Shown here piece by piece: positions 1 to 62,110 of a DNA stretch of 62,110 nt. A program made the position numbers and the translations under genes. The stretch's first letter is position 1, and each line of letters begins with the position of its first letter. The DNA is from Nitrospira sp. GTDB taxonomy: Bacteria; Nitrospirota; Nitrospiria; Nitrospirales; Nitrospiraceae. The DNA lies in NCBI GenBank assembly GCA_016873495.1, contig VGXC01000020.1, positions 1 to 62,110 on the forward strand. Direction: 5' to 3'. Below the pieces are notes generated by a model that saw only the letters and a list, made by a program, of their open reading frames with translations, did not search any database and was not told where the DNA came from.

Positions 1-96
1 GTTGCCGGAACGTGGACGACACGCGGCGGCGGCCGGAACATAAAACCGGACATTTCTACTTTGGGAAGAAGAGGACATTTCTAAATTGGGTTGACA
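1..96. mobile_element. Partial insertion-sequence end
   Basis: Two copies of the 11-mer GGACATTTCTA lie 25 bp apart (48-58 and 73-83), and the segment ends in TTGACA at 91-96. Read on the minus strand it starts TGTCAACCC, followed by the repeats. A TG..CA tip with repeated subterminal words is typical of IS21-like and some IS481-like transposase binding ends. No transposase is visible because the window starts inside the element. The family assignment is inference; the repeats are directly visible. Confidence 0.5.
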
Positions 97-113
97 AATG
101 GGCCGATTCCGAA

Positions 114-142
114 TTGACTTTTACCGGCCCGGCCAGTATGCT
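114..142 (+). promoter_or_regulatory. Sigma70-type promoter for rplI
   Basis: TTGACT (114-119) and TATGCT (137-142) are separated by exactly 17 bp. This is a good vegetative promoter shape about 30 bp upstream of the rplI start codon. It lies just outside the inferred IS end at 96, so rplI has its own promoter despite the neighbouring insertion. Confidence 0.6.
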
Positions 143-171
143 TTTTCCTTTCTAACAGAGGGGTTAGCACC

Positions 172-648
172 ATGAAAGTGATTCTGAAAGAGAACGTGGA
201 CGGGGTCGGCCATCTGGGAGACCTATTGGACGTGTCGGACGGCTTCGCGCGGAACTATTTGCTCCCGCGCCGCAAGGCCTTGGAAGCCAACACCCGCAAC
301 GTCAAGGAACTGGAGCATGCCAAGCGCACCATGGCGGACAAGGCCAAGAAGGAGAAGCTGGAGATCGAGGCTTTGGCTAAAAAGATGTCCGCCGTCTCGC
401 TGACCATCATGGCCCAGGTGGGCAAGGACGACAAGCTCTTCGGGTCGGTCACGACCAAGGATATCGCGGAGGGGCTGGTCGAGCATGGCTTTACGGTGGA
501 TCGCCGGAAGATACAACTGGCGCAGCCGATCAAGGAACTGGGGACGGTGACGGTGTCGGTGAAGCTGCATCGCGACGTGACGGCCACGGTGGCAGTGCAC
601 GTGGTGAAGAAGCAGGATCAGGAGGCGGCTGCGGAGACCGGCGCCTGA
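172..648 (+). CDS. rplI: 50S ribosomal protein L9
   Basis: This encodes large-subunit ribosomal protein L9, which binds 23S rRNA near the L1 stalk and helps keep the reading frame. The N-terminal RNA-binding domain is clear: it opens MKVILKENVDGVGHLGDLLD and is followed by the family-typical NYLLPRRKA segment. A charged connecting helix follows (about 45-75) and then the C-terminal alpha/beta domain. The length of 158 aa is slightly above the usual 148-150 because of a short acidic tail. A GAGGGG ribosome site precedes the ATG. It is the first gene of an apparent rplI-glyA-nrdR run. In many bacteria rplI follows rpsF and rpsR; here an IS end sits upstream instead, so that operon may have been cut. 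Confidence 0.97.
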   Translation: MKVILKENVDGVGHLGDLLDVSDGFARNYLLPRRKALEANTRNVKELEHAKRTMADKAKKEKLEIEALAKKMSAVSLTIMAQVGKDDKLFGSVTTKDIAEGLVEHGFTVDRRKIQLAQPIKELGTVTVSVKLHRDVTATVAVHVVKKQDQEAAAETGA

Positions 649-726
649 TCCGGCGCGCGGCAGAAGGCGGAGCGTCATGGCCTAACTGTTGATCGAGGAG
701 GCAAGGGGAGCTGATGAGGGAGTCTC

Positions 727-2007
727 ATGAGTAGTCAGGCTGTGGGTTCGTTGAAAGCCTTGAAGGCGGGCGATCCCGCCGTGTATGAGGCCATTCGCAA
801 GGAGGAGAAGCGTCAGCGGGACAAGCTCTTGCTGATCGCGTCGGAGAATTTTGCCAGCCCCGCTGTGTTGGCGGCGCAGGGCTCCCTCATGACGAACAAG
901 TATGCAGAGGGTTACTCCGGCCGCCGCTATTACGGCGGGTGTCAGTATGTGGATACGGTGGAATCGCTCGCCATCGAGCGGGCGAAGCAGATCTTCGGCG
1001 CCGAGCACGTCAACGTCCAGCCCCATTCCGGCTCGCAGGCCAACATGGCCGCCTATCTCTCGGTGCTCAAGCCGGGGGACGTGATTTTGGGCATGGATTT
1101 GGCGCAGGGCGGGCATCTGACCCACGGGAGCAAGGTGAATTTCTCGGGCCAGCTCTTTCAATCCTTCTTCTACGGGGTGGACCGGCAGACCGAGCAGATC
1201 GACTATGACGCGGTGCAGCGCATCGCCGAGCAGTGCCGGCCGAGGATGCTGGTCGCGGGGGCGAGCGCCTATGCGCGGACGCTGGACTTTCCTCGGTTTC
1301 AGGCGATTGCCAAGTCGGTCGGTGCCTATCTGCTGGTCGACATGGCCCACATCGCGGGCCTCGTCGCCGCTGGGCTCCATCCCAACCCCGTGCCCTACGC
1401 CGATTTCGTGACCACGACGACGCACAAAACCCTTCGGGGTCCGCGCGGTGGGGTGGTCATGTGCAAGGCGGAACATGCCAAGGCGGTGGATAAGGTGGTG
1501 TTCCCTGGCATGCAGGGGGGGCCGTTGATGCACGTGATCGCGGCCAAGGCCGTGGCCTTTAATGAAGCCCTCGCGCCCTCCTTTAAGGCCTATCAGCAAC
1601 AGGTTCTGGCCGATGCCCGAGCGTTGGCCTCGGGGCTGCTGTCGCGAGGCTACAAGGTCGTCTCGGGCGGAACCGATACCCACTTGATGCTGGTTAATCT
1701 CAGCATCAAGGAGGTCACGGGTAAGGAAGCGGAGACGGCGTTGGACAACGCCGGCATCATCGTGAACAAGAACGCGGTGCCGTACGACGAAAAGCCGCCG
1801 GCCGTCGCCAGCGGGATTCGGCTGGGGACCCCGATCGTCGCGACGCGCGGGATGCGGGAAGCGGAGATGGCCGAGGTCGTGTCGCTGATCGACCAGGTGC
1901 TTCAGAAGCCCAAGGACAAACGGCTGCAGCGGGAAATTCGGAAACAGGCCAAGGCCCTCTGCAATCGGTTCCCCTTCTTTTACCCCTACGAGGCCCCCTC
2001 GGCCTGA
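727..2007 (+). CDS. glyA: Serine hydroxymethyltransferase
   Basis: This is a PLP-dependent cytosolic enzyme interconverting serine plus tetrahydrofolate with glycine plus 5,10-methylene-THF, the main source of one-carbon units. Its 426 aa match the family. The PLP lysine is K234 in [24 protein letters not shown] near the N-terminus, SGSQAN (101-106) and the D-M-A-H cofactor-binding segment (205-208) are also canonical. The gene lies 78 bp after rplI and 14 bp before nrdR in the same direction, so all three are probably co-transcribed. A 462-aa open frame on the opposite strand (682-2070) is a codon-bias shadow. Confidence 0.98.
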
Positions 2008-2021
2008 AAAGGACCAGCCCG

Positions 2022-2486
2022 GTGAAGTGCCCCTTCTGCGACGACATTGAAGACAAGGTGGTGGATTCACGGATGGCCCGCGAGGGAGAAGTCATCCGCC
2101 GCCGCCGCGAGTGCCTGGCCTGCAAACGTCGCTACACGACCTACGAGCGGGTCGAAGAAAGCCTGCCTGTTGTCGTGAAGAAGGACGGCCGGCGCGAGCC
2201 GTTCGATCGCGGTAAAATTTTGGCGGGGTTAAAAAAAGCCTGCGAGAAACGCCCGATCAGCACCGCGACGATCGAAGCGGTGGCCGACCGGATCGAGAAG
2301 CGTATTCAGGAAATGGGGGAAACGGAGCTTCCCAGCACTGTCGTCGGGGAGGAAGTGATGAGGGAATTGCATCAACTGGACCAAGTGGCGTATGTCCGGT
2401 TTGCTTCGGTCTACCGCGAGTTCAAGGACATCGATCAGTTCATGGATGAACTGAAAACGCTGGCTCGTGAACGGCGGGAGAAATAG
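2022..2486 (+). CDS. nrdR: Transcriptional repressor NrdR
   Basis: NrdR is a nucleotide-sensing zinc-ribbon repressor of ribonucleotide reductase genes. The zinc ribbon uses C3/C6 and C31/C34 (CPFC and CLAC), followed by [10 protein letters not shown]. The ATP-cone domain begins at [15 protein letters not shown] (about 50) and runs to about 140. Its 154 aa is the standard length. The start is GTG, 14 bp after the glyA stop. The glyA-nrdR pairing is common in bacteria and links one-carbon and deoxynucleotide supply. No NrdR box was searched for because no ribonucleotide reductase gene lies in the window. Confidence 0.96.
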
Positions 2487-2604
2487 TACGGTCCGTTCCC
2501 CCGCCACTCTTTTCTTTCCTTGGCCGCCTTTCCTTCGCTTCCTGTTCACGGTACGGTTGCGTGCGGTTCGGTGATGTCCCTCCGAGCGTCCTGGCGAGGC
2601 CCCG

Positions 2605-3729
2605 ATGCCTGCAGTTCGACACAGCGTGAAACCCAAACGTGCGCGGCGGCGCCCGCTCAAGAAGCGGGGGGCGCCCGCGACGCATGTCGCCATCATCGGG
2701 GCAGGCCGCGGCGGCACGGCGCTGATGGAAATCTTTGCCACCGATCCGCTGGTGCAGGTCGTGGGCATTGCCGAGGTGAATCCCAGGGCGGACGGGGTGG
2801 CGCTGGCGCGCCGGCTGAACATTCCGATCACGCGCGATTATCGGGAACTGCTGGCGATGGAGCGGGTGGATCTGATCATCGATGTGAGCGGGAGCGCAGA
2901 AGTGGGGCGCGTGTTGCAGGATTTTCACCGCATGGGCGTGGCGGTGATCGGCGGCGCCAGCGCCAAGTTCATGTGGCAGCTGATCGAGGCCCGGATTCGC
3001 GCCACGGCGGAGATCGAAAAGACGCTCAACAAGTACCAGTCGCTCTACCGCCTTTACGTCAAGGAGTCGGGGGCGGCGGTCACGGAGGAACGGACCCGCA
3101 TTGCCTGCGAAATCCACGACGGTTTGGTCCAAAACCTGGCCGGGGTGAACTTCAAGCTGGATCTGTGCCAGGAGATTCTCCGGAAGGACCCCCGGGCGGC
3201 GCAAACGACGCTTCGGGAAACCAAGACACAATTGAAAATGGCCATCCAGGAGGCTCGCCAAGTCATTTTCAACCTCCGTCCCGTCCAGTATGACAAGATG
3301 GACCTGATCCCTGCCCTGGCGAACTATCTGCGATCCTACGAAACCCAATACCACATCAAGACCGAATTCTCCGTGTCCGGGGACGAGACCACGCTGCTTC
3401 CCAAGACCAAGATTTTTCTCTTCCGCATCGTGCAGGAAGCGTTGAGCAATGTACAGAAGCATGCCAAGACGGATCACGTATCGGTGCGCCTCGAGTTGGG
3501 AAACGAGTCGCTCAGCGCGACGATCACCGATTCCGGCATCGGGTTCGACATGGACGCGGTGTCGCTGGACCCCGAGAAGTGGGACCATTTCGGTCTCCGC
3601 GGGATCGTCGAGCGGGCGCGGCTGGTCGGCGGAACCGCCAGTATTGCATCCAAAAAAGGCAAGGGGACGCGCATTACGATCGTCGTGCCGCTGACGCAGA
3701 AGGAGGCCGAGTCGCATGGAGCGTATTAA
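2605..3729 (+). CDS. NarX/DegS-type histidine kinase with N-terminal Rossmann domain
   Basis: This is a soluble 374-aa sensor kinase with no membrane helix. Residues 26-125 form a dinucleotide-binding-like fold: the glycine motif IIGAGRGGTAL (30-40), an acidic strand end IAEVN, and VDLIIDVSGS (88-97), as in dehydrogenase-type NAD-binding domains. A short helix (about 130-160) joins it to a HisKA_3 dimerisation domain with phospho-acceptor H171 in EIHDGLVQ, then a GHKL ATPase domain (about 265-365) with an N box (QEALSNVQKHA) and G box (GLRGIVERA). The gene overlaps the downstream regulator by 14 bp, so the two are a coupled pair. The Rossmann part plausibly senses a nucleotide or redox cofactor; that is inference. 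An unusual architecture. Confidence 0.88.
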   Translation: MPAVRHSVKPKRARRRPLKKRGAPATHVAIIGAGRGGTALMEIFATDPLVQVVGIAEVNPRADGVALARRLNIPITRDYRELLAMERVDLIIDVSGSAEVGRVLQDFHRMGVAVIGGASAKFMWQLIEARIRATAEIEKTLNKYQSLYRLYVKESGAAVTEERTRIACEIHDGLVQNLAGVNFKLDLCQEILRKDPRAAQTTLRETKTQLKMAIQEARQVIFNLRPVQYDKMDLIPALANYLRSYETQYHIKTEFSVSGDETTLLPKTKIFLFRIVQEALSNVQKHAKTDHVSVRLELGNESLSATITDSGIGFDMDAVSLDPEKWDHFGLRGIVERARLVGGTASIASKKGKGTRITIVVPLTQKEAESHGAY

Positions 3730-4387
3730 AGTTCTCATCTCGGACGATCACCGTGTAGTGCGGGAGGGACTCTCCGCAATCCTGAAGACCAAGGAAAACA
3801 TTGAGGTGGTCGGAGAGGCGCAGGATGGTCAGGAGGCGGTCGAGAAAGCCCGCTCGCTCGTGCCGGACGTGATCCTGATGGATGTGAGTATGCCCCGGAT
3901 GGGCGGAGTCGAAGCGACACGGATCATCAAACGGGAATTCCCGCACATCGGCATCATTGCGCTGACCATGTATGAAGAACAGCAATATATCTTCGATCTG
4001 GTTCGGGCCGGCGCGACGGGCTATTTGCTCAAAGATACGGATTCCTCTCAGATCGTGGCGGCAATCCGCGCAGTCTATCGGGGCGAGTCGCTCATTCATC
4101 CTTCGGTGGCCAGCAAGATTCTCGCTGAGTTTTCCTTGCTGGCGCAACGCAAGGGCAAGAAGCCGGGCTGGGTGGAACATGACTTGACGGAGCGTGAAAT
4201 CACCGTGCTGCGGCTCGTGGCGGACGGGAAGACGAACAAGGAAATCGCCAACAATCTGGATCTGAGCGAGAAGACCGTCAAGAACCACGTGCGGAATATT
4301 TTTCACAAGCTGCAGGTCTACGACCGGACGCAGGCGGCAATTCTGGCGATTCGCAAGGGCCTCATCGAGCTGGAGCCCAGGCCGTGA
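3716..4387 (+). CDS. NarL/FixJ-family response regulator
   Basis: This is a two-domain DNA-binding regulator. The receiver domain covers 1-120, with the acidic pair D10/D11, phospho-acceptor D56 in LMDVSMP, the switch Thr in ALTMYEE and Lys in LLKDTD. A LuxR-type helix-turn-helix spans about 155-215 ([20 protein letters not shown]). Its 223 aa is normal for the family. The start codon lies inside the last codons of the kinase gene, so the kinase is its probable phosphodonor. Targets are unknown. A sulfite-oxidase-like gene faces it convergently. Confidence 0.94.
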
Positions 4388-4458
4388 GAATTGCCCCATC
4401 GATTCATTGACGATCGGTTCAATCGAACTAATGATGCCATGAGGCAATCGTCAGTGCT

Positions 4459-5115
4459 TCATGCGTAGCGGTCCTCTTCCCAAGGTAATGCCGTATTCGA
4501 ATAACCGCGCACTTCCCAATACCCCGGTTTGTCGTTTTCCAGAAAGATAATTTCCTTCACCCACTTGGCGCCCTTCCAAGCATAGCGCTTGGGAACATGC
4601 ATGCGCACCGGGCCTCCGTGTTCTTTGGGCAGGGGTTTGCCGTTCCAGCGATGGATGAGTAAGACGTCCTCGTCGTCGCAGGCGTCCAGGGGGAGATTCG
4701 TCGAATAGTTGTCGTAGCTGGTGAAGTACACGAACTTGGCTTCGGGCTTGGGTTGCGCCATCTGCATGAGGTGACGAAACAGCACGCCCTTCCATGCATT
4801 GTCGAACGTGCTCCACGTCGTGACGCAATGGAAGTCGGTGACGAGCTCGACTTGCGGCTGGGCCTGGAATTGTTCCCAGGTCCAGGTGAACGGCCGTTCG
4901 ACGAGGCCGCTGACGCGCAACGTCCACTGATCGGGCGACAGATCGGGGTGGATGCCCAAGTCGAGCACCGGCCAGCCCTTTGACAGGTGTTGACCGGGCG
5001 GGAGCCGGTCACCCCTGGCGCGGTGATCTTGCGTCACGCCGTCCTCGACAAGTCCGCGCTTGACCTTAGCCCACTCCTCCTTCTTGGCAATCAGCTTTTC
5101 GTTCGGTTCTTGCAT
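4459..5115 (-). CDS. Sulfite-oxidase-like molybdopterin oxidoreductase
   Basis: This is a member of the sulfite oxidase/YedY superfamily, which uses a Mo-molybdopterin cofactor with one protein cysteine ligand. The expected cysteine is in TDFHCVTTWS (C103 counted from the upstream in-frame ATG at 5133). The fold motifs GWPVLDLG, WTLRVSGLVE and HGGPVRMHVPKRYAWKG are all present. There is no Tat signal and no haem or dimerisation domain, so this is the short cytosolic-type 'sulfite oxidase-like oxidoreductase' of unknown substrate. The ATG at 5115 is preferred because a GGCAAAGG stretch precedes it; an upstream ATG at 5133 adds six residues. It stands alone between a convergent regulator and divergent lpxC. 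Confidence 0.9.
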   Translation of the reverse strand: MQEPNEKLIAKKEEWAKVKRGLVEDGVTQDHRARGDRLPPGQHLSKGWPVLDLGIHPDLSPDQWTLRVSGLVERPFTWTWEQFQAQPQVELVTDFHCVTTWSTFDNAWKGVLFRHLMQMAQPKPEAKFVYFTSYDNYSTNLPLDACDDEDVLLIHRWNGKPLPKEHGGPVRMHVPKRYAWKGAKWVKEIIFLENDKPGYWEVRGYSNTALPWEEDRYA

Positions 5116-5407
5116 GGAGTGCCTTTGCCCCAATGAAACCGAGGAACTGTAACACGTTCAAGTTTTCACCCGCAATGAATCCAATGCATCTCGTAGTGCC
5201 TGGCGAAGGAGTCCAGGATGGGCTCCAAGGAGCCCAGCGCTGTCTTTTTAGCTACGGTGAAAAAGGCACATGTGTTTGGTTTTTGCAACACACCGTCCAG
5301 ACGTTAGAAATATACATCCTTTTAAATCAATTGGTTATGATTAAAAGGCAGAAAGGATTTTTTGGCATCTACCTTGCCGTGTCTTACGCGGGATTGAGGG
5401 TATATTT

Positions 5408-6346
5408 ATGCGTCAGCAACATACCATTAGCCGTTCGGTTACCTGCTCCGGCGTCGGGCTCCATACGGGCCAGCCGGTGTCGCTGACGCTGAGTCCGGCT
5501 CCTCCTGATACGGGTATTTTATTTATCCGGCACCAGAGGGGCGGCACTGTGTCGTTTGGAGCCTCTATCCGCAATCTGATGTCGACCGAACTCTGCACGG
5601 CCCTCAGTGCGAACGGAACCCTGATCAAAACGGTCGAACACCTGCTGGCAGCGTTGGTCGGGGTCGAGATCGATAATGTCTATGTGGAGCTGGACGGAGG
5701 GGAAGTGCCGGCGATGGATGGTAGCGCCGGTGCGTTTGTCCAGTTGATCCGTTCCGCGGGAATCACCCAGCAAGAGCGTCGGCAGCCCTACCTGAAGATA
5801 TTGCGGCCGATTGAGATTGTCGAAGGCGGGCGACGGATTGCGATCACTCCTGCCTCAACGCCTAGGATTACCTGCTCCATTCAGTACAATCATCCGATGA
5901 TCCACCGGCAGACGTACGAGTACGACTGCTCCGTGGCCTCGTTCGAGCAAGACATCGCCGATGCACGCACCTTCGCGTTCCTGAAAGAAGTGGAGGCGCT
6001 TTGGGCGAGGGGCCTTGCAAAAGGCGGCTCGCTGGAGAACACCGTGGTGTTGTCCGAGGACGGCATTTTGAACGAATCTGGCCTCCGTTTCGCCGATGAG
6101 TTTGTGCGGCATAAGGTGCTTGACTTGATCGGAGACATGGCCTTGCTCGGGGTTCCGGTTCTTGGCCATCTGACCGCCGACCGATCGGGGCATGCACTGC
6201 ATACTAAATTGGTGCAAACCATCTTGTCGCAGCCGGACAGCTGGGTATTGATCGATGCCCAGGAAGCCCCGGTTGCCTCCCAGCACATCTATTCGCGTCC
6301 CGCGCACATGCCAGTTTCGGCTTTGCAAGCCGCTCCCGCAGCCTAG
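5408..6346 (+). CDS. lpxC: UDP-3-O-acyl-N-acetylglucosamine deacetylase
   Basis: LpxC is the zinc amidase that commits UDP-acyl-GlcNAc to lipid A synthesis in the cytoplasm. Diagnostic segments are GVGLHTGQPV near the N-terminus, KTVEHLLAAL (first zinc His), DGSAGAFV, HKVLDLIGDMALLG (His and Asp zinc ligands) and the C-terminal HLTADRSGH (catalytic His). Its 312 aa is close to the usual 300-305. The gene implies a Gram-negative outer membrane with LPS. It is not beside ftsZ or other lpx genes here. The 274 bp upstream hold no other recognisable gene. Confidence 0.97.
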   Translation: MRQQHTISRSVTCSGVGLHTGQPVSLTLSPAPPDTGILFIRHQRGGTVSFGASIRNLMSTELCTALSANGTLIKTVEHLLAALVGVEIDNVYVELDGGEVPAMDGSAGAFVQLIRSAGITQQERRQPYLKILRPIEIVEGGRRIAITPASTPRITCSIQYNHPMIHRQTYEYDCSVASFEQDIADARTFAFLKEVEALWARGLAKGGSLENTVVLSEDGILNESGLRFADEFVRHKVLDLIGDMALLGVPVLGHLTADRSGHALHTKLVQTILSQPDSWVLIDAQEAPVASQHIYSRPAHMPVSALQAAPAA

Positions 6347-6453
6347 CCATCTTTTAATAAACAAACGCGGAATTTTCTCAATGCTCCAGGGAGACCCCTG
6401 GTCGCTGTTCTTTGTTGGGATTGTCCGTAAAGGAGGAGTGTGCGGTCTGAAGG

Positions 6454-6506
6454 GGCGCCGGGAGCAAGTGGCCTTGCCCCCGGCGCCGTAACCGTGGAGG
6501 GGTTAC
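6454..6506. terminator. Double hairpin between convergent genes
   Basis: A 15-bp stem with one mismatch and a 4-base loop (arms 6454-6468 and 6473-6487) is followed directly by a second perfect hairpin, GTAACC (6488-6493) / GGTTAC (6501-6506). On the plus strand a TTCTTCTTCTTC tract follows, so it may end lpxC transcription. On the minus strand it begins at the stop codon of the small lysine-rich frame. It lies between converging transcription units, so a two-way terminator is the simplest reading. Confidence 0.6.
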
Positions 6507-6541
6507 TTCTTCTTCTTCTTCGCTGCCTTCTTCGTTGCCAA
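6503..6541 (-). CDS. Possible 12-residue lysine-rich peptide
   Basis: A TTG-start frame encodes MATKKAAKKKKK and is preceded by a full AAAGGAGG ribosome-binding site (6550-6557) with an 8-nt spacer. An in-frame GTG at 6550 lies inside that site and is a less likely start. The frame follows the HARE-HTH gene by about 50 bp on the same strand, and its stop codon sits in the base of a strong hairpin. The composition resembles the basic tails of histone H1-like proteins. It could instead be a remnant of a longer lysine-rich gene, or the site may be fortuitous. Confidence 0.35.
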   Translation of the reverse strand: MATKKAAKKKKK

Positions 6542-6590
6542 AGCGCTCACCTCCTTTCATCGATTGCTTGGCGGAAGCTGGTCGAAGCGT

Positions 6591-7097
6591 TTACACCGCC
6601 TTCGTCAACGCTTCCTCGAGGATGTCAAACGTATTGGGGCCTACCTTCTTGAACCGTCGGTCCCGCTTGAGTGAGGTGGCCACGGAGGTCAGAGGCGTTT
6701 TCCCCTTGATCTGCATGCCTCCCTCTATCAACCGCTGGACCAGTTCCTTCGCATGCATTGATCGCCGCGCTTCACGCAAAATCTGATAGGCGGCCTCGGG
6801 CACGCTCATGGCCACATACTTGCTCCGGCCCAAGAGGATCTCGCGCGATTGATCGGTAACGTCCATCGACAGCAGGCGCGGGCCTTTATCGTCGGTGATG
6901 ATTTGGCTGGAAAGGCTGGCGAGCTTGGCTTTGTCGGCTTCCACGCGGTAGAGCGTTTCGGCGAGTTCGAGATACTTCTTGATCGTAGCGATCTCTTCCT
7001 CAAGCCGGCCCCGCTTTTTCTCCAACTCCTGCAGGCGCGTCTTGTAGGCATTGATACGCTGCTCAAGGCCGACCAGGATATCTTTTAGTTCTTCCAC
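6591..7097 (-). CDS. Coiled-coil HARE-HTH domain protein
   Basis: The 168-aa product has an N-terminal coiled coil (about 1-70, rich in EEL/KKR heptads), a linker, and a C-terminal winged-helix segment of HARE-HTH type (about 95-160: AMSVPEAAYQIL, MHAKELVQRL, KTPLTSVATSLKRD, FKKVGPNTFDI). HARE-HTH domains occur in RNA polymerase delta and in chromatin and restriction proteins and are thought to read DNA. The start is GTG at 7097, nine nucleotides after AAGGAG (7107-7112). A longer in-frame extension to 7220 would run through the promoter and is rejected. The promoter is near-consensus and palindromic, suggesting autoregulation. The likely role is a nucleoid or transcription-associated DNA-binding protein; targets unknown. 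Confidence 0.8.
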   Translation of the reverse strand: MEELKDILVGLEQRINAYKTRLQELEKKRGRLEEEIATIKKYLELAETLYRVEADKAKLASLSSQIITDDKGPRLLSMDVTDQSREILLGRSKYVAMSVPEAAYQILREARRSMHAKELVQRLIEGGMQIKGKTPLTSVATSLKRDRRFKKVGPNTFDILEEALTKAV

Positions 7098-7116
7098 AAG
7101 CAAGACTCCTTGCGAG

Positions 7117-7154
7117 CATGCTTGCTTTATAGCAAAGCATGAGAGGCTTGTCAA
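7117..7154 (-). promoter_or_regulatory. Consensus promoter with palindromic -10 operator
   Basis: Reading the minus strand, TTGACA (7154-7149) and TATAAA (7131-7126) are separated by exactly 17 bp, a near-perfect sigma70 promoter. The -10 box is the centre of an inverted repeat whose arms are CATGCTTTGC (7141-7132) and GCAAGCATG (7125-7117). A repressor bound there would block polymerase. The gene it drives encodes a predicted DNA-binding protein, so autorepression is a reasonable inference. Confidence 0.7.
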
Positions 7155-7508
7155 CAAGAAAGTGAATGATAAGCAAACAAAAACATACTGCGATACGTCA
7201 CACGTACTATTTACGGACATTCATAACTAGTACAAGCATTGAGTTTTTCGCTTTCAATTGACAAAGCGGTTGATTTTATGAGCTTCATATTTCGTCGTCA
7301 GGGTCCTTCAAAGCAATCTAAGGGCCTCTCGGCCAGGTGTGTAGTGGCCCTAGCTACTGGCTCTACCCTAACGACACTCGAAAAGAGAGAAAGTCTGTGC
7401 TACTGTACAAGGGGTTACAAGCCAGGCAGCCAGTATTAGGCTGTGCCCATGGGTGGGCAGGCCTCAAGAACCAATGCCTAGGACAATTCTGACGCAAGGA
7501 GGTTTCTA
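7155..7508. other. Intergenic region with no recognised gene
   Basis: About 350 bp separate the divergent HARE-HTH and lipoprotein genes. A 66-codon open frame at 7239-7439 has no ribosome site and no recognisable domain. A TTGACA at 7258-7263 lacks a convincing -10 partner. The lipoprotein ribosome site (AAGGAGG, 7496-7502) closes the region. Confidence 0.5.
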
Positions 7509-7997
7509 ATGAACGGTGCCAAGGTATGGCTTGCATTGAGCCTATTGGTCTGGCTGCCCCTGGCCGGGTGTGGTGGCTACCATGGAACGGCTGGGCATGG
7601 CCGCGGCATGGATACGATGGGCGAGAAAGCGCAACAGGAGATGGACGCGCTCGTCGACCAGTCGGTCCAGGATCAGGACAAGGCCAAACGTGCGAAGGCG
7701 GTGGTCGGGACCATGATTCAAGAAATCAAACAGTCCTACCAAGAACAACGCCGATTCCATCAGAAGCTGTACGAAGCGAACGCGAATTACGAGGCGGCTC
7801 CGGAGGAGTTCACAAAAATATTAGATGAGGCGAACAATAGCCGGATGCGCTCGGCAATGAACATTCTCGGGTTGCGATTCACCTTAAAGGCGATGTTGAC
7901 GGCGTCGGAATGGAAGGCCTTGTCCGAGGGGATGAGCCGCTACCAGAATCGCTATCGCCATGGGGCGGATCACACTGAGGGCAAGGGCGGATCCTGA
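7509..7997 (+). CDS. Putative lipoprotein with helical periplasmic domain
   Basis: The 162-aa product has a type II signal peptide: a short basic start, the hydrophobic WLALSLLVWLPLAGC and a lipobox LAGC with the lipidated Cys at 21. The mature part is strongly helical and charged (KAQQEMDALVDQSVQDQDKAK, then IQEIKQSYQEQRRFHQKLY), with a C-terminal segment LTASEWKALSEGM that recalls the Spy/CpxP or heavy-metal-resistance helical fold. That likeness is weak. AAGGAGG lies six nucleotides before the ATG. It converges with the phosphatase gene downstream. Function unknown; an envelope protein is likely. Confidence 0.75.
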   Translation: MNGAKVWLALSLLVWLPLAGCGGYHGTAGHGRGMDTMGEKAQQEMDALVDQSVQDQDKAKRAKAVVGTMIQEIKQSYQEQRRFHQKLYEANANYEAAPEEFTKILDEANNSRMRSAMNILGLRFTLKAMLTASEWKALSEGMSRYQNRYRHGADHTEGKGGS

Positions 7998-8011
7998 CCC
8001 CGAGCGAAAGA

Positions 8012-8617
8012 TTATAGAATTGACGGATCGGGAGGATAGTTCAGGCAGAGAAGGTCTGTCAGGCTTCCACGAACCTCGATCGCCGTCAGCGCTGCGTGGC
8101 TGATGCACACCTGTCGTATGGTGGCCAGATCCAGCTTGAGGTAATGGGCCAGAATCGTGCGCAAGACGTCGGCATGGGACACAAATAGGAGCGGGCCTTC
8201 CGGTTGGCTTGCGCAGGCCCGTTCCACCGCGGCTATGGCGCGGGCTTGTACCTCACGCAATGTTTCGCCGCCCGGCGGACGGGCTTCGTGAGGCTTGCGG
8301 TATAAGTCCCGACGAATGATCTGATCGGTAAGATCTTTCCAGTAGAGCCCTTCCCAGTGGCCCACGCCGATCTCGGTCAGCCCGCGGTCGATTGTCACCG
8401 GAACGTTCACCGCCGCGGTGAGGATCTCCGCGGTTTGCCGCGCCCGTGCAACCGGGCTTGAGTGAATTGCCCGGATCGGGCGACCAATCAACAAACTCGC
8501 CAGCCGTTGGGCTTGTGCCAAACCTTCCTGATTCAGGGGCACGGGCCGCGCGCCCATGATTTGCCCGCTTCGGTTCCAGTCGGTCTCTCCGTGTCGCACC
8601 AGCAATATCGTCGGCAT
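8012..8617 (-). CDS. Histidine phosphatase family protein
   Basis: This belongs to the phosphoglycerate mutase/CobC-like superfamily. The catalytic RHG motif is in LLVRHGETDWNRSG (H9), with the second Arg in SSPVARARQTAE, a Glu in LTEIGVGHWEGL and the late His in LLFVSHADVLR. Its 201 aa is typical of alpha-ribazole phosphatase and of broad sugar-phosphate phosphatases. No cobalamin genes lie nearby, so CobC is not assigned. It begins 19 bp after the stop of the upstream propeller lipoprotein gene on the same strand and is probably co-transcribed with it. Confidence 0.88.
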   Translation of the reverse strand: MPTILLVRHGETDWNRSGQIMGARPVPLNQEGLAQAQRLASLLIGRPIRAIHSSPVARARQTAEILTAAVNVPVTIDRGLTEIGVGHWEGLYWKDLTDQIIRRDLYRKPHEARPPGGETLREVQARAIAAVERACASQPEGPLLFVSHADVLRTILAHYLKLDLATIRQVCISHAALTAIEVRGSLTDLLCLNYPPDPSIL

Positions 8618-8636
8618 AATGATCGTCAGGAGTCGG

Positions 8637-9725
8637 TCAGGCCCCTGCTGGAGGGGACGCTGATTTGTCCGCGATGTGCACGCGGGTCCAGCTTCTGGCT
8701 CCGTCGCGGCTCCGGTACAGTCCGCTCCCGTTCGTTCCCAGGTAGAGGGTCTGCGGGTCTTGCGGACTCATTACGATGGTTCGGACGTTGAGCGTTTCCA
8801 GTCCTTCGTTCATCGCCTGCCAGGTCCGGCCCCTGTCCAGACTCTTGTGGATGCCGGACCGGCCTCCTGCATACAAGACCGACGGATTCACCGGGTCAAT
8901 CAAGAGGCTGCTGATGTACTGATCGGCCAGGGACTGCCCGATACGGGTCCAGGCATCGCCCCGATCGGCGCTCATAAAAAGACCATTGTTGGTCCCGGCA
9001 TAGACCGTGTCGGGCGTTTTCGGATCGATGGCGATGGTGCTGACCCCGAGGGAGAGTGAAGCATCCAAAATTTCCGAGGGGATCAGCCCATTGTTCACCT
9101 TCTGCCACGATGCCGTGCCGTCCAGGCTTCGGTAGGCACCGCCGGATGTGCCGGCGTAGAAGACATTGGGTCTGGTGGGGTCCATCGTGAGCGTGAACAC
9201 GATATGGACTTCCTTCATGCCGGCCATCCGCTCGTCCCAGAGACGCCCGCCGTCCGTGCTGCGAAAGACTCCCACCGTTGTGGCTGCATAGACGGTTTCG
9301 GTGTCCCGTGCATCGAACACAAACCGGTTCACCACGGACACATGCTCCTTCAGCCCCGCGTTATGTGCGATCCAGCGCTGGCCTCCGTCGGGGCTTTTGT
9401 AGACGGCGTCTCCCATTGTCCCTGCATAGACCGAGGCCGGATGTGCCGGGTCCAGCGCGAGCGAGAGGACTCGGTAGGAGCTGAGGTCCGTGGCCATTCG
9501 TTCCCAGGAGGCACCGCCGTCGCGAGTTTTATACACGGACTCATTGGTGGCCACATAGAGGATGTTGGCATTGGTAGGGTGCAGCGCGATCGAGACGATG
9601 GCGTCGCTCTGCTTGCTGCAGGCGGGTAGCCACCCTAGGGCGAGTAGGACCAACAGTCCCAATATCCGTCGGAACGTTGCGTATGCAGCCGGTGGCGGCC
9701 ATGCGGGGACTGACAGGATCAGCAT
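8637..9725 (-). CDS. BNR/sortilin-type beta-propeller lipoprotein
   Basis: The 362-aa exported protein has a lipobox-like LGWLPACSK, lipidated Cys near residue 36. The remainder is at least seven repeats of a VYAG/TNxGVYxSxDGGxSWxxx unit, the Asp-box pattern of BNR/sortilin propellers (examples YKTRDGGASWE, YKSPDGGQRW, FRSTDGGRLWDE, FMSADRGDAW, YRSRDGARSW). Such propellers bind ligands or partners; Ycf48/HCF136-type members assist membrane-complex assembly. No catalytic site is visible. It lies 19 bp upstream of the phosphatase gene. Function not assignable. Confidence 0.85.
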   Translation of the reverse strand: MLILSVPAWPPPAAYATFRRILGLLVLLALGWLPACSKQSDAIVSIALHPTNANILYVATNESVYKTRDGGASWERMATDLSSYRVLSLALDPAHPASVYAGTMGDAVYKSPDGGQRWIAHNAGLKEHVSVVNRFVFDARDTETVYAATTVGVFRSTDGGRLWDERMAGMKEVHIVFTLTMDPTRPNVFYAGTSGGAYRSLDGTASWQKVNNGLIPSEILDASLSLGVSTIAIDPKTPDTVYAGTNNGLFMSADRGDAWTRIGQSLADQYISSLLIDPVNPSVLYAGGRSGIHKSLDRGRTWQAMNEGLETLNVRTIVMSPQDPQTLYLGTNGSGLYRSRDGARSWTRVHIADKSASPPAGA

Positions 9726-9825
9726 GTCGGCGACCGTGCCATACGACCGGCAAACGAGTCAAGCGCGGGAGCTGGGCGATGACCCGGTCCGGCGACGTGG
9801 CGCAAGCGGTCTGTGCAGGGAAGTT

Positions 9826-11028
9826 TCAGAGGCGTTGTCGAAAACGTTCGGCGTAGCCCGTCAGCTCTACGTATCCCGCTCCCGCGAGTGGAACGCCTCG
9901 TTGAGTGCCAGAGATCCGGGCGGCCCCTTCCCAGTAGGTCACCTGGGTGCTGCGGGCGGTGCGCAGCTCCTGGTCGGGGAGCTCCGGGGTCACCTCCAGC
10001 ATCAGGTCCGCCGATGGAATCGCGATCTTCCATTGAGCCGGATAGCGGGCTCCGCTGAGCCGACTTGTCCAGGACTCCAAGGTCTCCATGCGGATGTCCG
10101 ATGCCGCCAATCCCTGCACCCGCCCGTCCGGAAGAATCAGGCTTCCGCTGGAGGCGGGATCGATGGTGCCGTCGGCCAGGCGCAGCCGGTAGAGCATCAC
10201 TTCCATCCGGTTGTCCAACTGGAGGCTGAACCAATCCCAGCCGACCTGGTTTGCGCCAAGGTCGCCGGAGCCGAACTCGTGGTCCATCCAACTCAATCCG
10301 GTGACCGGCAGGGTCTCCCCCGCGACGATGATGGTGCCTGATGTCGCCAAGCGAGTCAGTGAGTAATAATGGGAGGCCTGCTCAGGCGCGGCTCCTTTGC
10401 GGCTGACACCGTCTTGGCCGTGAATGACGGGCGGTTTCTCGGACGCCACCGTCAAATCCAGTGTAAAATCGTCTCCGGTAGCCTGGAGATGATGGCGATG
10501 CGGTTCGGCAGGCGCAGCGTCGACCTTCCAGCGGTCGATCCAGACTCGGAGTCGCCCACGCTCGGCTCCCGCCTTGCCGAGGCCGGCCCGGCTCAGTTTT
10601 TCGGCATAGGAAAACCGGGAGCGATCGAGATCGGTCAGGGCCACGTGGGCCAAGTAGAGATGACGGATCGCCCAGCGGGACGGATTCTTCCGGGCCTCCT
10701 CATGTGTGACCCCTCGTCGGAAAAACGTCAGTTGATAGCCGAACCGGCGCCCGCTCTTGGTGGAGAGATGGCCGGTGTAGTACCACCATTCCGTGCGAAA
10801 CTCTTCATGAGCCCCATGGTCGTGTGGAAATCGATAGACATATCCAGGCAGAGGATGGCGGTAGGCTTCCTGCGCGGACGGGTCCGCAAGGACCGTCGCA
10901 GGGCCTGATGCCGGGATGGTCAGCAGGATGCCGGTCACGAGGCAGGCAAGGAACGGCCGCCAACCAGCCCGATCTCGGGTAACTGGGGGGGAGGAATGTG
11001 ACAGACACACCTCACTCTGATCGGGCAC
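9826..11028 (-). CDS. CrtC/AttH-like lipocalin-domain exported protein
   Basis: The 400-aa product has a signal segment (about 22-48, PFLACLVTGILLTIPASGPA) and two lipocalin-like halves typical of the carotenoid 1,2-hydratase/AttH family. Signature pieces are EFRTEWWYYTGHL near residue 80, YQLTFFRRG, and the second-half GLSWMDHEFGSGDLG plus GWDWFSLQLDN. True CrtC hydrates acyclic carotenoids, but many such homologues sit with lipid or ABC exporters. No carotenoid genes are present here, so the substrate is open. The start is GTG; a second in-frame GTG lies at 11010. The gap 9726-9825 holds nothing recognisable. Confidence 0.82.
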   Translation of the reverse strand: MPDQSEVCLSHSSPPVTRDRAGWRPFLACLVTGILLTIPASGPATVLADPSAQEAYRHPLPGYVYRFPHDHGAHEEFRTEWWYYTGHLSTKSGRRFGYQLTFFRRGVTHEEARKNPSRWAIRHLYLAHVALTDLDRSRFSYAEKLSRAGLGKAGAERGRLRVWIDRWKVDAAPAEPHRHHLQATGDDFTLDLTVASEKPPVIHGQDGVSRKGAAPEQASHYYSLTRLATSGTIIVAGETLPVTGLSWMDHEFGSGDLGANQVGWDWFSLQLDNRMEVMLYRLRLADGTIDPASSGSLILPDGRVQGLAASDIRMETLESWTSRLSGARYPAQWKIAIPSADLMLEVTPELPDQELRTARSTQVTYWEGAARISGTQRGVPLAGAGYVELTGYAERFRQRL

Positions 11029-11163
11029 AATCCGACAAGGCTCGGTGAGTGAACCCGTCGGCGTACGCGAGGCTTATAACATGCGACGCACGACCGCGCA
11101 AATCTCCAGTGTTGAAGAGGGTTTTCTGCCTCTCGATGAGCGTGCCGTGTGCCGGTGCCGCTG

Positions 11164-11193
11164 TTGACTTTGCAAACAGCCTTCGGCTATCGT
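11164..11193 (+). promoter_or_regulatory. Promoter giving a possibly leaderless transcript
   Basis: TTGACT (11164-11169) and TATCGT (11188-11193) are 18 bp apart. The expected transcription start falls at about 11199-11200, which is the ATG of the Lon-N protein. No ribosome site with usable spacing exists, so the mRNA may be leaderless. Confidence 0.45.
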
Positions 11194-11198
11194 GAGGC

Positions 11199-11873
11199 AT
11201 GTCAATCGATCCGGGGCGCGCCCCCTCCGGCGAGGATGCGGAGTTTCATGTGCCGGAACACATCCCAATCTTCCCTCTTCCCAACGTCGTTTTTTTTCCT
11301 AAAACCTACCTGCCGCTGCACATCTTTGAGCCTCGTTACCGCGAGATGATCACCGACGCGGTGGCCGGGGGCCAATGCGTCGGGATGGTGCTGCTAAAGG
11401 AGGGCTGGGAGGACGATTATTACGGGCACCCACCGATTTTCGACATGGGCTGTGTCGGGCGGCTGGTGAGTGTACAGCCGTTGCCCGATGGCCGGTTCAA
11501 CATTCTGTTACAGGGCTTGCATCGGTTTGAGATCTGTGAGCAGTTGTATGACAAAAGTTATCGGCAGGCCAGGGTCCGGCTCAAACCGAACGAAGGCGCG
11601 GTGAGCCTGGAACCGGCCATCCGAACGGTATTGGTTCGGCTTCTGGACAGCTACCTGAGCACGAGCGACGAGGGGCGTCAGTGGAAAGGGTTGTTACGCC
11701 AAGCGACGGACGATGAGGTGCTGGTCAACAGTCTGGCCAGCTATCTCGATCTGACCCCGGTCGAAAAGCAGTTTTTGATGGAGGCAGACAGCCTGCATCA
11801 GCGGGCCCGCCGTCTCAACGATCTGCTGGAGTTCAAGCTACAGGACCATGGCGGTGTGAAAGGTTGGGGATGA
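11199..11873 (+). CDS. Lon N-terminal (substrate-binding) domain protein
   Basis: This 224-aa protein has only the LON substrate-binding (PUA-like) domain found at the N-terminus of Lon protease. HIPIFPLPNVVFFPKTYLPL and IFEPRYREM open the domain, and a helical bundle follows (about 150-215). It has no ATPase or protease part. Such standalone proteins are widespread and poorly characterised; some act in proteolysis or stress. Its stop overlaps the ABC ATPase start by four bases (ATGA), so the two are translationally coupled. Confidence 0.88.
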   Translation: MSIDPGRAPSGEDAEFHVPEHIPIFPLPNVVFFPKTYLPLHIFEPRYREMITDAVAGGQCVGMVLLKEGWEDDYYGHPPIFDMGCVGRLVSVQPLPDGRFNILLQGLHRFEICEQLYDKSYRQARVRLKPNEGAVSLEPAIRTVLVRLLDSYLSTSDEGRQWKGLLRQATDDEVLVNSLASYLDLTPVEKQFLMEADSLHQRARRLNDLLEFKLQDHGGVKGWG

Positions 11874-12853
11874 TGGAGCAGTCGGTCGCCATTGACGTGT
11901 GCAAGGTGGGCAAGATGTATGACGGCGTTGCCGCCATCCAGGATCTCTCGTTCCAGGTGCGGACGGGGGAAGTCTTCGCCCTTCTGGGTCCCAATGGGGC
12001 CGGAAAAAGCACGACCCTGCGGATCTTGATCACCCTCCTGCGCCCGACCTCCGGCCAGGCAACGGTGCTGGGGTATGATGTCGTTCGGGACGCGGATCGC
12101 GTGCGCCGGCTGATCGGCTACGTGCCCCAAGAGCGGGCCATCGATCGCTTTCTCACCGGGCGCGAACATCTGCTGCTGCTGGGCGACTTGTACCATTTGT
12201 CCAAGGAGGAAAGCCTTCGCCGTATTGCGGAACTGCTCAAGCTGGTGGATTTGGAGGGCAAGGCGGATCAGCCGGCCAAGACTTATTCGGGCGGGATGAA
12301 GCGGAAGTTGGACATCGCTTGCGGACTGTTGCCGAATCCCAAAATCCTTTTCTTGGACGAACCGACGTTGGGATTGGACGTCCAGAGCCGCCTCCGCATC
12401 TGGGACTATGTCCGACAACTGCGGACCAAGGGCATCACCGTCGTCATGACGACCAACTATCTCGACGAGGCCGACCAGCTGTGCGATCGGCTGGCCATCA
12501 TCGATGAGGGGCATATCAAGGCGCTCGGTCCACCGACAGAGTTGAAGACGGGCCTGGGCGGGGACATCGTGTCCGTGACCGTCGGTTCGGCGGCGCTGGC
12601 ACGGGTGGAGCCGTTGGCTTCTGCGCTCAAGGGTCTTCCCTTCATTCGAGCGGTCAGCACCAAGCCGACGGGGCTGGACATCAGGGTGGAATCTCCCGAA
12701 AAGGCGTTGCCGGCCATCTTGGAGGCGGCCAACCGCCTGTCCTGTCCTGTGGAATTTATCGAGTACCACCGGCCCAGGCTGGACGATGTCTTCGTGGCCC
12801 ACACGGGCCATGCCATCCGCGAGGAATTCCCCGCAGCCGAGGAAGAGGCGTAG
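11870..12853 (+). CDS. ABC transporter ATP-binding protein (ABC-2/DrrA type)
   Basis: This is the cytosolic ATPase of an ABC-2 exporter. Walker A GPNGAGKS (about 42-49), signature SGGMKRKLDIA, Walker B ILFLDEPTLGLD and switch His region VVMTTNYLDEA (the usual switch His replaced by Asn) are present. A C-terminal extension of about 90 residues (DUF4162-like) fits the DrrA/NodI group. The chosen ATG at 11870 follows AAGG by six bases; TTG 11864 and ATG 11873 are alternatives. The permease gene follows after 4 bp. The likely role is export of a drug, lipid or polysaccharide. Confidence 0.93.
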   Translation: MMEQSVAIDVCKVGKMYDGVAAIQDLSFQVRTGEVFALLGPNGAGKSTTLRILITLLRPTSGQATVLGYDVVRDADRVRRLIGYVPQERAIDRFLTGREHLLLLGDLYHLSKEESLRRIAELLKLVDLEGKADQPAKTYSGGMKRKLDIACGLLPNPKILFLDEPTLGLDVQSRLRIWDYVRQLRTKGITVVMTTNYLDEADQLCDRLAIIDEGHIKALGPPTELKTGLGGDIVSVTVGSAALARVEPLASALKGLPFIRAVSTKPTGLDIRVESPEKALPAILEAANRLSCPVEFIEYHRPRLDDVFVAHTGHAIREEFPAAEEEA

Positions 12854-12857
12854 CTTC

Positions 12858-13637
12858 ATGAACGAATACCGACAGGAAATTGCCGCGCTCACGATGCGCT
12901 GGGTCCGCCGGCTGAGCCGCGAAAAGTTCAGCATGTTGTTCACGCTGATCCAGCCGATGCTGTTCTGGTTGATTTTTTTCGGCAACCTCTTTCAGCGCGC
13001 CGCCGACGTACAGGTGGTGCAGGCGCCCAATTACATCAGCTTCCTCACGGCGGGCGTGGTGGTGATGACGGTGCTCAACAACGGATTGGCGGGAGGGGTG
13101 GACCTGCTGTTCGACAAGGAAAACGGGTTTCTGGAACGGCTGATGTCCACGCCCATCCACCGGACCTCCGTGATCCTGAGCCGGTTTCTCTTCGTGACGA
13201 CGGTGACCTCGCTGCAAGTCTTGGTGATTCTGGGGGTGGCCTTCCTGTTCGGCGTTACGCCGGCAACCGGCTTCTTCGGTGTGGCGGTGATCCTGCTCAT
13301 CGGGATGCTGTTCGGCGTGGGGCTGACGGCCATTTCGATGGCCATGGCCTTCTCGGTCAAAAGCCACGGGGATTTCTTCTCCGTGCTGGGCTTTCTCTCC
13401 CTGCCCATGATTTTTCTCAGCTCGGCTTTGGTTCCGCTGTCCGCCATGCCCAAGTTCATGGCCATGCTGGCGGTGCTTAATCCGATGACTTGGGCCATCG
13501 ACGCTATCAGACCGTTGATTCTGACCGGATGGGCGGACGCCCTCCGGCCGCTGGCCATCGTGGTGCTGATCATGCTGGCCTTCGACGCCTTGTGCCTGTA
13601 CGGGAGCGCGAAGGCCTTTCGCCGCGCTATCGGATGA
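12858..13637 (+). CDS. ABC-2 type transporter permease
   Basis: This is a 259-aa integral membrane protein with about six helices, of ABC2_membrane type. It starts MNEYRQEIAALTMRWVRRLSREK, and the conserved family segment FDKENGFLERLMSTPIHRTSVILSR lies near residues 88-112. The end NPMTWAIDAIRPLILTG is also typical of DrrB-like permeases. It lies 4 bp after its ATPase and forms an exporter with it. A longer in-frame extension into the ATPase gene was rejected as unconserved. Substrate unknown. Confidence 0.92.
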   Translation: MNEYRQEIAALTMRWVRRLSREKFSMLFTLIQPMLFWLIFFGNLFQRAADVQVVQAPNYISFLTAGVVVMTVLNNGLAGGVDLLFDKENGFLERLMSTPIHRTSVILSRFLFVTTVTSLQVLVILGVAFLFGVTPATGFFGVAVILLIGMLFGVGLTAISMAMAFSVKSHGDFFSVLGFLSLPMIFLSSALVPLSAMPKFMAMLAVLNPMTWAIDAIRPLILTGWADALRPLAIVVLIMLAFDALCLYGSAKAFRRAIG

Positions 13638-13681
13638 CGGAAGAACCTGTGCCGCATGGCGCGCGCCTCGTGACAGGTTAG

Positions 13682-14605
13682 ATGGCCGACGAATATCAAG
13701 CGACGAGAAGCGAACGACGTACGATGCCGACCGGCGAGAGCCAAATAAAAGCGCTGATCCGGCTCCTGTCCGACGAGAACGACCGGGTCGTCAAGACGAT
13801 CACCGGCAAACTCATCGAGATCGGCGACTCGGCCGTGCCCCTGCTTCAAGAAGCCGAGATCGAGCAGCCGGAGATGGCCAAGCGCATCGAAGGGGTGCTC
13901 GATGAGATCCGAGGGAAGCGGCTGGAGGACGAACTCCAGGCGCTCGTCTCCGCGTCGGACGACCAGGTGGATCTGGAAACCGGCGCCTTCCTCATCGCCC
14001 GGTACGCCTACCCCAACCTGGATGTGCCGACCTACCGGGCCCAGCTCGATACCCTGGCGGCCGAGGTGCGCGAGCGGATGGGCTTGCGGGTCTCCGGCGA
14101 AGAGGCGGTGAAGACGCTCGGCCGGTACTTGTTCGTCGAACAGGGCTTCCGCGGCAATACCAGGAACTACTATGAAACGGACAATAGCTATCTGAACCGG
14201 GTGCTCGACCGGCGGACGGGGATTCCGATCAGCCTGTCTCTGGTCTATCTGCTCATCGGGCTGCGCTTGGGACTCCCCTTGGCGGGGGTGGGCATGCCGG
14301 GGCATTTCCTGGTCAAGCACGAGTCGGAACGGTACAAAGTGTTCGTGGACTGTTTCAACGGGGGCGCGCTGCTGACCGAGAAGGACTGTGCCCGCTTCTT
14401 AATGCAGGCGGGGTATGGATTTGAAGAGCGCTACCTGGCCAAGAGTCCGTCCAGGGCCATTCTGGTCCGAACCCTCAAGAACCTGATCGCCATCTACCAC
14501 AAATTAGATGACACGGTGAAAGAGACGCGGTTGACCCGATTCATCGAGGTGTTGGATGGGAGGTCCAAGGGGGTAGAGGATCAGGATGAGGGATGCGGGT
14601 CATAA
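13682..14605 (+). CDS. SirB1/transglutaminase-like protein with HEAT-like N-terminus
   Basis: This 307-aa protein has a short alpha-helical repeat region (about 20-90, LIRLLSDENDRVVKTITGKLIEI) then a Transglut_core2 (SirB1) domain (about 95-285). The domain shows YLFVEQGFRGN, NSYLNRVLDRRTGIPISLSLVYLLIGLRLGL and GVGMPGHFLVKH. The catalytic Cys of active transglutaminases appears lost, as in other SirB1 proteins. The ATG at 13682 overlaps a TAG; a second start 14 codons later is possible. It lies downstream of the ABC exporter and may be read through from it. Function unknown. Confidence 0.85.
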   Translation: MADEYQATRSERRTMPTGESQIKALIRLLSDENDRVVKTITGKLIEIGDSAVPLLQEAEIEQPEMAKRIEGVLDEIRGKRLEDELQALVSASDDQVDLETGAFLIARYAYPNLDVPTYRAQLDTLAAEVRERMGLRVSGEEAVKTLGRYLFVEQGFRGNTRNYYETDNSYLNRVLDRRTGIPISLSLVYLLIGLRLGLPLAGVGMPGHFLVKHESERYKVFVDCFNGGALLTEKDCARFLMQAGYGFEERYLAKSPSRAILVRTLKNLIAIYHKLDDTVKETRLTRFIEVLDGRSKGVEDQDEGCGS

Positions 14606-14656
14606 TGCCCGTCTACGTTCGGAGCTGGCCGGCATAGCCGCCCCACCGATTCTGCT

Positions 14657-15409
14657 TCACAGGCGCACCGTCATCAAGTCACGGCCCACCGTAATCCGGC
14701 CGTCGAACCGGCGTCCGGCCTGCCGTTCGACGTCGTAGTGTTCGGCGATCGGATAAAAGTGCGACAGGATCAGACGCTTGACGCCTGCCTCCTGCGCCAC
14801 CCGCCCACAGTCTCCCGCGTGCATGTGGCCGGCGCCTGGGCGGGTCTCGGGAAAAGAGCAATCGAGCACGGCCATATCCGCATTCCGGCAGAGCGCGAGC
14901 AGCCCGGCGCAGTACATCGCATCGCCCGAGTAGACCAGCGTCTTCTTGCCATAACACACTCGATACCCTAGGCAGTGCAACCGGGGACTGTGCGCGACGG
15001 TATGCGCGAGAATCCGCGTTTGGCCGATGCGAAAGCTCCGGTCGGTCACTTCGCGGATCGTGGTGCGGAACGGAGCGGTTTCGAACCCGGGGAAGGTTTT
15101 CAACACGACGCCGAACAGCCGTTTGGTGCCGCGCGGGCCGATGATCGTCAGGTCGCTGCGTCTGCCGACATGCTTGGCATGGTAGACCGCATCGAAGAAA
15201 AATGGAATAAAGTCTGCGAAGTGGTCGGCGTGGAAATGCGAAAACAGGATATGGGTGATCCGATGCCGATCCACGCCGGTCTTGATGAGATTCATGAGCG
15301 TGCGGGGGCCAAAATCCATCAAGAATATCCGGTCCGTTCGGACCAGGTACCCGGCCGCCGCGCGGGTGGGATGGACATTGGTGCCGGAGCCCAGAATGGT
15401 CAGGCGCAT
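14657..15409 (-). CDS. MBL-fold metallohydrolase (RNase Z-like)
   Basis: This is a metallo-beta-lactamase-fold enzyme of 250 aa. LTILGSGTNVHPTR opens the fold and the metal motif HFHADH follows (SHFHADHFADF). Later ligands are in AHTVAHSP, VYSGDAMY and LSHFYPIAEHYD. It resembles RNase Z/arylsulfatase-type family members that lack the tRNA exosite. The ATG at 15409 overlaps the stop of the nitroreductase gene (TGATG), giving tight coupling; an upstream in-frame start would overlap further. It is the last gene of a MarR-nitroreductase-MBL operon, suggesting a detoxification unit. Substrate unknown. Confidence 0.9.
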   Translation of the reverse strand: MRLTILGSGTNVHPTRAAAGYLVRTDRIFLMDFGPRTLMNLIKTGVDRHRITHILFSHFHADHFADFIPFFFDAVYHAKHVGRRSDLTIIGPRGTKRLFGVVLKTFPGFETAPFRTTIREVTDRSFRIGQTRILAHTVAHSPRLHCLGYRVCYGKKTLVYSGDAMYCAGLLALCRNADMAVLDCSFPETRPGAGHMHAGDCGRVAQEAGVKRLILSHFYPIAEHYDVERQAGRRFDGRITVGRDLMTVRL

Positions 15410-16008
15410 CACGCGAGCGGAGACCGCTGTCCCCATCGGCCGCTGAAGACGAACGCACCGATCGGCTCGCGGGTGCGCATCGCCGATTCGCGCTCTCGCA
15501 AATCGTCCGGCAGCGTGGCCGGATCACCGGGATATCCGAGGGCGATGGCGGTGACCGGCTCATGGTCGGCCGGGACCGCGTAGAGCTCCTTCACCTTCTC
15601 CGGGAAAAAGCCTGCCATCTGGTGCACGACCAGTCCCATCGCCGTGGCCTGGACGGTGAGGTTGGCGGCGGCCAGCCCGATGTCGTGAAACGCGTGGCGG
15701 TTGGGTTGCCGGCTGTCCTCGAAGTTCAGCCTGGCGACGGAGATCAACAGCACCGGTGCCTGCTTCACCCAACGGATGTTCCCTTCTCTCAGGCAGCTCA
15801 GGAGACGCTGGAACTCTCCCGGGTCGTCCTGTGTCGCGACCAGGAACGACCAGGGCTGGGCGTTATTGGAGGACGGCGCCCAGCGCGCCGCTTCGAGCAA
15901 GCATCGCAACGTCTCGGGTTCCACCCTCCGGCTGGAAAAGGCCCGTGGACTCCATCTTCGTTGAAGGATCTCGTGGATCGGATGGTCTGGATTCGCCGGC
16001 TTGTCCAT
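15409..16008 (-). CDS. Nitroreductase-family FMN oxidoreductase
   Basis: This 199-aa flavoprotein belongs to the NfsB/FRP superfamily. The FMN-binding RRWSPRAFSSRRV near the N-terminus and AARWAPSSNNAQPWSF (about 40-55) are diagnostic, and the closing ALGYPGDPATLPDDLRERE is common in nitroreductases. Members reduce nitro compounds, quinones or flavins with NAD(P)H. It lies 27 bp downstream of a MarR regulator and overlaps the MBL hydrolase gene, so it is probably under MarR control. It is not the BluB or iodotyrosine deiodinase type, judged by length and missing lid residues. Confidence 0.92.
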   Translation of the reverse strand: MDKPANPDHPIHEILQRRWSPRAFSSRRVEPETLRCLLEAARWAPSSNNAQPWSFLVATQDDPGEFQRLLSCLREGNIRWVKQAPVLLISVARLNFEDSRQPNRHAFHDIGLAAANLTVQATAMGLVVHQMAGFFPEKVKELYAVPADHEPVTAIALGYPGDPATLPDDLRERESAMRTREPIGAFVFSGRWGQRSPLA

Positions 16009-16035
16009 ACCAGGCCTCCTAGAATGCCTTGCGGC

Positions 16036-16524
16036 TCAGGCCTTTTTGCTCAGAAAGCTATCACGGATGCGGAGCAGCAAGGTTCGAAGCTGATCCGCAT
16101 CTTTTTTCGTCATGGCCCGCTCGAAGCGGGGACGCAAGAAGGAGATGTGGGCCGCAAAGGTCTTGCGGAATAGAGCCTCGCCTCTGCCCGTCAACTTGAT
16201 CTTCGTACACCGCCGGTCCCCGGTCACGGCATCGCGCAAGATGAGGTTCTTGGCTTCCAGCCGGTCCAGCACGCCGGTCAGCGTCCCCTTGGTGACCAGG
16301 GTGCGGGCGGACAATTCGGAACAGGTCAGCCCGTCCGTGTCGCCCAAGGTGGCAATGACGTCGAACTGGGACGGGGTCAAACGGAGGGACCGGATATGGC
16401 GATTGTCTTCCCGCCAGAAGGCCAGGTAGGCCTCGACCAGCGGTCGCACGACTTTCAGGTAGGGATCGTCTTGGAAATCAGGCAGTTCGGCCACGGGCTT
16501 GAGAGTAGTCCTAGTTAGGATCAT
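16036..16524 (-). CDS. MarR-family transcriptional regulator
   Basis: This is a winged-helix repressor of about 160 aa. The recognition region LTPSQFDVIATLGDTDGLTCSELSARTLVTKGTLTGVLDRLEAKNL and the wing Asp/Arg DRR (DAVTGDRRCTKIKLT) are canonical. It precedes the nitroreductase and MBL genes and probably represses the operon including itself. The ATG at 16524 and a TTG at 16530 both lie inside a promoter-like TTGACA-17-TACTCT. If that promoter is real the first codon must be the GTG at 16494, making a leaderless mRNA. The effector is unknown; phenolic or nitroaromatic compounds would suit the neighbours. Confidence 0.9.
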   Translation of the reverse strand: MILTRTTLKPVAELPDFQDDPYLKVVRPLVEAYLAFWREDNRHIRSLRLTPSQFDVIATLGDTDGLTCSELSARTLVTKGTLTGVLDRLEAKNLILRDAVTGDRRCTKIKLTGRGEALFRKTFAAHISFLRPRFERAMTKKDADQLRTLLLRIRDSFLSKKA

Positions 16525-16530
16525 TGTCAA
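16502..16530 (-). promoter_or_regulatory. Putative marR promoter with operator in the spacer
   Basis: Minus-strand TTGACA (16530-16525) and TACTCT (16507-16502) are 17 bp apart. The spacer contains TCCTAACTAGGA (16520-16509), a palindrome with 5-bp arms. This position suits MarR autorepression. The expected transcription start (about 16495) coincides with an in-frame GTG at 16494. Confidence 0.4.
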
Positions 16531-16588
16531 GGGGAAAGCTTCGGACGGGCCGTTGACGGCATCCTCGGCAACCCCCTATGATGCGCCG

Positions 16589-17224
16589 ATGATGCGCGCA
16601 CGGAATCAGCGCGGCCAGGCGAACGTGACCGCCGTGTTTGCCCTGATCGGCCTGGTCGTCGCGGCAGTCTGGGCTTGGAAGAGGACGCCGCTCGAGGTCC
16701 AGGACCGGGTCATCGAACAAGCCCTGCCGTTGGCGTTGGTGGGCCTCGGAGTAGTGACGCTCCTGTGGGTGGCAGTCGGAAAGATTCGCCGCCGCCGGCG
16801 GACCAGGCGGGAACGGGACCGGCTGATCGGCATGTTCCAGCAGGCTGCAGGGACTCAGCAACGGCTCGATCTGGCCTTTGCCCTCGTCGAGTTGAACGGA
16901 TATCGGAGGGAGGGCCTGGAGCCGGTCGCGGCGCCGATGACCGAGCTCTTCACGTCCACGTTAAAAACGGCCCTGGGCGATAAGCAGCATCGCATGCGCG
17001 GCATGGCGGCCAGTCACCTCGGTGCATTGCGGGCCAAAGAGTCGGTTCCCCTGTTGTTGCTGGCGCTGGAGGACGACCATGCCTACGTGCGCGCCAGCGC
17101 GGCGCTGGCCTTGGGGCGAATGCGGGCGGCCGAGGCGAAACAGAAACTGACTTACGTGATGCAGGAAGACTGGGATCAAACGGTGAGGAGCCGGGCGCGG
17201 GAAGCACTGGAGAGGCTAGATTAG
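16589..17224 (+). CDS. Membrane-anchored HEAT-repeat protein
   Basis: The product has about 211 aa with two N-terminal membrane helices (about 13-30, VFALIGLVVAAVWAW, and 43-62, ALPLALVGLGVVTLLWVAV), a basic stretch RRRRRTRRER, and then helical HEAT-type repeats (about 120-205: KQHRMRGMAASHLGALRAKES, DDHAYVRASAALALGRM). HEAT repeats are protein-interaction scaffolds. The start is taken at the ATGATG at 16589; the frame extends further upstream but would overlap the divergent marR promoter. Function unknown. Confidence 0.75.
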   Translation: MMRARNQRGQANVTAVFALIGLVVAAVWAWKRTPLEVQDRVIEQALPLALVGLGVVTLLWVAVGKIRRRRRTRRERDRLIGMFQQAAGTQQRLDLAFALVELNGYRREGLEPVAAPMTELFTSTLKTALGDKQHRMRGMAASHLGALRAKESVPLLLLALEDDHAYVRASAALALGRMRAAEAKQKLTYVMQEDWDQTVRSRAREALERLD

Positions 17225-17340
17225 CCAGGGCGCTCCTGTGCTGCCAGAGCGCGCAGGATCGGAATGTGCTCGCTCGATGGCCGCAATGGGATCACCTTGG
17301 CACTCCAATATAGGGGGAATGGTGCAAGAAGAAGATCGAA

Positions 17341-18171
17341 TTACCGCCAGTCGACGACCACGATTTCAGGCTTGCAATTCAGTCGAATGGGGAGCATGGA
17401 CCAGCCCAGCCCGCGATTGATGTAGAGCGTATGTCCATTCCGGTGATGGTGCCCCCCCGATCTGCGGTTGCACCCGTAGGGCAGCCAAAAGGGGTGCACC
17501 AGCGGGACACGCCATTGGCCTCCATGACTGTGGCCGCAGAGCACCAGATCGACCGCATGCCGATGGTCCAGATGGTCGAGCACGTTAGGGGCATGTGCCA
17601 GCAGGACGGTGAAGCGGCCTTCGGTTCGTGGCGGAATACAGGCGAGATCGGCACGGTGCAACGAAGGATCGTCCAGGCCGACGATCCCCAGTTCGCCCCC
17701 CTCCGTCGGGACGAACATCGCCTGGTTGACGAGCAGGTGCAGCTTGTGCCGGTCCGCCAGTTCGCTGAACTGATCTGCGGGAACGCCGCTGTAATGGTCG
17801 TGGTTGCCCAGGGTGAGGTACACCGGGGCGATGGCGCGCAGGCCGGCGAGGAATCGGAAGAGGTGCGGGAGGCCTCTCGAGATGGTGAGGAGGTCGCCGG
17901 TCACGAAGATCCAGTCGGGCCTCAATCCGGCAATCGTATCGAGCACTCTGTCATGACGAGGATGGTACCGGTCCAAATGCAAGTCGCTGATCTGTACCGC
18001 CCTGCGGCCGGCTAATGGGCTATGACGACATTCAAGGTTGGTGATCTCCGCTTCGGTGTGACCTACCTCGGCCGCAGGAAACAGGGAAAAGAAGCGATGA
18101 AAAGGCAGGGAAAGCCGGTGTGCCAGCGCGAGTTGGAGCCGTCTGTGCCAGCGTAACGGACGATTGATCAT
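17341..18171 (-). CDS. Calcineurin-like metallophosphoesterase
   Basis: This 276-aa phosphoesterase has all core motifs: ISDLHLDR (D-x-H), TGDLL, LGNHDHY and CGHSHGGQWRVPL. It matches the YkuE/YaeI group, some of which hydrolyse lipid A precursors or UDP-diacylglucosamine and sit at the membrane. The N-terminus is basic and amphipathic rather than a full signal. Its ATG overlaps the stop of the upstream EF-hand gene (ATGA), so they form a coupled pair. The interval 17225-17340 is short and shows nothing. Confidence 0.9.
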   Translation of the reverse strand: MINRPLRWHRRLQLALAHRLSLPFHRFFSLFPAAEVGHTEAEITNLECRHSPLAGRRAVQISDLHLDRYHPRHDRVLDTIAGLRPDWIFVTGDLLTISRGLPHLFRFLAGLRAIAPVYLTLGNHDHYSGVPADQFSELADRHKLHLLVNQAMFVPTEGGELGIVGLDDPSLHRADLACIPPRTEGRFTVLLAHAPNVLDHLDHRHAVDLVLCGHSHGGQWRVPLVHPFWLPYGCNRRSGGHHHRNGHTLYINRGLGWSMLPIRLNCKPEIVVVDWR

Positions 18172-18821
18172 CCGGAAACCCGATTCAAGTCGGCTCGATC
18201 CGGGGCGGTAAACCGGTAGCCCTTGTCGTATAGGAGGCCCATGCTGGTCATAAGGATATCGAGCCCCCCGGTTTTCCTCACGGCGTCGAAATGGGCATTG
18301 AGGACGGCTACCTGGGTCGCCGAGGCATCTCCAGGGTGGAACGAGAGGCCGAACGACTCCAGGATATCTTGCAACTCGCGTGGGCTGTAGCGCCCGTCGT
18401 CATTCCCGTCTCCCACCAATGCAAATTCGTAGAAGGTGAGGCTGAACGACAGCGCGGATTGGGTCCGGCTGAAATCTTCCCTCGCGGCATCCAACCCGCC
18501 CGGGTACCGGGAGGGGCAGTCCGAGGTCTGGACGGAACCTCGGTTCGTGGAAGGAATGGGGCGGAAGGATACGCCAAGGACCGGCGGTTGCGCCGGCTTT
18601 TTGTGTTGCTGGCGGTAGAACCACTCGGTGCAAATCTGGGCTTGGGAGAAGCCTGACTTATCGGTCTGAATCTGCTGTTGGATATGGGCTGTAAAGGAAG
18701 CGAATACATTGTCCGGTTCGACTGCGAGGCGCGTCGCATGGGACGGGTCTGATACGCCCACCGAGCCGAAGAGGAATGCTAGAATGGCCCAGGTCTTGAT
18801 CATAATCATCCGAACCGTCAT
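18168..18821 (-). CDS. Exported protein with one EF-hand loop
   Basis: This 217-aa protein has a signal peptide (MTVRMIMIKTWAILAFLFGS, cleavage near SHA at about 29). The mature region contains DGNDDGRYSPRE (about 138-149), an EF-hand Ca2+ loop with acidic or oxygen residues at positions 1, 3, 5, 9 and 12, followed by a helix (LQDILESF). The remainder (FYRQQHKKPAQPP, SYRPIP-like stretches) matches no family I recognise. It is translationally coupled to the metallophosphoesterase. A calcium-binding periplasmic function is inference. Confidence 0.7.
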   Translation of the reverse strand: MTVRMIMIKTWAILAFLFGSVGVSDPSHATRLAVEPDNVFASFTAHIQQQIQTDKSGFSQAQICTEWFYRQQHKKPAQPPVLGVSFRPIPSTNRGSVQTSDCPSRYPGGLDAAREDFSRTQSALSFSLTFYEFALVGDGNDDGRYSPRELQDILESFGLSFHPGDASATQVAVLNAHFDAVRKTGGLDILMTSMGLLYDKGYRFTAPDRADLNRVSG

Positions 18822-18929
18822 TGCGGCAACAGCGGAAACTCCTAATGGGCTTTATAATTTAAGTATACCACGGGCCGCCTACTTCTGCCTGCTCGCGTAA
18901 GGTTTGGCAAAGAGGATTGAAGATCAATC

Positions 18930-19964
18930 ATGGTTCCTGAACAGTCCCTCCCATTTCTCACCGCAACGGTGCCGGGCATCGGGGGGATGATCCGCACGAC
19001 ACCGGAGGACTTCCGGGTCGAAGAGCGCCCCCTGTACCTACCTTGCGGCCAGGGCGAGCATCTGTATCTGTCCGTCACCAAGCGGGGGCTGGCTACGCCT
19101 CAGATGGTGGGCTGGTTTTCATCCCGCTTGGGCGTGAAGGCCCGGTGCATCGGTGTGGCCGGTCTCAAGGACGCTCGAGCCGTGACGACCCAGATGGTGT
19201 CCGTGCAGGGCGTTACGCCGGAACGGATCGCCCAGTTGCCTCTCGATGAGCATCTCCTGTCGATCACGGTGCTAGGGCGCCACCGGAACCGCCTCCGGAC
19301 CGGACACCATGCGGGCAACGGCTTCCGGCTGGTCATCCGCGGGGTGCGTCCTTGCGCCGCCGACTCTGTGCCGGCGATTCTCCACCAACTGGGTACACGC
19401 GGCCTGCCCAACTATTTCGGGCCGCAACGGCAGGGGCGGGACGGGCTCAATTACTCGACGGGAGCCGCGCTGCTCGTGGATCCGGCGCGGCGCGCCAAAA
19501 TGCCCAAACCCAAGCGGCTCTGGTATCTGCATGCCTACCAATCGTTTCTCTTCAACCAGATTGTGGCCCGACGGATAGACCGCCTTGATCGGGTGTTGGC
19601 CGGAGACTGGGCCATGAAACATGAAAACGGTGCCTGTTTCCTGGTGGAGGATGAAGGCGTGGAACAGCCGCGGGCGGAGGCTTTTGCGATCAGCCCGACC
19701 GGTCCGCTGTTCGGCTCGCGGGCCCCCTGGGCGTCCGGAGTACCGGGAGAGATCGAGCGGGCTATCGTGGCGGAACAGGGGACGACCCAGGAGGCGCTCA
19801 GTGCGGCGGCGGCGGCCTGCGGCTTTCGCGGCGAGCGGCGGCCCTTGCGGGTGCCCTTGGAAGGCTTGGACTGGTCGCTGGAGAAAGACGTTCTGACTCT
19901 GTCCTTTGTTCTGCCTCCCGGCTCCTATGCCACCAGCCTCCTGCGCGAGGTCACGAAGGCATAG
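18930..19964 (+). CDS. truD: tRNA pseudouridine(13) synthase
   Basis: TruD makes pseudouridine 13 in the D-stem of tRNA-Glu and others. The N-terminal KTTPEDF-like segment is here IRTTPEDFRVEE (about 21-32). The catalytic Asp is in GVAGLKDARAVT, the RNA-binding NYFGPQRQGRDG matches the family, and the insert TRUD domain occupies roughly 150-300. Its 344 aa is normal. A perfect TATAAT lies near 18851 but lacks a matching -35. It is the first gene on the plus strand after the metallophosphoesterase pair; 91 bp later comes the arginine-catabolic module. Confidence 0.95.
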   Translation: MVPEQSLPFLTATVPGIGGMIRTTPEDFRVEERPLYLPCGQGEHLYLSVTKRGLATPQMVGWFSSRLGVKARCIGVAGLKDARAVTTQMVSVQGVTPERIAQLPLDEHLLSITVLGRHRNRLRTGHHAGNGFRLVIRGVRPCAADSVPAILHQLGTRGLPNYFGPQRQGRDGLNYSTGAALLVDPARRAKMPKPKRLWYLHAYQSFLFNQIVARRIDRLDRVLAGDWAMKHENGACFLVEDEGVEQPRAEAFAISPTGPLFGSRAPWASGVPGEIERAIVAEQGTTQEALSAAAAACGFRGERRPLRVPLEGLDWSLEKDVLTLSFVLPPGSYATSLLREVTKA

Positions 19965-20053
19965 GGCAAGGGATCGCCTCCCGGACGGGCATGAACCGCG
20001 TGGTATGATGGATCCTGCAGGGTGCCACGACGGCCGTGCCGAAAGGAGTGCCT

Positions 20054-21310
20054 ATGGGCTCCGCACAGGAAACGGTCCTTCTCCAGGGCCATATCATCGA
20101 CTCCCTCATCCTGGCCAAGGTTCTCGACGCGATCCTCATGCTGGGCGGTGCCTTCGATCTGCTCGACGTGCAGATCGGAAGCCAGCGCGACCAGCCTTCA
20201 CGGGCCCGAATCCTCATCCGAGCCCCGTCCGGCCAACAGCTCACGGACATCCTGCAGGCCATCCAGCCGCATGGCGCGCGGGTCGAGCGGGAATCGGACT
20301 GTTCCGCCGAACCCGCGCCGGCGGACGGCGTCCTCCCCCCCACCTTTTACGCTACGACTCATCTGCCGACCCAGGTCAGGCTCGGCGGGCAATGGATCGA
20401 CGTCGAGGGCATTGAAATGGATGTCGCGATACGGGTGGGGGACGCAGCCGCAACAGCCCAGGCGGTTTCCATGGGGCAAGTTCGGCAAGGGGACCGGATC
20501 GTCATCGGGCGCGAGGGTGTCCGAGTCCTGCCGCTGGAGCGGCCCAAGGAGCGCGACGTCTTCAGCTTCATGCAGGCCCAGGTGTCGTCCGAGCGGCCCC
20601 ACCGACATATCATCGCGGACATCGCCGGTCGTATGACAGCCCTGCGCGAGGGCTACCGAGAGGCGCGCAGCGGAGGCCGTCAAGACAGCCTGGTGTTGTT
20701 GGTGGGAGGACCGGCCATCATCCATGCCGGCGGCCGTGACGCGTTGACCTGGCTCATCGAATCCGAGTTCATCCACGTGCTCTTCGGAGGCAATGCCCTG
20801 GCGGCGCACGATATGGAGGCGCACCTCTATGGAACGTCGCTCGGCTACGGCCTCTCGGCCGGCCGGGCCGTGCCGCACGGCCACGAGCATCACCTGCGGA
20901 CGATTAATCGCATTCGGTCGATCGGCAGCATCGAGGCGGCGGTTGCGTCGGGAGTTATCACCGGCGGCATCATGGCGGCCTCGGTCCGTCACAATGTCCG
21001 GATGGTCCTGGCCGGGTCCATCCGGGACGACGGGCCGCTGCCGGGCGTAATCACGGACTCGGTCCAGGCCCAGGCGGCTATGAGAGCCGCCTTGCCGGGC
21101 GTGAAGCTGGCGCTGCTGGTGGCGTCCACGTTGCATGCCGTTGCGACGGGGAATCTGCTGCCGGCCACGGTGCCCACCGTCTGTGTGGACGTGAACCAGG
21201 CGGTGCCCACCAAGCTGGCCGATCGAGGCAGCTTTCAGGCGGTCGGGCTCGTCATGGATGCCGCATCCTTTCTCCGGGAACTGGCGCGGGAACTGGGGTG
21301 GAAAGGATGA
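20054..21310 (+). CDS. TIGR00300-family protein (LOR/SDH, ornithine cyclodeaminase-like)
   Basis: The 418-aa product matches the LOR/SDH-type TIGR00300 family, the module that forms the C-terminal half of the cyanobacterial arginine-degrading enzyme AgrE/ArgZ and of some archaeal ornithine cyclodeaminases. Segments seen: GHIIDSLILAKVLDAI at the start, PTFYATTHLPTQVRLGGQWI, LVLLVGGPAIIHAGG, LFGGNALAAHDMEAHLYGTS and the NAD-fold end VPTVCVDVNQAVPTKLADRGS. The ATG at 20054 follows AAAGGAG by five bases. It overlaps the next gene by ATGA. Predicted role: ornithine to proline plus ammonia. Confidence 0.85.
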   Translation: MGSAQETVLLQGHIIDSLILAKVLDAILMLGGAFDLLDVQIGSQRDQPSRARILIRAPSGQQLTDILQAIQPHGARVERESDCSAEPAPADGVLPPTFYATTHLPTQVRLGGQWIDVEGIEMDVAIRVGDAAATAQAVSMGQVRQGDRIVIGREGVRVLPLERPKERDVFSFMQAQVSSERPHRHIIADIAGRMTALREGYREARSGGRQDSLVLLVGGPAIIHAGGRDALTWLIESEFIHVLFGGNALAAHDMEAHLYGTSLGYGLSAGRAVPHGHEHHLRTINRIRSIGSIEAAVASGVITGGIMAASVRHNVRMVLAGSIRDDGPLPGVITDSVQAQAAMRAALPGVKLALLVASTLHAVATGNLLPATVPTVCVDVNQAVPTKLADRGSFQAVGLVMDAASFLRELARELGWKG

Positions 21311-22107
21311 GCCGTTTTCTCGTGTGTGCGCCGGAGTATTTTTCCATCCAGTATGAGATTAATCCGTGGATGCGCCTATCCAATCGCGTCCAACCCGATC
21401 GAGCGCGGCTCCAATGGCAGGGGTTGATGGCAGTGCTTGCCGACAAGATCGGAGCGCGGCTGGATCGGATGGAGCCGGTGCCCGACCTGCCGGACATGGT
21501 GTTCACGGCGAATGCCGGATCGGTGTTGGGCCGGAAGGCCGTGCCGAGCCGGTTTCGACATCCGGAGCGTCGGCGGGAAGAGCCGTTCTTCGAACAGTGG
21601 TTCCGGGACCATGGGTATGACGTGACGCAGTTGGAGGAGGGGCTCTATTTCGAGGGAGCTGGCGATCTCCTGGGCTTTCCGGGCACCTGGTTCGGCGGAT
21701 ATCGCCAGCGCAGCGACATCCGGGCCTACACCACCTTGAGCGAGATTTTCGGGCGGGAGATCATTCCGGTCGAACTAGTGGACCGGCGGTTCTATCATCT
21801 CGATACCTGCTTCTGCCCACTCAGCGGTGGGGAATTGGTTTACTATCCCCCCGCGTTCGATCTCTATGCTCAGCAGGTCATTGCGGATCGGATCGGTCAG
21901 GATCGGTGTGTGGCGGTGCCTGAGGCGGAGGCGCTCCGTTTTGCCTGCAACGCGGTCTGCGTGGGAAAGCAGGTCGTGCTCCCGGAGGGGTGCGCCGAGA
22001 CGATGGCGCTGCTTGCGGTCCGCGGCTATGAGCCCTGCCCGGTTCCCCTCGATGAATTCATGAAGGCGGGCGGTTCCGCCAAGTGCCTGACGCTGGCACT
22101 GGACTAG
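21307..22107 (+). CDS. Arginine dihydrolase/amidinotransferase-like enzyme
   Basis: This 266-aa member of the guanidino-modifying superfamily (DDAH, arginine deiminase, ArgZ N-domain) shows YEINPWM (substrate site), DMVFTANAG, EGAGDLL, YHLDTCFCPL (catalytic His) and SAKCLTL near the C-terminus (nucleophile Cys). The INPWM motif is what I recall from the ArgZ/AgrE N-terminal domain, which converts arginine to ornithine, CO2 and ammonia. ATG 21307 overlaps the upstream stop; GTG 21298 is an alternative. Coupling to the TIGR00300 gene supports one arginine-to-proline route. Confidence 0.85.
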   Translation: MSRFLVCAPEYFSIQYEINPWMRLSNRVQPDRARLQWQGLMAVLADKIGARLDRMEPVPDLPDMVFTANAGSVLGRKAVPSRFRHPERRREEPFFEQWFRDHGYDVTQLEEGLYFEGAGDLLGFPGTWFGGYRQRSDIRAYTTLSEIFGREIIPVELVDRRFYHLDTCFCPLSGGELVYYPPAFDLYAQQVIADRIGQDRCVAVPEAEALRFACNAVCVGKQVVLPEGCAETMALLAVRGYEPCPVPLDEFMKAGGSAKCLTLALD

Positions 22108-22120
22108 AAGGCAGGTGAAG

Positions 22121-22193
22121 GGTGATGAGTCATGAGTGAAAAGTCACGGTAGTCGGCCTGCTGCTCATCACGCATCACTGATCACCCATCACT
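22121..22193. repeat. Degenerate word-repeat element A at a convergent junction
   Basis: Between two convergent genes, several imperfect copies of the word GTGATGAGT occur on one side, and their reverse complements (CTCATCACG, ATCACTGAT, CACCCATCAC) on the other. The two halves can pair as an imperfect hairpin. The same style, with different words, recurs at 27290, 36157 and 61915. Confidence 0.6.
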
Positions 22194-22548
22194 TCTTTTT
22201 GCGCAACAGCCACGCACAATAGAGCCCGGCGACCGCGATTGTGACGAGTTCGATCGTCAGCAGCAGCCGGCTGACGATCCCGCCGGTGACCGCTTTCCCG
22301 CTCAAGATGAAATGGAAACCCAAAAACTCCGGCGGATGTCCGGGCTGGCTTTCCCAGGGCGGAAACAATCCCGCCAAAATCAGCAGGGCGGCCATAGCAT
22401 AGAGCGCCGGCAGGTTCATGTCTTCCGCCTCCAGCCTGGTCCGGGCTATCCGGTCAGGGGTGACAAACGGGCCGGCCACCGGCTTGCCGCAGCCGATACA
22501 GAATCGGCTGGTCGGGGGGAGTGCCTGTCCGCAGGCGGGGCAGTTCAC
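22189..22548 (-). CDS. Zinc-ribbon membrane protein
   Basis: The 119-aa protein begins with a double-CxxC zinc ribbon (MNCPACGQALPPTSRFCIGC; C3, C6, C17, C20). Two membrane helices follow (about 48-64, LYAMAALLILAGLFPPW, and 92-113, RLLLTIELVTIAVAGLYCAW), ending in a basic RKKK tail. This is the zinc_ribbon_2 plus membrane layout of small proteins of unknown role. It stands alone, converging on the arginine module. Confidence 0.8.
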   Translation of the reverse strand: MNCPACGQALPPTSRFCIGCGKPVAGPFVTPDRIARTRLEAEDMNLPALYAMAALLILAGLFPPWESQPGHPPEFLGFHFILSGKAVTGGIVSRLLLTIELVTIAVAGLYCAWLLRKKK

Positions 22549-22760
22549 AGGGGCCTCACGACGCGCCCAGGTCTTGGGCGGAAGGTTGCACGTCCAGGGT
22601 CATTCAGCTAGAGTACCGCATCATAAACTGCTGTATGGGCGCAGTAAAGCCGGTTCTGGTAGGGCCTTGTCCTTGGGTGAGCCATCGGCGGCGAAGATAA
22701 CGGAGGCGGTCCTCTTCTGATGCCTGTGCATCGCCGCCCGTCTAGAGGGGCCAGCGCATT

Positions 22761-25385
22761 TTGACTAAGTCATCCCAGCACAACAGCCTATCCGTCGGTT
22801 CTTCCTCCCCCTCTCGGAATCGGCCGATGCTTCATGCGGCGCTCTGGGTGTGGCTCTCCTGCCTCCCGGCTATGATCTTTGGATCGTGGGTTGCCTTGTC
22901 TGCTTCGTCACCGGTCGAGCGGGATTTTCTGAACCAGGCTCAACGGGCAGCAGGGGATGCGATGGACGCGCTCGATCGGCTCTTATTGGAGCGGCGGGGG
23001 GACCTGCTGATATTGGCAGACATGCCGACGGTCAAGGGGCTTGATCCCGCCTCCTTGTCGCCGGTGTTGGACCAACTTGTCATTGCCAAGCAGCCGGCCT
23101 ACCGGTTGGCCCTGGTAGCGGATGCCCAAGGCCGAATCCTCGCGGTGAACCGAGTCGATGGTGAGGGCCGACCAGTCCAGACCGCGCGAATGCTCGGGCA
23201 GTCCGTGGCTCAGGCATCCTGGTTCCAGGATGCCATGCAGGCGGTCCAGCCGGTCACAATCGAGGGGATTCAAGTCGACCCCTTAACGCAAGCGATTTCC
23301 GGCGCAGACCTGCCGACGCTCACGATGTCCGTCCCCATCAAGGATGGCGGGGGGAACGTTGCCGGCGTCCTCTCGGTCCGCCTGTCGGTGAACCCGTTAC
23401 AGGATGTCCTGACGCGGCATGGTCGATCCGATCAAAACAGGAATAATTTCTCGCTGGCGCTTTGGCCTAAGGAAGGACAGCCGATCGCCGGCCCAGCTGA
23501 ACTGCCTCAGAGGGGGCAGTCTCCGAGCGTAACCGTTCCGGCCGCTGGGTTCCTGGCTGCCTCGGGTCTCAACTGGCGCGTGGTGGCGTATGGCACTGAA
23601 GCGGAGAGACCAATGGGCTCCCAAAAGGTCCTGGTAGGCCTTGCGACGGTCCTGCTCATTGCCGGATTGGGCACCATCTGGGCGATCAGACGCTATGCGT
23701 TGGGTTCGGGCGACGAGGCGGAGCGGAGCGGGGCGGCCGATATCGAGGAGCGGCCTGCCGCAATGGCAGAGGGGCCTGGTTCTTCGGAGGCCACGGTGGC
23801 GTCGGTACAACGGGACCTGCAGAGCATCTTTGACTCTGTGCCGGCCATGATTTGGTGCAGGGATACGGATAATCGAATTCTGCGCGCGAACCATGCCGCG
23901 GCGGCTTCAATCGGCCGGAAGGTCGACGAGATTGAAGGCCGGTTCATGAAAGAATTTTTCCCCGACGAAGCGGACAAGTATTACCAGGATGACCTAGAAG
24001 TGATCCGCACGGGACGTGCCAAGACGGGGATGATCGAACCCTGCCGCATGGCGACGGGCGAGCAACGGTGGGTCCAAACGGATAAGGTCCCGTACCGTAA
24101 TGGGCAGGGGAACGTCGTCGGAGTTCTTGTCTGTAGCGTGGACATCACGGATCGTGTCAGGGCTGGGGAGACAGCATACCGACAGCCAGCAGCCGATGTG
24201 GACGGGAGCGAGGGCCCAGTGCGCCCGTTGCAAAAGCTGGAAGCAGTCGGACGCCTTGCCGGAGGAATCGCCCACGACTTCGGCAATCTGTTGACCATCA
24301 TCCTCGGACACAGTGAATTGTTACGCGAGGGCCTGGAACCGCAGGCTCCGTTGTTCCAACCGGTGGACGAGATTGCCAAGGCGGCCGAACGGGCCTCTGT
24401 CTTGGCCCGGCATCTCCTGGCCTTCAGCCGACAACAGCCTCGACAGCTCCAACGGCTGAGCCTCAACGATGTCGTCACGGCCCAAGTCCCTCTCTTGGCC
24501 TCGATGCTCGGCGAGCGGATCCGGCTGGTCACGACCCTCGCGCCGATGATCGGACCGGTGCTAGCCGATCGCTCGCAACTCGAACATATCCTGCTGCACC
24601 TGTGTACTAACGCCTACGATGCAATGCCGGGCGGCGGCACGCTGACGATCGAAACCGGGGACGTCGTCTTGGATCAAGCCTTCGTTCAGCGGCACATTCG
24701 GAGCAAGCCCGGGGCCTATGTCATGCTGGCGGTTACCGATACGGGGGACGGCATGGACGATTTCGTGCAAACCCATTGCTTCGACCCCTACTTCACCACC
24801 AAGCCGAAAGCAGAAGCGACAGGCCTCGGCTTGGCGACCGTCTATGGGATCGTCAAGCAGAACGAGGGGCTGATCGATCTGGTGAGTGCGCCGGGCCAGG
24901 GCGCCGCGTTCAAGATTTACCTGCCCCGCGCGGCGGCCTCCGCGGGACCAGAGGCCAAACCGGCTCCCGGCGCGATCCCTCGCGGAACCGAAACGATCCT
25001 GTTGGTGGAAGACGAGCAAGGACTCAGGATGATGCTCCGGCGGGTGCTTCGGCAGCTGGGGTATATCGTGCTGGATGCGCCATCCGGCGCCGCTGCCTTG
25101 GGGCTGGCGACCAGACATGCCGGCAGGATCCATCTCCTGGTGACCGACGTGGTGATGTCTGAAATGGGCGGGACCCAACTGGCTCGCCACTTGGCCGCCT
25201 CCCGGCCGGACATGAAGGTGCTGTATATATCCGGCTATCCGGATGTCACGATGCCGCATGAAGGCCCTGCCGTTGCCCAGACGATGTTGCTCCAGAAGCC
25301 GTTTGCTCCGGAACAGTTGGCCCGCAAGGTGCGCGAGATGCTGGAGCCGTCGGGGGACGATCCCGCACCCGAAGGCCGGCCTTGA
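22761..25385 (+). CDS. Cache-PAS hybrid histidine kinase with receiver
   Basis: This is an 874-aa membrane sensor. TM1 (about 23-48) and TM2 (about 290-310) enclose a periplasmic Cache-like domain. A PAS domain follows (about 345-465, FDSVPAMIWCRDTDNRI), then HisKA with H505 in IAHDFGNLL, an ATPase domain with LHLCTNAYDAMP and a C-terminal receiver (about 746-865) with phospho-acceptor D796 and KPF. The receiver is attached, so it probably feeds a phosphorelay. The start is TTG after GAGGGG; the next in-frame ATG (22827) would truncate the start of TM1. The interval 22549-22760 shows no gene or riboswitch I can support. Confidence 0.9.
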   Translation: MTKSSQHNSLSVGSSSPSRNRPMLHAALWVWLSCLPAMIFGSWVALSASSPVERDFLNQAQRAAGDAMDALDRLLLERRGDLLILADMPTVKGLDPASLSPVLDQLVIAKQPAYRLALVADAQGRILAVNRVDGEGRPVQTARMLGQSVAQASWFQDAMQAVQPVTIEGIQVDPLTQAISGADLPTLTMSVPIKDGGGNVAGVLSVRLSVNPLQDVLTRHGRSDQNRNNFSLALWPKEGQPIAGPAELPQRGQSPSVTVPAAGFLAASGLNWRVVAYGTEAERPMGSQKVLVGLATVLLIAGLGTIWAIRRYALGSGDEAERSGAADIEERPAAMAEGPGSSEATVASVQRDLQSIFDSVPAMIWCRDTDNRILRANHAAAASIGRKVDEIEGRFMKEFFPDEADKYYQDDLEVIRTGRAKTGMIEPCRMATGEQRWVQTDKVPYRNGQGNVVGVLVCSVDITDRVRAGETAYRQPAADVDGSEGPVRPLQKLEAVGRLAGGIAHDFGNLLTIILGHSELLREGLEPQAPLFQPVDEIAKAAERASVLARHLLAFSRQQPRQLQRLSLNDVVTAQVPLLASMLGERIRLVTTLAPMIGPVLADRSQLEHILLHLCTNAYDAMPGGGTLTIETGDVVLDQAFVQRHIRSKPGAYVMLAVTDTGDGMDDFVQTHCFDPYFTTKPKAEATGLGLATVYGIVKQNEGLIDLVSAPGQGAAFKIYLPRAAASAGPEAKPAPGAIPRGTETILLVEDEQGLRMMLRRVLRQLGYIVLDAPSGAAALGLATRHAGRIHLLVTDVVMSEMGGTQLARHLAASRPDMKVLYISGYPDVTMPHEGPAVAQTMLLQKPFAPEQLARKVREMLEPSGDDPAPEGRP

Positions 25386-25438
25386 GGACGCAGCCCGATG
25401 GCACGTGGGTGGCAATGCTCTTCCGATGAGGCGCAGGC

Positions 25439-26524
25439 ATGGGTAAGTCCGTGGATCAGGTAAATGGAGCGATCCGGGGCAATCCTCCGTCGGCCGGCCA
25501 CGTGGGGGTGATTGGAGCCGGCGCTTGGGGGACGGCTTTGGCCCGACATCTGGCCAACAAGGGGCTGCGGGTCATGCTGTGGGCGTATGAGCCGGATGTC
25601 GTGGCGTCGATCAACGGGCAGCGGGAAAATCGGCGGTTTCTGCCCGGCGTTGCGCTACCCCCTTCGCTATCGGCCACCGGCTCGTTGGCCGTCGCGGTGC
25701 AGGACTGCGACTGGCTGCTCTTTGCCGTGCCGTCCCATGCGGCCCGGCCTGTTTTGCAACTGATGGAGCCGCTCATGGCTCGTCCGGTTCCGGTGGTCAG
25801 CGCGACGAAGGGCATTGAGGAAGGAACGCTGAAGGTGATCACGCAGGTCATGCAAGACGTCTTGCCCGCCGGGATGCACCCGATGGTGGCCGTGCTGTCC
25901 GGTCCCAGCTTTGCGGCGGAGGTCTGCCGCGATCAGCCGACGGCTGTGGCCCTGGCATGCAGCGACGATCGGGTATGCCGGTTCCTTCAGGCGTCTTTGG
26001 TCACACCTCTGTTCCGGGTTTACGCGGGGAGGGACGTGCTGGGCGTACAACTCGGCGGTGCGCTCAAGAACGTCATTGCGCTGGCTGCCGGTATCGTCGA
26101 TGGGCTGAGCTTGGGACATAACGCGCGCGCTGCCCTGATCACCAGGGGGCTGGCGGAGATGAACAGGCTTGGTTCGGCTATGGGCGCCGATCCCAGGACC
26201 TTCTACGGGCTGTCGGGGATTGGGGATCTGGTCTTGACCTGCACGGGTGCCCTGAGCCGCAACCATCAGGTGGGCGTGAGACTCGGCCGCGGCGAAGGGC
26301 TCGATGTCATTCTCAAGGACATGCAGGCGGTGGCTGAGGGGGTCCGGACGTCGCATGCCGCATTGGGGCTTGCCGAACGACATGGGGTGGACATGCCCAT
26401 CGTCCGGGAAGTCTGCGCGGTCCTGTTCGAGAACAAGTCTTGCGCCCGGGCTGTGACGGACCTCATGGAGCGGGCCGCCAAAGGGGAGACCGAGGCCTCG
26501 CCGACGGGCGGCGAGCGTTCATAA
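25439..26524 (+). CDS. gpsA: Glycerol-3-phosphate dehydrogenase [NAD(P)+]
   Basis: GpsA reduces dihydroxyacetone phosphate to sn-glycerol-3-phosphate for phospholipid synthesis. The NAD motif is GVIGAGAWGTALARHLA (about 22-38). SATKGIEEGT, LSGPSFAAEV, GALKNVIALAAGIVDGL (catalytic Lys) and GLSGIGDLVLTCTG are all characteristic. Its 361 aa is slightly long owing to an N-terminal extension of about 20 residues. It is followed 14 bp later by larB on the same strand. Confidence 0.96.
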   Translation: MGKSVDQVNGAIRGNPPSAGHVGVIGAGAWGTALARHLANKGLRVMLWAYEPDVVASINGQRENRRFLPGVALPPSLSATGSLAVAVQDCDWLLFAVPSHAARPVLQLMEPLMARPVPVVSATKGIEEGTLKVITQVMQDVLPAGMHPMVAVLSGPSFAAEVCRDQPTAVALACSDDRVCRFLQASLVTPLFRVYAGRDVLGVQLGGALKNVIALAAGIVDGLSLGHNARAALITRGLAEMNRLGSAMGADPRTFYGLSGIGDLVLTCTGALSRNHQVGVRLGRGEGLDVILKDMQAVAEGVRTSHAALGLAERHGVDMPIVREVCAVLFENKSCARAVTDLMERAAKGETEASPTGGERS

Positions 26525-26538
26525 CGGAACCGAAGCAC

Positions 26539-27291
26539 ATGGATCACAAGCGCTTAACACAATTACTGAAGGATCTGCGGGCCGGCAAGCTCGATGTGCC
26601 TCATGCGGTGGCGCGCTTGCGGAGCCTCCCGTTCGAAGAACTCGGCTTTGCCTCCCTGGATCATCATCGCTCGATCCGGCAGGGATTTCCGGAAGTGATC
26701 CTCTGTGAGGGGAAGACGAAGGCGCAAGTCGTGGCGATTGCGCGAAGCCTCCTGAAGAAAGGCGGGCCGCTCCTGGCGACGCGCGCCGAACCGGAGATCG
26801 CCAAGGCGCTCGTCCGGCTCGATCGCCGCGCGGTCTATTCCGAGTTGGCTCGGACTGTAGTGATTCAGCTCCGGCCGCCGGCGGGCAAGGGAGATATCCT
26901 GATCGTCACCGCGGGCACGGCCGACATTCCGGTCGCCGAGGAAGCCCGGATTACGGCGGAGGTGATGGGGAGTCGAGTGGAAGTTCTCTATGACGTCGGC
27001 GTGGCCGGGATCCATCGACTACTCAGTCGGACGCATCGACTACAGCGGGCGCGCGTGCTCGTGGTGGCGGCCGGGATGGATGGGGTGCTGCCCAGCGTGA
27101 TCGGCGGGCTGGTCGATCGTCCGGTAGTGGCGGTGCCGACCAGCCGAGGCTATGGGGCCAGCTTCGGCGGGCTGGCGGCTTTGCTGACGATGCTGAATTC
27201 CTGCGCAGCCGGTGTCGGCGTCATGAACATCGATAACGGGTTCGGGGCCGGGTGCCTGGCACACCGGATTAATATGCTCGGCGAGCAGTGA
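26539..27291 (+). CDS. larB: Nickel-pincer cofactor biosynthesis protein LarB
   Basis: LarB carboxylates and hydrolyses nicotinic acid adenine dinucleotide to start synthesis of the nickel-pincer cofactor of lactate racemase-type enzymes. The 250-aa protein has the PurE-like core: ILCEGKTKAQVVAIA, IVTAGTADIPVAEEA, YDVGVAGIHRLL, VVAAGMDGVLPSVIGGL and PTSRGYGASFGG. The ATG at 26539 is used; a longer frame overlapping gpsA is rejected. LarC lies 0.8 kb downstream, on the same strand but beyond an opposite-strand gene. LarA and LarE are not in this window. Confidence 0.95.
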   Translation: MDHKRLTQLLKDLRAGKLDVPHAVARLRSLPFEELGFASLDHHRSIRQGFPEVILCEGKTKAQVVAIARSLLKKGGPLLATRAEPEIAKALVRLDRRAVYSELARTVVIQLRPPAGKGDILIVTAGTADIPVAEEARITAEVMGSRVEVLYDVGVAGIHRLLSRTHRLQRARVLVVAAGMDGVLPSVIGGLVDRPVVAVPTSRGYGASFGGLAALLTMLNSCAAGVGVMNIDNGFGAGCLAHRINMLGEQ

Positions 27292-27363
27292 AAGGTAATA
27301 GGTGAAAAGTGAAATGAGAAGCCGTTCCCGCGGTGAACTTTTCACCACTCACATTTCACCGCC
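27290..27363. repeat. Word-repeat element B, hairpin between convergent genes
   Basis: Tandem variants of GTGAAA (GTGAAAGG, GGTGAAAAGT, GTGAAATGA) on the left are answered by complements on the right. GGTGAAAAGT (27301-27310) and ACTTTTCACC (27337-27346) are a perfect 10-bp stem. The position between larB and a convergent gene suits a two-way transcription terminator, though a long T-tract is missing. Confidence 0.6.
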
Positions 27364-27933
27364 TTATTTCACGTCCAACGTGCCCCGCTTGGGCCAGGAG
27401 ATCATCTGGGTGCGGGGGCCCTTCTCGCCGCCGGCCAGTAGTTTCGCGCGCACTTCGTAACTGTAGGTTCCCTGCTCCACGATCTTTTGGTTTTGGTCTA
27501 TCCCGTCCCAGGTCAGCGTGACGGCCAACTGAGGTTTGGGTTTGGACTCCGACGATGGGGCTTGGTTGGACTGGGACAGGGCAGCGGCGCCGACCGGCTG
27601 CCGATTGGACAGGAACCGCATGGACCGCTTCGAAGGCGAGCTGATGAGCGAGGCCACTTCCAGGATGGTGGTGTCGTCTAGGTCTATGGGCAACTCGATC
27701 TCGATGACGATGTCCAGGGGGCCGTTCTGGAACGAATGGGAGATGTGCGAGGGGGTGATCGAGAGGATCCGTAGGTCCGGCTGCGGCCGGTAGGGCGCCT
27801 TGCGTTTGGCTTCCGCCGAGCCGGAAGGAATTAGCAGCAGGAGCGACAGGCAACCGAGGAGCAAGGCCGGCGAAACGACGGAGCCGATCCGTGGGCAAAC
27901 CGGTCGGGCCTGTCGGTGGAAAAGTAATGCCAT
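27364..27933 (-). CDS. Exported protein of unknown function
   Basis: This 189-aa product has a signal peptide (hydrophobic core SPALLLGCLSLLLLIPSG, cleavage near AEA at about 42). The mature part is beta-rich: PDLRILSITPSHISHSFQNG, IVIEIELPIDLDD and AVTLTWDGIDQNQKIVEQGTYSYEV, the last like a FlgD/FlgE-type Ig strand pair that builds 'tension' motifs. No catalytic residues stand out. It is inserted between larB and larC on the opposite strand, ending in the word-repeat element. Confidence 0.65.
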   Translation of the reverse strand: MALLFHRQARPVCPRIGSVVSPALLLGCLSLLLLIPSGSAEAKRKAPYRPQPDLRILSITPSHISHSFQNGPLDIVIEIELPIDLDDTTILEVASLISSPSKRSMRFLSNRQPVGAAALSQSNQAPSSESKPKPQLAVTLTWDGIDQNQKIVEQGTYSYEVRAKLLAGGEKGPRTQMISWPKRGTLDVK

Positions 27934-28117
27934 GGTTGAGAGCGAGATGCCTCGTCAGGGTTGCCGGAGCCGGGCAAGATATGGGCGCAAGCCGCTTGTG
28001 GATAGCATAGGGGGGCGGGGCTGTCAACCGGAAGCCGGGCGGCGGCGATTGCCGACTGTTCTGGCCATACGCTAAGATGGCCGCGTGGCCACGGTTTGCG
28101 AGGACACGGAGACCACC

Positions 28118-29311
28118 GTGACGCACCTGCATTGCGATTGTTTTTCCGGGGTCAGCGGCGACATGCTGCTGGGCGCCTTGGTGGATGCGGGGTTGCCGCT
28201 CACGGACTTGGCGCGCGGCCTCAAGTCCGTGCGCGCCGGCGAATATGTCTTGCGGGCGAAGCCGGTGATACGGGGCAGCCTGCATGCCACGAAGGTGGAC
28301 GTCGTCATCCGCCGGGGGGTTGCCGCTCCTCTGTCGGTGAGCCAGATCCGGCGCACCATTGCAGCCAGTCGGCTGCCTGCGCCGGTTAAAGAGCGCAGCT
28401 TGGACGTGTTCGACCGGCTCGCGCGGGCGGAAGGGTTGGCGCATCGGGTACCGCCGGCGAAGGTTCATTTTCACGAGGTCGGGGTGGTGGATTCGCTCGT
28501 CGACGTGGTAGGCACGGTGTTGGGGTGCCATCTCCTCGGAGTGACGCGCGTGACTGCCTCGCCGATCAACGTGGGGGCGGGAACGATCACGAGCGCGCAT
28601 GGCGCTTTGCCGGTCCCCGGCCCTGCAGTCGCGGCCTTGGCCCGGTCGGTGCCGATATACAGCGCCGGCCCTGCGCGCGAATTGGCGACCCCGACGGGGG
28701 TTGCGCTGCTGCTGGCCCTTGCGCAAGACTTCTGCCCCTTGCCTCCCATGCGGCCCACCTCCGTCGGGTATGGCGCAGGTGCGGCCGATCCCCCTGGCTG
28801 GCCGAACATCCTGCGCATCTTTCTGGGCGAGGACCGGTCGTCTACTCAGGGTTGTTCCGAAACGATCGTCCAGATCGAGACGAACTTGGACGATCTGAAC
28901 CCCCAAGCCTATGAGACCGTGATGGAACGGCTCTTTGCGGCCGGGGCCCTGGATGTGACCCTGACCCCTGTGATCATGAAACGCGGGCGTCCCGGGATCA
29001 CGTTGACCGCGCTGGCGGCGCGCGATCGGGCCCAAGCGGTGGCGGGGGTGGTCTTGCGAGACACTACCACGCTGGGCATCAGGATGCAGGAAGTCGGCCG
29101 GTTGATTTTACCCCGGCGCATCCAGAAGGTTCGCACAGCCGGGGGCGTGGTGCGGGTCAAGGTGGCGCAGGCCGGATTGGGCCGTGAAAAAGCGGCCCCC
29201 GAGTATCGGGACTGCCGGAAGATTGCGGAGCGAACCGGAAGGCCGGTGCGCGAGGTCATGGATGACGCGCGGCTCGCGTATTGCACGCGCAAGGCACAAG
29301 GCAAGAGGTAA
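28118..29311 (+). CDS. larC: Nickel-pincer cofactor biosynthesis protein LarC
   Basis: LarC is the CTP-dependent nickel-inserting cyclometallase. The 397-aa protein opens HCDCFSGVSGDMLLGAL, has the His-rich nickel region PPAKVHFHEVGVVDSLVD, then SPINVGAGTITSAHG, ATPTGVALL, and the C-terminal domain ETNLDDLNPQ plus VIMKRGRPG. It is one continuous frame, unlike the frameshifted LarC1/LarC2 of some lactobacilli. GTG 28118 follows GGAG by six bases and begins at the usual LarC N-terminus; GTG 28085 is also in frame. The interval 27934-28117 is otherwise empty. Confidence 0.93.
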   Translation: MTHLHCDCFSGVSGDMLLGALVDAGLPLTDLARGLKSVRAGEYVLRAKPVIRGSLHATKVDVVIRRGVAAPLSVSQIRRTIAASRLPAPVKERSLDVFDRLARAEGLAHRVPPAKVHFHEVGVVDSLVDVVGTVLGCHLLGVTRVTASPINVGAGTITSAHGALPVPGPAVAALARSVPIYSAGPARELATPTGVALLLALAQDFCPLPPMRPTSVGYGAGAADPPGWPNILRIFLGEDRSSTQGCSETIVQIETNLDDLNPQAYETVMERLFAAGALDVTLTPVIMKRGRPGITLTALAARDRAQAVAGVVLRDTTTLGIRMQEVGRLILPRRIQKVRTAGGVVRVKVAQAGLGREKAAPEYRDCRKIAERTGRPVREVMDDARLAYCTRKAQGKR

Positions 29312-29376
29312 CAAGCCAAGATGGCGAGCACAATCATGTACGGTTCATCTGGTACGTTTCACCTGCAAGGCTTCGC

Positions 29377-30375
29377 GTGACGGTCCTGCTCTACGTCCTG
29401 CTGTTTTTCGTTTCCGTGGCGGTCACGCTGGGCGGCTGCGCACTCTTTACGAACGGAATCGAGTGGCTCGGCAAGCGTCTCAAGGTGCCGGAAGGGGCAA
29501 TCGGGAGCATCTTTGCCGCCGTCGGTACGACATTGCCTGAAACGTCCATTCCGGTCATTGCGATTTTTTTCGGCACGGGACAGGAGCGGACGGAGGTCGG
29601 TCTTGGGGCGATCCTGGGCGCGCCGTTTATGCTCAGCACGTTGGTTTTGCCGATTCTGGCCGGGCTCTTGCTGCTGTATGCCGGCTTGGGGAAACGTCCG
29701 CCTCAGTTCAAATTGCACTATGGAGAGGTCCGGACGGACCTCCTCTTTTTCCTGGCTGCCTATGGCATTGCGATCGGCTGCGCCTTTGTGCCCTCGCGTC
29801 CCTTGCATTATGTCGCGGCCGGCCTCCTGGTGGCGCTGTACCTCCTCTACATGAAAATCAAGTTCAGCGGCGACCAGGAAGGTGGAGAAGGATTGGCTCC
29901 CCTGTTGTTTTCCCGCCGTTCGGCCGTCCCTTCTTATGGAGCCATTGCCGCCCAGGCGGCGGTCGGCATGGCCGGCTTGATCGGCGGCGCGCATCTGTTC
30001 GTCACGGCGGCCAAGGCGATGGCGGCCACCCTGGAGGTCTCTCCCCTGTTGCTGGCCCTGTTGATTGCGCCGCTGGCCACCGAGCTACCGGAAATGTCCA
30101 ACAGTTTTCTCTGGCTCTACCAGAAGAAGGACACCTTGGCGGTCGGCAACGTGACGGGCGCGATGGTCTTTCAAGGGACCTTTCCCGTGTCGTTGGGGTT
30201 GATCGGCACCGATTGGTCGCTGGCTTCCTCCGCGCTGATCACGATGGAACTGGCAATGGTCGCAGTCGGGATGAGCTTGGCACAATTGTTCTGGGGCGGG
30301 CGTTGGAGACCCTGGCTTCTTGGGAGCGGGGCGTTCCTCTATCTGGGCTTTATGGTCTTTCTCTATGGGCGCTGA
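29377..30375 (+). CDS. Sodium/calcium exchanger family membrane protein
   Basis: This 332-aa CaCA-type antiporter has about ten helices. Both alpha repeats are recognisable: GSIFAAVGTTLPETSIPV (alpha-1) and LIAPLATELPEMSNSF (alpha-2), with the acidic ion-binding Glu in each (PET and ELPE). Such proteins exchange Ca2+ or related cations for Na+ or H+ across the inner membrane. The GTG at 29377 follows AAGG by six bases; longer frames would start in an unconserved hydrophilic stretch. It overlaps the next gene (CDF transporter), giving a two-gene cation unit. Confidence 0.88.
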   Translation: MTVLLYVLLFFVSVAVTLGGCALFTNGIEWLGKRLKVPEGAIGSIFAAVGTTLPETSIPVIAIFFGTGQERTEVGLGAILGAPFMLSTLVLPILAGLLLLYAGLGKRPPQFKLHYGEVRTDLLFFLAAYGIAIGCAFVPSRPLHYVAAGLLVALYLLYMKIKFSGDQEGGEGLAPLLFSRRSAVPSYGAIAAQAAVGMAGLIGGAHLFVTAAKAMAATLEVSPLLLALLIAPLATELPEMSNSFLWLYQKKDTLAVGNVTGAMVFQGTFPVSLGLIGTDWSLASSALITMELAMVAVGMSLAQLFWGGRWRPWLLGSGAFLYLGFMVFLYGR

Positions 30376-31282
30376 GGGGGGCGGGCATCCGGGCCATGGT
30401 CTGCCTACCGGAGCGCCGGACGTGCGCACCCAGGAAGTGCGATGGGTGTTGTGGGCGGTCTTGGGACTCAACCTGCTGGTGGCTTTGGCCAAGCTCATCT
30501 ACGGGGTGGCCACGGCTTCGCTCAGCATGCAGGCCGACGGGTTTCATTCGCTCTTCGACGGGGTCTCGAACATTGTGGGGCTGACCGGCCTCTGGCTCGC
30601 TGCGGCTCCGCCTGACGACGTCCATCCATACGGGCACAAGAAGTATGAGACCCTGGCGGCGGCCTCCATCGGGGCCATGTTGCTGGGCACCTGTGTCTAT
30701 CTGCTTTGGACCAGCTATGCACATTGGCAGGGTTCGGTCCAGCCCCAGGTGACGCGCGCCAGTTTCATGATCATGTTGGGGACAATGGCGATCAATTACG
30801 GCGTCATGCGCTGGGAGCGCGGCAAGGGCCAGGCGCTGCGCAGCGAGATTCTGGTGGCGGACTCTCACCACACCGGGAGCGACCTGCTGACCTCATGCTC
30901 GGTCCTGGCGGGCCTGGTGGCGGTCAAATTGGGGTATCCCGCCATGGATCCGATCGTGGCCGTGGTGATCGCGGCGATCATTGCCCGGACGGCCTGGTCG
31001 GTGCTGGTCGAAACCTCGCAATCGTTGACCGACATGGCTCGACTGGACCCGGAGCAAGTCCGGGCGGTGGTCTTACGGAACGCCGGGGTGTTGGATTGTC
31101 ATAAGATCAGGACCAGGGGGGTGCCGCATCACATCTTTGTGGACCTGTCCGTCCACGTTTCGGCCGTAATGACCGTGGGAGACTCCCATGATCTGGCGCA
31201 CCGAGTCGAAGAGTCGATCAAGGAACAGTTCGACGGGGTCGCGGAGGTGATTGTGCATGTGGAGCCAGCGAACTGTGGCTAG
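30365..31282 (+). CDS. Cation diffusion facilitator transporter
   Basis: This 305-aa CDF-family metal/H+ antiporter has six helices and a cytosolic C-terminal domain. The two metal-site helices show DGFHSLFDG (TM2) and ADSHHTGSDLL (TM5), with the His/Asp pattern common in Zn/Fe CDFs. The C-terminal ferredoxin-like domain includes HHIFVDLSVHV. The ATG at 30365 overlaps the exchanger stop, and the stop overlaps pdxA. Substrate is probably Zn2+ or Fe2+ by motif; not proven. Confidence 0.92.
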   Translation: MGAEGGGHPGHGLPTGAPDVRTQEVRWVLWAVLGLNLLVALAKLIYGVATASLSMQADGFHSLFDGVSNIVGLTGLWLAAAPPDDVHPYGHKKYETLAAASIGAMLLGTCVYLLWTSYAHWQGSVQPQVTRASFMIMLGTMAINYGVMRWERGKGQALRSEILVADSHHTGSDLLTSCSVLAGLVAVKLGYPAMDPIVAVVIAAIIARTAWSVLVETSQSLTDMARLDPEQVRAVVLRNAGVLDCHKIRTRGVPHHIFVDLSVHVSAVMTVGDSHDLAHRVEESIKEQFDGVAEVIVHVEPANCG

Positions 31283-32315
31283 CCGATCCCGACGAGTCGA
31301 TGATCGGCCCTATCTCGCGCTGACGATGGGCGATCCGGCCGGCATCGGCCCCGAAGTGATCGTGAAAGCGTTAGCCAGGCCCGAGGTCCTTCGTCTCTGC
31401 CGTCCGTTGGTTATTGGTTCCCGGGACGTGCTGGCGCGGACGGTCCGGTCCTTGCGGCTGCCTCTGCTGGTGCGGGAAGTCATGGCCCATGAAACTCCCT
31501 TGGGCCGGCGTGGCGAGATTCCAACACTGGATCCCCTGGAGACGCCCTTGGGCCGCTTCAAGCTTGGAGTCGTGAGCCGGCAGACGGGGGCGGCCTCCGT
31601 GTCGTTCATCAAGATGGCGGTCAAGCTCGCGGAATCCAACTGCGTGGACGCGATCGTGACCGGACCGATCAATAAGGAAGCGATCAACAAGGCGGGGCAC
31701 AACTATCCGGGGCATACGGAATTGCTGGCGGACCTGACGCACAGCGAAGAAGTCGGGATGATGATCCTGGGCGGACCGCTCAAGATCATGTTCGTAACCA
31801 CGCACGTGGCGTTGCGCGATCTCCCCGATCAATTGACGCAGGCGCGGATCGGGAAAGCCATCCGGCTGGCCGACCGGGCGTTGCGGGACTATTTCGGCCT
31901 GGCCAGGCCCAGGATCGGCGTGGCGGCGCTCAATCCCCACGCGGGCGAGGGCGGGCTCTTCGGGGACGAGGAGCGCAGGGTGATTCTGCCGGCTTCGCGC
32001 CGCGCGCGGGCCGCCGGCATCCAGGCCAGCGAGCCCTTGCCGGCCGATACGTTATTCGGCAAGGCGGTGCGGGGAACATACGACGGGATCGTGGCCATGT
32101 ACCACGATCAGGGACTGATCCCGCTCAAACTGGTCGCCTTCGGCACATGCGTGAATCTCACGGTCGGGCTGCCGATCATCCGTACCTCGGTGGATCATGG
32201 CACCGCTTTCGACATCGCCGGAAAGGGCCTGGCCGATCCGGGCAGCTTGATCGAAGCCATCAAACTGGCGGCCAGGCTGGCCGTGAGCCGGATGAAGAAG
32301 GGAGGCAAGGGATGA
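31257..32315 (+). CDS. pdxA: 4-hydroxythreonine-4-phosphate dehydrogenase
   Basis: PdxA oxidises 4-phosphohydroxy-L-threonine in pyridoxal 5'-phosphate synthesis. The 352-aa protein shows LTMGDPAGIGPEVIVKAL, TGPINKEAINKAGHNYPGHTE (metal-site His), ALNPHAGEGG, YDGIVAMYHDQGLIPLK and LPIIRTSVDHGTAFDIAGKG. The ATG at 31257 lies seven bases after GGAGGTG; a TTG at 31251 and a GTG at 31275 also exist. It overlaps the CDF gene by 26 bp. pdxA upstream of rsmA, as here, is an order known from other bacteria. Confidence 0.95.
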   Translation: MWSQRTVASRSRRVDDRPYLALTMGDPAGIGPEVIVKALARPEVLRLCRPLVIGSRDVLARTVRSLRLPLLVREVMAHETPLGRRGEIPTLDPLETPLGRFKLGVVSRQTGAASVSFIKMAVKLAESNCVDAIVTGPINKEAINKAGHNYPGHTELLADLTHSEEVGMMILGGPLKIMFVTTHVALRDLPDQLTQARIGKAIRLADRALRDYFGLARPRIGVAALNPHAGEGGLFGDEERRVILPASRRARAAGIQASEPLPADTLFGKAVRGTYDGIVAMYHDQGLIPLKLVAFGTCVNLTVGLPIIRTSVDHGTAFDIAGKGLADPGSLIEAIKLAARLAVSRMKKGGKG

Positions 32316-32635
32316 CGGATCAGACTCGGCAGGCGCTCGACATGATTCAACAGCAGGTCCAGGCGCTGGACGCCCTTCTGGAAGAGGCCCGGACGAGTCT
32401 CAATACCGTCGCGGCGGGAGAGCGGTTAGTGAAGTGGAAAGGCGCCGCGATTCCCTTGGTTGCCCGGCATCTGGGCCAGCAGGAAGCGCAGCGGTTTGCC
32501 GACACCAAACCGGGCCCTTCGTTTTCGAACGACCTACTGGAAGAGCTGGGCGATGATGTCGAACTCTATCGCGATTACCTGGTGGCGTTGGCCGAAAAAG
32601 TGAAGAAAGATGTTTCGACGAACCATGTTCCCTAA
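32312..32635 (+). CDS. Small helical protein of unknown function
   Basis: This 107-aa hydrophilic protein begins in the ATGA overlap with pdxA, after GGAGGCAAGG, so it is very likely translated. It has an N-terminal coiled coil (about 5-40, IQQQVQALDALLEEARTSL), a central KWKGAAIPLVARHLG segment and a second helical part (LLEELGDDVELYRDYLVALAEK). No family is recognised. A repeat element begins within about 80 bp of its stop. Confidence 0.7.
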   Translation: MTDQTRQALDMIQQQVQALDALLEEARTSLNTVAAGERLVKWKGAAIPLVARHLGQQEAQRFADTKPGPSFSNDLLEELGDDVELYRDYLVALAEKVKKDVSTNHVP

Positions 32636-32711
32636 CAGGCTGTTGATAAACTATTGTGAAACCAATCGGATGCAATGGCTTGCCGGCCAGAGACGACAGG
32701 CGAATCTCCCG

Positions 32712-32832
32712 CAGGATGGTCAAAAAGGCCGTCCAGCGAGGCCGCAGCGAGCCAAGAGGCGATGCGTACTCCTTGCCGTACGAGGAGCCTCTGAGCGATG
32801 TGAGAACGACGCTGGCGGACTTATTCATCCTG
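32712..32832. repeat. MITE/REP-like element with inverted ends
   Basis: A 121-bp element starts CAGGATGGTCAAAAAGGCCG and ends with the near complement (GCTGGCGGACTTATTCATCCTG, 32811-32832), so it has imperfect terminal inverted repeats of about 22 bp. Inside, AGAGGC / GCCTCT and GTAC / GTAC pairs form a second inverted repeat. No open frame is present. I recall near-identical sequences scattered in Nitrospira genomes, which supports a repeat family. It ends 20 bp before the rsmA start. Confidence 0.6.
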
Positions 32833-32851
32833 CTAACAGAACCGGTTCGGT

Positions 32852-33679
32852 ATGACGCCCGCCCTCCCGCCTGCCCGCAAACGTCTCGGCCAGCACTTTC
32901 TCGTTGATCCCAATATCGTCCGCAAGATCGTGACGCTGGCGGAGTTGCGGCCGGACGAGACGGTCTTCGAGATCGGCCCGGGGCGGGGCATCCTGACCCG
33001 CGCCCTGTGCGCGGAGGCCAAGCAGGTGGTGGCGGTCGAGCTGGACGTGCAACTGGGCGAGTATCTCAGAGAGACGATCCGGGATTGCCCGAATCTGGAT
33101 CTCCGTCTTGGAGATGCGCTGGAGTTTCCCTATGAGGAGCTTCCCGAGGGAACGGTCGTCGTGGCCAATCTTCCCTATTATGTATCCACGCCGCTCCTCT
33201 TCAAGCTCCTGGAGGCAAGACGGAAAATTGATCGGATGGTGCTGATGCTCCAGACCGAGGTGGCGCGCCGTCTGGTGGCGCAGCCGGGAACGGAGGACTA
33301 CGGCATCTTGTCGGTCCTGACGCAATATGCAGCCGTGGCAAAACTGGCGTTCACGGTGTCGGCCAACTGCTTTCGGCCTCGCCCCGATGTCGGATCTTCC
33401 GTGGTCTCCCTGGCGTTGCGGCGACAGCCGGCGCTGGTCGTGCAGGATGAAGCCTGGTTTGTGCGTACGGTCCGTGCCTCGTTTGCCCATCGGCGGAAGA
33501 CACTTGTCAATTCCCTCCGGGACGAGGGCCTAGCCCAGGACCGGATCATGCCGGCTTTGGCGCAGGTGGGAATCGAGCCGAGACGCCGCGCCGAAACGCT
33601 GACGCTGCGCGAATTTGCGGTCCTTGCTGAAGTCTTGGGTAGGGCGGCGCCTGGCGAGGAGCCGCCAGCTAATGGCTGA
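32852..33679 (+). CDS. rsmA: 16S rRNA dimethyladenosine transferase
   Basis: RsmA (KsgA) dimethylates A1518 and A1519 in the 3' hairpin of 16S rRNA, a late 30S assembly step. The 275-aa protein begins RKRLGQHFLVDPNIVRKIV, has SAM motif I EIGPGRGILTRAL, the D/E of motif II VVAVELD and the catalytic NLPYYVST (motif IV). There is no ribosome site before ATG 32852, because the repeat element lies immediately upstream; coupling to pdxA is therefore broken and the promoter may lie in or before that element. Confidence 0.96.
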   Translation: MTPALPPARKRLGQHFLVDPNIVRKIVTLAELRPDETVFEIGPGRGILTRALCAEAKQVVAVELDVQLGEYLRETIRDCPNLDLRLGDALEFPYEELPEGTVVVANLPYYVSTPLLFKLLEARRKIDRMVLMLQTEVARRLVAQPGTEDYGILSVLTQYAAVAKLAFTVSANCFRPRPDVGSSVVSLALRRQPALVVQDEAWFVRTVRASFAHRRKTLVNSLRDEGLAQDRIMPALAQVGIEPRRRAETLTLREFAVLAEVLGRAAPGEEPPANG

Positions 33680-33711
33680 CAGCATCTTCGTTTTATGTTA
33701 CCATCCCGCCC

Positions 33712-36153
33712 ATGGGTGCACCCACCACGGCGAAGCGCGGTGACGCTCGCCCAGCCTCTCGTGAACCCTCTCAACTCAAGCATGAGGTGATCGGCGTCCT
33801 ACTGATCACCTTCAGCCTGTTGACGCTGCTCAGTCTCCTCTCGTTCGCCGAATCCGATCCGCTTCTCTTCTCCTCCGCAGGGGCCGCCGCTCCTTCGACT
33901 CGGAACATGATCGGCACGGTCGGCGCGACACTGGCCACAGGCTTGTTCTGGTTTGCCGGAGGGGGGGCGTATTTATTGCCGTTCGTACTGGGCATGTTGG
34001 CGGGACGCTGCTTCGTGGCCGGCCTGCTCACCGTGACTATCCGCAGCGCCGTCGGCTCCCTGTCCGCCTTGCTCTTCCTGAGCGGCCTGTTCCACCTGGA
34101 GATGCCGGCCGTTCCGACCATCCTGAGCGGATGGGTTTATCCGGGGCTGGGAGGCGGGCGGGTGGGGCACCTGCTTGCGGACGGCCTGCGGCTCTACTTT
34201 GCCAGCACCGGCGCCCATATTATCGTGCTGGCCGGACTTCTGGTCTCGTTGCTTCTGGCCGCGCCCATGTCTCTGGCCGATCTCTGGCAGCGCGTGCCCG
34301 GCTGGTGGGCGAAGCTGAAAGAGACGATCCTGGCTCTGATACCGGAACGGACCGAAAAGGAAGAGCAGCCGGAGAAGGTCAAGAAAGCCAAACCGAAACC
34401 GGTCAAGATCAACCGTCCCGCCGAGATCGAACCGGCGGATGTGCCCACGGCGGCGGAGGAACCACCTTTGGTAGTCGCCCCGCACAAGGAAACGCCGGCC
34501 AAGAAGCCGAAGGCAGTCCCCCCTCCCGAGAAGGAAGAGGAGGAAGAGCGGACGGTCGTGGGGGCGAACCTCGTCTCGGCCGGATACACACTCCCGGACC
34601 CAAGAGAGTTGTTGAGCGATCCCTCAGGTACGCTGGACCGGATGAGCGACGAAGAACTCAAGGCCCAGTCGGAAGTGTTGACCAAAGCGCTCCAGAGTTT
34701 CGGAATCGAGGGCAAGGTCACGGAAGTGCATCCCGGCCCGGTCGTGGTCATGTACGAGTTCGAACCGGCGCCGGGGGTCAAGGTGGCCCGCATCGTCAAC
34801 CTGGCCGACGACCTGGCCCTGGCCTTGAAAGCGGAGAGCCTCCGCATCGTGGCGCCGCTGCCGGGCAAGTCCGTGGTCGGGATCGAAGTGCCGAATCGCT
34901 ACCGCGAAACCGTCTCGTTGAAAGAGGTCATGATCAGCGAGGCCTTCGTCAAAGTCCAGGCCAAGAGCAAGCTGGCCTTGGCCTTGGGCAAGGACATCTT
35001 CGGGAAGCCGGCCGCGGCCGATCTCAAGTCCATGCCGCATTTGCTGGTGGCCGGGGCGACCGGCGCGGGGAAAAGCGTCGGCCTCAATACGATTCTCCTG
35101 AGCCTGCTGTTCTCGGCCAGGCCGGATGAAGTGAAGCTACTGCTGATCGATCCCAAGATGCTGGAATTAAAATCCTACGACGGCGTGCCCCATTTGCTGC
35201 GGCCGGTCATCACGGACGCGAAGTCCGCGGCGCGCGGGTTGAGCTGGGTGGTGCAGGAAATGGAGCGTCGCTACAAGCTGCTGGCCGAGGCCAACGTTCG
35301 CAATATCGATTCCTACAATCGTACGGTAGCCGAGCTGCAGGGTGTCATGCCGGAGCCGTCCGACCAGAAAGACGGGGAGTCGGCGGAGCCGCCGGTCGAA
35401 TTTCTGTCCGAGGATGCACGGCTGGCCGCAGGGGAAAGTTCGGTGCCGGAATCGGTGCAGCCGCTGGGCTCCTCCGCCGAACCCAAAACGCCTCCTGCGC
35501 CGCTGCCCTACATTGTGGTGATGATCGACGAACTGGCGGATTTGATGATGGTGGCGCCTAAGGAGGTGGAAGAGAAGATCGCGCGCTTGGCCCAGATGGC
35601 CAGGGCCTCCGGCATCCACCTGGTGCTGGCTACGCAGCGGCCCTCGGTGGATGTGCTGACCGGCCTGATCAAGGCGAACTTTCCCGCCCGTATCGCGTTC
35701 AAGGTGTCCTCCAAAACCGACTCGCGCACGATCCTCGACGCGAACGGAGCCGAGTCCCTACTGGGGCGCGGCGACATGTTGTTTGCGGCCGGCACCGGGA
35801 CGCTGAACCGGCTGCACGGTTCGTTTGTGCCGGACGACGACGTGCGGCAAGTGGTCGAATTCATCAAGAAACAAGCGGCTCCGGCCTACAGCGAAGAACT
35901 GCAATCGCTCAAACAGGAAGAGGCCAAGGAAGAGGAGGCGAAGGATGACGTCTATGAGCAGGCGAAGGACTTGGTGATCTCCTCCGGCCAGGCCTCCGCC
36001 TCGCTGATCCAGCGGCGCCTGCGTGTCGGGTATCCCCGCGCCGCCCGCATGATCGAACAGATGCAGGAAGAAGGGATTGTCGGCTCCGCTGGCCGCGACG
36101 GCCGGCGCGAAGTGCTGGTGCGCAAGGGACCGGTGGGGGAGCAGCAAGAATGA
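33712..36153 (+). CDS. ftsK: DNA translocase FtsK
   Basis: FtsK is the septal DNA pump that clears and aligns chromosome ends at division. The 813-aa protein has four N-terminal membrane helices (about 25-185), a short charged linker (about 205-300, PEKVKKAKPKPVKINRPAE), then the alpha/beta motor with Walker A AGATGAGKSVGLN and Walker B IVVMIDELADLMM. The C-terminal gamma winged helix, SGQASASLIQRRLRVGYPRAARM, reads KOPS sites. The linker is short compared with E. coli. It overlaps lolA by ATGA. Confidence 0.96.
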   Translation: MGAPTTAKRGDARPASREPSQLKHEVIGVLLITFSLLTLLSLLSFAESDPLLFSSAGAAAPSTRNMIGTVGATLATGLFWFAGGGAYLLPFVLGMLAGRCFVAGLLTVTIRSAVGSLSALLFLSGLFHLEMPAVPTILSGWVYPGLGGGRVGHLLADGLRLYFASTGAHIIVLAGLLVSLLLAAPMSLADLWQRVPGWWAKLKETILALIPERTEKEEQPEKVKKAKPKPVKINRPAEIEPADVPTAAEEPPLVVAPHKETPAKKPKAVPPPEKEEEEERTVVGANLVSAGYTLPDPRELLSDPSGTLDRMSDEELKAQSEVLTKALQSFGIEGKVTEVHPGPVVVMYEFEPAPGVKVARIVNLADDLALALKAESLRIVAPLPGKSVVGIEVPNRYRETVSLKEVMISEAFVKVQAKSKLALALGKDIFGKPAAADLKSMPHLLVAGATGAGKSVGLNTILLSLLFSARPDEVKLLLIDPKMLELKSYDGVPHLLRPVITDAKSAARGLSWVVQEMERRYKLLAEANVRNIDSYNRTVAELQGVMPEPSDQKDGESAEPPVEFLSEDARLAAGESSVPESVQPLGSSAEPKTPPAPLPYIVVMIDELADLMMVAPKEVEEKIARLAQMARASGIHLVLATQRPSVDVLTGLIKANFPARIAFKVSSKTDSRTILDANGAESLLGRGDMLFAAGTGTLNRLHGSFVPDDDVRQVVEFIKKQAAPAYSEELQSLKQEEAKEEEAKDDVYEQAKDLVISSGQASASLIQRRLRVGYPRAARMIEQMQEEGIVGSAGRDGRREVLVRKGPVGEQQE

Positions 36154-36869
36154 AGTCCAAATGCCAAATGCCAAATGCAAAATTGGCGGCCACCCTTGTT
36201 GCATTTTTCATTTTGCCTTTTGCGTTCTCGGCCATGCAGGCTTTCGGGGCGGAGGATATGCGGGAGGTGGTGAAAAAGCTGCAAGCGCGGTACGAGCAGA
36301 CCCGCGATCTGTCGGCGGACTTCAGGCAGACGACCAAAATCGAAGGGTTCGCCACGCCGATTTTGTCCAGCGGGCGGATGTACATCAAGAAGCCGGGCCG
36401 GCTGCGGTGGGACTATGCCGATCCCAACGTGGAAGAGATTTACGTGAATCAGAACGACGTCAAGATGTACGTGCCGGAGCACAAGCAAGTCTTGATCGGC
36501 AAGTTGACGCAGATGGCCGCCTCCCAGGCTCCGCTGCAACTGTTGCAAGGCGCCGCCAAGTTGGAGGAGCAATATGTCCTGGATCAGAGCCGGGCCGGCG
36601 ATCGAGGCGAGGGGGGATTGCCGTTGATCAGTCTGCTGCCGAAGCCCGATGGCAACGAAATGGTTCGCACGGTTGTGCGCATCGTGCTGGAAGTCCAGCC
36701 CAAGACCTACTTTATCAAACGTGTTTCCATCCACGAGATCAGCGGCAACATCTCCACCTTCGAATTTGCCAACCTGAAGCCCAATGCAGGGCTGAAGGCG
36801 GATCTGTTCGAGTTTGCCGTGCCGCCTGGAGTCGAAGTGGTAAAAGCTCCGTCCCTCAGCCCTCCCTAA
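36150..36869 (+). CDS. lolA: Outer-membrane lipoprotein carrier protein LolA
   Basis: LolA ferries lipoproteins through the periplasm to the outer membrane. The 239-aa precursor has a signal peptide whose hydrophobic core is LVAFFILPFAFSA. The mature half-barrel shows LSADFRQTT, GRMYIKKPGRLRWDY, IYVNQNDVKMYVPEHKQV and the later LEVQPKTYFIKRVSI. The ATG overlaps the ftsK stop. The DNA for the signal peptide is a word-repeat element of the type otherwise seen between genes. Confidence 0.9.
   Translation: MKSKCQMPNAKLAATLVAFFILPFAFSAMQAFGAEDMREVVKKLQARYEQTRDLSADFRQTTKIEGFATPILSSGRMYIKKPGRLRWDYADPNVEEIYVNQNDVKMYVPEHKQVLIGKLTQMAASQAPLQLLQGAAKLEEQYVLDQSRAGDRGEGGLPLISLLPKPDGNEMVRTVVRIVLEVQPKTYFIKRVSIHEISGNISTFEFANLKPNAGLKADLFEFAVPPGVEVVKAPSLSPP
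36157..36226. repeat. Word-repeat element C inside the lolA signal-peptide region
   Basis: Three near-tandem copies of CAAATGC (CAAATGCCAAATGCCAAATG) stand on the left; complements TTGCATTTTT, CATTTTGCC and TTTTGC lie on the right. The right half encodes the hydrophobic core of the LolA signal peptide, so the element is expressed as protein here. Confidence 0.6.
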
Positions 36870-36935
36870 TTACTGCCGATCCTCGTTGAGACATGTTGTG
36901 CCATCATCCTGTTGCGTGTTTCTGACAGGCGCCTC

Positions 36936-37778
36936 TCACGGTCGCGTGAGGCCTCGTTCGTCCCTGTTCCGATGGATATGCTCGGGGCACCGTCCGGAGA
37001 TGTCCCGCATGATGACGCCGTAGGCGACGCCGTGCTTCGTTTTCCAGGCTGCCACGGACAACTCCAAGGGGAACTCGCTGCCGTTCTTTCGCAAGCCACG
37101 GAATGTGGTCGTCGTGCCAGCTATGCGCGGGATACCGGTCAACCGAAGCCGTGCAAGGCCTTGTTGATGAGGGGCACGGAAACGATCCGGTATCAGCAAT
37201 GTGAGGGGCTGGCCTAGCACTTCATCGGGGGCATAGGCAAACAGTCGTTGTGCGCCGTGGTTCCACATCCTGATGCGGCCTTGATGGTCGGCCAATACGA
37301 CGGCGTCGGGGGTGTGTTCCACGAGAGAGCGGAACCGGTCGGTGCCCTCGCGCAAAAGCCGCTCCGCCTCCTCGACTCGCAACGAGAGTTGTCGGAACGC
37401 CAACGCCCGTCGCAGTAGGGCTTTCGCCACTTCGAGGTCATAAGGTTCCTGCATAAACCCCAGCGCTCCGAGATCGAGAGCGGAAGCCACCACCTCGGCC
37501 GGTGCGCTGCCGGTCATGGCGATCACCGGCAGGTGCGGGGCTTCGATCTGCATGGCGGTGAGGAGCCTCGGTTCTCGTTGGCCGAAGCCGCTGATGTCGA
37601 GAAAAACCGCATCGAGTTCGTGCCGCCTCATGAGAGCGGTAGCATCGTTGCCGGACCCTGTGACACGGACACGGTACCCTTCTGTCCGGAGCCCGTGGCC
37701 GAATCGCTCCTGTATCAGTGGGTTGGAATGAACCAGCAGAATTGAGGCGGGACGGAACCGAAGATGGGCATAGTGCAT
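36936..37778 (-). CDS. Pseudo-receiver plus PAS domain protein
   Basis: The 280-aa protein has an N-terminal receiver-like domain (about 10-125) and a C-terminal PAS domain (about 145-260, FRSLVEHTPDAVVLADHQGRI). The receiver keeps the central Asp (VFLDISG), but the N-terminal acidic pair is replaced by His-Ser (LLVHSNPL) and the conserved Lys by Glu (FMQEPYD), so normal phosphorylation is doubtful. The PAS domain closely resembles PAS1 of the kinase in the same operon. ATG 37778 follows AGAGGTG. It is the last gene of the 40.9-36.9 kb operon; no output domain. Confidence 0.85.
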   Translation of the reverse strand: MHYAHLRFRPASILLVHSNPLIQERFGHGLRTEGYRVRVTGSGNDATALMRRHELDAVFLDISGFGQREPRLLTAMQIEAPHLPVIAMTGSAPAEVVASALDLGALGFMQEPYDLEVAKALLRRALAFRQLSLRVEEAERLLREGTDRFRSLVEHTPDAVVLADHQGRIRMWNHGAQRLFAYAPDEVLGQPLTLLIPDRFRAPHQQGLARLRLTGIPRIAGTTTTFRGLRKNGSEFPLELSVAAWKTKHGVAYGVIMRDISGRCPEHIHRNRDERGLTRP

Positions 37779-37937
37779 CGTCACCTCTTGACCGCGGCTA
37801 TGGTATGTGTTGTTTATGTCCCCCGACATCGGGACGGCGGAATCTGTCCGCCGCCCCGGCGCCGGCCGATAGGGTCTAGGTCAAAAGAGGCGATGGAGGA
37901 TCAGGACGGCGATGTCTCCTCCCGCACCGTTCTTTCT

Positions 37938-38375
37938 CTAGACCGTGAACCCTTCCGCAAACAAGGTGTGCCGGTTCACGTTTCGGTGGATCACCGTGAG
38001 GAGTTCCTCCTTCGAGACCGGTTTGACCAAGTAGTCCACCACGCCTTGTTTCATCAGCGATACGGCCATGTCGACATCCGGGTATCCCGTCAGCACAACA
38101 ACGGGGATCCCTGGGTACTGCGTCCGAAAATAGGCCACCGCCTCCGTGCCGTTGATCTTCGGCATACGGATATCGCATAGGATCGTGTCTACCATCAGAG
38201 GATTGTCGGCGGAGTTCAGGCTCTTAATCGCCTGGCTCCCGTCCTCCGCTTCCACGACCTCGTAACCGGCTTTGGTCAGGTAGAGACAGATCGGTTTTCT
38301 GACCTGCGCCTCGTCGTCCACGATCAACACTCGCCCTTTTCTCTCGCCCTCGGCATTGTGCATACGGGGTTCCAT
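37938..38375 (-). CDS. Single-domain response regulator
   Basis: This is a CheY-like 145-aa receiver with complete catalytic residues: LIVDDEAQ (acidic pair), LCDIRMP (phospho-acceptor Asp), VLTGY (Thr) and LVKPVSK (Lys). A short tail lacks any output domain. Its ribosome site (GGAGGTG) lies within the last codons of the upstream kinase gene, so translation is coupled. It likely receives phosphate from that kinase or acts as a phosphate sink. Confidence 0.93.
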   Translation of the reverse strand: MEPRMHNAEGERKGRVLIVDDEAQVRKPICLYLTKAGYEVVEAEDGSQAIKSLNSADNPLMVDTILCDIRMPKINGTEAVAYFRTQYPGIPVVVLTGYPDVDMAVSLMKQGVVDYLVKPVSKEELLTVIHRNVNRHTLFAEGFTV

Positions 38376-38376
38376 G

Positions 38377-40653
38377 TCACACCTCCATTATTGTTGATTG
38401 ACCTGATGACGCTTCGAACGGAAATCGAACTGTAAATGTGGTCCCGATGCCTTCTTCGCTGTCCACATTGATCGTGCCTCCATACTTGGTCACGAGCTTG
38501 TGCACGACGCTCAATCCCAGTCCCGTGCCCTTGCCGGGGTCTTTGGTCGTGAAGAATGGATCAAAGATCTGGCTCAATAAACTCTTCGGAATGCCGCACC
38601 CGGTGTCGGTGATCGTCGCGGCGACGGTGTCGCCATCTGCGTAGGTCGCGAGTGTGAGCTGTCCGTTCCCTTCCATAGCCTGGACGGCATTGTTAATGAG
38701 ATTCACAAATATCTGGTCGATTTCCGTGCGTCGGGCCAGGATGGTGGGCACTGGTCGAAATGCGGTGACGACTTTAACACGGCCGAACTGCGGGCAGCGG
38801 TGGACCATCTTAAGCGCTTCGGCCATGCGTTCGCCGAGTGCGATGGTGGTCATTTCGTCGCGCGCGGAGGCACGGGCATAGGAGGCGAAGTCCCGCACGA
38901 TGGTGGCAATGTGCGCGGAGGAGGCGGCGATGTCTCGGACATATTCCTTCACTTTTTGCCGGTCATCTTCTTCGAGAAGGAGTTCGGCCATGCCCATGAT
39001 GCCTTGCACGGGGTTATTGATCTCGTGTGCCACGCCCGACACGAGCGTGCCCAAACTCGCCAGCTTTTCAGTTTGAACGAGGCGCTCCTGGAGATGCTTT
39101 TGTTCCGTCACATCCCAAATGATGAGACCCGTCTGGTTCGATCCACTGTTCCGGCTGGTCACCGGGAATAGCCGGTACCGATAGACCCGCTTCTGGACTT
39201 CGAATTCGCTTTCCTGTGGCTGACTGGCATCCAGAACTGGCGCCCCCCGAAGGGCCTCGACCATCCGTACCCAATGGGCGGGAGTCAGCGGGACGATGCT
39301 GCAGAGCGAACGTCCGACGATCGCTGCAGGCTCGTTTCCGAAATAGGTAAGGGCTAATAGATTGGCATAGACGACTTTCCGTGATTCATCCACGATCAGA
39401 ATCGCTCCGGGGAGGCTGGCCAAAATGGTTTCAATCTTGTCGTAGGCGCTCCGCAAGGCCTCCTGCGCCTGCTTATGGGCCGTAATGTCCGCGGCGATAC
39501 CCGCGATGCGGTAGACTGTCCCCGATTCGTCGCGAATGGGAAAGGCCTGGTCTTGAATCCACCGAATCTCCCCGTCCGGCCGAACGATGCGATAAACCTC
39601 GTCGTAATCCCCGTCGACCTGTTTTGTCAGCGCCGATTCCAAAACTTTCGGCAGGTCATCGGGGTGAATGGCTTCGAGCCACGACCGGGGCGATGCATAG
39701 AGACTCTCGCGGGTTCTTCCCCATATCTCCTCGTACCCCCGACTCACATAGAGCATCTGGGTTTTGCGAGGGTCGGTCATCCAGAACACTTCCTGAATGT
39801 TCTCCGCTAATTGACTGAAGCGTTCCTGGCTCTCGCGCAAGGCCTCTTCGGCCCGCTTGCGCTCGGTGATGTCGCGGATGATCCCGCTGAAAAATGTTCC
39901 CTGGGCGCTTTTCCAGGTAGCCAGGGACAGCTCCAATGGAAACTCGCGGCCATCCTTTCGGAGCCCGCACAATTCGACGGTTTTGCCGATCACGTGAGGC
40001 GTTCCCGTCGAGTGGAACCGTTGGATGCCTCCTTGATGAGCTTTCCGATAGCGATCGGGCATCAACATGGTGAGTGGCTGCCCCAGCACCTCTTCTTCCA
40101 GGTAGCCGAACAAGCGCTCGGCGCTTCCGTTCCAGGAGATGATGATGCCTCGATGGTCGGCCAGCACGATGGCATCGGTGGCCGACTGTACGACGGACCG
40201 AAATCGCTCTTCGCTCTCGCGCAGGGCGAGCCGGGCGTGTTCGGCATTGACGGTCAGGGTCCTCACGGCGATGGCCCGACGGAGCGTCGCCGTCATTTCC
40301 TCGGGGTTATAAGGCTTGGGCAAATATGCAAATGCGCCCTTGCGGAAAGACCCGATCTTGCTCTCGCTCGACACATACGCCGTGAGAACGATGACCGGCA
40401 ACGTCGCATCCAACTCGACGAGAGTTTTCAGAACGGAGAGCCCGTCGATATCGGGCAACCGCATATCGAGCACGACAGCGTCGTACCGAATTTGACTGGC
40501 TTGCCGGAGGGCCGACAAGCCATCTTGCACTGCGTCCACTCGATATCCGTGATGCCCGAGCAGATCGCACAGGGCCTCACGAGTGTCCTGGGTGTCCTCG
40601 ACGACGAGAACCGTGGAACCCTGGGTGATGGTGGTAGCGGTGGTCATGGCCAT
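38377..40653 (-). CDS. Receiver-PAS3-histidine kinase hybrid
   Basis: This is a soluble 758-aa sensor. It starts with a receiver (about 14-130, VLVVEDTQ, phospho-acceptor D63, KPY), followed by three PAS domains (about 150-265 FRSVVQSATDAIVLADHRG; 275-395 with MLYVSRGYEEIWG; 400-505), HisKA with GVAHEINNPVQG and an ATPase domain with NLINNAVQAMEG and GTGLGLSVV. There is no membrane helix, so it senses a cytosolic cue. It precedes a receiver gene by one base and follows a small membrane protein gene. Partners are encoded in the same operon. Confidence 0.93.
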   Translation of the reverse strand: MAMTTATTITQGSTVLVVEDTQDTREALCDLLGHHGYRVDAVQDGLSALRQASQIRYDAVVLDMRLPDIDGLSVLKTLVELDATLPVIVLTAYVSSESKIGSFRKGAFAYLPKPYNPEEMTATLRRAIAVRTLTVNAEHARLALRESEERFRSVVQSATDAIVLADHRGIIISWNGSAERLFGYLEEEVLGQPLTMLMPDRYRKAHQGGIQRFHSTGTPHVIGKTVELCGLRKDGREFPLELSLATWKSAQGTFFSGIIRDITERKRAEEALRESQERFSQLAENIQEVFWMTDPRKTQMLYVSRGYEEIWGRTRESLYASPRSWLEAIHPDDLPKVLESALTKQVDGDYDEVYRIVRPDGEIRWIQDQAFPIRDESGTVYRIAGIAADITAHKQAQEALRSAYDKIETILASLPGAILIVDESRKVVYANLLALTYFGNEPAAIVGRSLCSIVPLTPAHWVRMVEALRGAPVLDASQPQESEFEVQKRVYRYRLFPVTSRNSGSNQTGLIIWDVTEQKHLQERLVQTEKLASLGTLVSGVAHEINNPVQGIMGMAELLLEEDDRQKVKEYVRDIAASSAHIATIVRDFASYARASARDEMTTIALGERMAEALKMVHRCPQFGRVKVVTAFRPVPTILARRTEIDQIFVNLINNAVQAMEGNGQLTLATYADGDTVAATITDTGCGIPKSLLSQIFDPFFTTKDPGKGTGLGLSVVHKLVTKYGGTINVDSEEGIGTTFTVRFPFEASSGQSTIMEV

Positions 40654-40677
40654 TGCACTCCTTTGCAGGGGTCTCGC

Positions 40678-40866
40678 TCAGGCTGCGTGTTTCAATGATT
40701 CACCTGGCTGGCACTTAGGCGCCCGATCCTTCTTCGGGGCGGCTGCCGATTCGGGGCCCAGGTCCTCTTGGTCCACCACGATCGATTCTTCGATGCTGTC
40801 TCCATACAGGGCCAGTAACAACATGCCGAACAGCGAGGCGGATGAAACGATCATTCCCCATGCCAT
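40678..40866 (-). CDS. Small single-pass membrane protein
   Basis: This 62-aa protein has one membrane helix (MIVSSASLFGMLLLALYGD, about 5-23) and a charged C-terminal tail (SIVVDQEDLGPESAAAPKKD). AAGGAGG lies six bases before the ATG, so translation is likely. It is 24 bp upstream of the hybrid kinase on the same strand. It could tether or modulate that soluble kinase. No family recognised; in-frame extension to 40914 lacks a ribosome site. Confidence 0.65.
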   Translation of the reverse strand: MAWGMIVSSASLFGMLLLALYGDSIEESIVVDQEDLGPESAAAPKKDRAPKCQPGESLKHAA

Positions 40867-41421
40867 GGCGTCCTCCTTGGTTGTCTGGTTTGGGAGCGCG
40901 AATCTCAATGCCACACCCTGCTACAGAGCAAGCATGATGCCGTAACTACTCACCGCCACCGCGCGGGGACCGCTAACGAATAACTCGTTGATTCTATGTG
41001 CATACCTGGAGTTGCTCTATTGGGGGGCCGTCGTATAACGGGGAAAGTGTACGGACTAGACCGTAGAATCGTATCGGAACAAATACGGGTCTATCTTTGG
41101 CGATACAGGCCCGCGTCGGCTGAAGCTCGGCGCGGATAAAAAGGGGAGTCGTAAGAATGCGTTGTTCCTGCGGGGGACGAGTGGCTGCCCGTTATGTTCG
41201 CCGAGTTCATGGGATTGGCGCAGAATCTGGAGCAGGAGAGGCTATCGTGAATCAGGTATCGAATTCACGAAGGCCGGATCGCCCATGGTGCCACGAAGGG
41301 GATGTCGCACGTAGCCGCCTAACGACGAGACCTCCTGGTGGGGGCCTGCAAGGTAGAGTGTAGATGAGAGCTGGCAGAATCCGAGCGAGATGGATTTCGT
41401 CTCCCGCGCTCTTGATTATCG
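40867..41421. other. Intergenic region without a recognised gene
   Basis: About 555 bp separate the small membrane protein and the broken hydrolase gene. I see no RNA gene, repeat or domain-bearing frame. A 68-codon frame at 41157-41363 has no recognisable product. The promoter of the phosphorelay operon should lie near 40880-41000, but no clear sigma70 or sigma54 match stands out. Confidence 0.5.
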
Positions 41422-43121
41422 TTAGGGGAAGAGTCCTTCCTCCACATAGCAGTCCGGCTGTGATGCCTGGCTCGGCATCCAGCAGGCCTCTCTCCAGAAC
41501 CTAAATTTGTTGGTGAATTCGGCATGTTTCTGGGGCGTCGGCTCTGTTGCTCCTGCCGAAAAGGCCTTGATGTGAATGCGATCGCGAAGGCCTTCCGGCG
41601 TATCATGGGCCGTCAGCATCAGATTCGCATAGTTCCCCAGTGTCCGATCCAAATAGGTTTGAGGGTTGGAAAGAAAGTCGTCGATCCAGACGAGCAGAGA
41701 TCCGCGCATGAGCGGATCGAAATATGGAATCTCCCAATCCGTATTGGGAATGCTCAAGTCCTGCCGCTCCCGTTCCTCGGCTTCTTCGTGCAGCGTCAGA
41801 TGATAGAACTGCGCGTTAGTGTTCATTGTGAGGTACGGAAAGATGGTGTCTTCAAAATCCCGTATGGAACTGGCGGCCGCCATGTAGACAATTCGGTTGA
41901 AGGGCATTACGAAGGTGACTCGTTCGGCGCCGCTGGCATCCTTCTCCGTTACGACTCCGAACCGACGAATCATTTCGTTGAGGATGATCGTGCCCATGCT
42001 GTGCCCGACGAGAGTCACCTCCCATTCGCCTGGCTGTTTGCGAACTTCCTGCTGAAGGCGATGCATAAAGATCGCCAGGGCTCCCGCGGGGGGGGGCGGT
42101 AGGGACCCTTGGCTCCTTTGGTAAACTCCATTTCTGTGTGAAACAGTCTGCGAGTGCGACGCAACATGTTGTTCCACGCGCTTTCGCCGAAGGCTTCAAC
42201 GACCGGCGCGAAGGCGATTTTGGTCGGCAGCGTCATAGTCCAGGTGACTCCGGAGAAGAACTGCTCAGGGAACCATTTGCGCTCGTCCGCTCCTTCCGAA
42301 ATCGGAATGACGTTCCGGCAGGGGACCGGTTGTCCAGGCATGGCCGCAGAACATGGTTGGTATTCGGCCTTGAGTTGGCAGGAAACCCGCTCATAGTTAT
42401 CCTCAAAGGTGAGCCCAATGAATGGCAGGGGTTGATCCTCGCAACCCTCTTGTTCTAGCTTCTTCAGCAGTTTCCGAGGCCCTTCGTCCGCTTCCACTTT
42501 CAACAGTTCGGATGTCCAGAGGACCGGCGCTCCGGCAATCCCGCGAACGATATCTAAGAGGAGATATGCCGGGGATAGGAGGAGGCCCCTCGGGTTCCAC
42601 CATGGGACGTACTCTCCTTGCCGGATGTGGATGAGATGATCGTAATAGCTTGCGAAGAACGATGAGTCCCAATTGATAAAGATGGGGAAATAGTCGTCAT
42701 TCTCCTCCTTAAGTAATTGCTCGAGCTTTGTGGCGCGACGGAGGGAGTCCGTCTGTTCGTTCAAGCCTCCGTGGACGAACAGCAATACCTTTCGCTTCTT
42801 ATGCTGGTCCTTCGGGTGAGCCAGGAGTTTTGCAATCAACTGATCGAGATACTTGTCATAGAGCTTCCTGTTAGCCCCCTCGAGCTCGGAGTCGAGCGGT
42901 TCATACTCCAGGAACCAGAGGGGGATGTGCCGGCCGTTGCAGAGAGCCGGCTTGGGAGGGCAGCCGAAGTTGCCTGTCGGGTCCAGGGCGACGCCTTCGC
43001 TGTTGATCATGATGATGTGTTCGGTTGGAAGGTTAGGGATCGTGCAGGCGGCAAGGGTCCATGTCGTCAACACAATCAACCCGAGTCGGTTAAACCACTG
43101 GTTTTGCGGAGTCCGTCCCAT
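41422..43121 (-). pseudogene. Alpha/beta-hydrolase lipoprotein, frameshifted at a 9-C run
   Basis: The 5' frame (to 42015) begins after GGAGGTCACC with a lipoprotein signal (LGLIVLTTWTLAACTIP) and contains VLLFVHGGLNEQTD, the oxyanion-side motif of an alpha/beta hydrolase. The 3' frame (42177-41422) contains the nucleophile elbow TLVGHSMGTIILNE. They would join at the run of nine G on the plus strand (42088-42096); ten or seven bases would restore one frame of about 566 aa. It is the last gene of the operon headed by the four-module kinase. Phase variation, decay or base-calling error are all possible. Confidence 0.8.
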
Positions 43122-43153
43122 GGTGACCTCCCTGAAGAGGCTCCCCTGTCGCT

Positions 43154-44543
43154 TCAATAATTGAACCGGAGGGTGAAGCTTCCGACATGGATGAGGGTCT
43201 TGTAGGTTCCGTCGACGGTCGAATTCCGGTTGCCTGTGACCGTCCGGTCTTCATAGAACGCCGCCTGGTATGAAAGATCCAACCCGACGGCTTTTAATGT
43301 GAGGCCTCCGATGCCGAGGTCGCCGCATTTGAACCCGAAGAGCAAGCCCTGCTCTGTGCAGAGTAGCCCCAGGCCGACCGAGGGAATTTGAGTGTCTGCG
43401 GACGGGATGCCGGGATTGAACGTGAAGTCGGGCACCTGAGTTTGTTGGTTCGTAAACCCACCACGGAGGGCGATTTCCCACTCGGGCAAACGCTCGAGAT
43501 GCAGCCATTTGTATTCGGTGCCGATCATGACGTTGTATGTATTGCGCCAGTTCTGCGGCTGTAGAATCCGGCTTCCGGTGGACAGTTGAACGTTGTTGTC
43601 ACGGTTGGCCTTCCATCCGATGTAGTCCACATCCAACTCCAACTTCCATTCGTGGGTGAGGTCCCGGACCGGCCAGATGGCAACCCCCCCCCGAATAGAC
43701 CGAGGGCAATGCCAAGGGGGCGGTGGCGTCGGCCTGCACTCTGCCGTTCGAGAGAAATTGCCCGGAGAGGCTCAAGACGGCCTGGCTCCGATACACGAGA
43801 CCGATGTTCGCCAGGGGTTTTCCGTCTGCGTTGCGGAAGGGGGTGTAGAGAAGAGAAATGTTGAATCCGGCCGTCGTGTCGCTGCCCTTCAGTTCGACGC
43901 GCGAGCCGGCCGGGATGCCCAGCCCACCGGGCCAGATGGATTGTTGTTCCACGTGGCCTTCCCCGAACAATCCGGAAAAGGTGTAAATGTCGGCTCCGAG
44001 GCCGATGGACAGTTGGTCGTTCACTTTGTAGGCGATCGTGGGCTTGATATCCAACAACGGCAAGGTGGTAAAGGTGACCGCTGTTCTGAATGGCCCGTTC
44101 AGGGGGTACTGAGATAGGGAGCCAAATGGAGTGGTCAGTCCCACCCCGACCGTCCATTTCTCAAGCGAGGCGAAGCCCACATCTTTGAGATTCGCCGTCA
44201 GAAAGAAGTGGCCGGGGAGAGGCCAGGCGACGCTGCCGCCCCGATCTCCGGTTGTGGCGACTCCAGAGGGGCTGACGAAGGAGGTCGAGCCGCCGATGAT
44301 CAGGGCTCCGAACATGTTCTGCACACCGCGCAACTGCGTCATCCCGGCCGGATTGTAGTGCAGGGCGGAGGGATCGTCGGCCTGGGCCGTGAACGCATTG
44401 CCCATTCCTGATGCGGCCGCGCCTTGGCCTTGAATGCGAGGCGTCTGGGCCTGGAGGATCGAGGGACTCGACGCCAGTAGGGCAACGACCATCCAGACGA
44501 TTCGACGAGGGGAAACTCTCTGTCGGCGTCTCTCACGGGACAT
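43154..44543 (-). pseudogene. FadL/TodX-type outer-membrane channel, frameshifted at a 9-G run
   Basis: The first frame (44543-43599) has a signal peptide (VVALLASSPSILQAQ) and the FadL N-terminus GAAASGMGNAFTAQADDPSA followed by HYNPAGM. The second (43642-43154) holds the C-terminal barrel strands ending HVGSFTLRFNY. Sequence homology passes between them at the run 43684-43692; eight bases instead of nine would give one frame. FadL/OMPP1 channels import long-chain fatty acids or aromatic hydrocarbons. It begins 12 bp after the four-module kinase stop and precedes the hydrolase lipoprotein by 32 bp. Confidence 0.85.
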
Positions 44544-44555
44544 GGCATCCTCCCA

Positions 44556-47500
44556 TTAGGCGGATCCCCGGAACCAATAGTTCACTACCTGCTCAAGATG
44601 GATGACGTCAAACGGCTTCAACAGATAAGCCTGGGCTCCCATACTGACTGCTTCCACGGCCCGCTCCTGCGAACCCGATGCAGTGATGACGATCACCGGC
44701 AGCGACTGGTTGTGGTTGCGGATTCGGCGCAGGACGTCCAGCCCGTCGATATCGGGCATGCCGATGTCCAACAGCATGCCGTCGAAGGAGCCGCTGCCGA
44801 TCATTTCCAGCGCCGTGCTCCCGTCGGCGGAGGCTTGGATGGAGTACCCATATGATCCGAGGCGGTCCAGTAAGAGCTGCCTAATGTCGGGGTCGTCATC
44901 CACGACGAGAATGCGTTTGCTGCCGCTCCTTGTTGCGATCTGGCGTGAGTGTGGGAGAAGAGGCACGGTGAAGTGAAACTCCGTTCCTTTCCCCGGCTCG
45001 CTCCGGGCGGAGATCGTACCTCCATGAAGATTCACCAGCGTTTTGGCGATGGACAGCCCCAGCCCCAGCCCCATCTGGCCTCCCCTCCGACCCTGGCTGA
45101 TCCGGAAGAAGGGATCGAAGATCTTGTCGAGGACTTCCGGAGAAATCCCGGGACCAGAATCGCTTACGGAAATGCCCGCTAAGTTCGCTTCATGTGGCCA
45201 GGCCCTAACCCAGATCAATCCATGGTCGGGCGTATATTTGATGGCGTTATGAATGAGATTCATCAGAATCTGTATGAGCCGGTCGACGTCGGCCCAGACC
45301 AATAACGGGGTTTCCGGCTCGTAGACCTCCAGGCGTTGCTGTTTGGCCGCGGCGAGGGGGCGCAGTTGCTCCATGACTTCACCGATGCACTTCTTTAGTT
45401 CGACCTCGACCGGCAGCAACTCAATCTTTCCGGCTTGGATTCGTGACTGGTCCAATAAGTCCGTGATCATTCGGATCAGACGATCGGCGTTGATACCGAT
45501 ACGGCTGAGGTAATACTGTTGCTTCTCGACGAGCGGGCCGGCCAATCCGCTCATGAAGTTGTCCACAAACCCTTTGATGGAAGTAAGCGGCGTCCGAAGT
45601 TCGTGCGAAACGTGTGAAAGAAAAAGGGATCGGAGTTGATCGGCCTTCTGCAGTTCGGCCGTTCGCTCGAGGACTTTGGTCTCCAGTCCGATGTTCAATT
45701 CCTCGATCTGTCGATACGCTTGGGCATTGTCCAACGCGATGGCCACCTGGCTCGCCACGGTGACCATCAAGTCGAGGTCGTCCTGCGTCAAAGAATTCGC
45801 CTGCGAACGATCCACGGTCAGCGAACCGAGGACTTGGTCTTGGGCTTTTAACGGGACCGAAATAATCGACTTGGCTTGGGTCAGCCGCGCTAGTTCCTGA
45901 TTCAAGGGATGGATCTGATCCCACACCTCACGGAGGTCGCCGATCAGGATAGGGCGTCCCTCCAGGAGCACCGTGCCCTCCGGCCGGTTAGGAGTCGTGA
46001 TAGGGACCTCCCTCGAGCGAACGAGGGCGGCAATGTCCTCCGAGACTCCGAGGATCCGCGCGTCGTATGAGACCTTTCGAGACCGGTCGAAAAACGCGAT
46101 CATGGCTCGATCGTAACGGAGATCATGAATGAGGGTTTCCAGAACGTTTTGTAGCAACGTCTCGCGATCCAGCGTGGCGCTAAAGAGCAGCCCGGCTCGG
46201 TGGAGGGTGGTCAATTGGTTGACCTTCCGCCGCAACTCGACCGCCGTTTGTTCCTGCTCCAAATAGGCTTCGCGAAGTTCCTCGTGCCTGGCGTCGACGG
46301 TTTGGAGTTGTTCCTGAATCAGCTCTTCCCGGGCGTTCATGCGATGTTGCAGCATCCGCAGGCGATACCCCAACCAGCCTGCGAGTGCGATGGGCAGGGC
46401 AAAAACCAGCACATCAAGAAGATTCGGTGCAGGGTTATGGTACAAATAGAAAAGCCCTGCGCCGAAGGACAACAGCAATGCGCTCTGCCACAGTAGACTG
46501 ATCCGCTCCCGAGGTTCCCACGTCAACTCCCACTCACACCGGTCGTCCCCGGTGGCAACACATTTCCGATCCCTGATAGTCGCTCTCTTCAGGCGATGGA
46601 TCTTTTCCGGCACTGCTCGTAGGCCGCCCTTCGCCGATTGGCAAATCAGTGCCGCGCAAGCTTTCCGAAAGGGGCCGAATTGCCGATAGACCGAATCCGG
46701 ATAGGTCATGGTGAGAATCGCAGATCGATCCGTCACCCCGCCGACCCCGAGAACGAGCGAAGAGAATTTTTCGCCGAAGTGCGGGAACTGCCGAAAGATC
46801 TGAGCCACGGAGAAGGGGCGGCCCAACGTCTGAATGACCGAAGAAATGAACTTCTCCTCTCCGACGTGAGCGGAAAATAGCGGATCACCGGACAGCTGTT
46901 TGCAGAACTCCCCCAGGAAGCAGACGAATTCGTAGGAATAGCTGTTCCATACGTTCTTGAGAAACTTTGGGGTCACGTGGTAAACGGGGTCGGCAATGCG
47001 GTCGTTCAGGAGCCGGCACAGCTCATGTGACGCCTGCTCGCCCGCCTCTGGCCCGTTACGGCGACTCATGACCTCTTCAAGATAATCGACGTATGCACGA
47101 ATCTTGATGCCGGTGGCGTCGTTGACTTTCGTGCCGTCTGGATTCACGCCGAATGGGCGGAATTCCATCTCTCCCTTTTCCAAAATCGTATGGTCTTGGG
47201 AAAGTAATTGGGATTGTAACAACGCTCGTCCCTCCGGCTGAGGGGTTGGCCGGGCGTCTTGGGGCGTGTCGTCAAGAGGTGCGATGCCAAAGCTCTGGCG
47301 GTGCTGCCCTCCCTCCTGTGTGGCCGATTCGTCAGAAATGATTGGAGCGGGCTTTCTCATGAGGCGTTCCCAGGTGTTGCGCACAAGCCCCCGACGGGAT
47401 TGCGGTGGCCATGCGATCTCCCATTCGCACCATGCGTCTCCGTTCACAATGCAGGCGCGATCCTTGATGACTGCGGGCGGCAGATGGTGAATGATCTCAG

Positions 47501-49904
47501 GAATACACGAGAGCCCGCCTTTGGCGGACTTGCAGGCCAGTTCGGCACAGCGTTTTCGGTAAGGGCCGAATTCCCGATAGGCCTGCTCGGTGAGTGTGAG
47601 CCGCATAATCGCTAGGCCCTCGGTGACCTCGTCTACGCAGAGTTCGACAACTTTCCTCGATGCGCACTGTTGGGCAAAATGCGAGTACATCTTGTAGATT
47701 TCGGCAACGGAGAAAGGCTGGCCGAGGACCTGGAAAATAGGGGAAATCTTTTTTCTCCTCCCCGCATTCAAGACAAATTCAGGATCGCCGGAGAGCCGTT
47801 CGCAAAATTCTCGGAGATAACAGACAAACTCGTACGAATAACTATTCCATATCCTTTTTAAGAATTCCGGGGTTACATGATAGACCGGGTCGGGGATGCG
47901 CTCGTTGAGAAGCCGACAGAGTTCCCGCGTGGCCTGCGTGCCGGCGTGCGGACTTGCGGTACGCGCCGAGCAATCCTCCAGATAATCCACACTCGCTCGG
48001 ACGATCATTCCGGTGATATCGGAGATCTTTTCGCCTCGACCATCCACTCCGAAGGGGCGAAATTGCATGACTCCTCTTTCTAATATCGTATGGTCTTTCG
48101 AAAGCAATTCGCTGCGCGGTAAGTCCGGCGTCGCCCGCGGAGGCGCCGGGGGAAATCTTCGAGGCGTCTCGATAGGCGGTTGGACAAAGCTATCTCGGTA
48201 GAGGCCTTCTTCACGTGCGGTTGGCTTATCCAGACCGTTCGGTGCGGGACCGTCGGTGAGGCGTTTCCACGCATTGCGCCCAAACCTCCGACGGGATTGT
48301 GGAAGCCAGGTAATCTCCCATTCGCACCATTCGGCACCATCCACGATGCACGTGCGATCCACGATCGTGGCGGGCGGCAGGTGGTGGACCCGTTCCGGAA
48401 CCGCTGCAAAGCTGCCATGATGGGATTGACAGATCATCTGAGCACAGCGGTTCCGGTAGGCTCCAAACTGGCGATATGAACGCTCGGTAAACTTCATGCG
48501 AAGGATGGCCATGTGGTCGGTGACCAGGCAGACCTCCCGCTCGATTGAGCCTTTCGTGTACTTTTGGCCGAAGTGAGGAAACATCTTGTAGATTTGAGAA
48601 ACCGGAAAGGGACGGCCGAGGATTTGGATGACGGGGGCGATTTTGTCCTTGCCCGAGTTGAAGGCAAACCGGGGATCGCCGGATAGCTGTTCGCAGAATT
48701 CATACACATAACAGACGAATTCATATGAATAGCTGTTCCATGTATTTTTTATGAACTTGGGCGTGACATGATAGATCGAGTCGCGGATTCGCTCGTTCAG
48801 GAGCCGGCAAAGCTCCTCGACTGCGCGTGATCCGGCATCTGAGCCGTACGACCGGGACACATACCATTCCAGGTAACTCACCATGGCCCGTACGCTGACT
48901 CCGCTGACATCGCAGATATTGTCCTCGCGTTCATCGGCTCCAAACGGGCGGAACTCCATGAAGGGCCGTTCCAGGATCCTGTGGTCCTTGGAGAGGAGTT
49001 CAATCTCGGGCAGGTGGGGTGCTGTCGAATGTGGCATTGCAACGGTCTGGTCTGGCGTGGAATGGGGCTCCACTGTCGCGGTCAACGAAGTGGGCACGAC
49101 AGTTGCCTCGGCCTCGTCACGGGGCGAAATGGATTTCGCTGATCCGCCAGCGATGAAGTGCCATGCCGTGCCAATGAGGCCGCGGCGGTGCTGCGGAGTC
49201 CAGGTAAATTCCCATTCGCACCATTTGTCGCCCTTCACCATGCATGTCAGGTCTTTGACCGTCGCAGGGGGCAGGCGATGGACCCATACAGGGATCGATG
49301 CCAGTCCAGCCTTGCAGTTCTGACAGACGAGCGCGGCGCAGCGTTTTTGAAATGGTTCGATCTGTCGAAGCGCGTGTTCCGAAAACGTGATGCTGAGGAT
49401 TGCCGACCGATCGGTTACGGTGGCAACTCGAAATTCCGTGCATCCCTTGACGTATTTCAGACCGAAATGCGGCCACATCTTGTAGATCTCGTGAATCGGG
49501 AATGGTCTCGCGAGCAGTGTAATCGCCGGAGAGAGGGCTCGTTCTTGCGCGACATGAGCGACAAACTTCGGATCGCCGGACAATTGGATGCAGAATTCTC
49601 GAAGGTAGACAAAGAACTCATAGGAATAGCTGCGCCAGAAATGTCTCAAGCCTTTCGGGGTGACCTGGCAGGCGGGATCGCGAACGCGCTCATTAAGCAA
49701 GTGACATAGATGGCGTACTGCTTTCTCGCCAGCCTCGCTGCCGGCATTTTGTGACACATAGTCTTCAAGATATTGCACATAGGAGCTGACAAATGCGCCG
49801 CTGACATCTTGGATCCGTTCTCCCCGTTCATCCGCACCGAACGGTGGGAACTCCATGAAGGGTCGTTCCAGGATCGTGTGGTCTTGGGAGAGGAGTTCAA
49901 ACAT
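44556..49904 (-). CDS. Hybrid histidine kinase with four tandem V4R-like sensor modules
   Basis: This 1782-aa kinase carries four sensor modules at about 4-237, 303-535, 600-833 and 900-1130, spaced 297-300 residues apart. Each has DHxILE, RPFG, SYSYEF, SGDP, G/A-RPF and a four-Cys signature C-X4-C-X26-C-X7-C with Asp three before the third Cys (first module C189, C194, D218, C221, C229). Then come two membrane helices (1137-1156, 1161-1180), a coiled coil, GAF (1235-1395), HisKA with H1434, an ATPase (N1553) and a receiver (D1713, K1763). There is no signal peptide, so modules and kinase are both cytosolic with a membrane hairpin between. V4R/XylR-like assignment is inference. It heads an operon with a FadL channel. 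Confidence 0.85.
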   Translation of the reverse strand: MFELLSQDHTILERPFMEFPPFGADERGERIQDVSGAFVSSYVQYLEDYVSQNAGSEAGEKAVRHLCHLLNERVRDPACQVTPKGLRHFWRSYSYEFFVYLREFCIQLSGDPKFVAHVAQERALSPAITLLARPFPIHEIYKMWPHFGLKYVKGCTEFRVATVTDRSAILSITFSEHALRQIEPFQKRCAALVCQNCKAGLASIPVWVHRLPPATVKDLTCMVKGDKWCEWEFTWTPQHRRGLIGTAWHFIAGGSAKSISPRDEAEATVVPTSLTATVEPHSTPDQTVAMPHSTAPHLPEIELLSKDHRILERPFMEFRPFGADEREDNICDVSGVSVRAMVSYLEWYVSRSYGSDAGSRAVEELCRLLNERIRDSIYHVTPKFIKNTWNSYSYEFVCYVYEFCEQLSGDPRFAFNSGKDKIAPVIQILGRPFPVSQIYKMFPHFGQKYTKGSIEREVCLVTDHMAILRMKFTERSYRQFGAYRNRCAQMICQSHHGSFAAVPERVHHLPPATIVDRTCIVDGAEWCEWEITWLPQSRRRFGRNAWKRLTDGPAPNGLDKPTAREEGLYRDSFVQPPIETPRRFPPAPPRATPDLPRSELLSKDHTILERGVMQFRPFGVDGRGEKISDITGMIVRASVDYLEDCSARTASPHAGTQATRELCRLLNERIPDPVYHVTPEFLKRIWNSYSYEFVCYLREFCERLSGDPEFVLNAGRRKKISPIFQVLGQPFSVAEIYKMYSHFAQQCASRKVVELCVDEVTEGLAIMRLTLTEQAYREFGPYRKRCAELACKSAKGGLSCIPEIIHHLPPAVIKDRACIVNGDAWCEWEIAWPPQSRRGLVRNTWERLMRKPAPIISDESATQEGGQHRQSFGIAPLDDTPQDARPTPQPEGRALLQSQLLSQDHTILEKGEMEFRPFGVNPDGTKVNDATGIKIRAYVDYLEEVMSRRNGPEAGEQASHELCRLLNDRIADPVYHVTPKFLKNVWNSYSYEFVCFLGEFCKQLSGDPLFSAHVGEEKFISSVIQTLGRPFSVAQIFRQFPHFGEKFSSLVLGVGGVTDRSAILTMTYPDSVYRQFGPFRKACAALICQSAKGGLRAVPEKIHRLKRATIRDRKCVATGDDRCEWELTWEPRERISLLWQSALLLSFGAGLFYLYHNPAPNLLDVLVFALPIALAGWLGYRLRMLQHRMNAREELIQEQLQTVDARHEELREAYLEQEQTAVELRRKVNQLTTLHRAGLLFSATLDRETLLQNVLETLIHDLRYDRAMIAFFDRSRKVSYDARILGVSEDIAALVRSREVPITTPNRPEGTVLLEGRPILIGDLREVWDQIHPLNQELARLTQAKSIISVPLKAQDQVLGSLTVDRSQANSLTQDDLDLMVTVASQVAIALDNAQAYRQIEELNIGLETKVLERTAELQKADQLRSLFLSHVSHELRTPLTSIKGFVDNFMSGLAGPLVEKQQYYLSRIGINADRLIRMITDLLDQSRIQAGKIELLPVEVELKKCIGEVMEQLRPLAAAKQQRLEVYEPETPLLVWADVDRLIQILMNLIHNAIKYTPDHGLIWVRAWPHEANLAGISVSDSGPGISPEVLDKIFDPFFRISQGRRGGQMGLGLGLSIAKTLVNLHGGTISARSEPGKGTEFHFTVPLLPHSRQIATRSGSKRILVVDDDPDIRQLLLDRLGSYGYSIQASADGSTALEMIGSGSFDGMLLDIGMPDIDGLDVLRRIRNHNQSLPVIVITASGSQERAVEAVSMGAQAYLLKPFDVIHLEQVVNYWFRGSA

Positions 49905-50106
49905 GCTCACAGACCCTAACTCGTCCGAGGGTCGGGAAGGGACACTCAGGGGGTTCGAAACGGCCCGGAGCGGCGTTGTATCTCCCTGGTAGCTTGGCGG
50001 GCATATACATGTTGCCCGTGCCGCGTCGTATCTCGGCTGCGGCCTCCCGCTGTGTGTTTGAGTAGGAATACGACACCTCTGGTGCCAGGGGTACAGCAAG
50101 TTCCAT
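49897..50106 (-). CDS. Possible small upstream ORF coupled to the kinase
   Basis: A 69-codon frame starts at ATG 50106, six bases after AAGGA, and its stop (49899-49897) overlaps the kinase ATG by eight bases (ATGTTTGA). The peptide (MELAVPLAPEVSYSYSNTQR onward) resembles nothing known. The kinase itself has only a weak ribosome site, so this frame may serve to couple translation. It could equally be chance. Confidence 0.3.
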   Translation of the reverse strand: MELAVPLAPEVSYSYSNTQREAAAEIRRGTGNMYMPAKLPGRYNAAPGRFEPPECPFPTLGRVRVCEHV

Positions 50107-50319
50107 GCGGTTTCCTTAGTTCTTTCGATTTCCTCAAAAACATTTGAAATTTAAGCGATATGTCCAATATGGAGATCCTGACATAAGGCATCGACTTCAG
50201 GCCGAGTCGTATCGAGAGAGATAACGGAGGAACCGCTTTCGATACGACTCTTGCCTCGCGCTACGATGTCCTGGCCTCCTGCAGGCCTCTTTTTATCCAA
50301 GTGCCTGCGTTGGAAGGGG
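50107..50319. other. Intergenic hairpins upstream of the four-module kinase
   Basis: A perfect 12-bp inverted repeat, GAGTCGTATCGA (50204-50215) / TCGATACGACTC (50239-50250), has a 23-base loop. A second hairpin GGCCT (50273-50277) / AGGCC (50283-50287) is followed on the plus strand by TCTTTTTAT, but its useful direction is minus, just after the cytochrome stop. The first repeat could be an operator or mRNA structure for the kinase operon; the second a terminator. Confidence 0.5.
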
Positions 50320-52101
50320 CTAGGATTCTTTAAGATCGCAGATCAGGTTCTCCTCATCGCACGTCTTCAAGTATTCGATGATCGCCGAACGCTCGTCTTC
50401 CGTCAGCTCGCATCCGAGAATCCCTTCCCTGCCGTGGCGGGCAAGCTCATCGCATTCGATCTTATCGAATCGGTGGCCGTGCCGGTCGTCGTTTCTGAAT
50501 TCGTGTCCGGCGTTGGAATTGCCGGGCAACGTCGCGTCGAATGGGATTTCACCGGGCAGGCAGTCGCTCTTGAACCCGACATTGGCCGGGTCGAACTCCA
50601 GCGCACCCAGGCAGAACCGCATGGGCCTTTGCTCCACGGGCGACAGGAGGTGCCGCAGGGTGGGAACCGATCCGTTGTGGAGATACGGAGCGGTAGCCCA
50701 GATGCCGGCGTGGGGTCTGGCGAGGTACGCCAGCGGAGCCCGCCAATAGTTCGGGGCCCGGTCTGGCCAGTTGTTGATCTCCATGATCTTTGAGGTGAGC
50801 CATTGGGTGGCCTCGACCGCGGGGATCACCGGCCTCCCAAAGACCCCCATGAGGAGCCCCGTCCGGACCGTCCGTGCCTGGAAGTTCACGGCGTGGGTGG
50901 GGTCGGTGCCAATGGTCGTTATTTTGATGACGCTGTGGTGGTCCATATCGTATCGCTGGCCGAATGGATTGGCGTCCTTCAGGGGAGCCGGCCGATGACA
51001 GCCGGCGCATAATTTATTGTAGAGGCCCTTCCCCTGTGCTGCCTTGTTTGGATCGACGGCTGGAAATACCTTGTCAGGCCATCGGGGCGCGTTTAACAAC
51101 CGAACTTTCTGTTCCAGTCCGTTGAGTTTCGAGGCGTCCACCTTGGTTTCTACTGGGCTGGGCAGGATCTTTTCGGGAAACTTCACCGTGGCGCGGAGGC
51201 CGATCGATTGCGCGATGTTCCGTCCCATGGGGTTTTGGATTGACGCGTTCCACTGGACCCAATCGTATCGCCAGGCTCCCCAGAGTTGGGGGTAGTCCAC
51301 CGGCGCATTCAATTGCCGAACATTATGAGGGTCGAGTCGCACGAATCCGGTGTTGAGCGCCCGGCCGAAGGCATCCATCCGACCGGCTCCCCAAGGACTG
51401 GGATAGAGGTTGATGCCCCTCTGTTCCGCGACGCGGTCCGGCAGCTTCATCATGGTCACGTATTTAAACAGACATTGACGCAAGGCTTTGGGCGTCAGCG
51501 GTGGCACCTTCGGCAGCACGGCCTTGGCAAACCGTACGAATTTGTCCGTATCCACGAAGGTTTCATTGAGCGTGGTCATGACCGCCAGCAGGAAGGCCAG
51601 ATTGTTGTGCATCGAAGGGCCCCCGTCGATAATGACGGTGTGCCGTTGCTTCTTCGCGTCGGTGTAGTTGAGCTGTCCCGTATGGCAAGCGGCGCAATTG
51701 AAACCGAGGTGCGCCAGGGAAACCGGCGGACCAGGTTCGTCCGTCCTGTCGCACAAGAACTCGGCGTCGGGGTGAGCGTCGGTCCGCGTGAATCCGACCG
51801 GAAGGCCGTCTGGGTTGTGCTTCGGATCCGGACGGTCGGGGATGAAGCCGAATCGAGCGAGGTAGTCGTTGTCCGTAAAGGGTTTCGTCCCGTTCGGCTG
51901 CTCTAGCGCCAGGAACCAGTCGTAGGGAAGCAGTTCGCTGTTCTGCGTGTCGTGGTAAAACGCTTGGCGCGTGGCAGGGTCTCACCCTTGGCTTGGGGCC
52001 GATCCTGATGGGGCGGGGTTGGAACTCATGGCCGCGTAGTTCGGCGTGGAAGCGAAGAGTGGCGTGCAACAGACTATGGCGACGATCCATCGTGCCTTCA
52101 T
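50320..52101 (-). pseudogene. RoxA-like dihaem cytochrome c, interrupted by an in-frame TGA
   Basis: The frame starts at ATG 52101 after GGGAGGTG with a signal peptide (WIVAIVCCTPLFASTPNYAA) and runs to 50320, 593 codons, except for a TGA at codon 40 (51984-51982). After it the sequence is conserved-looking at once (ATRQAFYHDTQNSELLPYDW). Haem motifs are CAACH (codons 136-140) and CAGCH (365-369); ATAPYLHNGSVPTLRHLL matches RoxA/dihaem peroxidase-type enzymes. The next usable start after the TGA is TTG at 51756, which would lose the export signal. RoxA-like enzymes are periplasmic oxygenases. It is 39 bp downstream of a hydrolase gene. Confidence 0.8.
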
Positions 52102-52140
52102 CGGACACCTCCCTGTGAGCGCGTGCGTCGCGCGATGCAG

Positions 52141-53130
52141 TCAGGCTCCTTGGAGCCATTCCTTGTATTCCGTATAGAGATGCGGCAGTTGGTCCGGTGG
52201 AAACGTTGCGGAAGGATTCTCTCGTATCCAGTCGAGAGCCGCTTTCCGCCCGATAGTTGCTGCCACGGTTTCGTCCTCCCAATAGAGGGTATGGCTCAGC
52301 GGAGTCGCCTGTTTCCACCATTGCCAGATCTTCCAGCCTTGTCCTGCGTTGATCTCTTTGTCTAATAAGACGGCCTGATCGTAGGCCGCATTGATGGGTT
52401 TCAAGGGAAAACCAAGGATGTCCTGCGGATCGTAGAGGTTGACCCAAAGTCCATTTGGATCCTGTATGCGGATCGGGCTGGCGAAGCTGGTGACCAGGTT
52501 TAGTCCGAACCGCAGTGCATAGATAGCCAGGGGAGAGCCCAGGGTCATGAAATTGGCGAGACGAAGCTTTGGCGGCCAGACCCGTCGTCTGAGCACAGTA
52601 CAGTCATAGACCAGGTCAGAGACGATCACCGAACCGAGGCTGTGGGCCACGACCGTGACGAGCGCAGGCTTGTCCGCTGTGGCTCCCTTCTGCCCTGCGT
52701 CATCGGCGCATTGGTTAATGGCCGTCCAGAGACGTTGATGGATCTGCTCGTACTTATTAATCCCGGGCGACTCCACGTAGACGATCGGATCGCCGAGATA
52801 GTTCAGGACAAATTCCCGACCTGGGGCCCAGTATCGGATGCGCGGCAGCCACGTGTCCGGCCTGGCCAGCCAGGAGCGCCAGGACAGAGTTTTCGTGCCG
52901 AGGTGGGGGAAGAGACGGGTCCAGAGATGGTTCTGGTCCGCTTGCGTGATGTCAGACCACAGCACTTCGCGAATCGGCATCCGTTCCCGTGGGCATCCGG
53001 CTGGATATTGGGGGGCAAGACGAGCGAGTGCGGCGCGAAAGGCTTCGGTAGCGAGCCCGCGGAGCGGACTGCTGAAGCCGTCTCCATTGTCGCCCATCCC
53101 GTGCACGAATAGGACGTAATGCGGAATCAT
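52141..53130 (-). CDS. Alpha/beta hydrolase, lipase-like
   Basis: This 329-aa hydrolase has YVLFVHGMGDNGDGF (oxyanion region) and the nucleophile elbow VVAHSLGSVIVSDL (Ser). A late NLYDPQDILGFPL gives the likely Asp, and a downstream His, possibly in PLSHTLYWEDE, completes the triad. There is no signal peptide, so it is cytosolic. ATG 53130 lies four bases after GGAGGTGCTC; GTG 53136 sits inside that site. It heads a two-gene operon with the dihaem cytochrome. It shares the fold, not close sequence, with the lipoprotein hydrolase at 41.4-43.1 kb. Ester substrate unknown. Confidence 0.87.
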   Translation of the reverse strand: MIPHYVLFVHGMGDNGDGFSSPLRGLATEAFRAALARLAPQYPAGCPRERMPIREVLWSDITQADQNHLWTRLFPHLGTKTLSWRSWLARPDTWLPRIRYWAPGREFVLNYLGDPIVYVESPGINKYEQIHQRLWTAINQCADDAGQKGATADKPALVTVVAHSLGSVIVSDLVYDCTVLRRRVWPPKLRLANFMTLGSPLAIYALRFGLNLVTSFASPIRIQDPNGLWVNLYDPQDILGFPLKPINAAYDQAVLLDKEINAGQGWKIWQWWKQATPLSHTLYWEDETVAATIGRKAALDWIRENPSATFPPDQLPHLYTEYKEWLQGA

Positions 53131-53606
53131 GAGCACCTCCGCAATCGAGAGTGCGTTGGGCGTAGACCTATGTTGACCGAATCGGTCTTATTATGCCGGC
53201 AGGTACCCGCTCGGGCCGGGTATGCCCATATCCTTGGCAAGATCCTGAAAAACGAACTGCGCGTCGGAGCGAGAAGCAGTCGGCGTTATCGGTATGAAAC
53301 CATTAAGAAATGTGCTGCAAACGGTGAGGATGGACAGGGGTCCGGACGAAGGGTACAGGCATGGCAGTCGGCCTATGCGATGCAGGCGAGCAAATATCGG
53401 AACCTGACGAGCCATCGGCAGCAGCTCCGAGGCTTTACTCTAACAGGTCCAGTATGTTGCGTGGAAGTAACTAGTAGCTAGTTTAGTTAGATTTGTCAAG
53501 CGGTATTCGAGTGGTCCGGTCTCCGCGCTCCTTTCGATCGGTCGGATCGGGAATCGGCCGATGGCGGGTCTGTCGCTCATCCGGTGGGCTGGCGATGTGC
53601 GGGGTA
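53131..53606. other. Intergenic region with a promoter-like palindrome
   Basis: About 475 bp separate the second kinase's stop and the hydrolase start. On the minus strand TTGACA (53499-53494) and TACTAG (53476-53471) are 17 bp apart, and the -10 lies in the inverted repeat AACTAG-TAG-CTAGTT (53469-53483). If real, this leaves a leader of about 330 bases before the hydrolase. A plus-strand open frame (53119-53481) has no recognisable product. Confidence 0.4.
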
Positions 53607-55994
53607 TCAGCGGGAGCCGACATCGAAGGGGAGCGAAAATGTAAAGCAGCTGCCTTGTCCGGGAACGCTGGCGACCCAGATCGTGCCACCATGCAGTTCC
53701 ACGAGGCTCTTGGTAATGGCCAACCCAAGCCCCGCTCCGCGTGCCTCGACGGGCACTGATTCTCCCCGGTAGAACTTCCCAAATACCTTGTCGAGTTCCT
53801 GGACTGGGATGCCGCAGCCGCTGTCGGCGACGCTGATGGCGGCTCCGTGGCCGTCCCATAGCGCCGAGCCTACCACGATGTTCCCCTGCGGCGGGGTGAA
53901 CTTGATCGCGTTGTGCAGCAGGTTTGTCAGAATCTGGAGCAGTTTGTCTCGATCGGCTCGAATCGCCGGTAGGCCGGTCGTGTGCTGCTGCCTGATCGTA
54001 ATGGATTTGCCCCGCGCGAGCAGGTGAACGCTTTCGACGACCTCGTTGACGACGTCGGGAACCGCCAGATCGGTCAGGCGGAGTTCGGCCAAGCCGGCTT
54101 CGATTCGAGAGAGATCCAGCAGCTCGTTGGTCATCCGGGTCAGCCGGTCGGCGTTGAATTTGACCCGTTGCAGGTAATAGGTCTGCCGTTCGGTGAGTTG
54201 GCCGCTGACGCCGTCCAATAGGTTCTCCACATAGCCTTTGATAGACGTCATCGGCGTGCGCAACTCATGCGACACGATCGAGACGAACGCCGACTTCAGA
54301 TGGTCCAACTCCCGCAACTTCTGGTTTGCCGTCTCCAATTCCTGGGTGCGTTCGCGCACCTTGGTTTCCAGCCCGACGTTCAAGGCTTCGATCTGGGCAT
54401 AGGCCTCTGCATTGTCGAGGGCGATGGCGACCTGATTTGCGACCGTCACCATCAGGTCCAGGTCGGCCTGCCCAAGGCCGTTGACCTCCGCTCGGTCCAC
54501 CGTCAGCGCCCCTATGACCTGGCCTTTGACCTTCACCGGGATGGAGATAAAGGATTTCGCTCCCGTCATGGTCGCAAGTTGCTGATTGAGCGGATGGAGG
54601 GCGCCCCAGGCTTCCTGGAGATTGCGGACCAGGATCGGGCGGCCCTCCAGCAGGACGGCGCCTTCCAGGAGGTGTGGATCTGTGACGGGGATGGTCAGGT
54701 TCTCCGCAAACGCGGCGCAAGCTTGAGAGACACCCATGATGCGGATCTTGTGAGCCACCCGGCGGTCGTGATCGTACAACGAGATCATCGCGCGATCGTA
54801 GTGTAAGTCTTCATTGAGGGCGCGGAGCACGGAGTCGAACAGCTGGTCCCGGTCTAAAGTGGAGCTGAAGAGGAGCCCGGCCCGATGGAGAATGGTCAGT
54901 TGCCTGACCTTGCGGCGCAATTCGACGGTGGTCTGTTCCTGCTCCAGATAGGCCTCGCGAAGCTCCTCGTGTCGGGCCTCGACGGAACGCAGTTGCTCGT
55001 CCACCAACTGCTCCCGCATGCGACTGCGGGTATGGCGTGTCCACCAGCGAACAGTCAGCACCGACAGGACCGCAGGTCCGGACGCCAACAGCAAGCTTGG
55101 GACAGCGGTGAGCGTCGGATATCGGTATCGTAGGAAGAACCAAGAGGCTAGGCTTACCAGGAAGCCGATCGTAAGCCACATAGATTGCCGGGACGGCTCG
55201 GGGTCCCAGGCAATATCCCACTCACACCACTCGTCCCCTTCGGCCATGCAGGATCGGTCTGCGATGACAGCCGGCCGATTATGATGAATACGCTCGGGAA
55301 CCGCCGTCAATGCCCCCTTCGAAGCGGCGCAGACCAGGGCTGCGCAGGCTTTCCGATAGGGCCCGAACTGTCCGTCCACCGCGTCGGTGAATTTCATTCT
55401 GAGCAACGCGCGGCGATCGGTCACCGATTTCGCCTCCATGTACATGGAGCCCTTCACGAACTTTTCCCCGAAATGCGGAAACATCCGGTAGATCTGCGAG
55501 ACGGAGAAGGGGCGGCCCAGGGTCTGGATGATCGGCGAGAGAAATTTGGCCTGGGCCATCTTGAACGCGAATTGCGGATCGCCGGCAATGATCTGGCAGA
55601 ACTCGCCGAGGAAACAACGGAACTCATAGGAATAGCTGTGCCACATGTTCTTGAGCAAGGCCGGGGTGACGTGGTAGGCGGGGTCGCGAATGCGGTCATT
55701 CAACTTGGCGCAGAGGTCTTCGATCGCCTGCGCCCCTGCCGCAGGCCCCGCTTTCAGGCTGATGGACTCTTCGAGATACTCGATGTTGGCGCGGATCGTC
55801 ATGCCGCTCACGTCCCGAATCTTCTCTCCGGCAGCGTCCGCGCCGAAGGGACGGTACTCCATCATTCCTTTCTCAAGGATCGAATGAGTTTTGGGAAGCA
55901 GTCGCAGCGCCGGCTCAGCGGTGCGGGGTTCCGAGAATGAAGGCTTCTCGATCAGTTTGTGGAGGGATGTGCCGGATGCCGATGAGGGTACCAT
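53607..55994 (-). CDS. GAF histidine kinase with one V4R-like sensor module
   Basis: This 795-aa kinase has a single copy of the module (about 31-267) with C217, C222, D246, C249 and C257, the same spacing as in the four-module paralogue. Two membrane helices (273-290, 295-316), a coiled coil, GAF (370-535), HisKA with H576 (SIVSHELRTPMTS) and an ATPase (HNAIKFTPP) follow. There is no receiver. From the helices onward it matches the paralogue domain for domain, including REAYLEQEQT, so one derives from the other or from a shared ancestor. A promoter at 56004-56031 suggests a leaderless or very short leader. Confidence 0.9.
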   Translation of the reverse strand: MVPSSASGTSLHKLIEKPSFSEPRTAEPALRLLPKTHSILEKGMMEYRPFGADAAGEKIRDVSGMTIRANIEYLEESISLKAGPAAGAQAIEDLCAKLNDRIRDPAYHVTPALLKNMWHSYSYEFRCFLGEFCQIIAGDPQFAFKMAQAKFLSPIIQTLGRPFSVSQIYRMFPHFGEKFVKGSMYMEAKSVTDRRALLRMKFTDAVDGQFGPYRKACAALVCAASKGALTAVPERIHHNRPAVIADRSCMAEGDEWCEWDIAWDPEPSRQSMWLTIGFLVSLASWFFLRYRYPTLTAVPSLLLASGPAVLSVLTVRWWTRHTRSRMREQLVDEQLRSVEARHEELREAYLEQEQTTVELRRKVRQLTILHRAGLLFSSTLDRDQLFDSVLRALNEDLHYDRAMISLYDHDRRVAHKIRIMGVSQACAAFAENLTIPVTDPHLLEGAVLLEGRPILVRNLQEAWGALHPLNQQLATMTGAKSFISIPVKVKGQVIGALTVDRAEVNGLGQADLDLMVTVANQVAIALDNAEAYAQIEALNVGLETKVRERTQELETANQKLRELDHLKSAFVSIVSHELRTPMTSIKGYVENLLDGVSGQLTERQTYYLQRVKFNADRLTRMTNELLDLSRIEAGLAELRLTDLAVPDVVNEVVESVHLLARGKSITIRQQHTTGLPAIRADRDKLLQILTNLLHNAIKFTPPQGNIVVGSALWDGHGAAISVADSGCGIPVQELDKVFGKFYRGESVPVEARGAGLGLAITKSLVELHGGTIWVASVPGQGSCFTFSLPFDVGSR

Positions 55995-56003
55995 AAGAGG
56001 CGC

Positions 56004-56031
56004 ACTGTAAAGAGTTCGGCGATCTTGTCAA
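56004..56031 (-). promoter_or_regulatory. Promoter of the one-module kinase
   Basis: Minus-strand TTGACA (56031-56026) and TACAGT (56009-56004) are 16 bp apart. The predicted start near 55997 is only three bases before the kinase ATG at 55994, so the transcript would be nearly leaderless. Confidence 0.45.
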
Positions 56032-56119
56032 TCAGGGGAAGCACTCGATGAGGTAGGGGAGAGTACGGGAACTGTCAGACGCTCGCTTAGGGGAGGCGAA
56101 GTCGGAAAAAGAGGGCTGT

Positions 56120-56647
56120 CTACTGGTGCAAGTGCTTCAGCGCGGCGGCGCAGAGGATAATGAGGAGGCCAAGCCACAAAGCGACGCGCTGGAAGGGGAC
56201 CGGCTCCAACATCTGCTCTTCCCGTTCCTCGGCCGATTCATCGCCGGTCGGCTCGGTCTTGAAGATGATGGTGTAGAGGAAGAGCGTCAGAATGCCCAGA
56301 ACCAGGAACAACTTGATGAAGAACACGGTCAGATACTTGGCATGGTGGGGAATGCCGGACCCGGTTTGGGAGACCAGTAATTGATTCACATAGTGCAGGT
56401 TGATCCCGCCCGTAAAGAGAATCACGACCAGCAGGACGCCCACCACGCGCTTGTATTGCCGGTAAAACGTGTCGGCGATTGGCTTGATGTATTCTTTGGG
56501 CACCGCGGTCTTCAGCCCTGGCGTGACCGCCATGACCAGGAAGGCCAGGCCGCCGATCCAGATGACGGCCGAGACCAAGTGCAACCAATGGTTGACGATC
56601 GGGATGAGCTGGTTGAGGTCGGTCAGGAGTGATTGCAGCGCGTCCAT
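56120..56647 (-). CDS. CopD-like integral membrane protein
   Basis: This 175-aa protein has four membrane helices (about 15-42 LIPIVNHWLHLVSAVIWIGG, 68-85, 105-128, 152-170). The His-containing first helix and VNQLLVSQTG region resemble the CopD/DUF2214-like group that can bind haem or copper. The ATG overlaps the radical SAM stop by one base (TAATG), so it is the third gene of a coupled operon with the Usp-PCP_red and SPASM genes. A redox or tetrapyrrole-binding role is inference. Confidence 0.8.
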   Translation of the reverse strand: MDALQSLLTDLNQLIPIVNHWLHLVSAVIWIGGLAFLVMAVTPGLKTAVPKEYIKPIADTFYRQYKRVVGVLLVVILFTGGINLHYVNQLLVSQTGSGIPHHAKYLTVFFIKLFLVLGILTLFLYTIIFKTEPTGDESAEEREEQMLEPVPFQRVALWLGLLIILCAAALKHLHQ

Positions 56648-58023
56648 TAGAATTTAAACACCGGGGCGTCGTTGCCGAACCGTTTCTTGCGGAGCTCTTC
56701 CATCAATTCGACGGTGATAACGGCCAGGCCTTGTTCGCGTGCGTGCCGCTCGACGCCCTTCTTGACCATGGCGCGAAGGAAATAGGGTATGCGGTTGAGC
56801 CGGGTCTGCGCTGCTTCCTCCCAGACCGCGGTGCTTTCCTCCGGTGTGTTGAAGGCCACCTGCACCTTTGCGCCGCCCTTCGGGGTATAGAGGCACCACT
56901 GATCCTCGTCCAGCCAATCCCCATGGTCCACGTAGGGACGGGCCCGGCAGCCTCCGCAAATCTCGCTGTACTCACAGTCCCCACATTTGCCTTTGAGATG
57001 CGGATAACGGAAAGAGTCGAAGATGTCGGACCGTTCCCAGAGGTCCACGAAGCTCTTTTCGCGGACGTTGCCCGCCGAGAGCGGCATGTAGGGACAGGGG
57101 GTCACCTCGCCATTGGGGGTCACCCGGGCGTAATTGGTGCCGGCCAGGCAGCCCCCGCCCATATAGCCCTGGGCCTTGGTAATCGGGGAGTTGGGGTCCT
57201 TCTCGTAGGCCAGGCGTTTGAAGTGGGGTGCACAGCGGGCGCGAACCAGCATGTCTTTGTACTTATCCTGGCAATCGACCAGGTAGCCGAGCACTTCTTC
57301 GTACTGCGCTGGCGTGATGTCGGTCAGCTCCTCGCCGCGTCCGGTGCAGACCATGAAGAAGACGTTCAGCACTTTGGCGCCGAGGGTATGGGCCCACTCG
57401 ATCACGTCCGGCAGCTCCTGGTAGTTCATCGGCTGGGCGCTGAAGTGCACCTGGAACTGGAGCCCGTTGCGCTTGCACGCCTCGATGCCGGCCACGGCTC
57501 CTTCCCAAGCCCCTTCGAGCCCGCGGAAACGGTTGTGCTTCTTGGCGTCCAGCGAGTCGATGCTGATCCCGACGCCCATGACGCCGATCTCCACCAGCTC
57601 TTTGGCCATGCGATCGTTGATCAGCATCCCATTGGTGCCGAACACGACCATGAAGCCGAGCCCCACTGCGTGGCGCGCGATGTCCAGAATGTCCGGGCGT
57701 GTCAGCGGTTCCCCGCCGGTAATGACCAGCAGGCAGCCCCGGTTCACTTCGGCGATCTGATCGATCAGGCGGACGCATTCTTCGGTGGTGAGCTCGTCCG
57801 ATCCGCCGCCGGCTTTGGTGGTGGCGTCCAGGTAGCAATGGTCGCACTTGAGGTTGCAGCGCTTCGTGAGGTTGAGGGCGATCAGGAAGGGCTTGAAGTC
57901 GTCCACCGTCCGGCCGTCGCCGGGCATGCCCGGCGACGCCACAAACTGCTTGATCTGTTGTTCAAGCGAATCGAGCTTCCCCGCGAGGGCGGGAATATTC
58001 AATATCGGGAGGGCCTTACCCAT
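56647..58023 (-). CDS. SPASM radical SAM protein with C-terminal PCP_red domain
   Basis: The 458-aa protein has the radical SAM cluster motif RCNLKCDHC (C56, C60, C63), ITGGEPL, and a SPASM region with auxiliary Cys clusters (GGCLAGTNYARV, PCPYMPL, KGKCGDCEYSEICGGC). It resembles NirJ/AhbD-type haem-modifying enzymes more than peptide maturases, by eye. Its last 55 residues (TRLNRIPYFLRAMVKKGVER) form a PCP_red domain, named from the light-independent protochlorophyllide reductase B subunit. The ATG overlaps the upstream gene by eight bases. Predicted role: tetrapyrrole or protein side-chain radical chemistry. Confidence 0.87.
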   Translation of the reverse strand: MGKALPILNIPALAGKLDSLEQQIKQFVASPGMPGDGRTVDDFKPFLIALNLTKRCNLKCDHCYLDATTKAGGGSDELTTEECVRLIDQIAEVNRGCLLVITGGEPLTRPDILDIARHAVGLGFMVVFGTNGMLINDRMAKELVEIGVMGVGISIDSLDAKKHNRFRGLEGAWEGAVAGIEACKRNGLQFQVHFSAQPMNYQELPDVIEWAHTLGAKVLNVFFMVCTGRGEELTDITPAQYEEVLGYLVDCQDKYKDMLVRARCAPHFKRLAYEKDPNSPITKAQGYMGGGCLAGTNYARVTPNGEVTPCPYMPLSAGNVREKSFVDLWERSDIFDSFRYPHLKGKCGDCEYSEICGGCRARPYVDHGDWLDEDQWCLYTPKGGAKVQVAFNTPEESTAVWEEAAQTRLNRIPYFLRAMVKKGVERHAREQGLAVITVELMEELRKKRFGNDAPVFKF

Positions 58024-60127
58024 TCTGGGAGGGTCCCGGCTGGGAGCCGACGCCCAGGCGCTCGAGGATATCCTTCAGATTGCCCGTCTTCATCGCTTCT
58101 TCCATTGTGCCCTTGGCTTGCTCGATGCCCTCGTTGGCGACCTCGAGGGTGATCGTGGTCGCGCCGACCTTTTCGGCATGCTTCAGGATCAGCGCCTTGG
58201 TGCAGTCGCGCATGAAACCTGGGGGCACGCGGTCGAGGCGCGCTTGCGCGTCCGGGGTCCAGGTGAAAGGGGAGGGAGCAGACATTGAACTACCTCCGTT
58301 GCCGCCGGTTGCATGCCCGTTGCCATGGCCGTTACCCTGGTCGGCCTGGCGCGTGGCCTCCGTCTCCGGGGCCGTGCCGGTGCCTTTGTTCGCAAAGATA
58401 GGGGTATAGTCTTCGGCCGCCGCTTCCTGGATCATCGGCGCCGCATACTCGAGCGTAATCGTGGTTATGCCCAGCTTTCGGGCCGTCTTTTCGATCTTGG
58501 CCTTGGCGCGCCGCCGCTGGAACCCGGCCGGGACGCTCCGGATGGCCTCCTTGGCGTCCTTGGTCCACTGCATCGGCACGTCGTCGTAAGCCAGTTCCGT
58601 TTCCAGCTGCCCTTCCGCCTTGGCGGCCGCTTCGAAGATGCTCTTGTCTACCTGCTTGAAGCGCGAGCCCTCCGCCATGCAGACGGGGCACTTCACCGGC
58701 GTGTCGCCCTTGCCGATATAGCCGCAGCCGTCGCAAACGAAGTAAGTCTGGCTCATCCGGTCCAGGTAGGCCTGGGTGCCGGCGCTCACCGTCGGCTTCT
58801 CCTGCACGATCTCGGTCATCATGCCGCTGAGCGTACCGCCCATCAGGTCCTTGGCCACGGAATCGTCGGCCTGCATCTTGTCCCGGTCGATGCCGGCAGC
58901 GTCCAGGCTCCCGCCGAGCGCCCGCATGGCGTCCATCGCCCCTTTCGGCAGGATGTGTCCGACCGCCGCGTCCACCACCGTGTTGCTGATGATCGTGTGT
59001 CCCTTCTCGATCGCGTAGCGATGGATGGCCGTCTTGGCCACGCCGCGTGCAAACACCGGAATCTTTTCCATCCGACGCAAGGCCTCTTCGGTCCAGGCGA
59101 TGGTGTACTCGGCCTGGGTGTCGATGGGCGGAGTGTACTTGCGATTGGAGATCAGCACGTTGCAGGGGGCGGCGCGCAAGAGGTTCTCCGTGTTGCTGCC
59201 GATGTCCATGTCCTCGTCGCTGTGCACGCCGATTCGGCCGACGATCAGGAGCCAGGGGACATCCTTGCGGACGTACTGAATGACCTTCTCGAAGGCCTTC
59301 CCGTCCAGCAGAGTGGTCTTGATGTCCGTGTTTTCGGCTTGGGCGATCTCGCGGGAAATGTCCAGGTGCGACTGGTAAATCTTGGCCAGGCCGCTGTCGA
59401 TGATTTCTTCGTGCAATTTTTCCTGTTCCTTGAACCGGAAGACCTTGCCGGCCTCCTCGTTGAGGACGCCAGAAATGCTGTGGAAGGCCGCATAGTGGAA
59501 ATAGGGGTCGAAGGCCGCGATGGCTTCCACCGGCCGGTTTAAGGCTTTCCCCAAGGCCAGGGCGGTCATCAGCCCGCCGAACGAGTAGGCGCTGCCGTCC
59601 ACCGCGACGACGATCTTGCCGCTGGTCATCGGCTGCGTGTTCTTGATGATCAGCATGTCGGAGTTCCGGACGCGGCGCACCACGCGCTCGGTGTTGCTGC
59701 CGATCACGCTGTCCTTTACCGCGCCCACGCCGAGGGCACCCATGATCACGAGGTCGTAGGCGTTCTGGTTGATGTCTTCGGCCAGCACCTTCCAGTTCCG
59801 GCCTTCCAGGGAGCGGCGTTCCAGGGGCAGGTTGGCCTCGGTGCAGCGCTTATCCACATAGTCGAGGTAGGAGTCGGTAATGATCTGGAGCCCACGGGTG
59901 ATCAGCGAGTCGTGGATCTGGCGTTGCCGATCCAGCTCCTTTTCGTCGTGATACTCCTCCGGTAGTCCGGCCTCCATCTGTTTGAAACGCTTATCGTGCA
60001 TCTTTGCCGCATAGACATGGCTCCCGACGATTTTGGCGCCAAACGTTTTGGCCAGGTCGACGCCCACGTCGACGGCAGTATTGGAATAGTCCGAGTTATC
60101 GACCGGGACATAAATCGTCTTATACAT
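58016..60127 (-). CDS. Double universal-stress protein with three PCP_red domains and a rubredoxin-like knuckle
   Basis: This 703-aa soluble protein contains two Usp domains (about 1-163 and 168-328; GSNTERVVRR and GSNTENLLRA are the nucleotide-binding ends), PCP_red 1 (343-390, AWTEEALRRMEKIPVFARG), a rubredoxin-like metal site (C465, C468, C480, C483), PCP_red 2 (518-565, QWTKDAKEAIRSVPAGFQRR) and PCP_red 3 (621-668, TWTPDAQARLDRVPPGFMRD). A Gly/His/Asn-rich linker lies at 595-612. AAGGAGG precedes the ATG by seven bases. Its stop overlaps the SPASM gene. It may shuttle electrons or a tetrapyrrole; not shown. Confidence 0.88.
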   Translation of the reverse strand: MYKTIYVPVDNSDYSNTAVDVGVDLAKTFGAKIVGSHVYAAKMHDKRFKQMEAGLPEEYHDEKELDRQRQIHDSLITRGLQIITDSYLDYVDKRCTEANLPLERRSLEGRNWKVLAEDINQNAYDLVIMGALGVGAVKDSVIGSNTERVVRRVRNSDMLIIKNTQPMTSGKIVVAVDGSAYSFGGLMTALALGKALNRPVEAIAAFDPYFHYAAFHSISGVLNEEAGKVFRFKEQEKLHEEIIDSGLAKIYQSHLDISREIAQAENTDIKTTLLDGKAFEKVIQYVRKDVPWLLIVGRIGVHSDEDMDIGSNTENLLRAAPCNVLISNRKYTPPIDTQAEYTIAWTEEALRRMEKIPVFARGVAKTAIHRYAIEKGHTIISNTVVDAAVGHILPKGAMDAMRALGGSLDAAGIDRDKMQADDSVAKDLMGGTLSGMMTEIVQEKPTVSAGTQAYLDRMSQTYFVCDGCGYIGKGDTPVKCPVCMAEGSRFKQVDKSIFEAAAKAEGQLETELAYDDVPMQWTKDAKEAIRSVPAGFQRRRAKAKIEKTARKLGITTITLEYAAPMIQEAAAEDYTPIFANKGTGTAPETEATRQADQGNGHGNGHATGGNGGSSMSAPSPFTWTPDAQARLDRVPPGFMRDCTKALILKHAEKVGATTITLEVANEGIEQAKGTMEEAMKTGNLKDILERLGVGSQPGPSQNG

Positions 60128-60226
60128 CTACCCGCCTCCTTCAGGCCCCCTGGCAAACGTCGAGATCGAGAAAATCGTTAGGAAATTGAACCGATTCCGA
60201 GATATCACCGGCTAAAATAAGATGGC

Positions 60227-60256
60227 ATGATAGCATCGGAAATGTTGCGAATGCAA
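60227..60256 (-). promoter_or_regulatory. Possible promoter of the Usp-PCP_red operon
   Basis: Minus-strand TATCAT (60232-60227) is a good -10; TTGCAT (60256-60251) is a partial -35 at 18 bp spacing. It lies about 100 bp before the Usp gene. Confidence 0.35.
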
Positions 60257-60284
60257 GCAGCATCTCGGAGGGTGAGAAGAGGAG

Positions 60285-61904
60285 TTAGCCCACTCGGCTG
60301 ACGGCCGGTCCCGATGGCGAAGCGGCTGAAGAACCAGCGGTTTTTCGCGATTGGAGAATCTCTTCCAGAGTCAACAAGGCCTGGCGTCCGCTGTTGTGCT
60401 CGATTCCACGGATGAGACTGCCGTCCGCATAGGCCTGAGGCTTGGCGGAGAGGGAGCCGGACCAAGGACGGGGGTCCTGGCTCCCCTGTTTCTTATGCCA
60501 GGCGGCCAGGCAGGCCTTGGCGATCAGCTTGTTCAGCGGGGCCGGGTTGTAGAGGAGCTTTCTGATGCTGGTGGGGGTGAGCATCAGCGGATTGTAGCCG
60601 GCCGAGAGGTACCCCTCCTCCAGCAGCCGATGTTCCAGATCGGTGTTCGGTTGGATGCCCAGGAAAAACATCAAGGGAAACACCCGCTCCTCGCCCAGGA
60701 TCGAGGCGACGGTTTTGTACGATGCGACGCTCTGCAAGAGGGTCTCCTCGGTTTCCTTGGGGGAGTTCAGGGAATAGTTCAGGATGACCTTTCCCTGAAA
60801 GCCGGCTTCGGCCAGGTACCGGCAGCCGTCGTAAAGCCGCTCCAGCTTGAACCCCATGTGGAGGTTGTTGAGAACTTCTTGCGAGCCGGAGGTAATGGCC
60901 ACCTCCAGGTCTCCGACCCCAGAGCGGACCATGAGCTTGGCCAGGTCCGCCGTAATCAGCGAGGTCCGGATGTAGCCGGACCATTGGATATCCAGTTTTT
61001 CACGGAGGATACGCTCCAGAATCTCCGTACATTGGGGATAGGCTTCCTTGCCGGTGATGAACTGGGCGTCCGTGAACCAGAACTTGCGCGCGCCCCATTG
61101 GTGGTAATGTTGGGCGATGTCCTTGACGACCATCTCCGGCGGGCGGTAGCGGACCCGTTTCCCTTCGATATAGGGGTAGAGGCAGAAAGCACAGTCGTAG
61201 GGGCAGCCACGCTTGCTTTGGACGCCGATGGATTCGTCGATGTAGTCCCGGTACTGGGGGAAGATGCCGGTGAGGTAGGGTAAATCCACGGTCAAAGCGT
61301 CCAAGAGAGCCGGCGATCCCTGTTCGCCTTTGGACACCTTCCCTCCTTCTTTGACGATGTACCGTTCATCCGAGAGAGAGCGGCCTTCCACCATCTTGAG
61401 AATGGCGTCTTCGCCTTCGCCGAGGATGCCGACCGTCCCCTCCGGCAGCCTCTCGATCAACTGGTCCGCGAAGGCGGTGAAGGCCCCGCCTCCGATCATG
61501 ATCTGCGCGCGGGGAAACTCTTTTCGGATTATCCAGGGATAGGACAAGTTGGCACGTATGTCGTGGTAATACCGATAGAGCTGCTTGACGCCCTGGACGG
61601 AAGCCATGGCCCGCTTGAACGGGTTGCTCGCGAAATAGAAGTTGAACGCGTGCTCCAGCGACGCATCCCCTTCGTGGGGAGAGAAAATTTGGATGTCCCG
61701 CCAGGAGAAGCAGACCAAATCCGGCGCAAAGGCTGTGGCTGTGTCCCGCAGGACGTTCGGCCGATCGGCTTGCGGGTAGACCGACAGGTCTAGGATCTGC
61801 TGCCGGACATCGGGTCGCCGCCGATGGATAAAATCCGCCAAATAGGTGATCCCGATCGGGTAAACCTTCTTGCAGGGGAGAAAGACGTAGAGGACCGAGT
61901 TCAT
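60285..61904 (-). CDS. B12-binding-type radical SAM protein
   Basis: This 539-aa protein has the CxxxCxxC cluster site in KRGCPYDCAFCLYPY (about 230), preceded by a Rossmann-like N-terminal domain (about 1-180, KVYPIGITYLADFI, AQIMIGGGAFTAF) in the position of the cobalamin-binding domain. The His of a true B12 DxHxxG motif is not obvious, so cobalamin use is uncertain. The family includes BchE, MiaB-unrelated methylases and hopanoid enzymes. It lies upstream of the PCP_red operon in the same direction, separated by 157 bp. Substrate unknown. Confidence 0.85.
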   Translation of the reverse strand: MNSVLYVFLPCKKVYPIGITYLADFIHRRRPDVRQQILDLSVYPQADRPNVLRDTATAFAPDLVCFSWRDIQIFSPHEGDASLEHAFNFYFASNPFKRAMASVQGVKQLYRYYHDIRANLSYPWIIRKEFPRAQIMIGGGAFTAFADQLIERLPEGTVGILGEGEDAILKMVEGRSLSDERYIVKEGGKVSKGEQGSPALLDALTVDLPYLTGIFPQYRDYIDESIGVQSKRGCPYDCAFCLYPYIEGKRVRYRPPEMVVKDIAQHYHQWGARKFWFTDAQFITGKEAYPQCTEILERILREKLDIQWSGYIRTSLITADLAKLMVRSGVGDLEVAITSGSQEVLNNLHMGFKLERLYDGCRYLAEAGFQGKVILNYSLNSPKETEETLLQSVASYKTVASILGEERVFPLMFFLGIQPNTDLEHRLLEEGYLSAGYNPLMLTPTSIRKLLYNPAPLNKLIAKACLAAWHKKQGSQDPRPWSGSLSAKPQAYADGSLIRGIEHNSGRQALLTLEEILQSRKTAGSSAASPSGPAVSRVG

Positions 61905-61914
61905 AAATGCTCAA

Positions 61915-61985
61915 TTCTCAATGTTAAATGTTCAATGATGAATGTGAGAAAGGTTGCGTTCCTATTGAACATTCATAATTGACCA
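61915..61985. repeat. Word-repeat element D
   Basis: Left-hand words TCAATTC, TCAATGT, TTCAATGATGAATG are answered on the right by TTGAACATTCATAATTGA, forming an imperfect hairpin around a GC-richer loop. It belongs to the same style as the elements at 22121, 27290 and 36157 but with other words. Confidence 0.55.
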
Positions 61986-62110
61986 GTGGTGTCCGGTTAA
62001 GAACAGGGCGATTTTGCGAAACCCCAATAACAGTGCGGGTTCCATGAACTCTCAGGGTGTCTCCGATTTGAATAGACGCGAGCAGGTCTGCCAGCCTTTC
62101 GGCATTTCTT
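61924..62110 (-). CDS. Possible C-terminal end of an unidentified gene (cut by window)
   Basis: A minus-strand frame is open from the window edge to a TAA at 61926-61924, 62 codons, including AERLADLLASIQIGDTLRVH, which looks protein-like. The last 20 codons run through word-repeat element D. No start is visible and no family is recognised. It may be a real gene end or chance. Confidence 0.25.
   Translation of the reverse strand, partial: RNAERLADLLASIQIGDTLRVHGTRTVIGVSQNRPVLNRTPLVNYECSIGTQPFSHSSLNI

Follow-up and report, generated by a model that had tools for sequence, protein, structure and literature searches.

A conserved three-gene module with PCP_red domains in Nitrospira and its possible role in the maturation of a bd-like oxidase

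The window analyzed here, a stretch of 62,110 nucleotides (positions 1 to 62,110 of contig VGXC01000020.1 of Nitrospira sp., assembly GCA_016873495.1), harbors three adjoining genes (Table 1), the first two of which overlap by eight nucleotides (AATGGGTAAG), as stated in the initial annotation, while the junction of the second and third reads TAATG. A Pfam scan bears out the reported combination of Usp, PCP_red and SPASM radical SAM (rSAM) parts in the coupled pair, and the four PCP_red domains originally counted are recovered as three stretches in the gene 1 product (P0001) and one at the end of the rSAM enzyme encoded by gene 2 (P0002). The three copies in P0001 follow both Usp domains, as had been claimed, but not all of them follow the CxxC knuckle, which copy 1 precedes. 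The CopD-like membrane gene described after the pair is likewise present, its product (P0003) scoring 25.5 bits against CopD (PF05425), under the cut-off of 32.1. On the other side of gene 1, the B12-binding rSAM gene is loosely attached at most, since, of families f1-f4, only f1 and f2 keep it as a neighbor.

Table 1. Features of the three-gene module and its upstream neighbor in the window
Feature	Position	Strand	Description
Gene 1 (P0001, 703 aa)	58016..60127	(-)	Tandem Usp - PCP_red - rubredoxin-like knuckle - PCP_red - PCP_red (Pfam scan)
Usp domain 1	59645..60127	(-)	G-2x-G-9x-G(S) nucleotide motif: G130, G133, G143
Usp domain 2	59147..59620	(-)	Same motif as Usp domain 1: G297, G300, G310; invariant H211, H239, H302
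PCP_red copy 1 of gene 1	58964..59095	(-)	54.3 bits
Rubredoxin-like CxxC..CxxC knuckle of gene 1	58655..58741	(-)	24.8 bits
PCP_red copy 2 of gene 1	58448..58567	(-)	42.7 bits
PCP_red copy 3 of gene 1	58136..58261	(-)	38.9 bits
Gene 2 (P0002, 458 aa)	56647..58023	(-)	AhbD/NirJ2-like radical SAM/SPASM enzyme with PCP_red tail
rSAM + SPASM core of gene 2	56875..57891	(-)	CX3CX2C + 8-Cys SPASM: C264, C292, C310, C347, C350, C356, C359, C377
PCP_red tail of gene 2	56689..56823	(-)	Residues 401-445; 57.9 bits (Pfam scan), 62.3 bits (scan of the genome)
Gene 3 (P0003, 175 aa)	56120..56647	(-)	CopD/DUF4149/HemJ-superfamily 4-TM protein; invariant H23, P43, T79-G80, K112
Shine-Dalgarno AAGGAGG of gene 1	60135..60141	(-)	From sequence
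B12-binding rSAM gene (slr0320-like), upstream of gene 1	60285..61904	(-)	Kept neighbor in families f1, f2; not f3/f4

P0001 scores 106.6 bits against the Pfam Usp model over two stretches (cut-off 24), and the presence of the G-2x-G-9x-G(S/T) motif in both domains places it among the tandem universal stress proteins. Its AF2 model matches, by Foldseek, the tandem Usp structures Rv2623 and TTHA0350, so that two Usp folds, the ATP-binding motif and the structure are shared with Rv2623, TTHA0350 and UspE; unlike these, P0001 has additional invariant His, Arg and Glu residues, C-terminal PCP_red repeats and a recurrent rSAM partner. The rubredoxin-like knuckle retains its four cysteines (CDGCG..CPVC) and scores 24.8 bits against RUBY_RBDX (rubrerythrin-type rubredoxin knuckle, PF21349), below the cut-off of 26.5. 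It is missing from most distant homologs, including most proteobacterial ones, and this loss led us to discard the idea that the knuckle is an indispensable redox element.

PCP_red is known from an enzyme of chlorophyll synthesis, of which it forms the tail. Both proteins exceed the curated cut-off of 32.5 bits for the domain (PF08369), with P0001 reaching 116.8 bits over its three stretches, and the tail of P0002 resembles the solved PCP_red structures 2L09 and 2KRU. DPOR subunit B (BchB/ChlB) carries PCP_red as P0001 and P0002 do; in contrast to that subunit, the two proteins have no nitrogenase-type oxidoreductase domain recognized by Pfam, PCP_red being joined instead to Usp, rSAM and CxxC proteins, and the match to the DPOR subunit B equivalog reaches 74 bits, in the PCP_red regions only (cut-off 509). 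BchB and PCP_red chains are absent from the VIA-align list, which ranks whole chains and is hence uninformative on the tail. The initial annotation had considered PCP_red out of place in a non-phototroph, a weak premise because the domain occurs in all 61 Nitrospirales genomes examined; among 14 control genomes, a match was found in Synechococcus only. Twelve copies in five genes are reported for the window genome, where the additional carriers are a gene with two copies beside an Mrp Fe-S carrier, a four-copy gene standing by itself and a gene with two copies inside a bd-like oxidase cluster. The four-copy gene sits between the rSAM and CopD genes in family f7; in f17 it forms a fusion with the rSAM gene. 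The conserved residues of PCP_red are W, A, R, P, F, R, E, A, G, I and T. No conserved Cys or His was found in the 502 copies of PCP_red compared, on which grounds a metal- or haem-ligand function was rejected and a redox role of the domain is unsupported. The copies may instead be docking modules.

The P0002 scores for Radical_SAM (87.8 bits, cut-off 29.5) and SPASM (41.7 bits, cut-off 21.5) identify it as a member of the superfamily. Its SPASM cysteines, invariant in a 40-sequence alignment, are spaced C264-27-C292-17-C310-36-C347-2-C350-5-C356-2-C359-17-C377, which corresponds to the full eight-cysteine AhbD motif, CX20-33CX17CX36-37CX2CX5CX2CX17-35C (PMC10452713). P0002 has both CX3CX2C, likewise invariant in the alignment, and the full motif in common with AhbD, the haem b synthase of the siroheme-dependent haem pathway, and is some 37-41% identical to Nitrospirota AhbD-type proteins. 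It nevertheless reaches only 315.5 bits against AhbD (TIGR04545), whose curated 500-bit cut-off is passed by none of 41 relatives, and its best NCBIfam match, NirJ2 (TIGR04055), stays at 326 bits, also under a 500-bit cut-off. In the phylogenetic tree the tailed rSAM cores form a single clade (97/96), separate from AhbD and NirJ and sister to NirJ2, the latter being represented by one reference on a long branch. The clade, the PCP_red tail and the Usp partner set P0002 apart from AhbD, and the tail also distinguishes it from NirJ2, a putative haem d1 biosynthesis protein; moreover, several Nitrospirota have the tailed enzyme alongside a separate AhbD-type gene. Neither NirS nor siroheme decarboxylase was recognized next to the loci read.

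Like the HemJ/PgdH2, CopD and DUF4149 membrane proteins, P0003 is a 4-TM protein, and it falls below every curated cut-off for them. Its relatives give weak scores, with matches to CopD in 17 of 19, to DUF4149 in 15 and to UPF0093 (HemJ, PF03653) in seven. P0003 itself has no HemJ match and the best relative is weak (E 1.2e-4); as the matches are weak, an identification of the CopD-like protein as HemJ was not adopted. Among Nitrospirales, the gene comes after the pair in families f1-f3 and lies beside gene 1 in f4; it also has family members in 11 of 11 Poribacteria loci.

Conservation of the pair elsewhere, on which the initial annotation had staked its proposal, is extensive, as judged from synteny within the Nitrospirales and from the distribution of both genes. 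Gene 1 is present in 111 of 117 Nitrospirales, mostly at 80-97% identity, and all of the best 80 rSAM relatives, retrieved with patterns placed in the rSAM/SPASM core and thus outside the tail, carry the PCP_red tail, usually with a Usp gene beside. They belong to the Nitrospirota, Nitrospinota, anammox and other Planctomycetota, Poribacteria, Gemmatimonadota, Chloroflexota and Proteobacteria.

The module is found in operons with bd-like oxidase, cytochrome c and NXR-like genes, and bd-like genes lie near it in 14 of 80 loci, which represent at least five phyla; some of these genes share an operon with an NXR/NarG-like alpha subunit. Within the Nitrospirota, the bd-like oxidase occurs in 22 of 24 genomes with the tailed rSAM and in none of 28 without it (Fisher p=1e-12, a value that overstates independence because the genomes are related), and the contrasts agree within families f25, f26 (one genus) and f29. 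The two tailed-rSAM genomes lacking a bd-like match (G138 and G144) are both fragmented assemblies. A protoporphyrinogen oxidase (PPO) gene lies directly downstream of the rSAM gene in 16 of 80 loci (two of them cut by a contig end) and precedes gene 1 in another arrangement (L180); all 16 PPO neighbors scanned match TIGR00562. This linkage is missing in most Nitrospirota loci. Further neighbors are HemL, a UbiA/CtaB-like protein and DUF420 (CtaM-like), and a single 33-kb contig (G214:C60) gathers USP-PCP, rSAM-PCP, CopD, 4xPCP, a haem-oxygenase-like enzyme, 2xPCP with Mrp, DUF420, bd-like and PPO genes. The order DUF420 - 2xPCP - bd-like recurs in contig C22 of the window genome and in two other genomes (G041 and G004). 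In the Nitrospina loci, neither a haem nor an oxidase neighbor was seen.

The respiratory partner of the module corresponds to the bd-like oxidase whose gene clusters in Nitrospira, Nitrospina and anammox bacteria are described in PMC3578206 and PMC6606698; term searches of the texts on these clusters returned no mention of radical SAM (three papers) or protochlorophyllide (two papers). The gene set is widely conserved and, in the literature searched, undescribed, no relevant paper on PCP_red or on the gene combination having been found. As it tracks the bd-like oxidase and has haem-synthesis genes for neighbors, these results suggest a dedicated pathway that readies haem, or the oxidase itself.

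We propose, with a probability of about one half, that genes 1, 2 and 3 stand at the center of a conserved multi-gene system that matures respiratory membrane complexes of the bd-like oxidase type, probably acting through tetrapyrrole (haem) modification. In such a system the rSAM enzyme would hold three [4Fe-4S] clusters and, by analogy with AhbD and NirJ, which act on propionate side chains, carry out radical chemistry on a tetrapyrrole, making or finishing the haem of the bd-like complex. In operons that include the PPO gene, PPO would supply this step. The Usp domains, with their ATP-binding motif, and PCP_red might serve as docking or carrier modules that keep the enzyme, the intermediate and Mrp-type Fe-S delivery in one place, and the CopD/HemJ-like protein could hand the product to the membrane or oxidize it there. 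Of the redox or tetrapyrrole-handling complex originally envisaged, the tetrapyrrole half is thus favored by the NirJ2-sister clade, the AhbD spacing, the PPO, HemL, UbiA/CtaB-like and DUF420 neighbors and the co-occurrence with the haem-containing bd-like oxidase, whereas the redox half, as regards PCP_red, finds nothing in the residues of the domain to sustain it. More tentatively, the tailed rSAM, carried by PCP_red/Usp docking proteins, may make a new modified haem as the specific cofactor of the bd-like oxidase, in what would be a previously unknown haem-tailoring pathway.

Oxidase biogenesis could also proceed without tetrapyrrole chemistry if the tailed rSAM modified a peptide or protein, such as a bd-like subunit or a small cytochrome, docked by PCP_red. 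The solved structures nearest to the enzyme are indeed the peptide-modifying SPASM enzymes SuiB and SkfB, as well as PqqE, a related family (TIGR04053) adjoins an annotated CGCGG RiPP gene in one haloarchaeon, and a small, repeated domain that moves between proteins and has no metal ligands fits a docking module. We consider this somewhat unlikely, given the position of the core in the tree, next to its sister NirJ2 and close to AhbD and NirJ, and the PPO, HemL and CtaB-like neighbors; in addition, a non-systematic inspection of the junctions brought no conserved small precursor peptide to light. A role in maturing the Mo/Fe-S cofactors of NXR/NarG-like enzymes, and not oxidase haem, would account for the genes of an NXR-like alpha subunit and TorD that share the module operon (L104, which equals L113, L106, L109, L115, L184 and L188), for the CxxC-PCP genes adjoining the Mrp carrier and for the presence of Isc genes and MoaA close to the pair in f24. 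It is unlikely, however, because the molybdoenzyme is not adjacent in most loci, the enzyme falls outside the MoaA group, and it is the bd-like oxidase that tracks the rSAM, in a genome-wide test of this oxidase alone.

That a stress or oxygen-response Usp module lies near respiratory genes by chance is quite improbable: the Usp domains keep their ATP motifs, and unspecified Usp proteins increase under low O2 in N. marina (PMC8115632), but general stress would not predict the genome-wide link with one oxidase, nor do a specific tandem type with residues invariant across phyla beside one rSAM clade and the spread of PCP_red over rSAM, Usp and Mrp-linked genes agree with it. Finally, the AhbD-like sequence and full SPASM motif might denote a housekeeping coprohaem decarboxylase replacing AhbD, and the hemE-hemH-hemY order of Nitrospirales, mostly without HemN, implies that a decarboxylase is needed. 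This role is very unlikely and was rejected, since ChdC/chlorite-dismutase-type proteins (PF06778) occur in 17 of 17 Nitrospirales tested, mostly at ~200 bits, Thermodesulfovibrionia-type genomes have next to HemE a distinct AhbD without the tail, and many haem-making Nitrospirota do without the tailed rSAM. A siroheme-dependent pathway in Nitrospirales was also rejected, as an AhbD scan of 41 genomes gave no AhbD above the cut-off and, among its scores, none that was AhbC-like.

These results present PCP_red as a mobile module that occurs, in many non-phototrophic lineages, as part of an apparent system for respiratory biogenesis. The Nitrospira genomes analyzed in PMC6606698 are described as devoid of a haem-copper terminal oxidase of the canonical kind, whose place a bd-like protein may take. 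Oxidases of the bd-like type have been proposed to act as the terminal oxidase of Nitrospira, and they are conserved in Nitrospina and anammox bacteria. A gene set that tracks them and has radical SAM and haem-synthesis neighbors offers a direct handle on the composition and assembly of the bd-like complex in the bacteria responsible for nitrite oxidation and anammox.

The module in the window consists of three minus-strand genes. The first encodes two Usp domains, three PCP_red copies and a knuckle, as proposed in the initial annotation, which had however placed all three copies behind the knuckle; the first of them precedes it. The eight-nucleotide overlap of genes 1 and 2 and the CopD-like gene next to them, both described there, are seen in the sequence. 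Genes 2 and 3 overlap by one nucleotide (TAATG), a good Shine-Dalgarno precedes the gene 1 start, and Pfam scores are slightly below cut-off for the gene 1 knuckle and the gene 3 CopD match. The B12-binding radical SAM protein encoded upstream resembles the slr0320 family (442 bits, cut-off 775), and its gene is a conserved neighbour in genome families f1 and f2. The window also encodes two mutually related histidine kinases, whose N-terminal module, about 300 aa long and faintly similar to V4R, occurs four times in tandem (larger kinase) or once (smaller kinase). In an ORF resembling di-haem cytochrome c peroxidase the profile match begins only at position 75, and the N-terminal part may be in another frame.

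Positions of the module genes, of further PCP_red genes in the same genome and of associated features (C, contig; L, locus; G, genome; 2xPCP and 4xPCP, two and four PCP_red copies)
Feature	Position	Strand	Description
Gene 1 (703 aa)	window 58016-60127	-	Usp, Usp, PCP_red, CxxC..CxxC knuckle, PCP_red, PCP_red
Gene 2 (458 aa)	window 56647-58023	-	radical SAM/SPASM enzyme, PCP_red at its end
Gene 3 (175 aa)	window 56120-56647	-	four-helix CopD-like protein
CxxC-2xPCP gene	C12		beside Mrp ATPase
4xPCP gene	C12		
CxxC-2xPCP gene	C22		flanked by DUF420 and bd-like oxidase genes
slr0320-like gene	window 60285-61904		B12-binding radical SAM protein
Larger kinase	window 44556-50099		
Smaller kinase	window 53607-55994		
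Peroxidase-like ORF	window 50320-51756		
BchU-like methyltransferase	L015 5319-6329; L217 4281-5270		beside DUF420-2xPCP-bd-like, two Nitrospirales families
Protein of ~243 aa, family f24	L105 8051-8785; L107; L108 9560-10291; L111		after gene 2 homologue; no Pfam or NCBIfam match
Split gene 1	G098:C1:897836 and 543765 (L070, L071)		

Of 117 Nitrospirales genomes, 111 have gene 1 (identity mostly 80-97%, about 70% in family f4), which adjoins gene 2 in each of the best 30 loci. Synteny of all three genes extends over families f1, f2 and f3; in f4, genes 1 and 3 are still adjacent and the radical SAM gene lies elsewhere. Outside the Nitrospirales, some Nitrospirota genomes encode the tailed radical SAM protein, ending in PCP_red, at 41-63% identity, and many only a tail-less protein of the type of AhbD, a haem-related enzyme (about 34-42%). 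The most general unit across the families read is a tandem-Usp protein, devoid of PCP_red in f24, f25 and f29, beside the tailed radical SAM protein. PCP_red is not rare in Nitrospirales, being present in all 61 genomes tested, and the window genome has at least 12 copies in five genes. These dispersed genes very likely belong to one system, because such genes are joined or fused in other families: a 4xPCP gene lies between the radical SAM and CopD genes in f7 and is fused to the former in f17, and a single f6 locus (G214) unites genes 1-3, 4xPCP, a haem-oxygenase-like enzyme (PF14518), 2xPCP, Mrp and DUF420.

Some departures from this arrangement were observed. In G098 a break in gene 1 falls after PCP_red 1 and before the knuckle; the two halves lie about 354 kb apart, through rearrangement or misassembly, and the C-terminal one is still next to the radical SAM gene. 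The matching region of the gene 1 homologue contains a single in-frame stop in G044, G054, G070, G072, G082, G093 and G121; two of these genomes, G054 and G082, have an open frame of about 1225 codons, long enough to extend into the radical SAM gene. G005, G014 and G016 (L076, L077, L078) encode a second, tail-less AhbD/TIGR04053-like radical SAM protein near FGE-type genes; at L076 a small CopD-like protein is also encoded nearby.

A genome-collection search was carried out with an alignment of tailed radical SAM proteins, and its 80 best loci, nearly all from MAGs, were retained. All 80 encode the PCP_red tail, even though the search patterns sat in the radical SAM and SPASM core. Judged by record titles, they include Nitrospirota, Nitrospinota, Brocadia, Scalindua, other Planctomycetota, Poribacteria, Gemmatimonadota, Chloroflexota and Alpha-, Gamma- and Deltaproteobacteria, with a Usp(-PCP) gene adjacent in 47 and nearby in four more. 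In a tree built on the core, leaving out the tail, the tailed proteins form one clade (97/96), sister to the NirJ2 reference, the exact place of which is uncertain because its branch is long, and apart from AhbD-type, TIGR04053 and NirJ proteins. The f4 protein (L074), encoded beside an MraZ-like gene, clusters with that of Poribacteria (L145; support 100/100), suggesting horizontal transfer.

From its clade, neighbours and motif, it is reasonable to propose tetrapyrrole chemistry for the radical SAM enzyme, the main rival being that it modifies a peptide instead. All eight SPASM cysteines are kept at AhbD spacing, which predicts three Fe-S clusters. A protoporphyrinogen oxidase (PPO) gene directly follows the radical SAM gene in 16 of the 80 best loci, 15 proteobacterial (two of which, L164 and L192, end at a contig end) and one from Nitrospirota (L163). 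It also follows the fusion with 4xPCP in G144 (L099), lies just before gene 1 at L180 and is near the bd-like gene in G214 and G207; the 16 complete PPO proteins scanned all match TIGR00562. HemL is encoded beside the Usp-radical SAM pair at L105, and a UbiA/CtaB-like protein, as read from sequence, after the radical SAM gene at L180. A methyltransferase gene whose product distantly resembles BchU (64-80 bits, cut-off 276) precedes the DUF420-2xPCP-bd-like genes in both G041 and the window genome. The predicted folds (AF2 mean pLDDT 83 for the radical SAM protein, 78 for gene 1), for which the nearest solved structures are SuiB, SkfB and PqqE and tandem Usp proteins, respectively, do not discriminate between a peptide and a tetrapyrrole substrate.

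Scoring below both the AhbD and NirJ2 cut-offs, the enzyme is filed under neither, and it may work like either. That AhbD can act in the coproporphyrin pathway has been reported before (PMC7242693). The radical SAM enzyme need not serve as the housekeeping decarboxylase here, since Nitrospirales have the hemE-hemH-hemY gene order (f3 without hemH) and a ChdC/Cld-family protein. In f3 (L200, L204) hemE and hemY are still adjacent, where f1 has hemE-hemH-hemY, and ferrochelatase PF00762 is absent from all six f3 genomes searched, closed ones included (G038, G041, G044, G047, G050, G052).

As for PCP_red itself, the 502 copies collected conserve W, A, R, P, F, R, E, A, G, I and T residues, with no conserved Cys or His; the domain looks unlike one that would ligate a metal or haem. 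Given that PCP_red is repeated, mobile among Usp, radical SAM and Mrp-linked proteins, and has a history of fusion, a role in docking or as a carrier is at least as good a fit as tetrapyrrole binding. It occurs in 24/24 Nitrospirota genomes with the tailed enzyme and in 3/28 without; these three, with a single copy each, show that PCP_red is also used outside this system.

The respiratory bd-like protein is encoded in 22 of the 24 Nitrospirota genomes with the tailed enzyme as against none of the 28 without (Fisher p about 1e-12, the 52 genomes being related to one another), and contrasts within f25, f26 (same genus) and f29 agree. At L104 (same contig as L113), L106, L109 and L115, the Usp-radical SAM pair is in line with the bd-like oxidase (PF01654), cytochromes c, a nitrate-reductase-delta-type chaperone and a type II DMSO-reductase/NXR-like alpha subunit; bd-like genes also lie near the module in Gemmatimonadota, Chloroflexota, Proteobacteria and Scalindua. 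The module is a real, widespread and apparently so far undescribed system, and co-occurrence and operon structure link it strongly to a bd-like respiratory complex. Gene clusters with bd-like proteins are known from the literature, where one is presented as a putative terminal oxidase (complex IV) for Nitrospira and where conservation of a cluster of this type in Nitrospina and in anammox bacteria is reported (PMC3578206, PMC6606698, PMC8115632).
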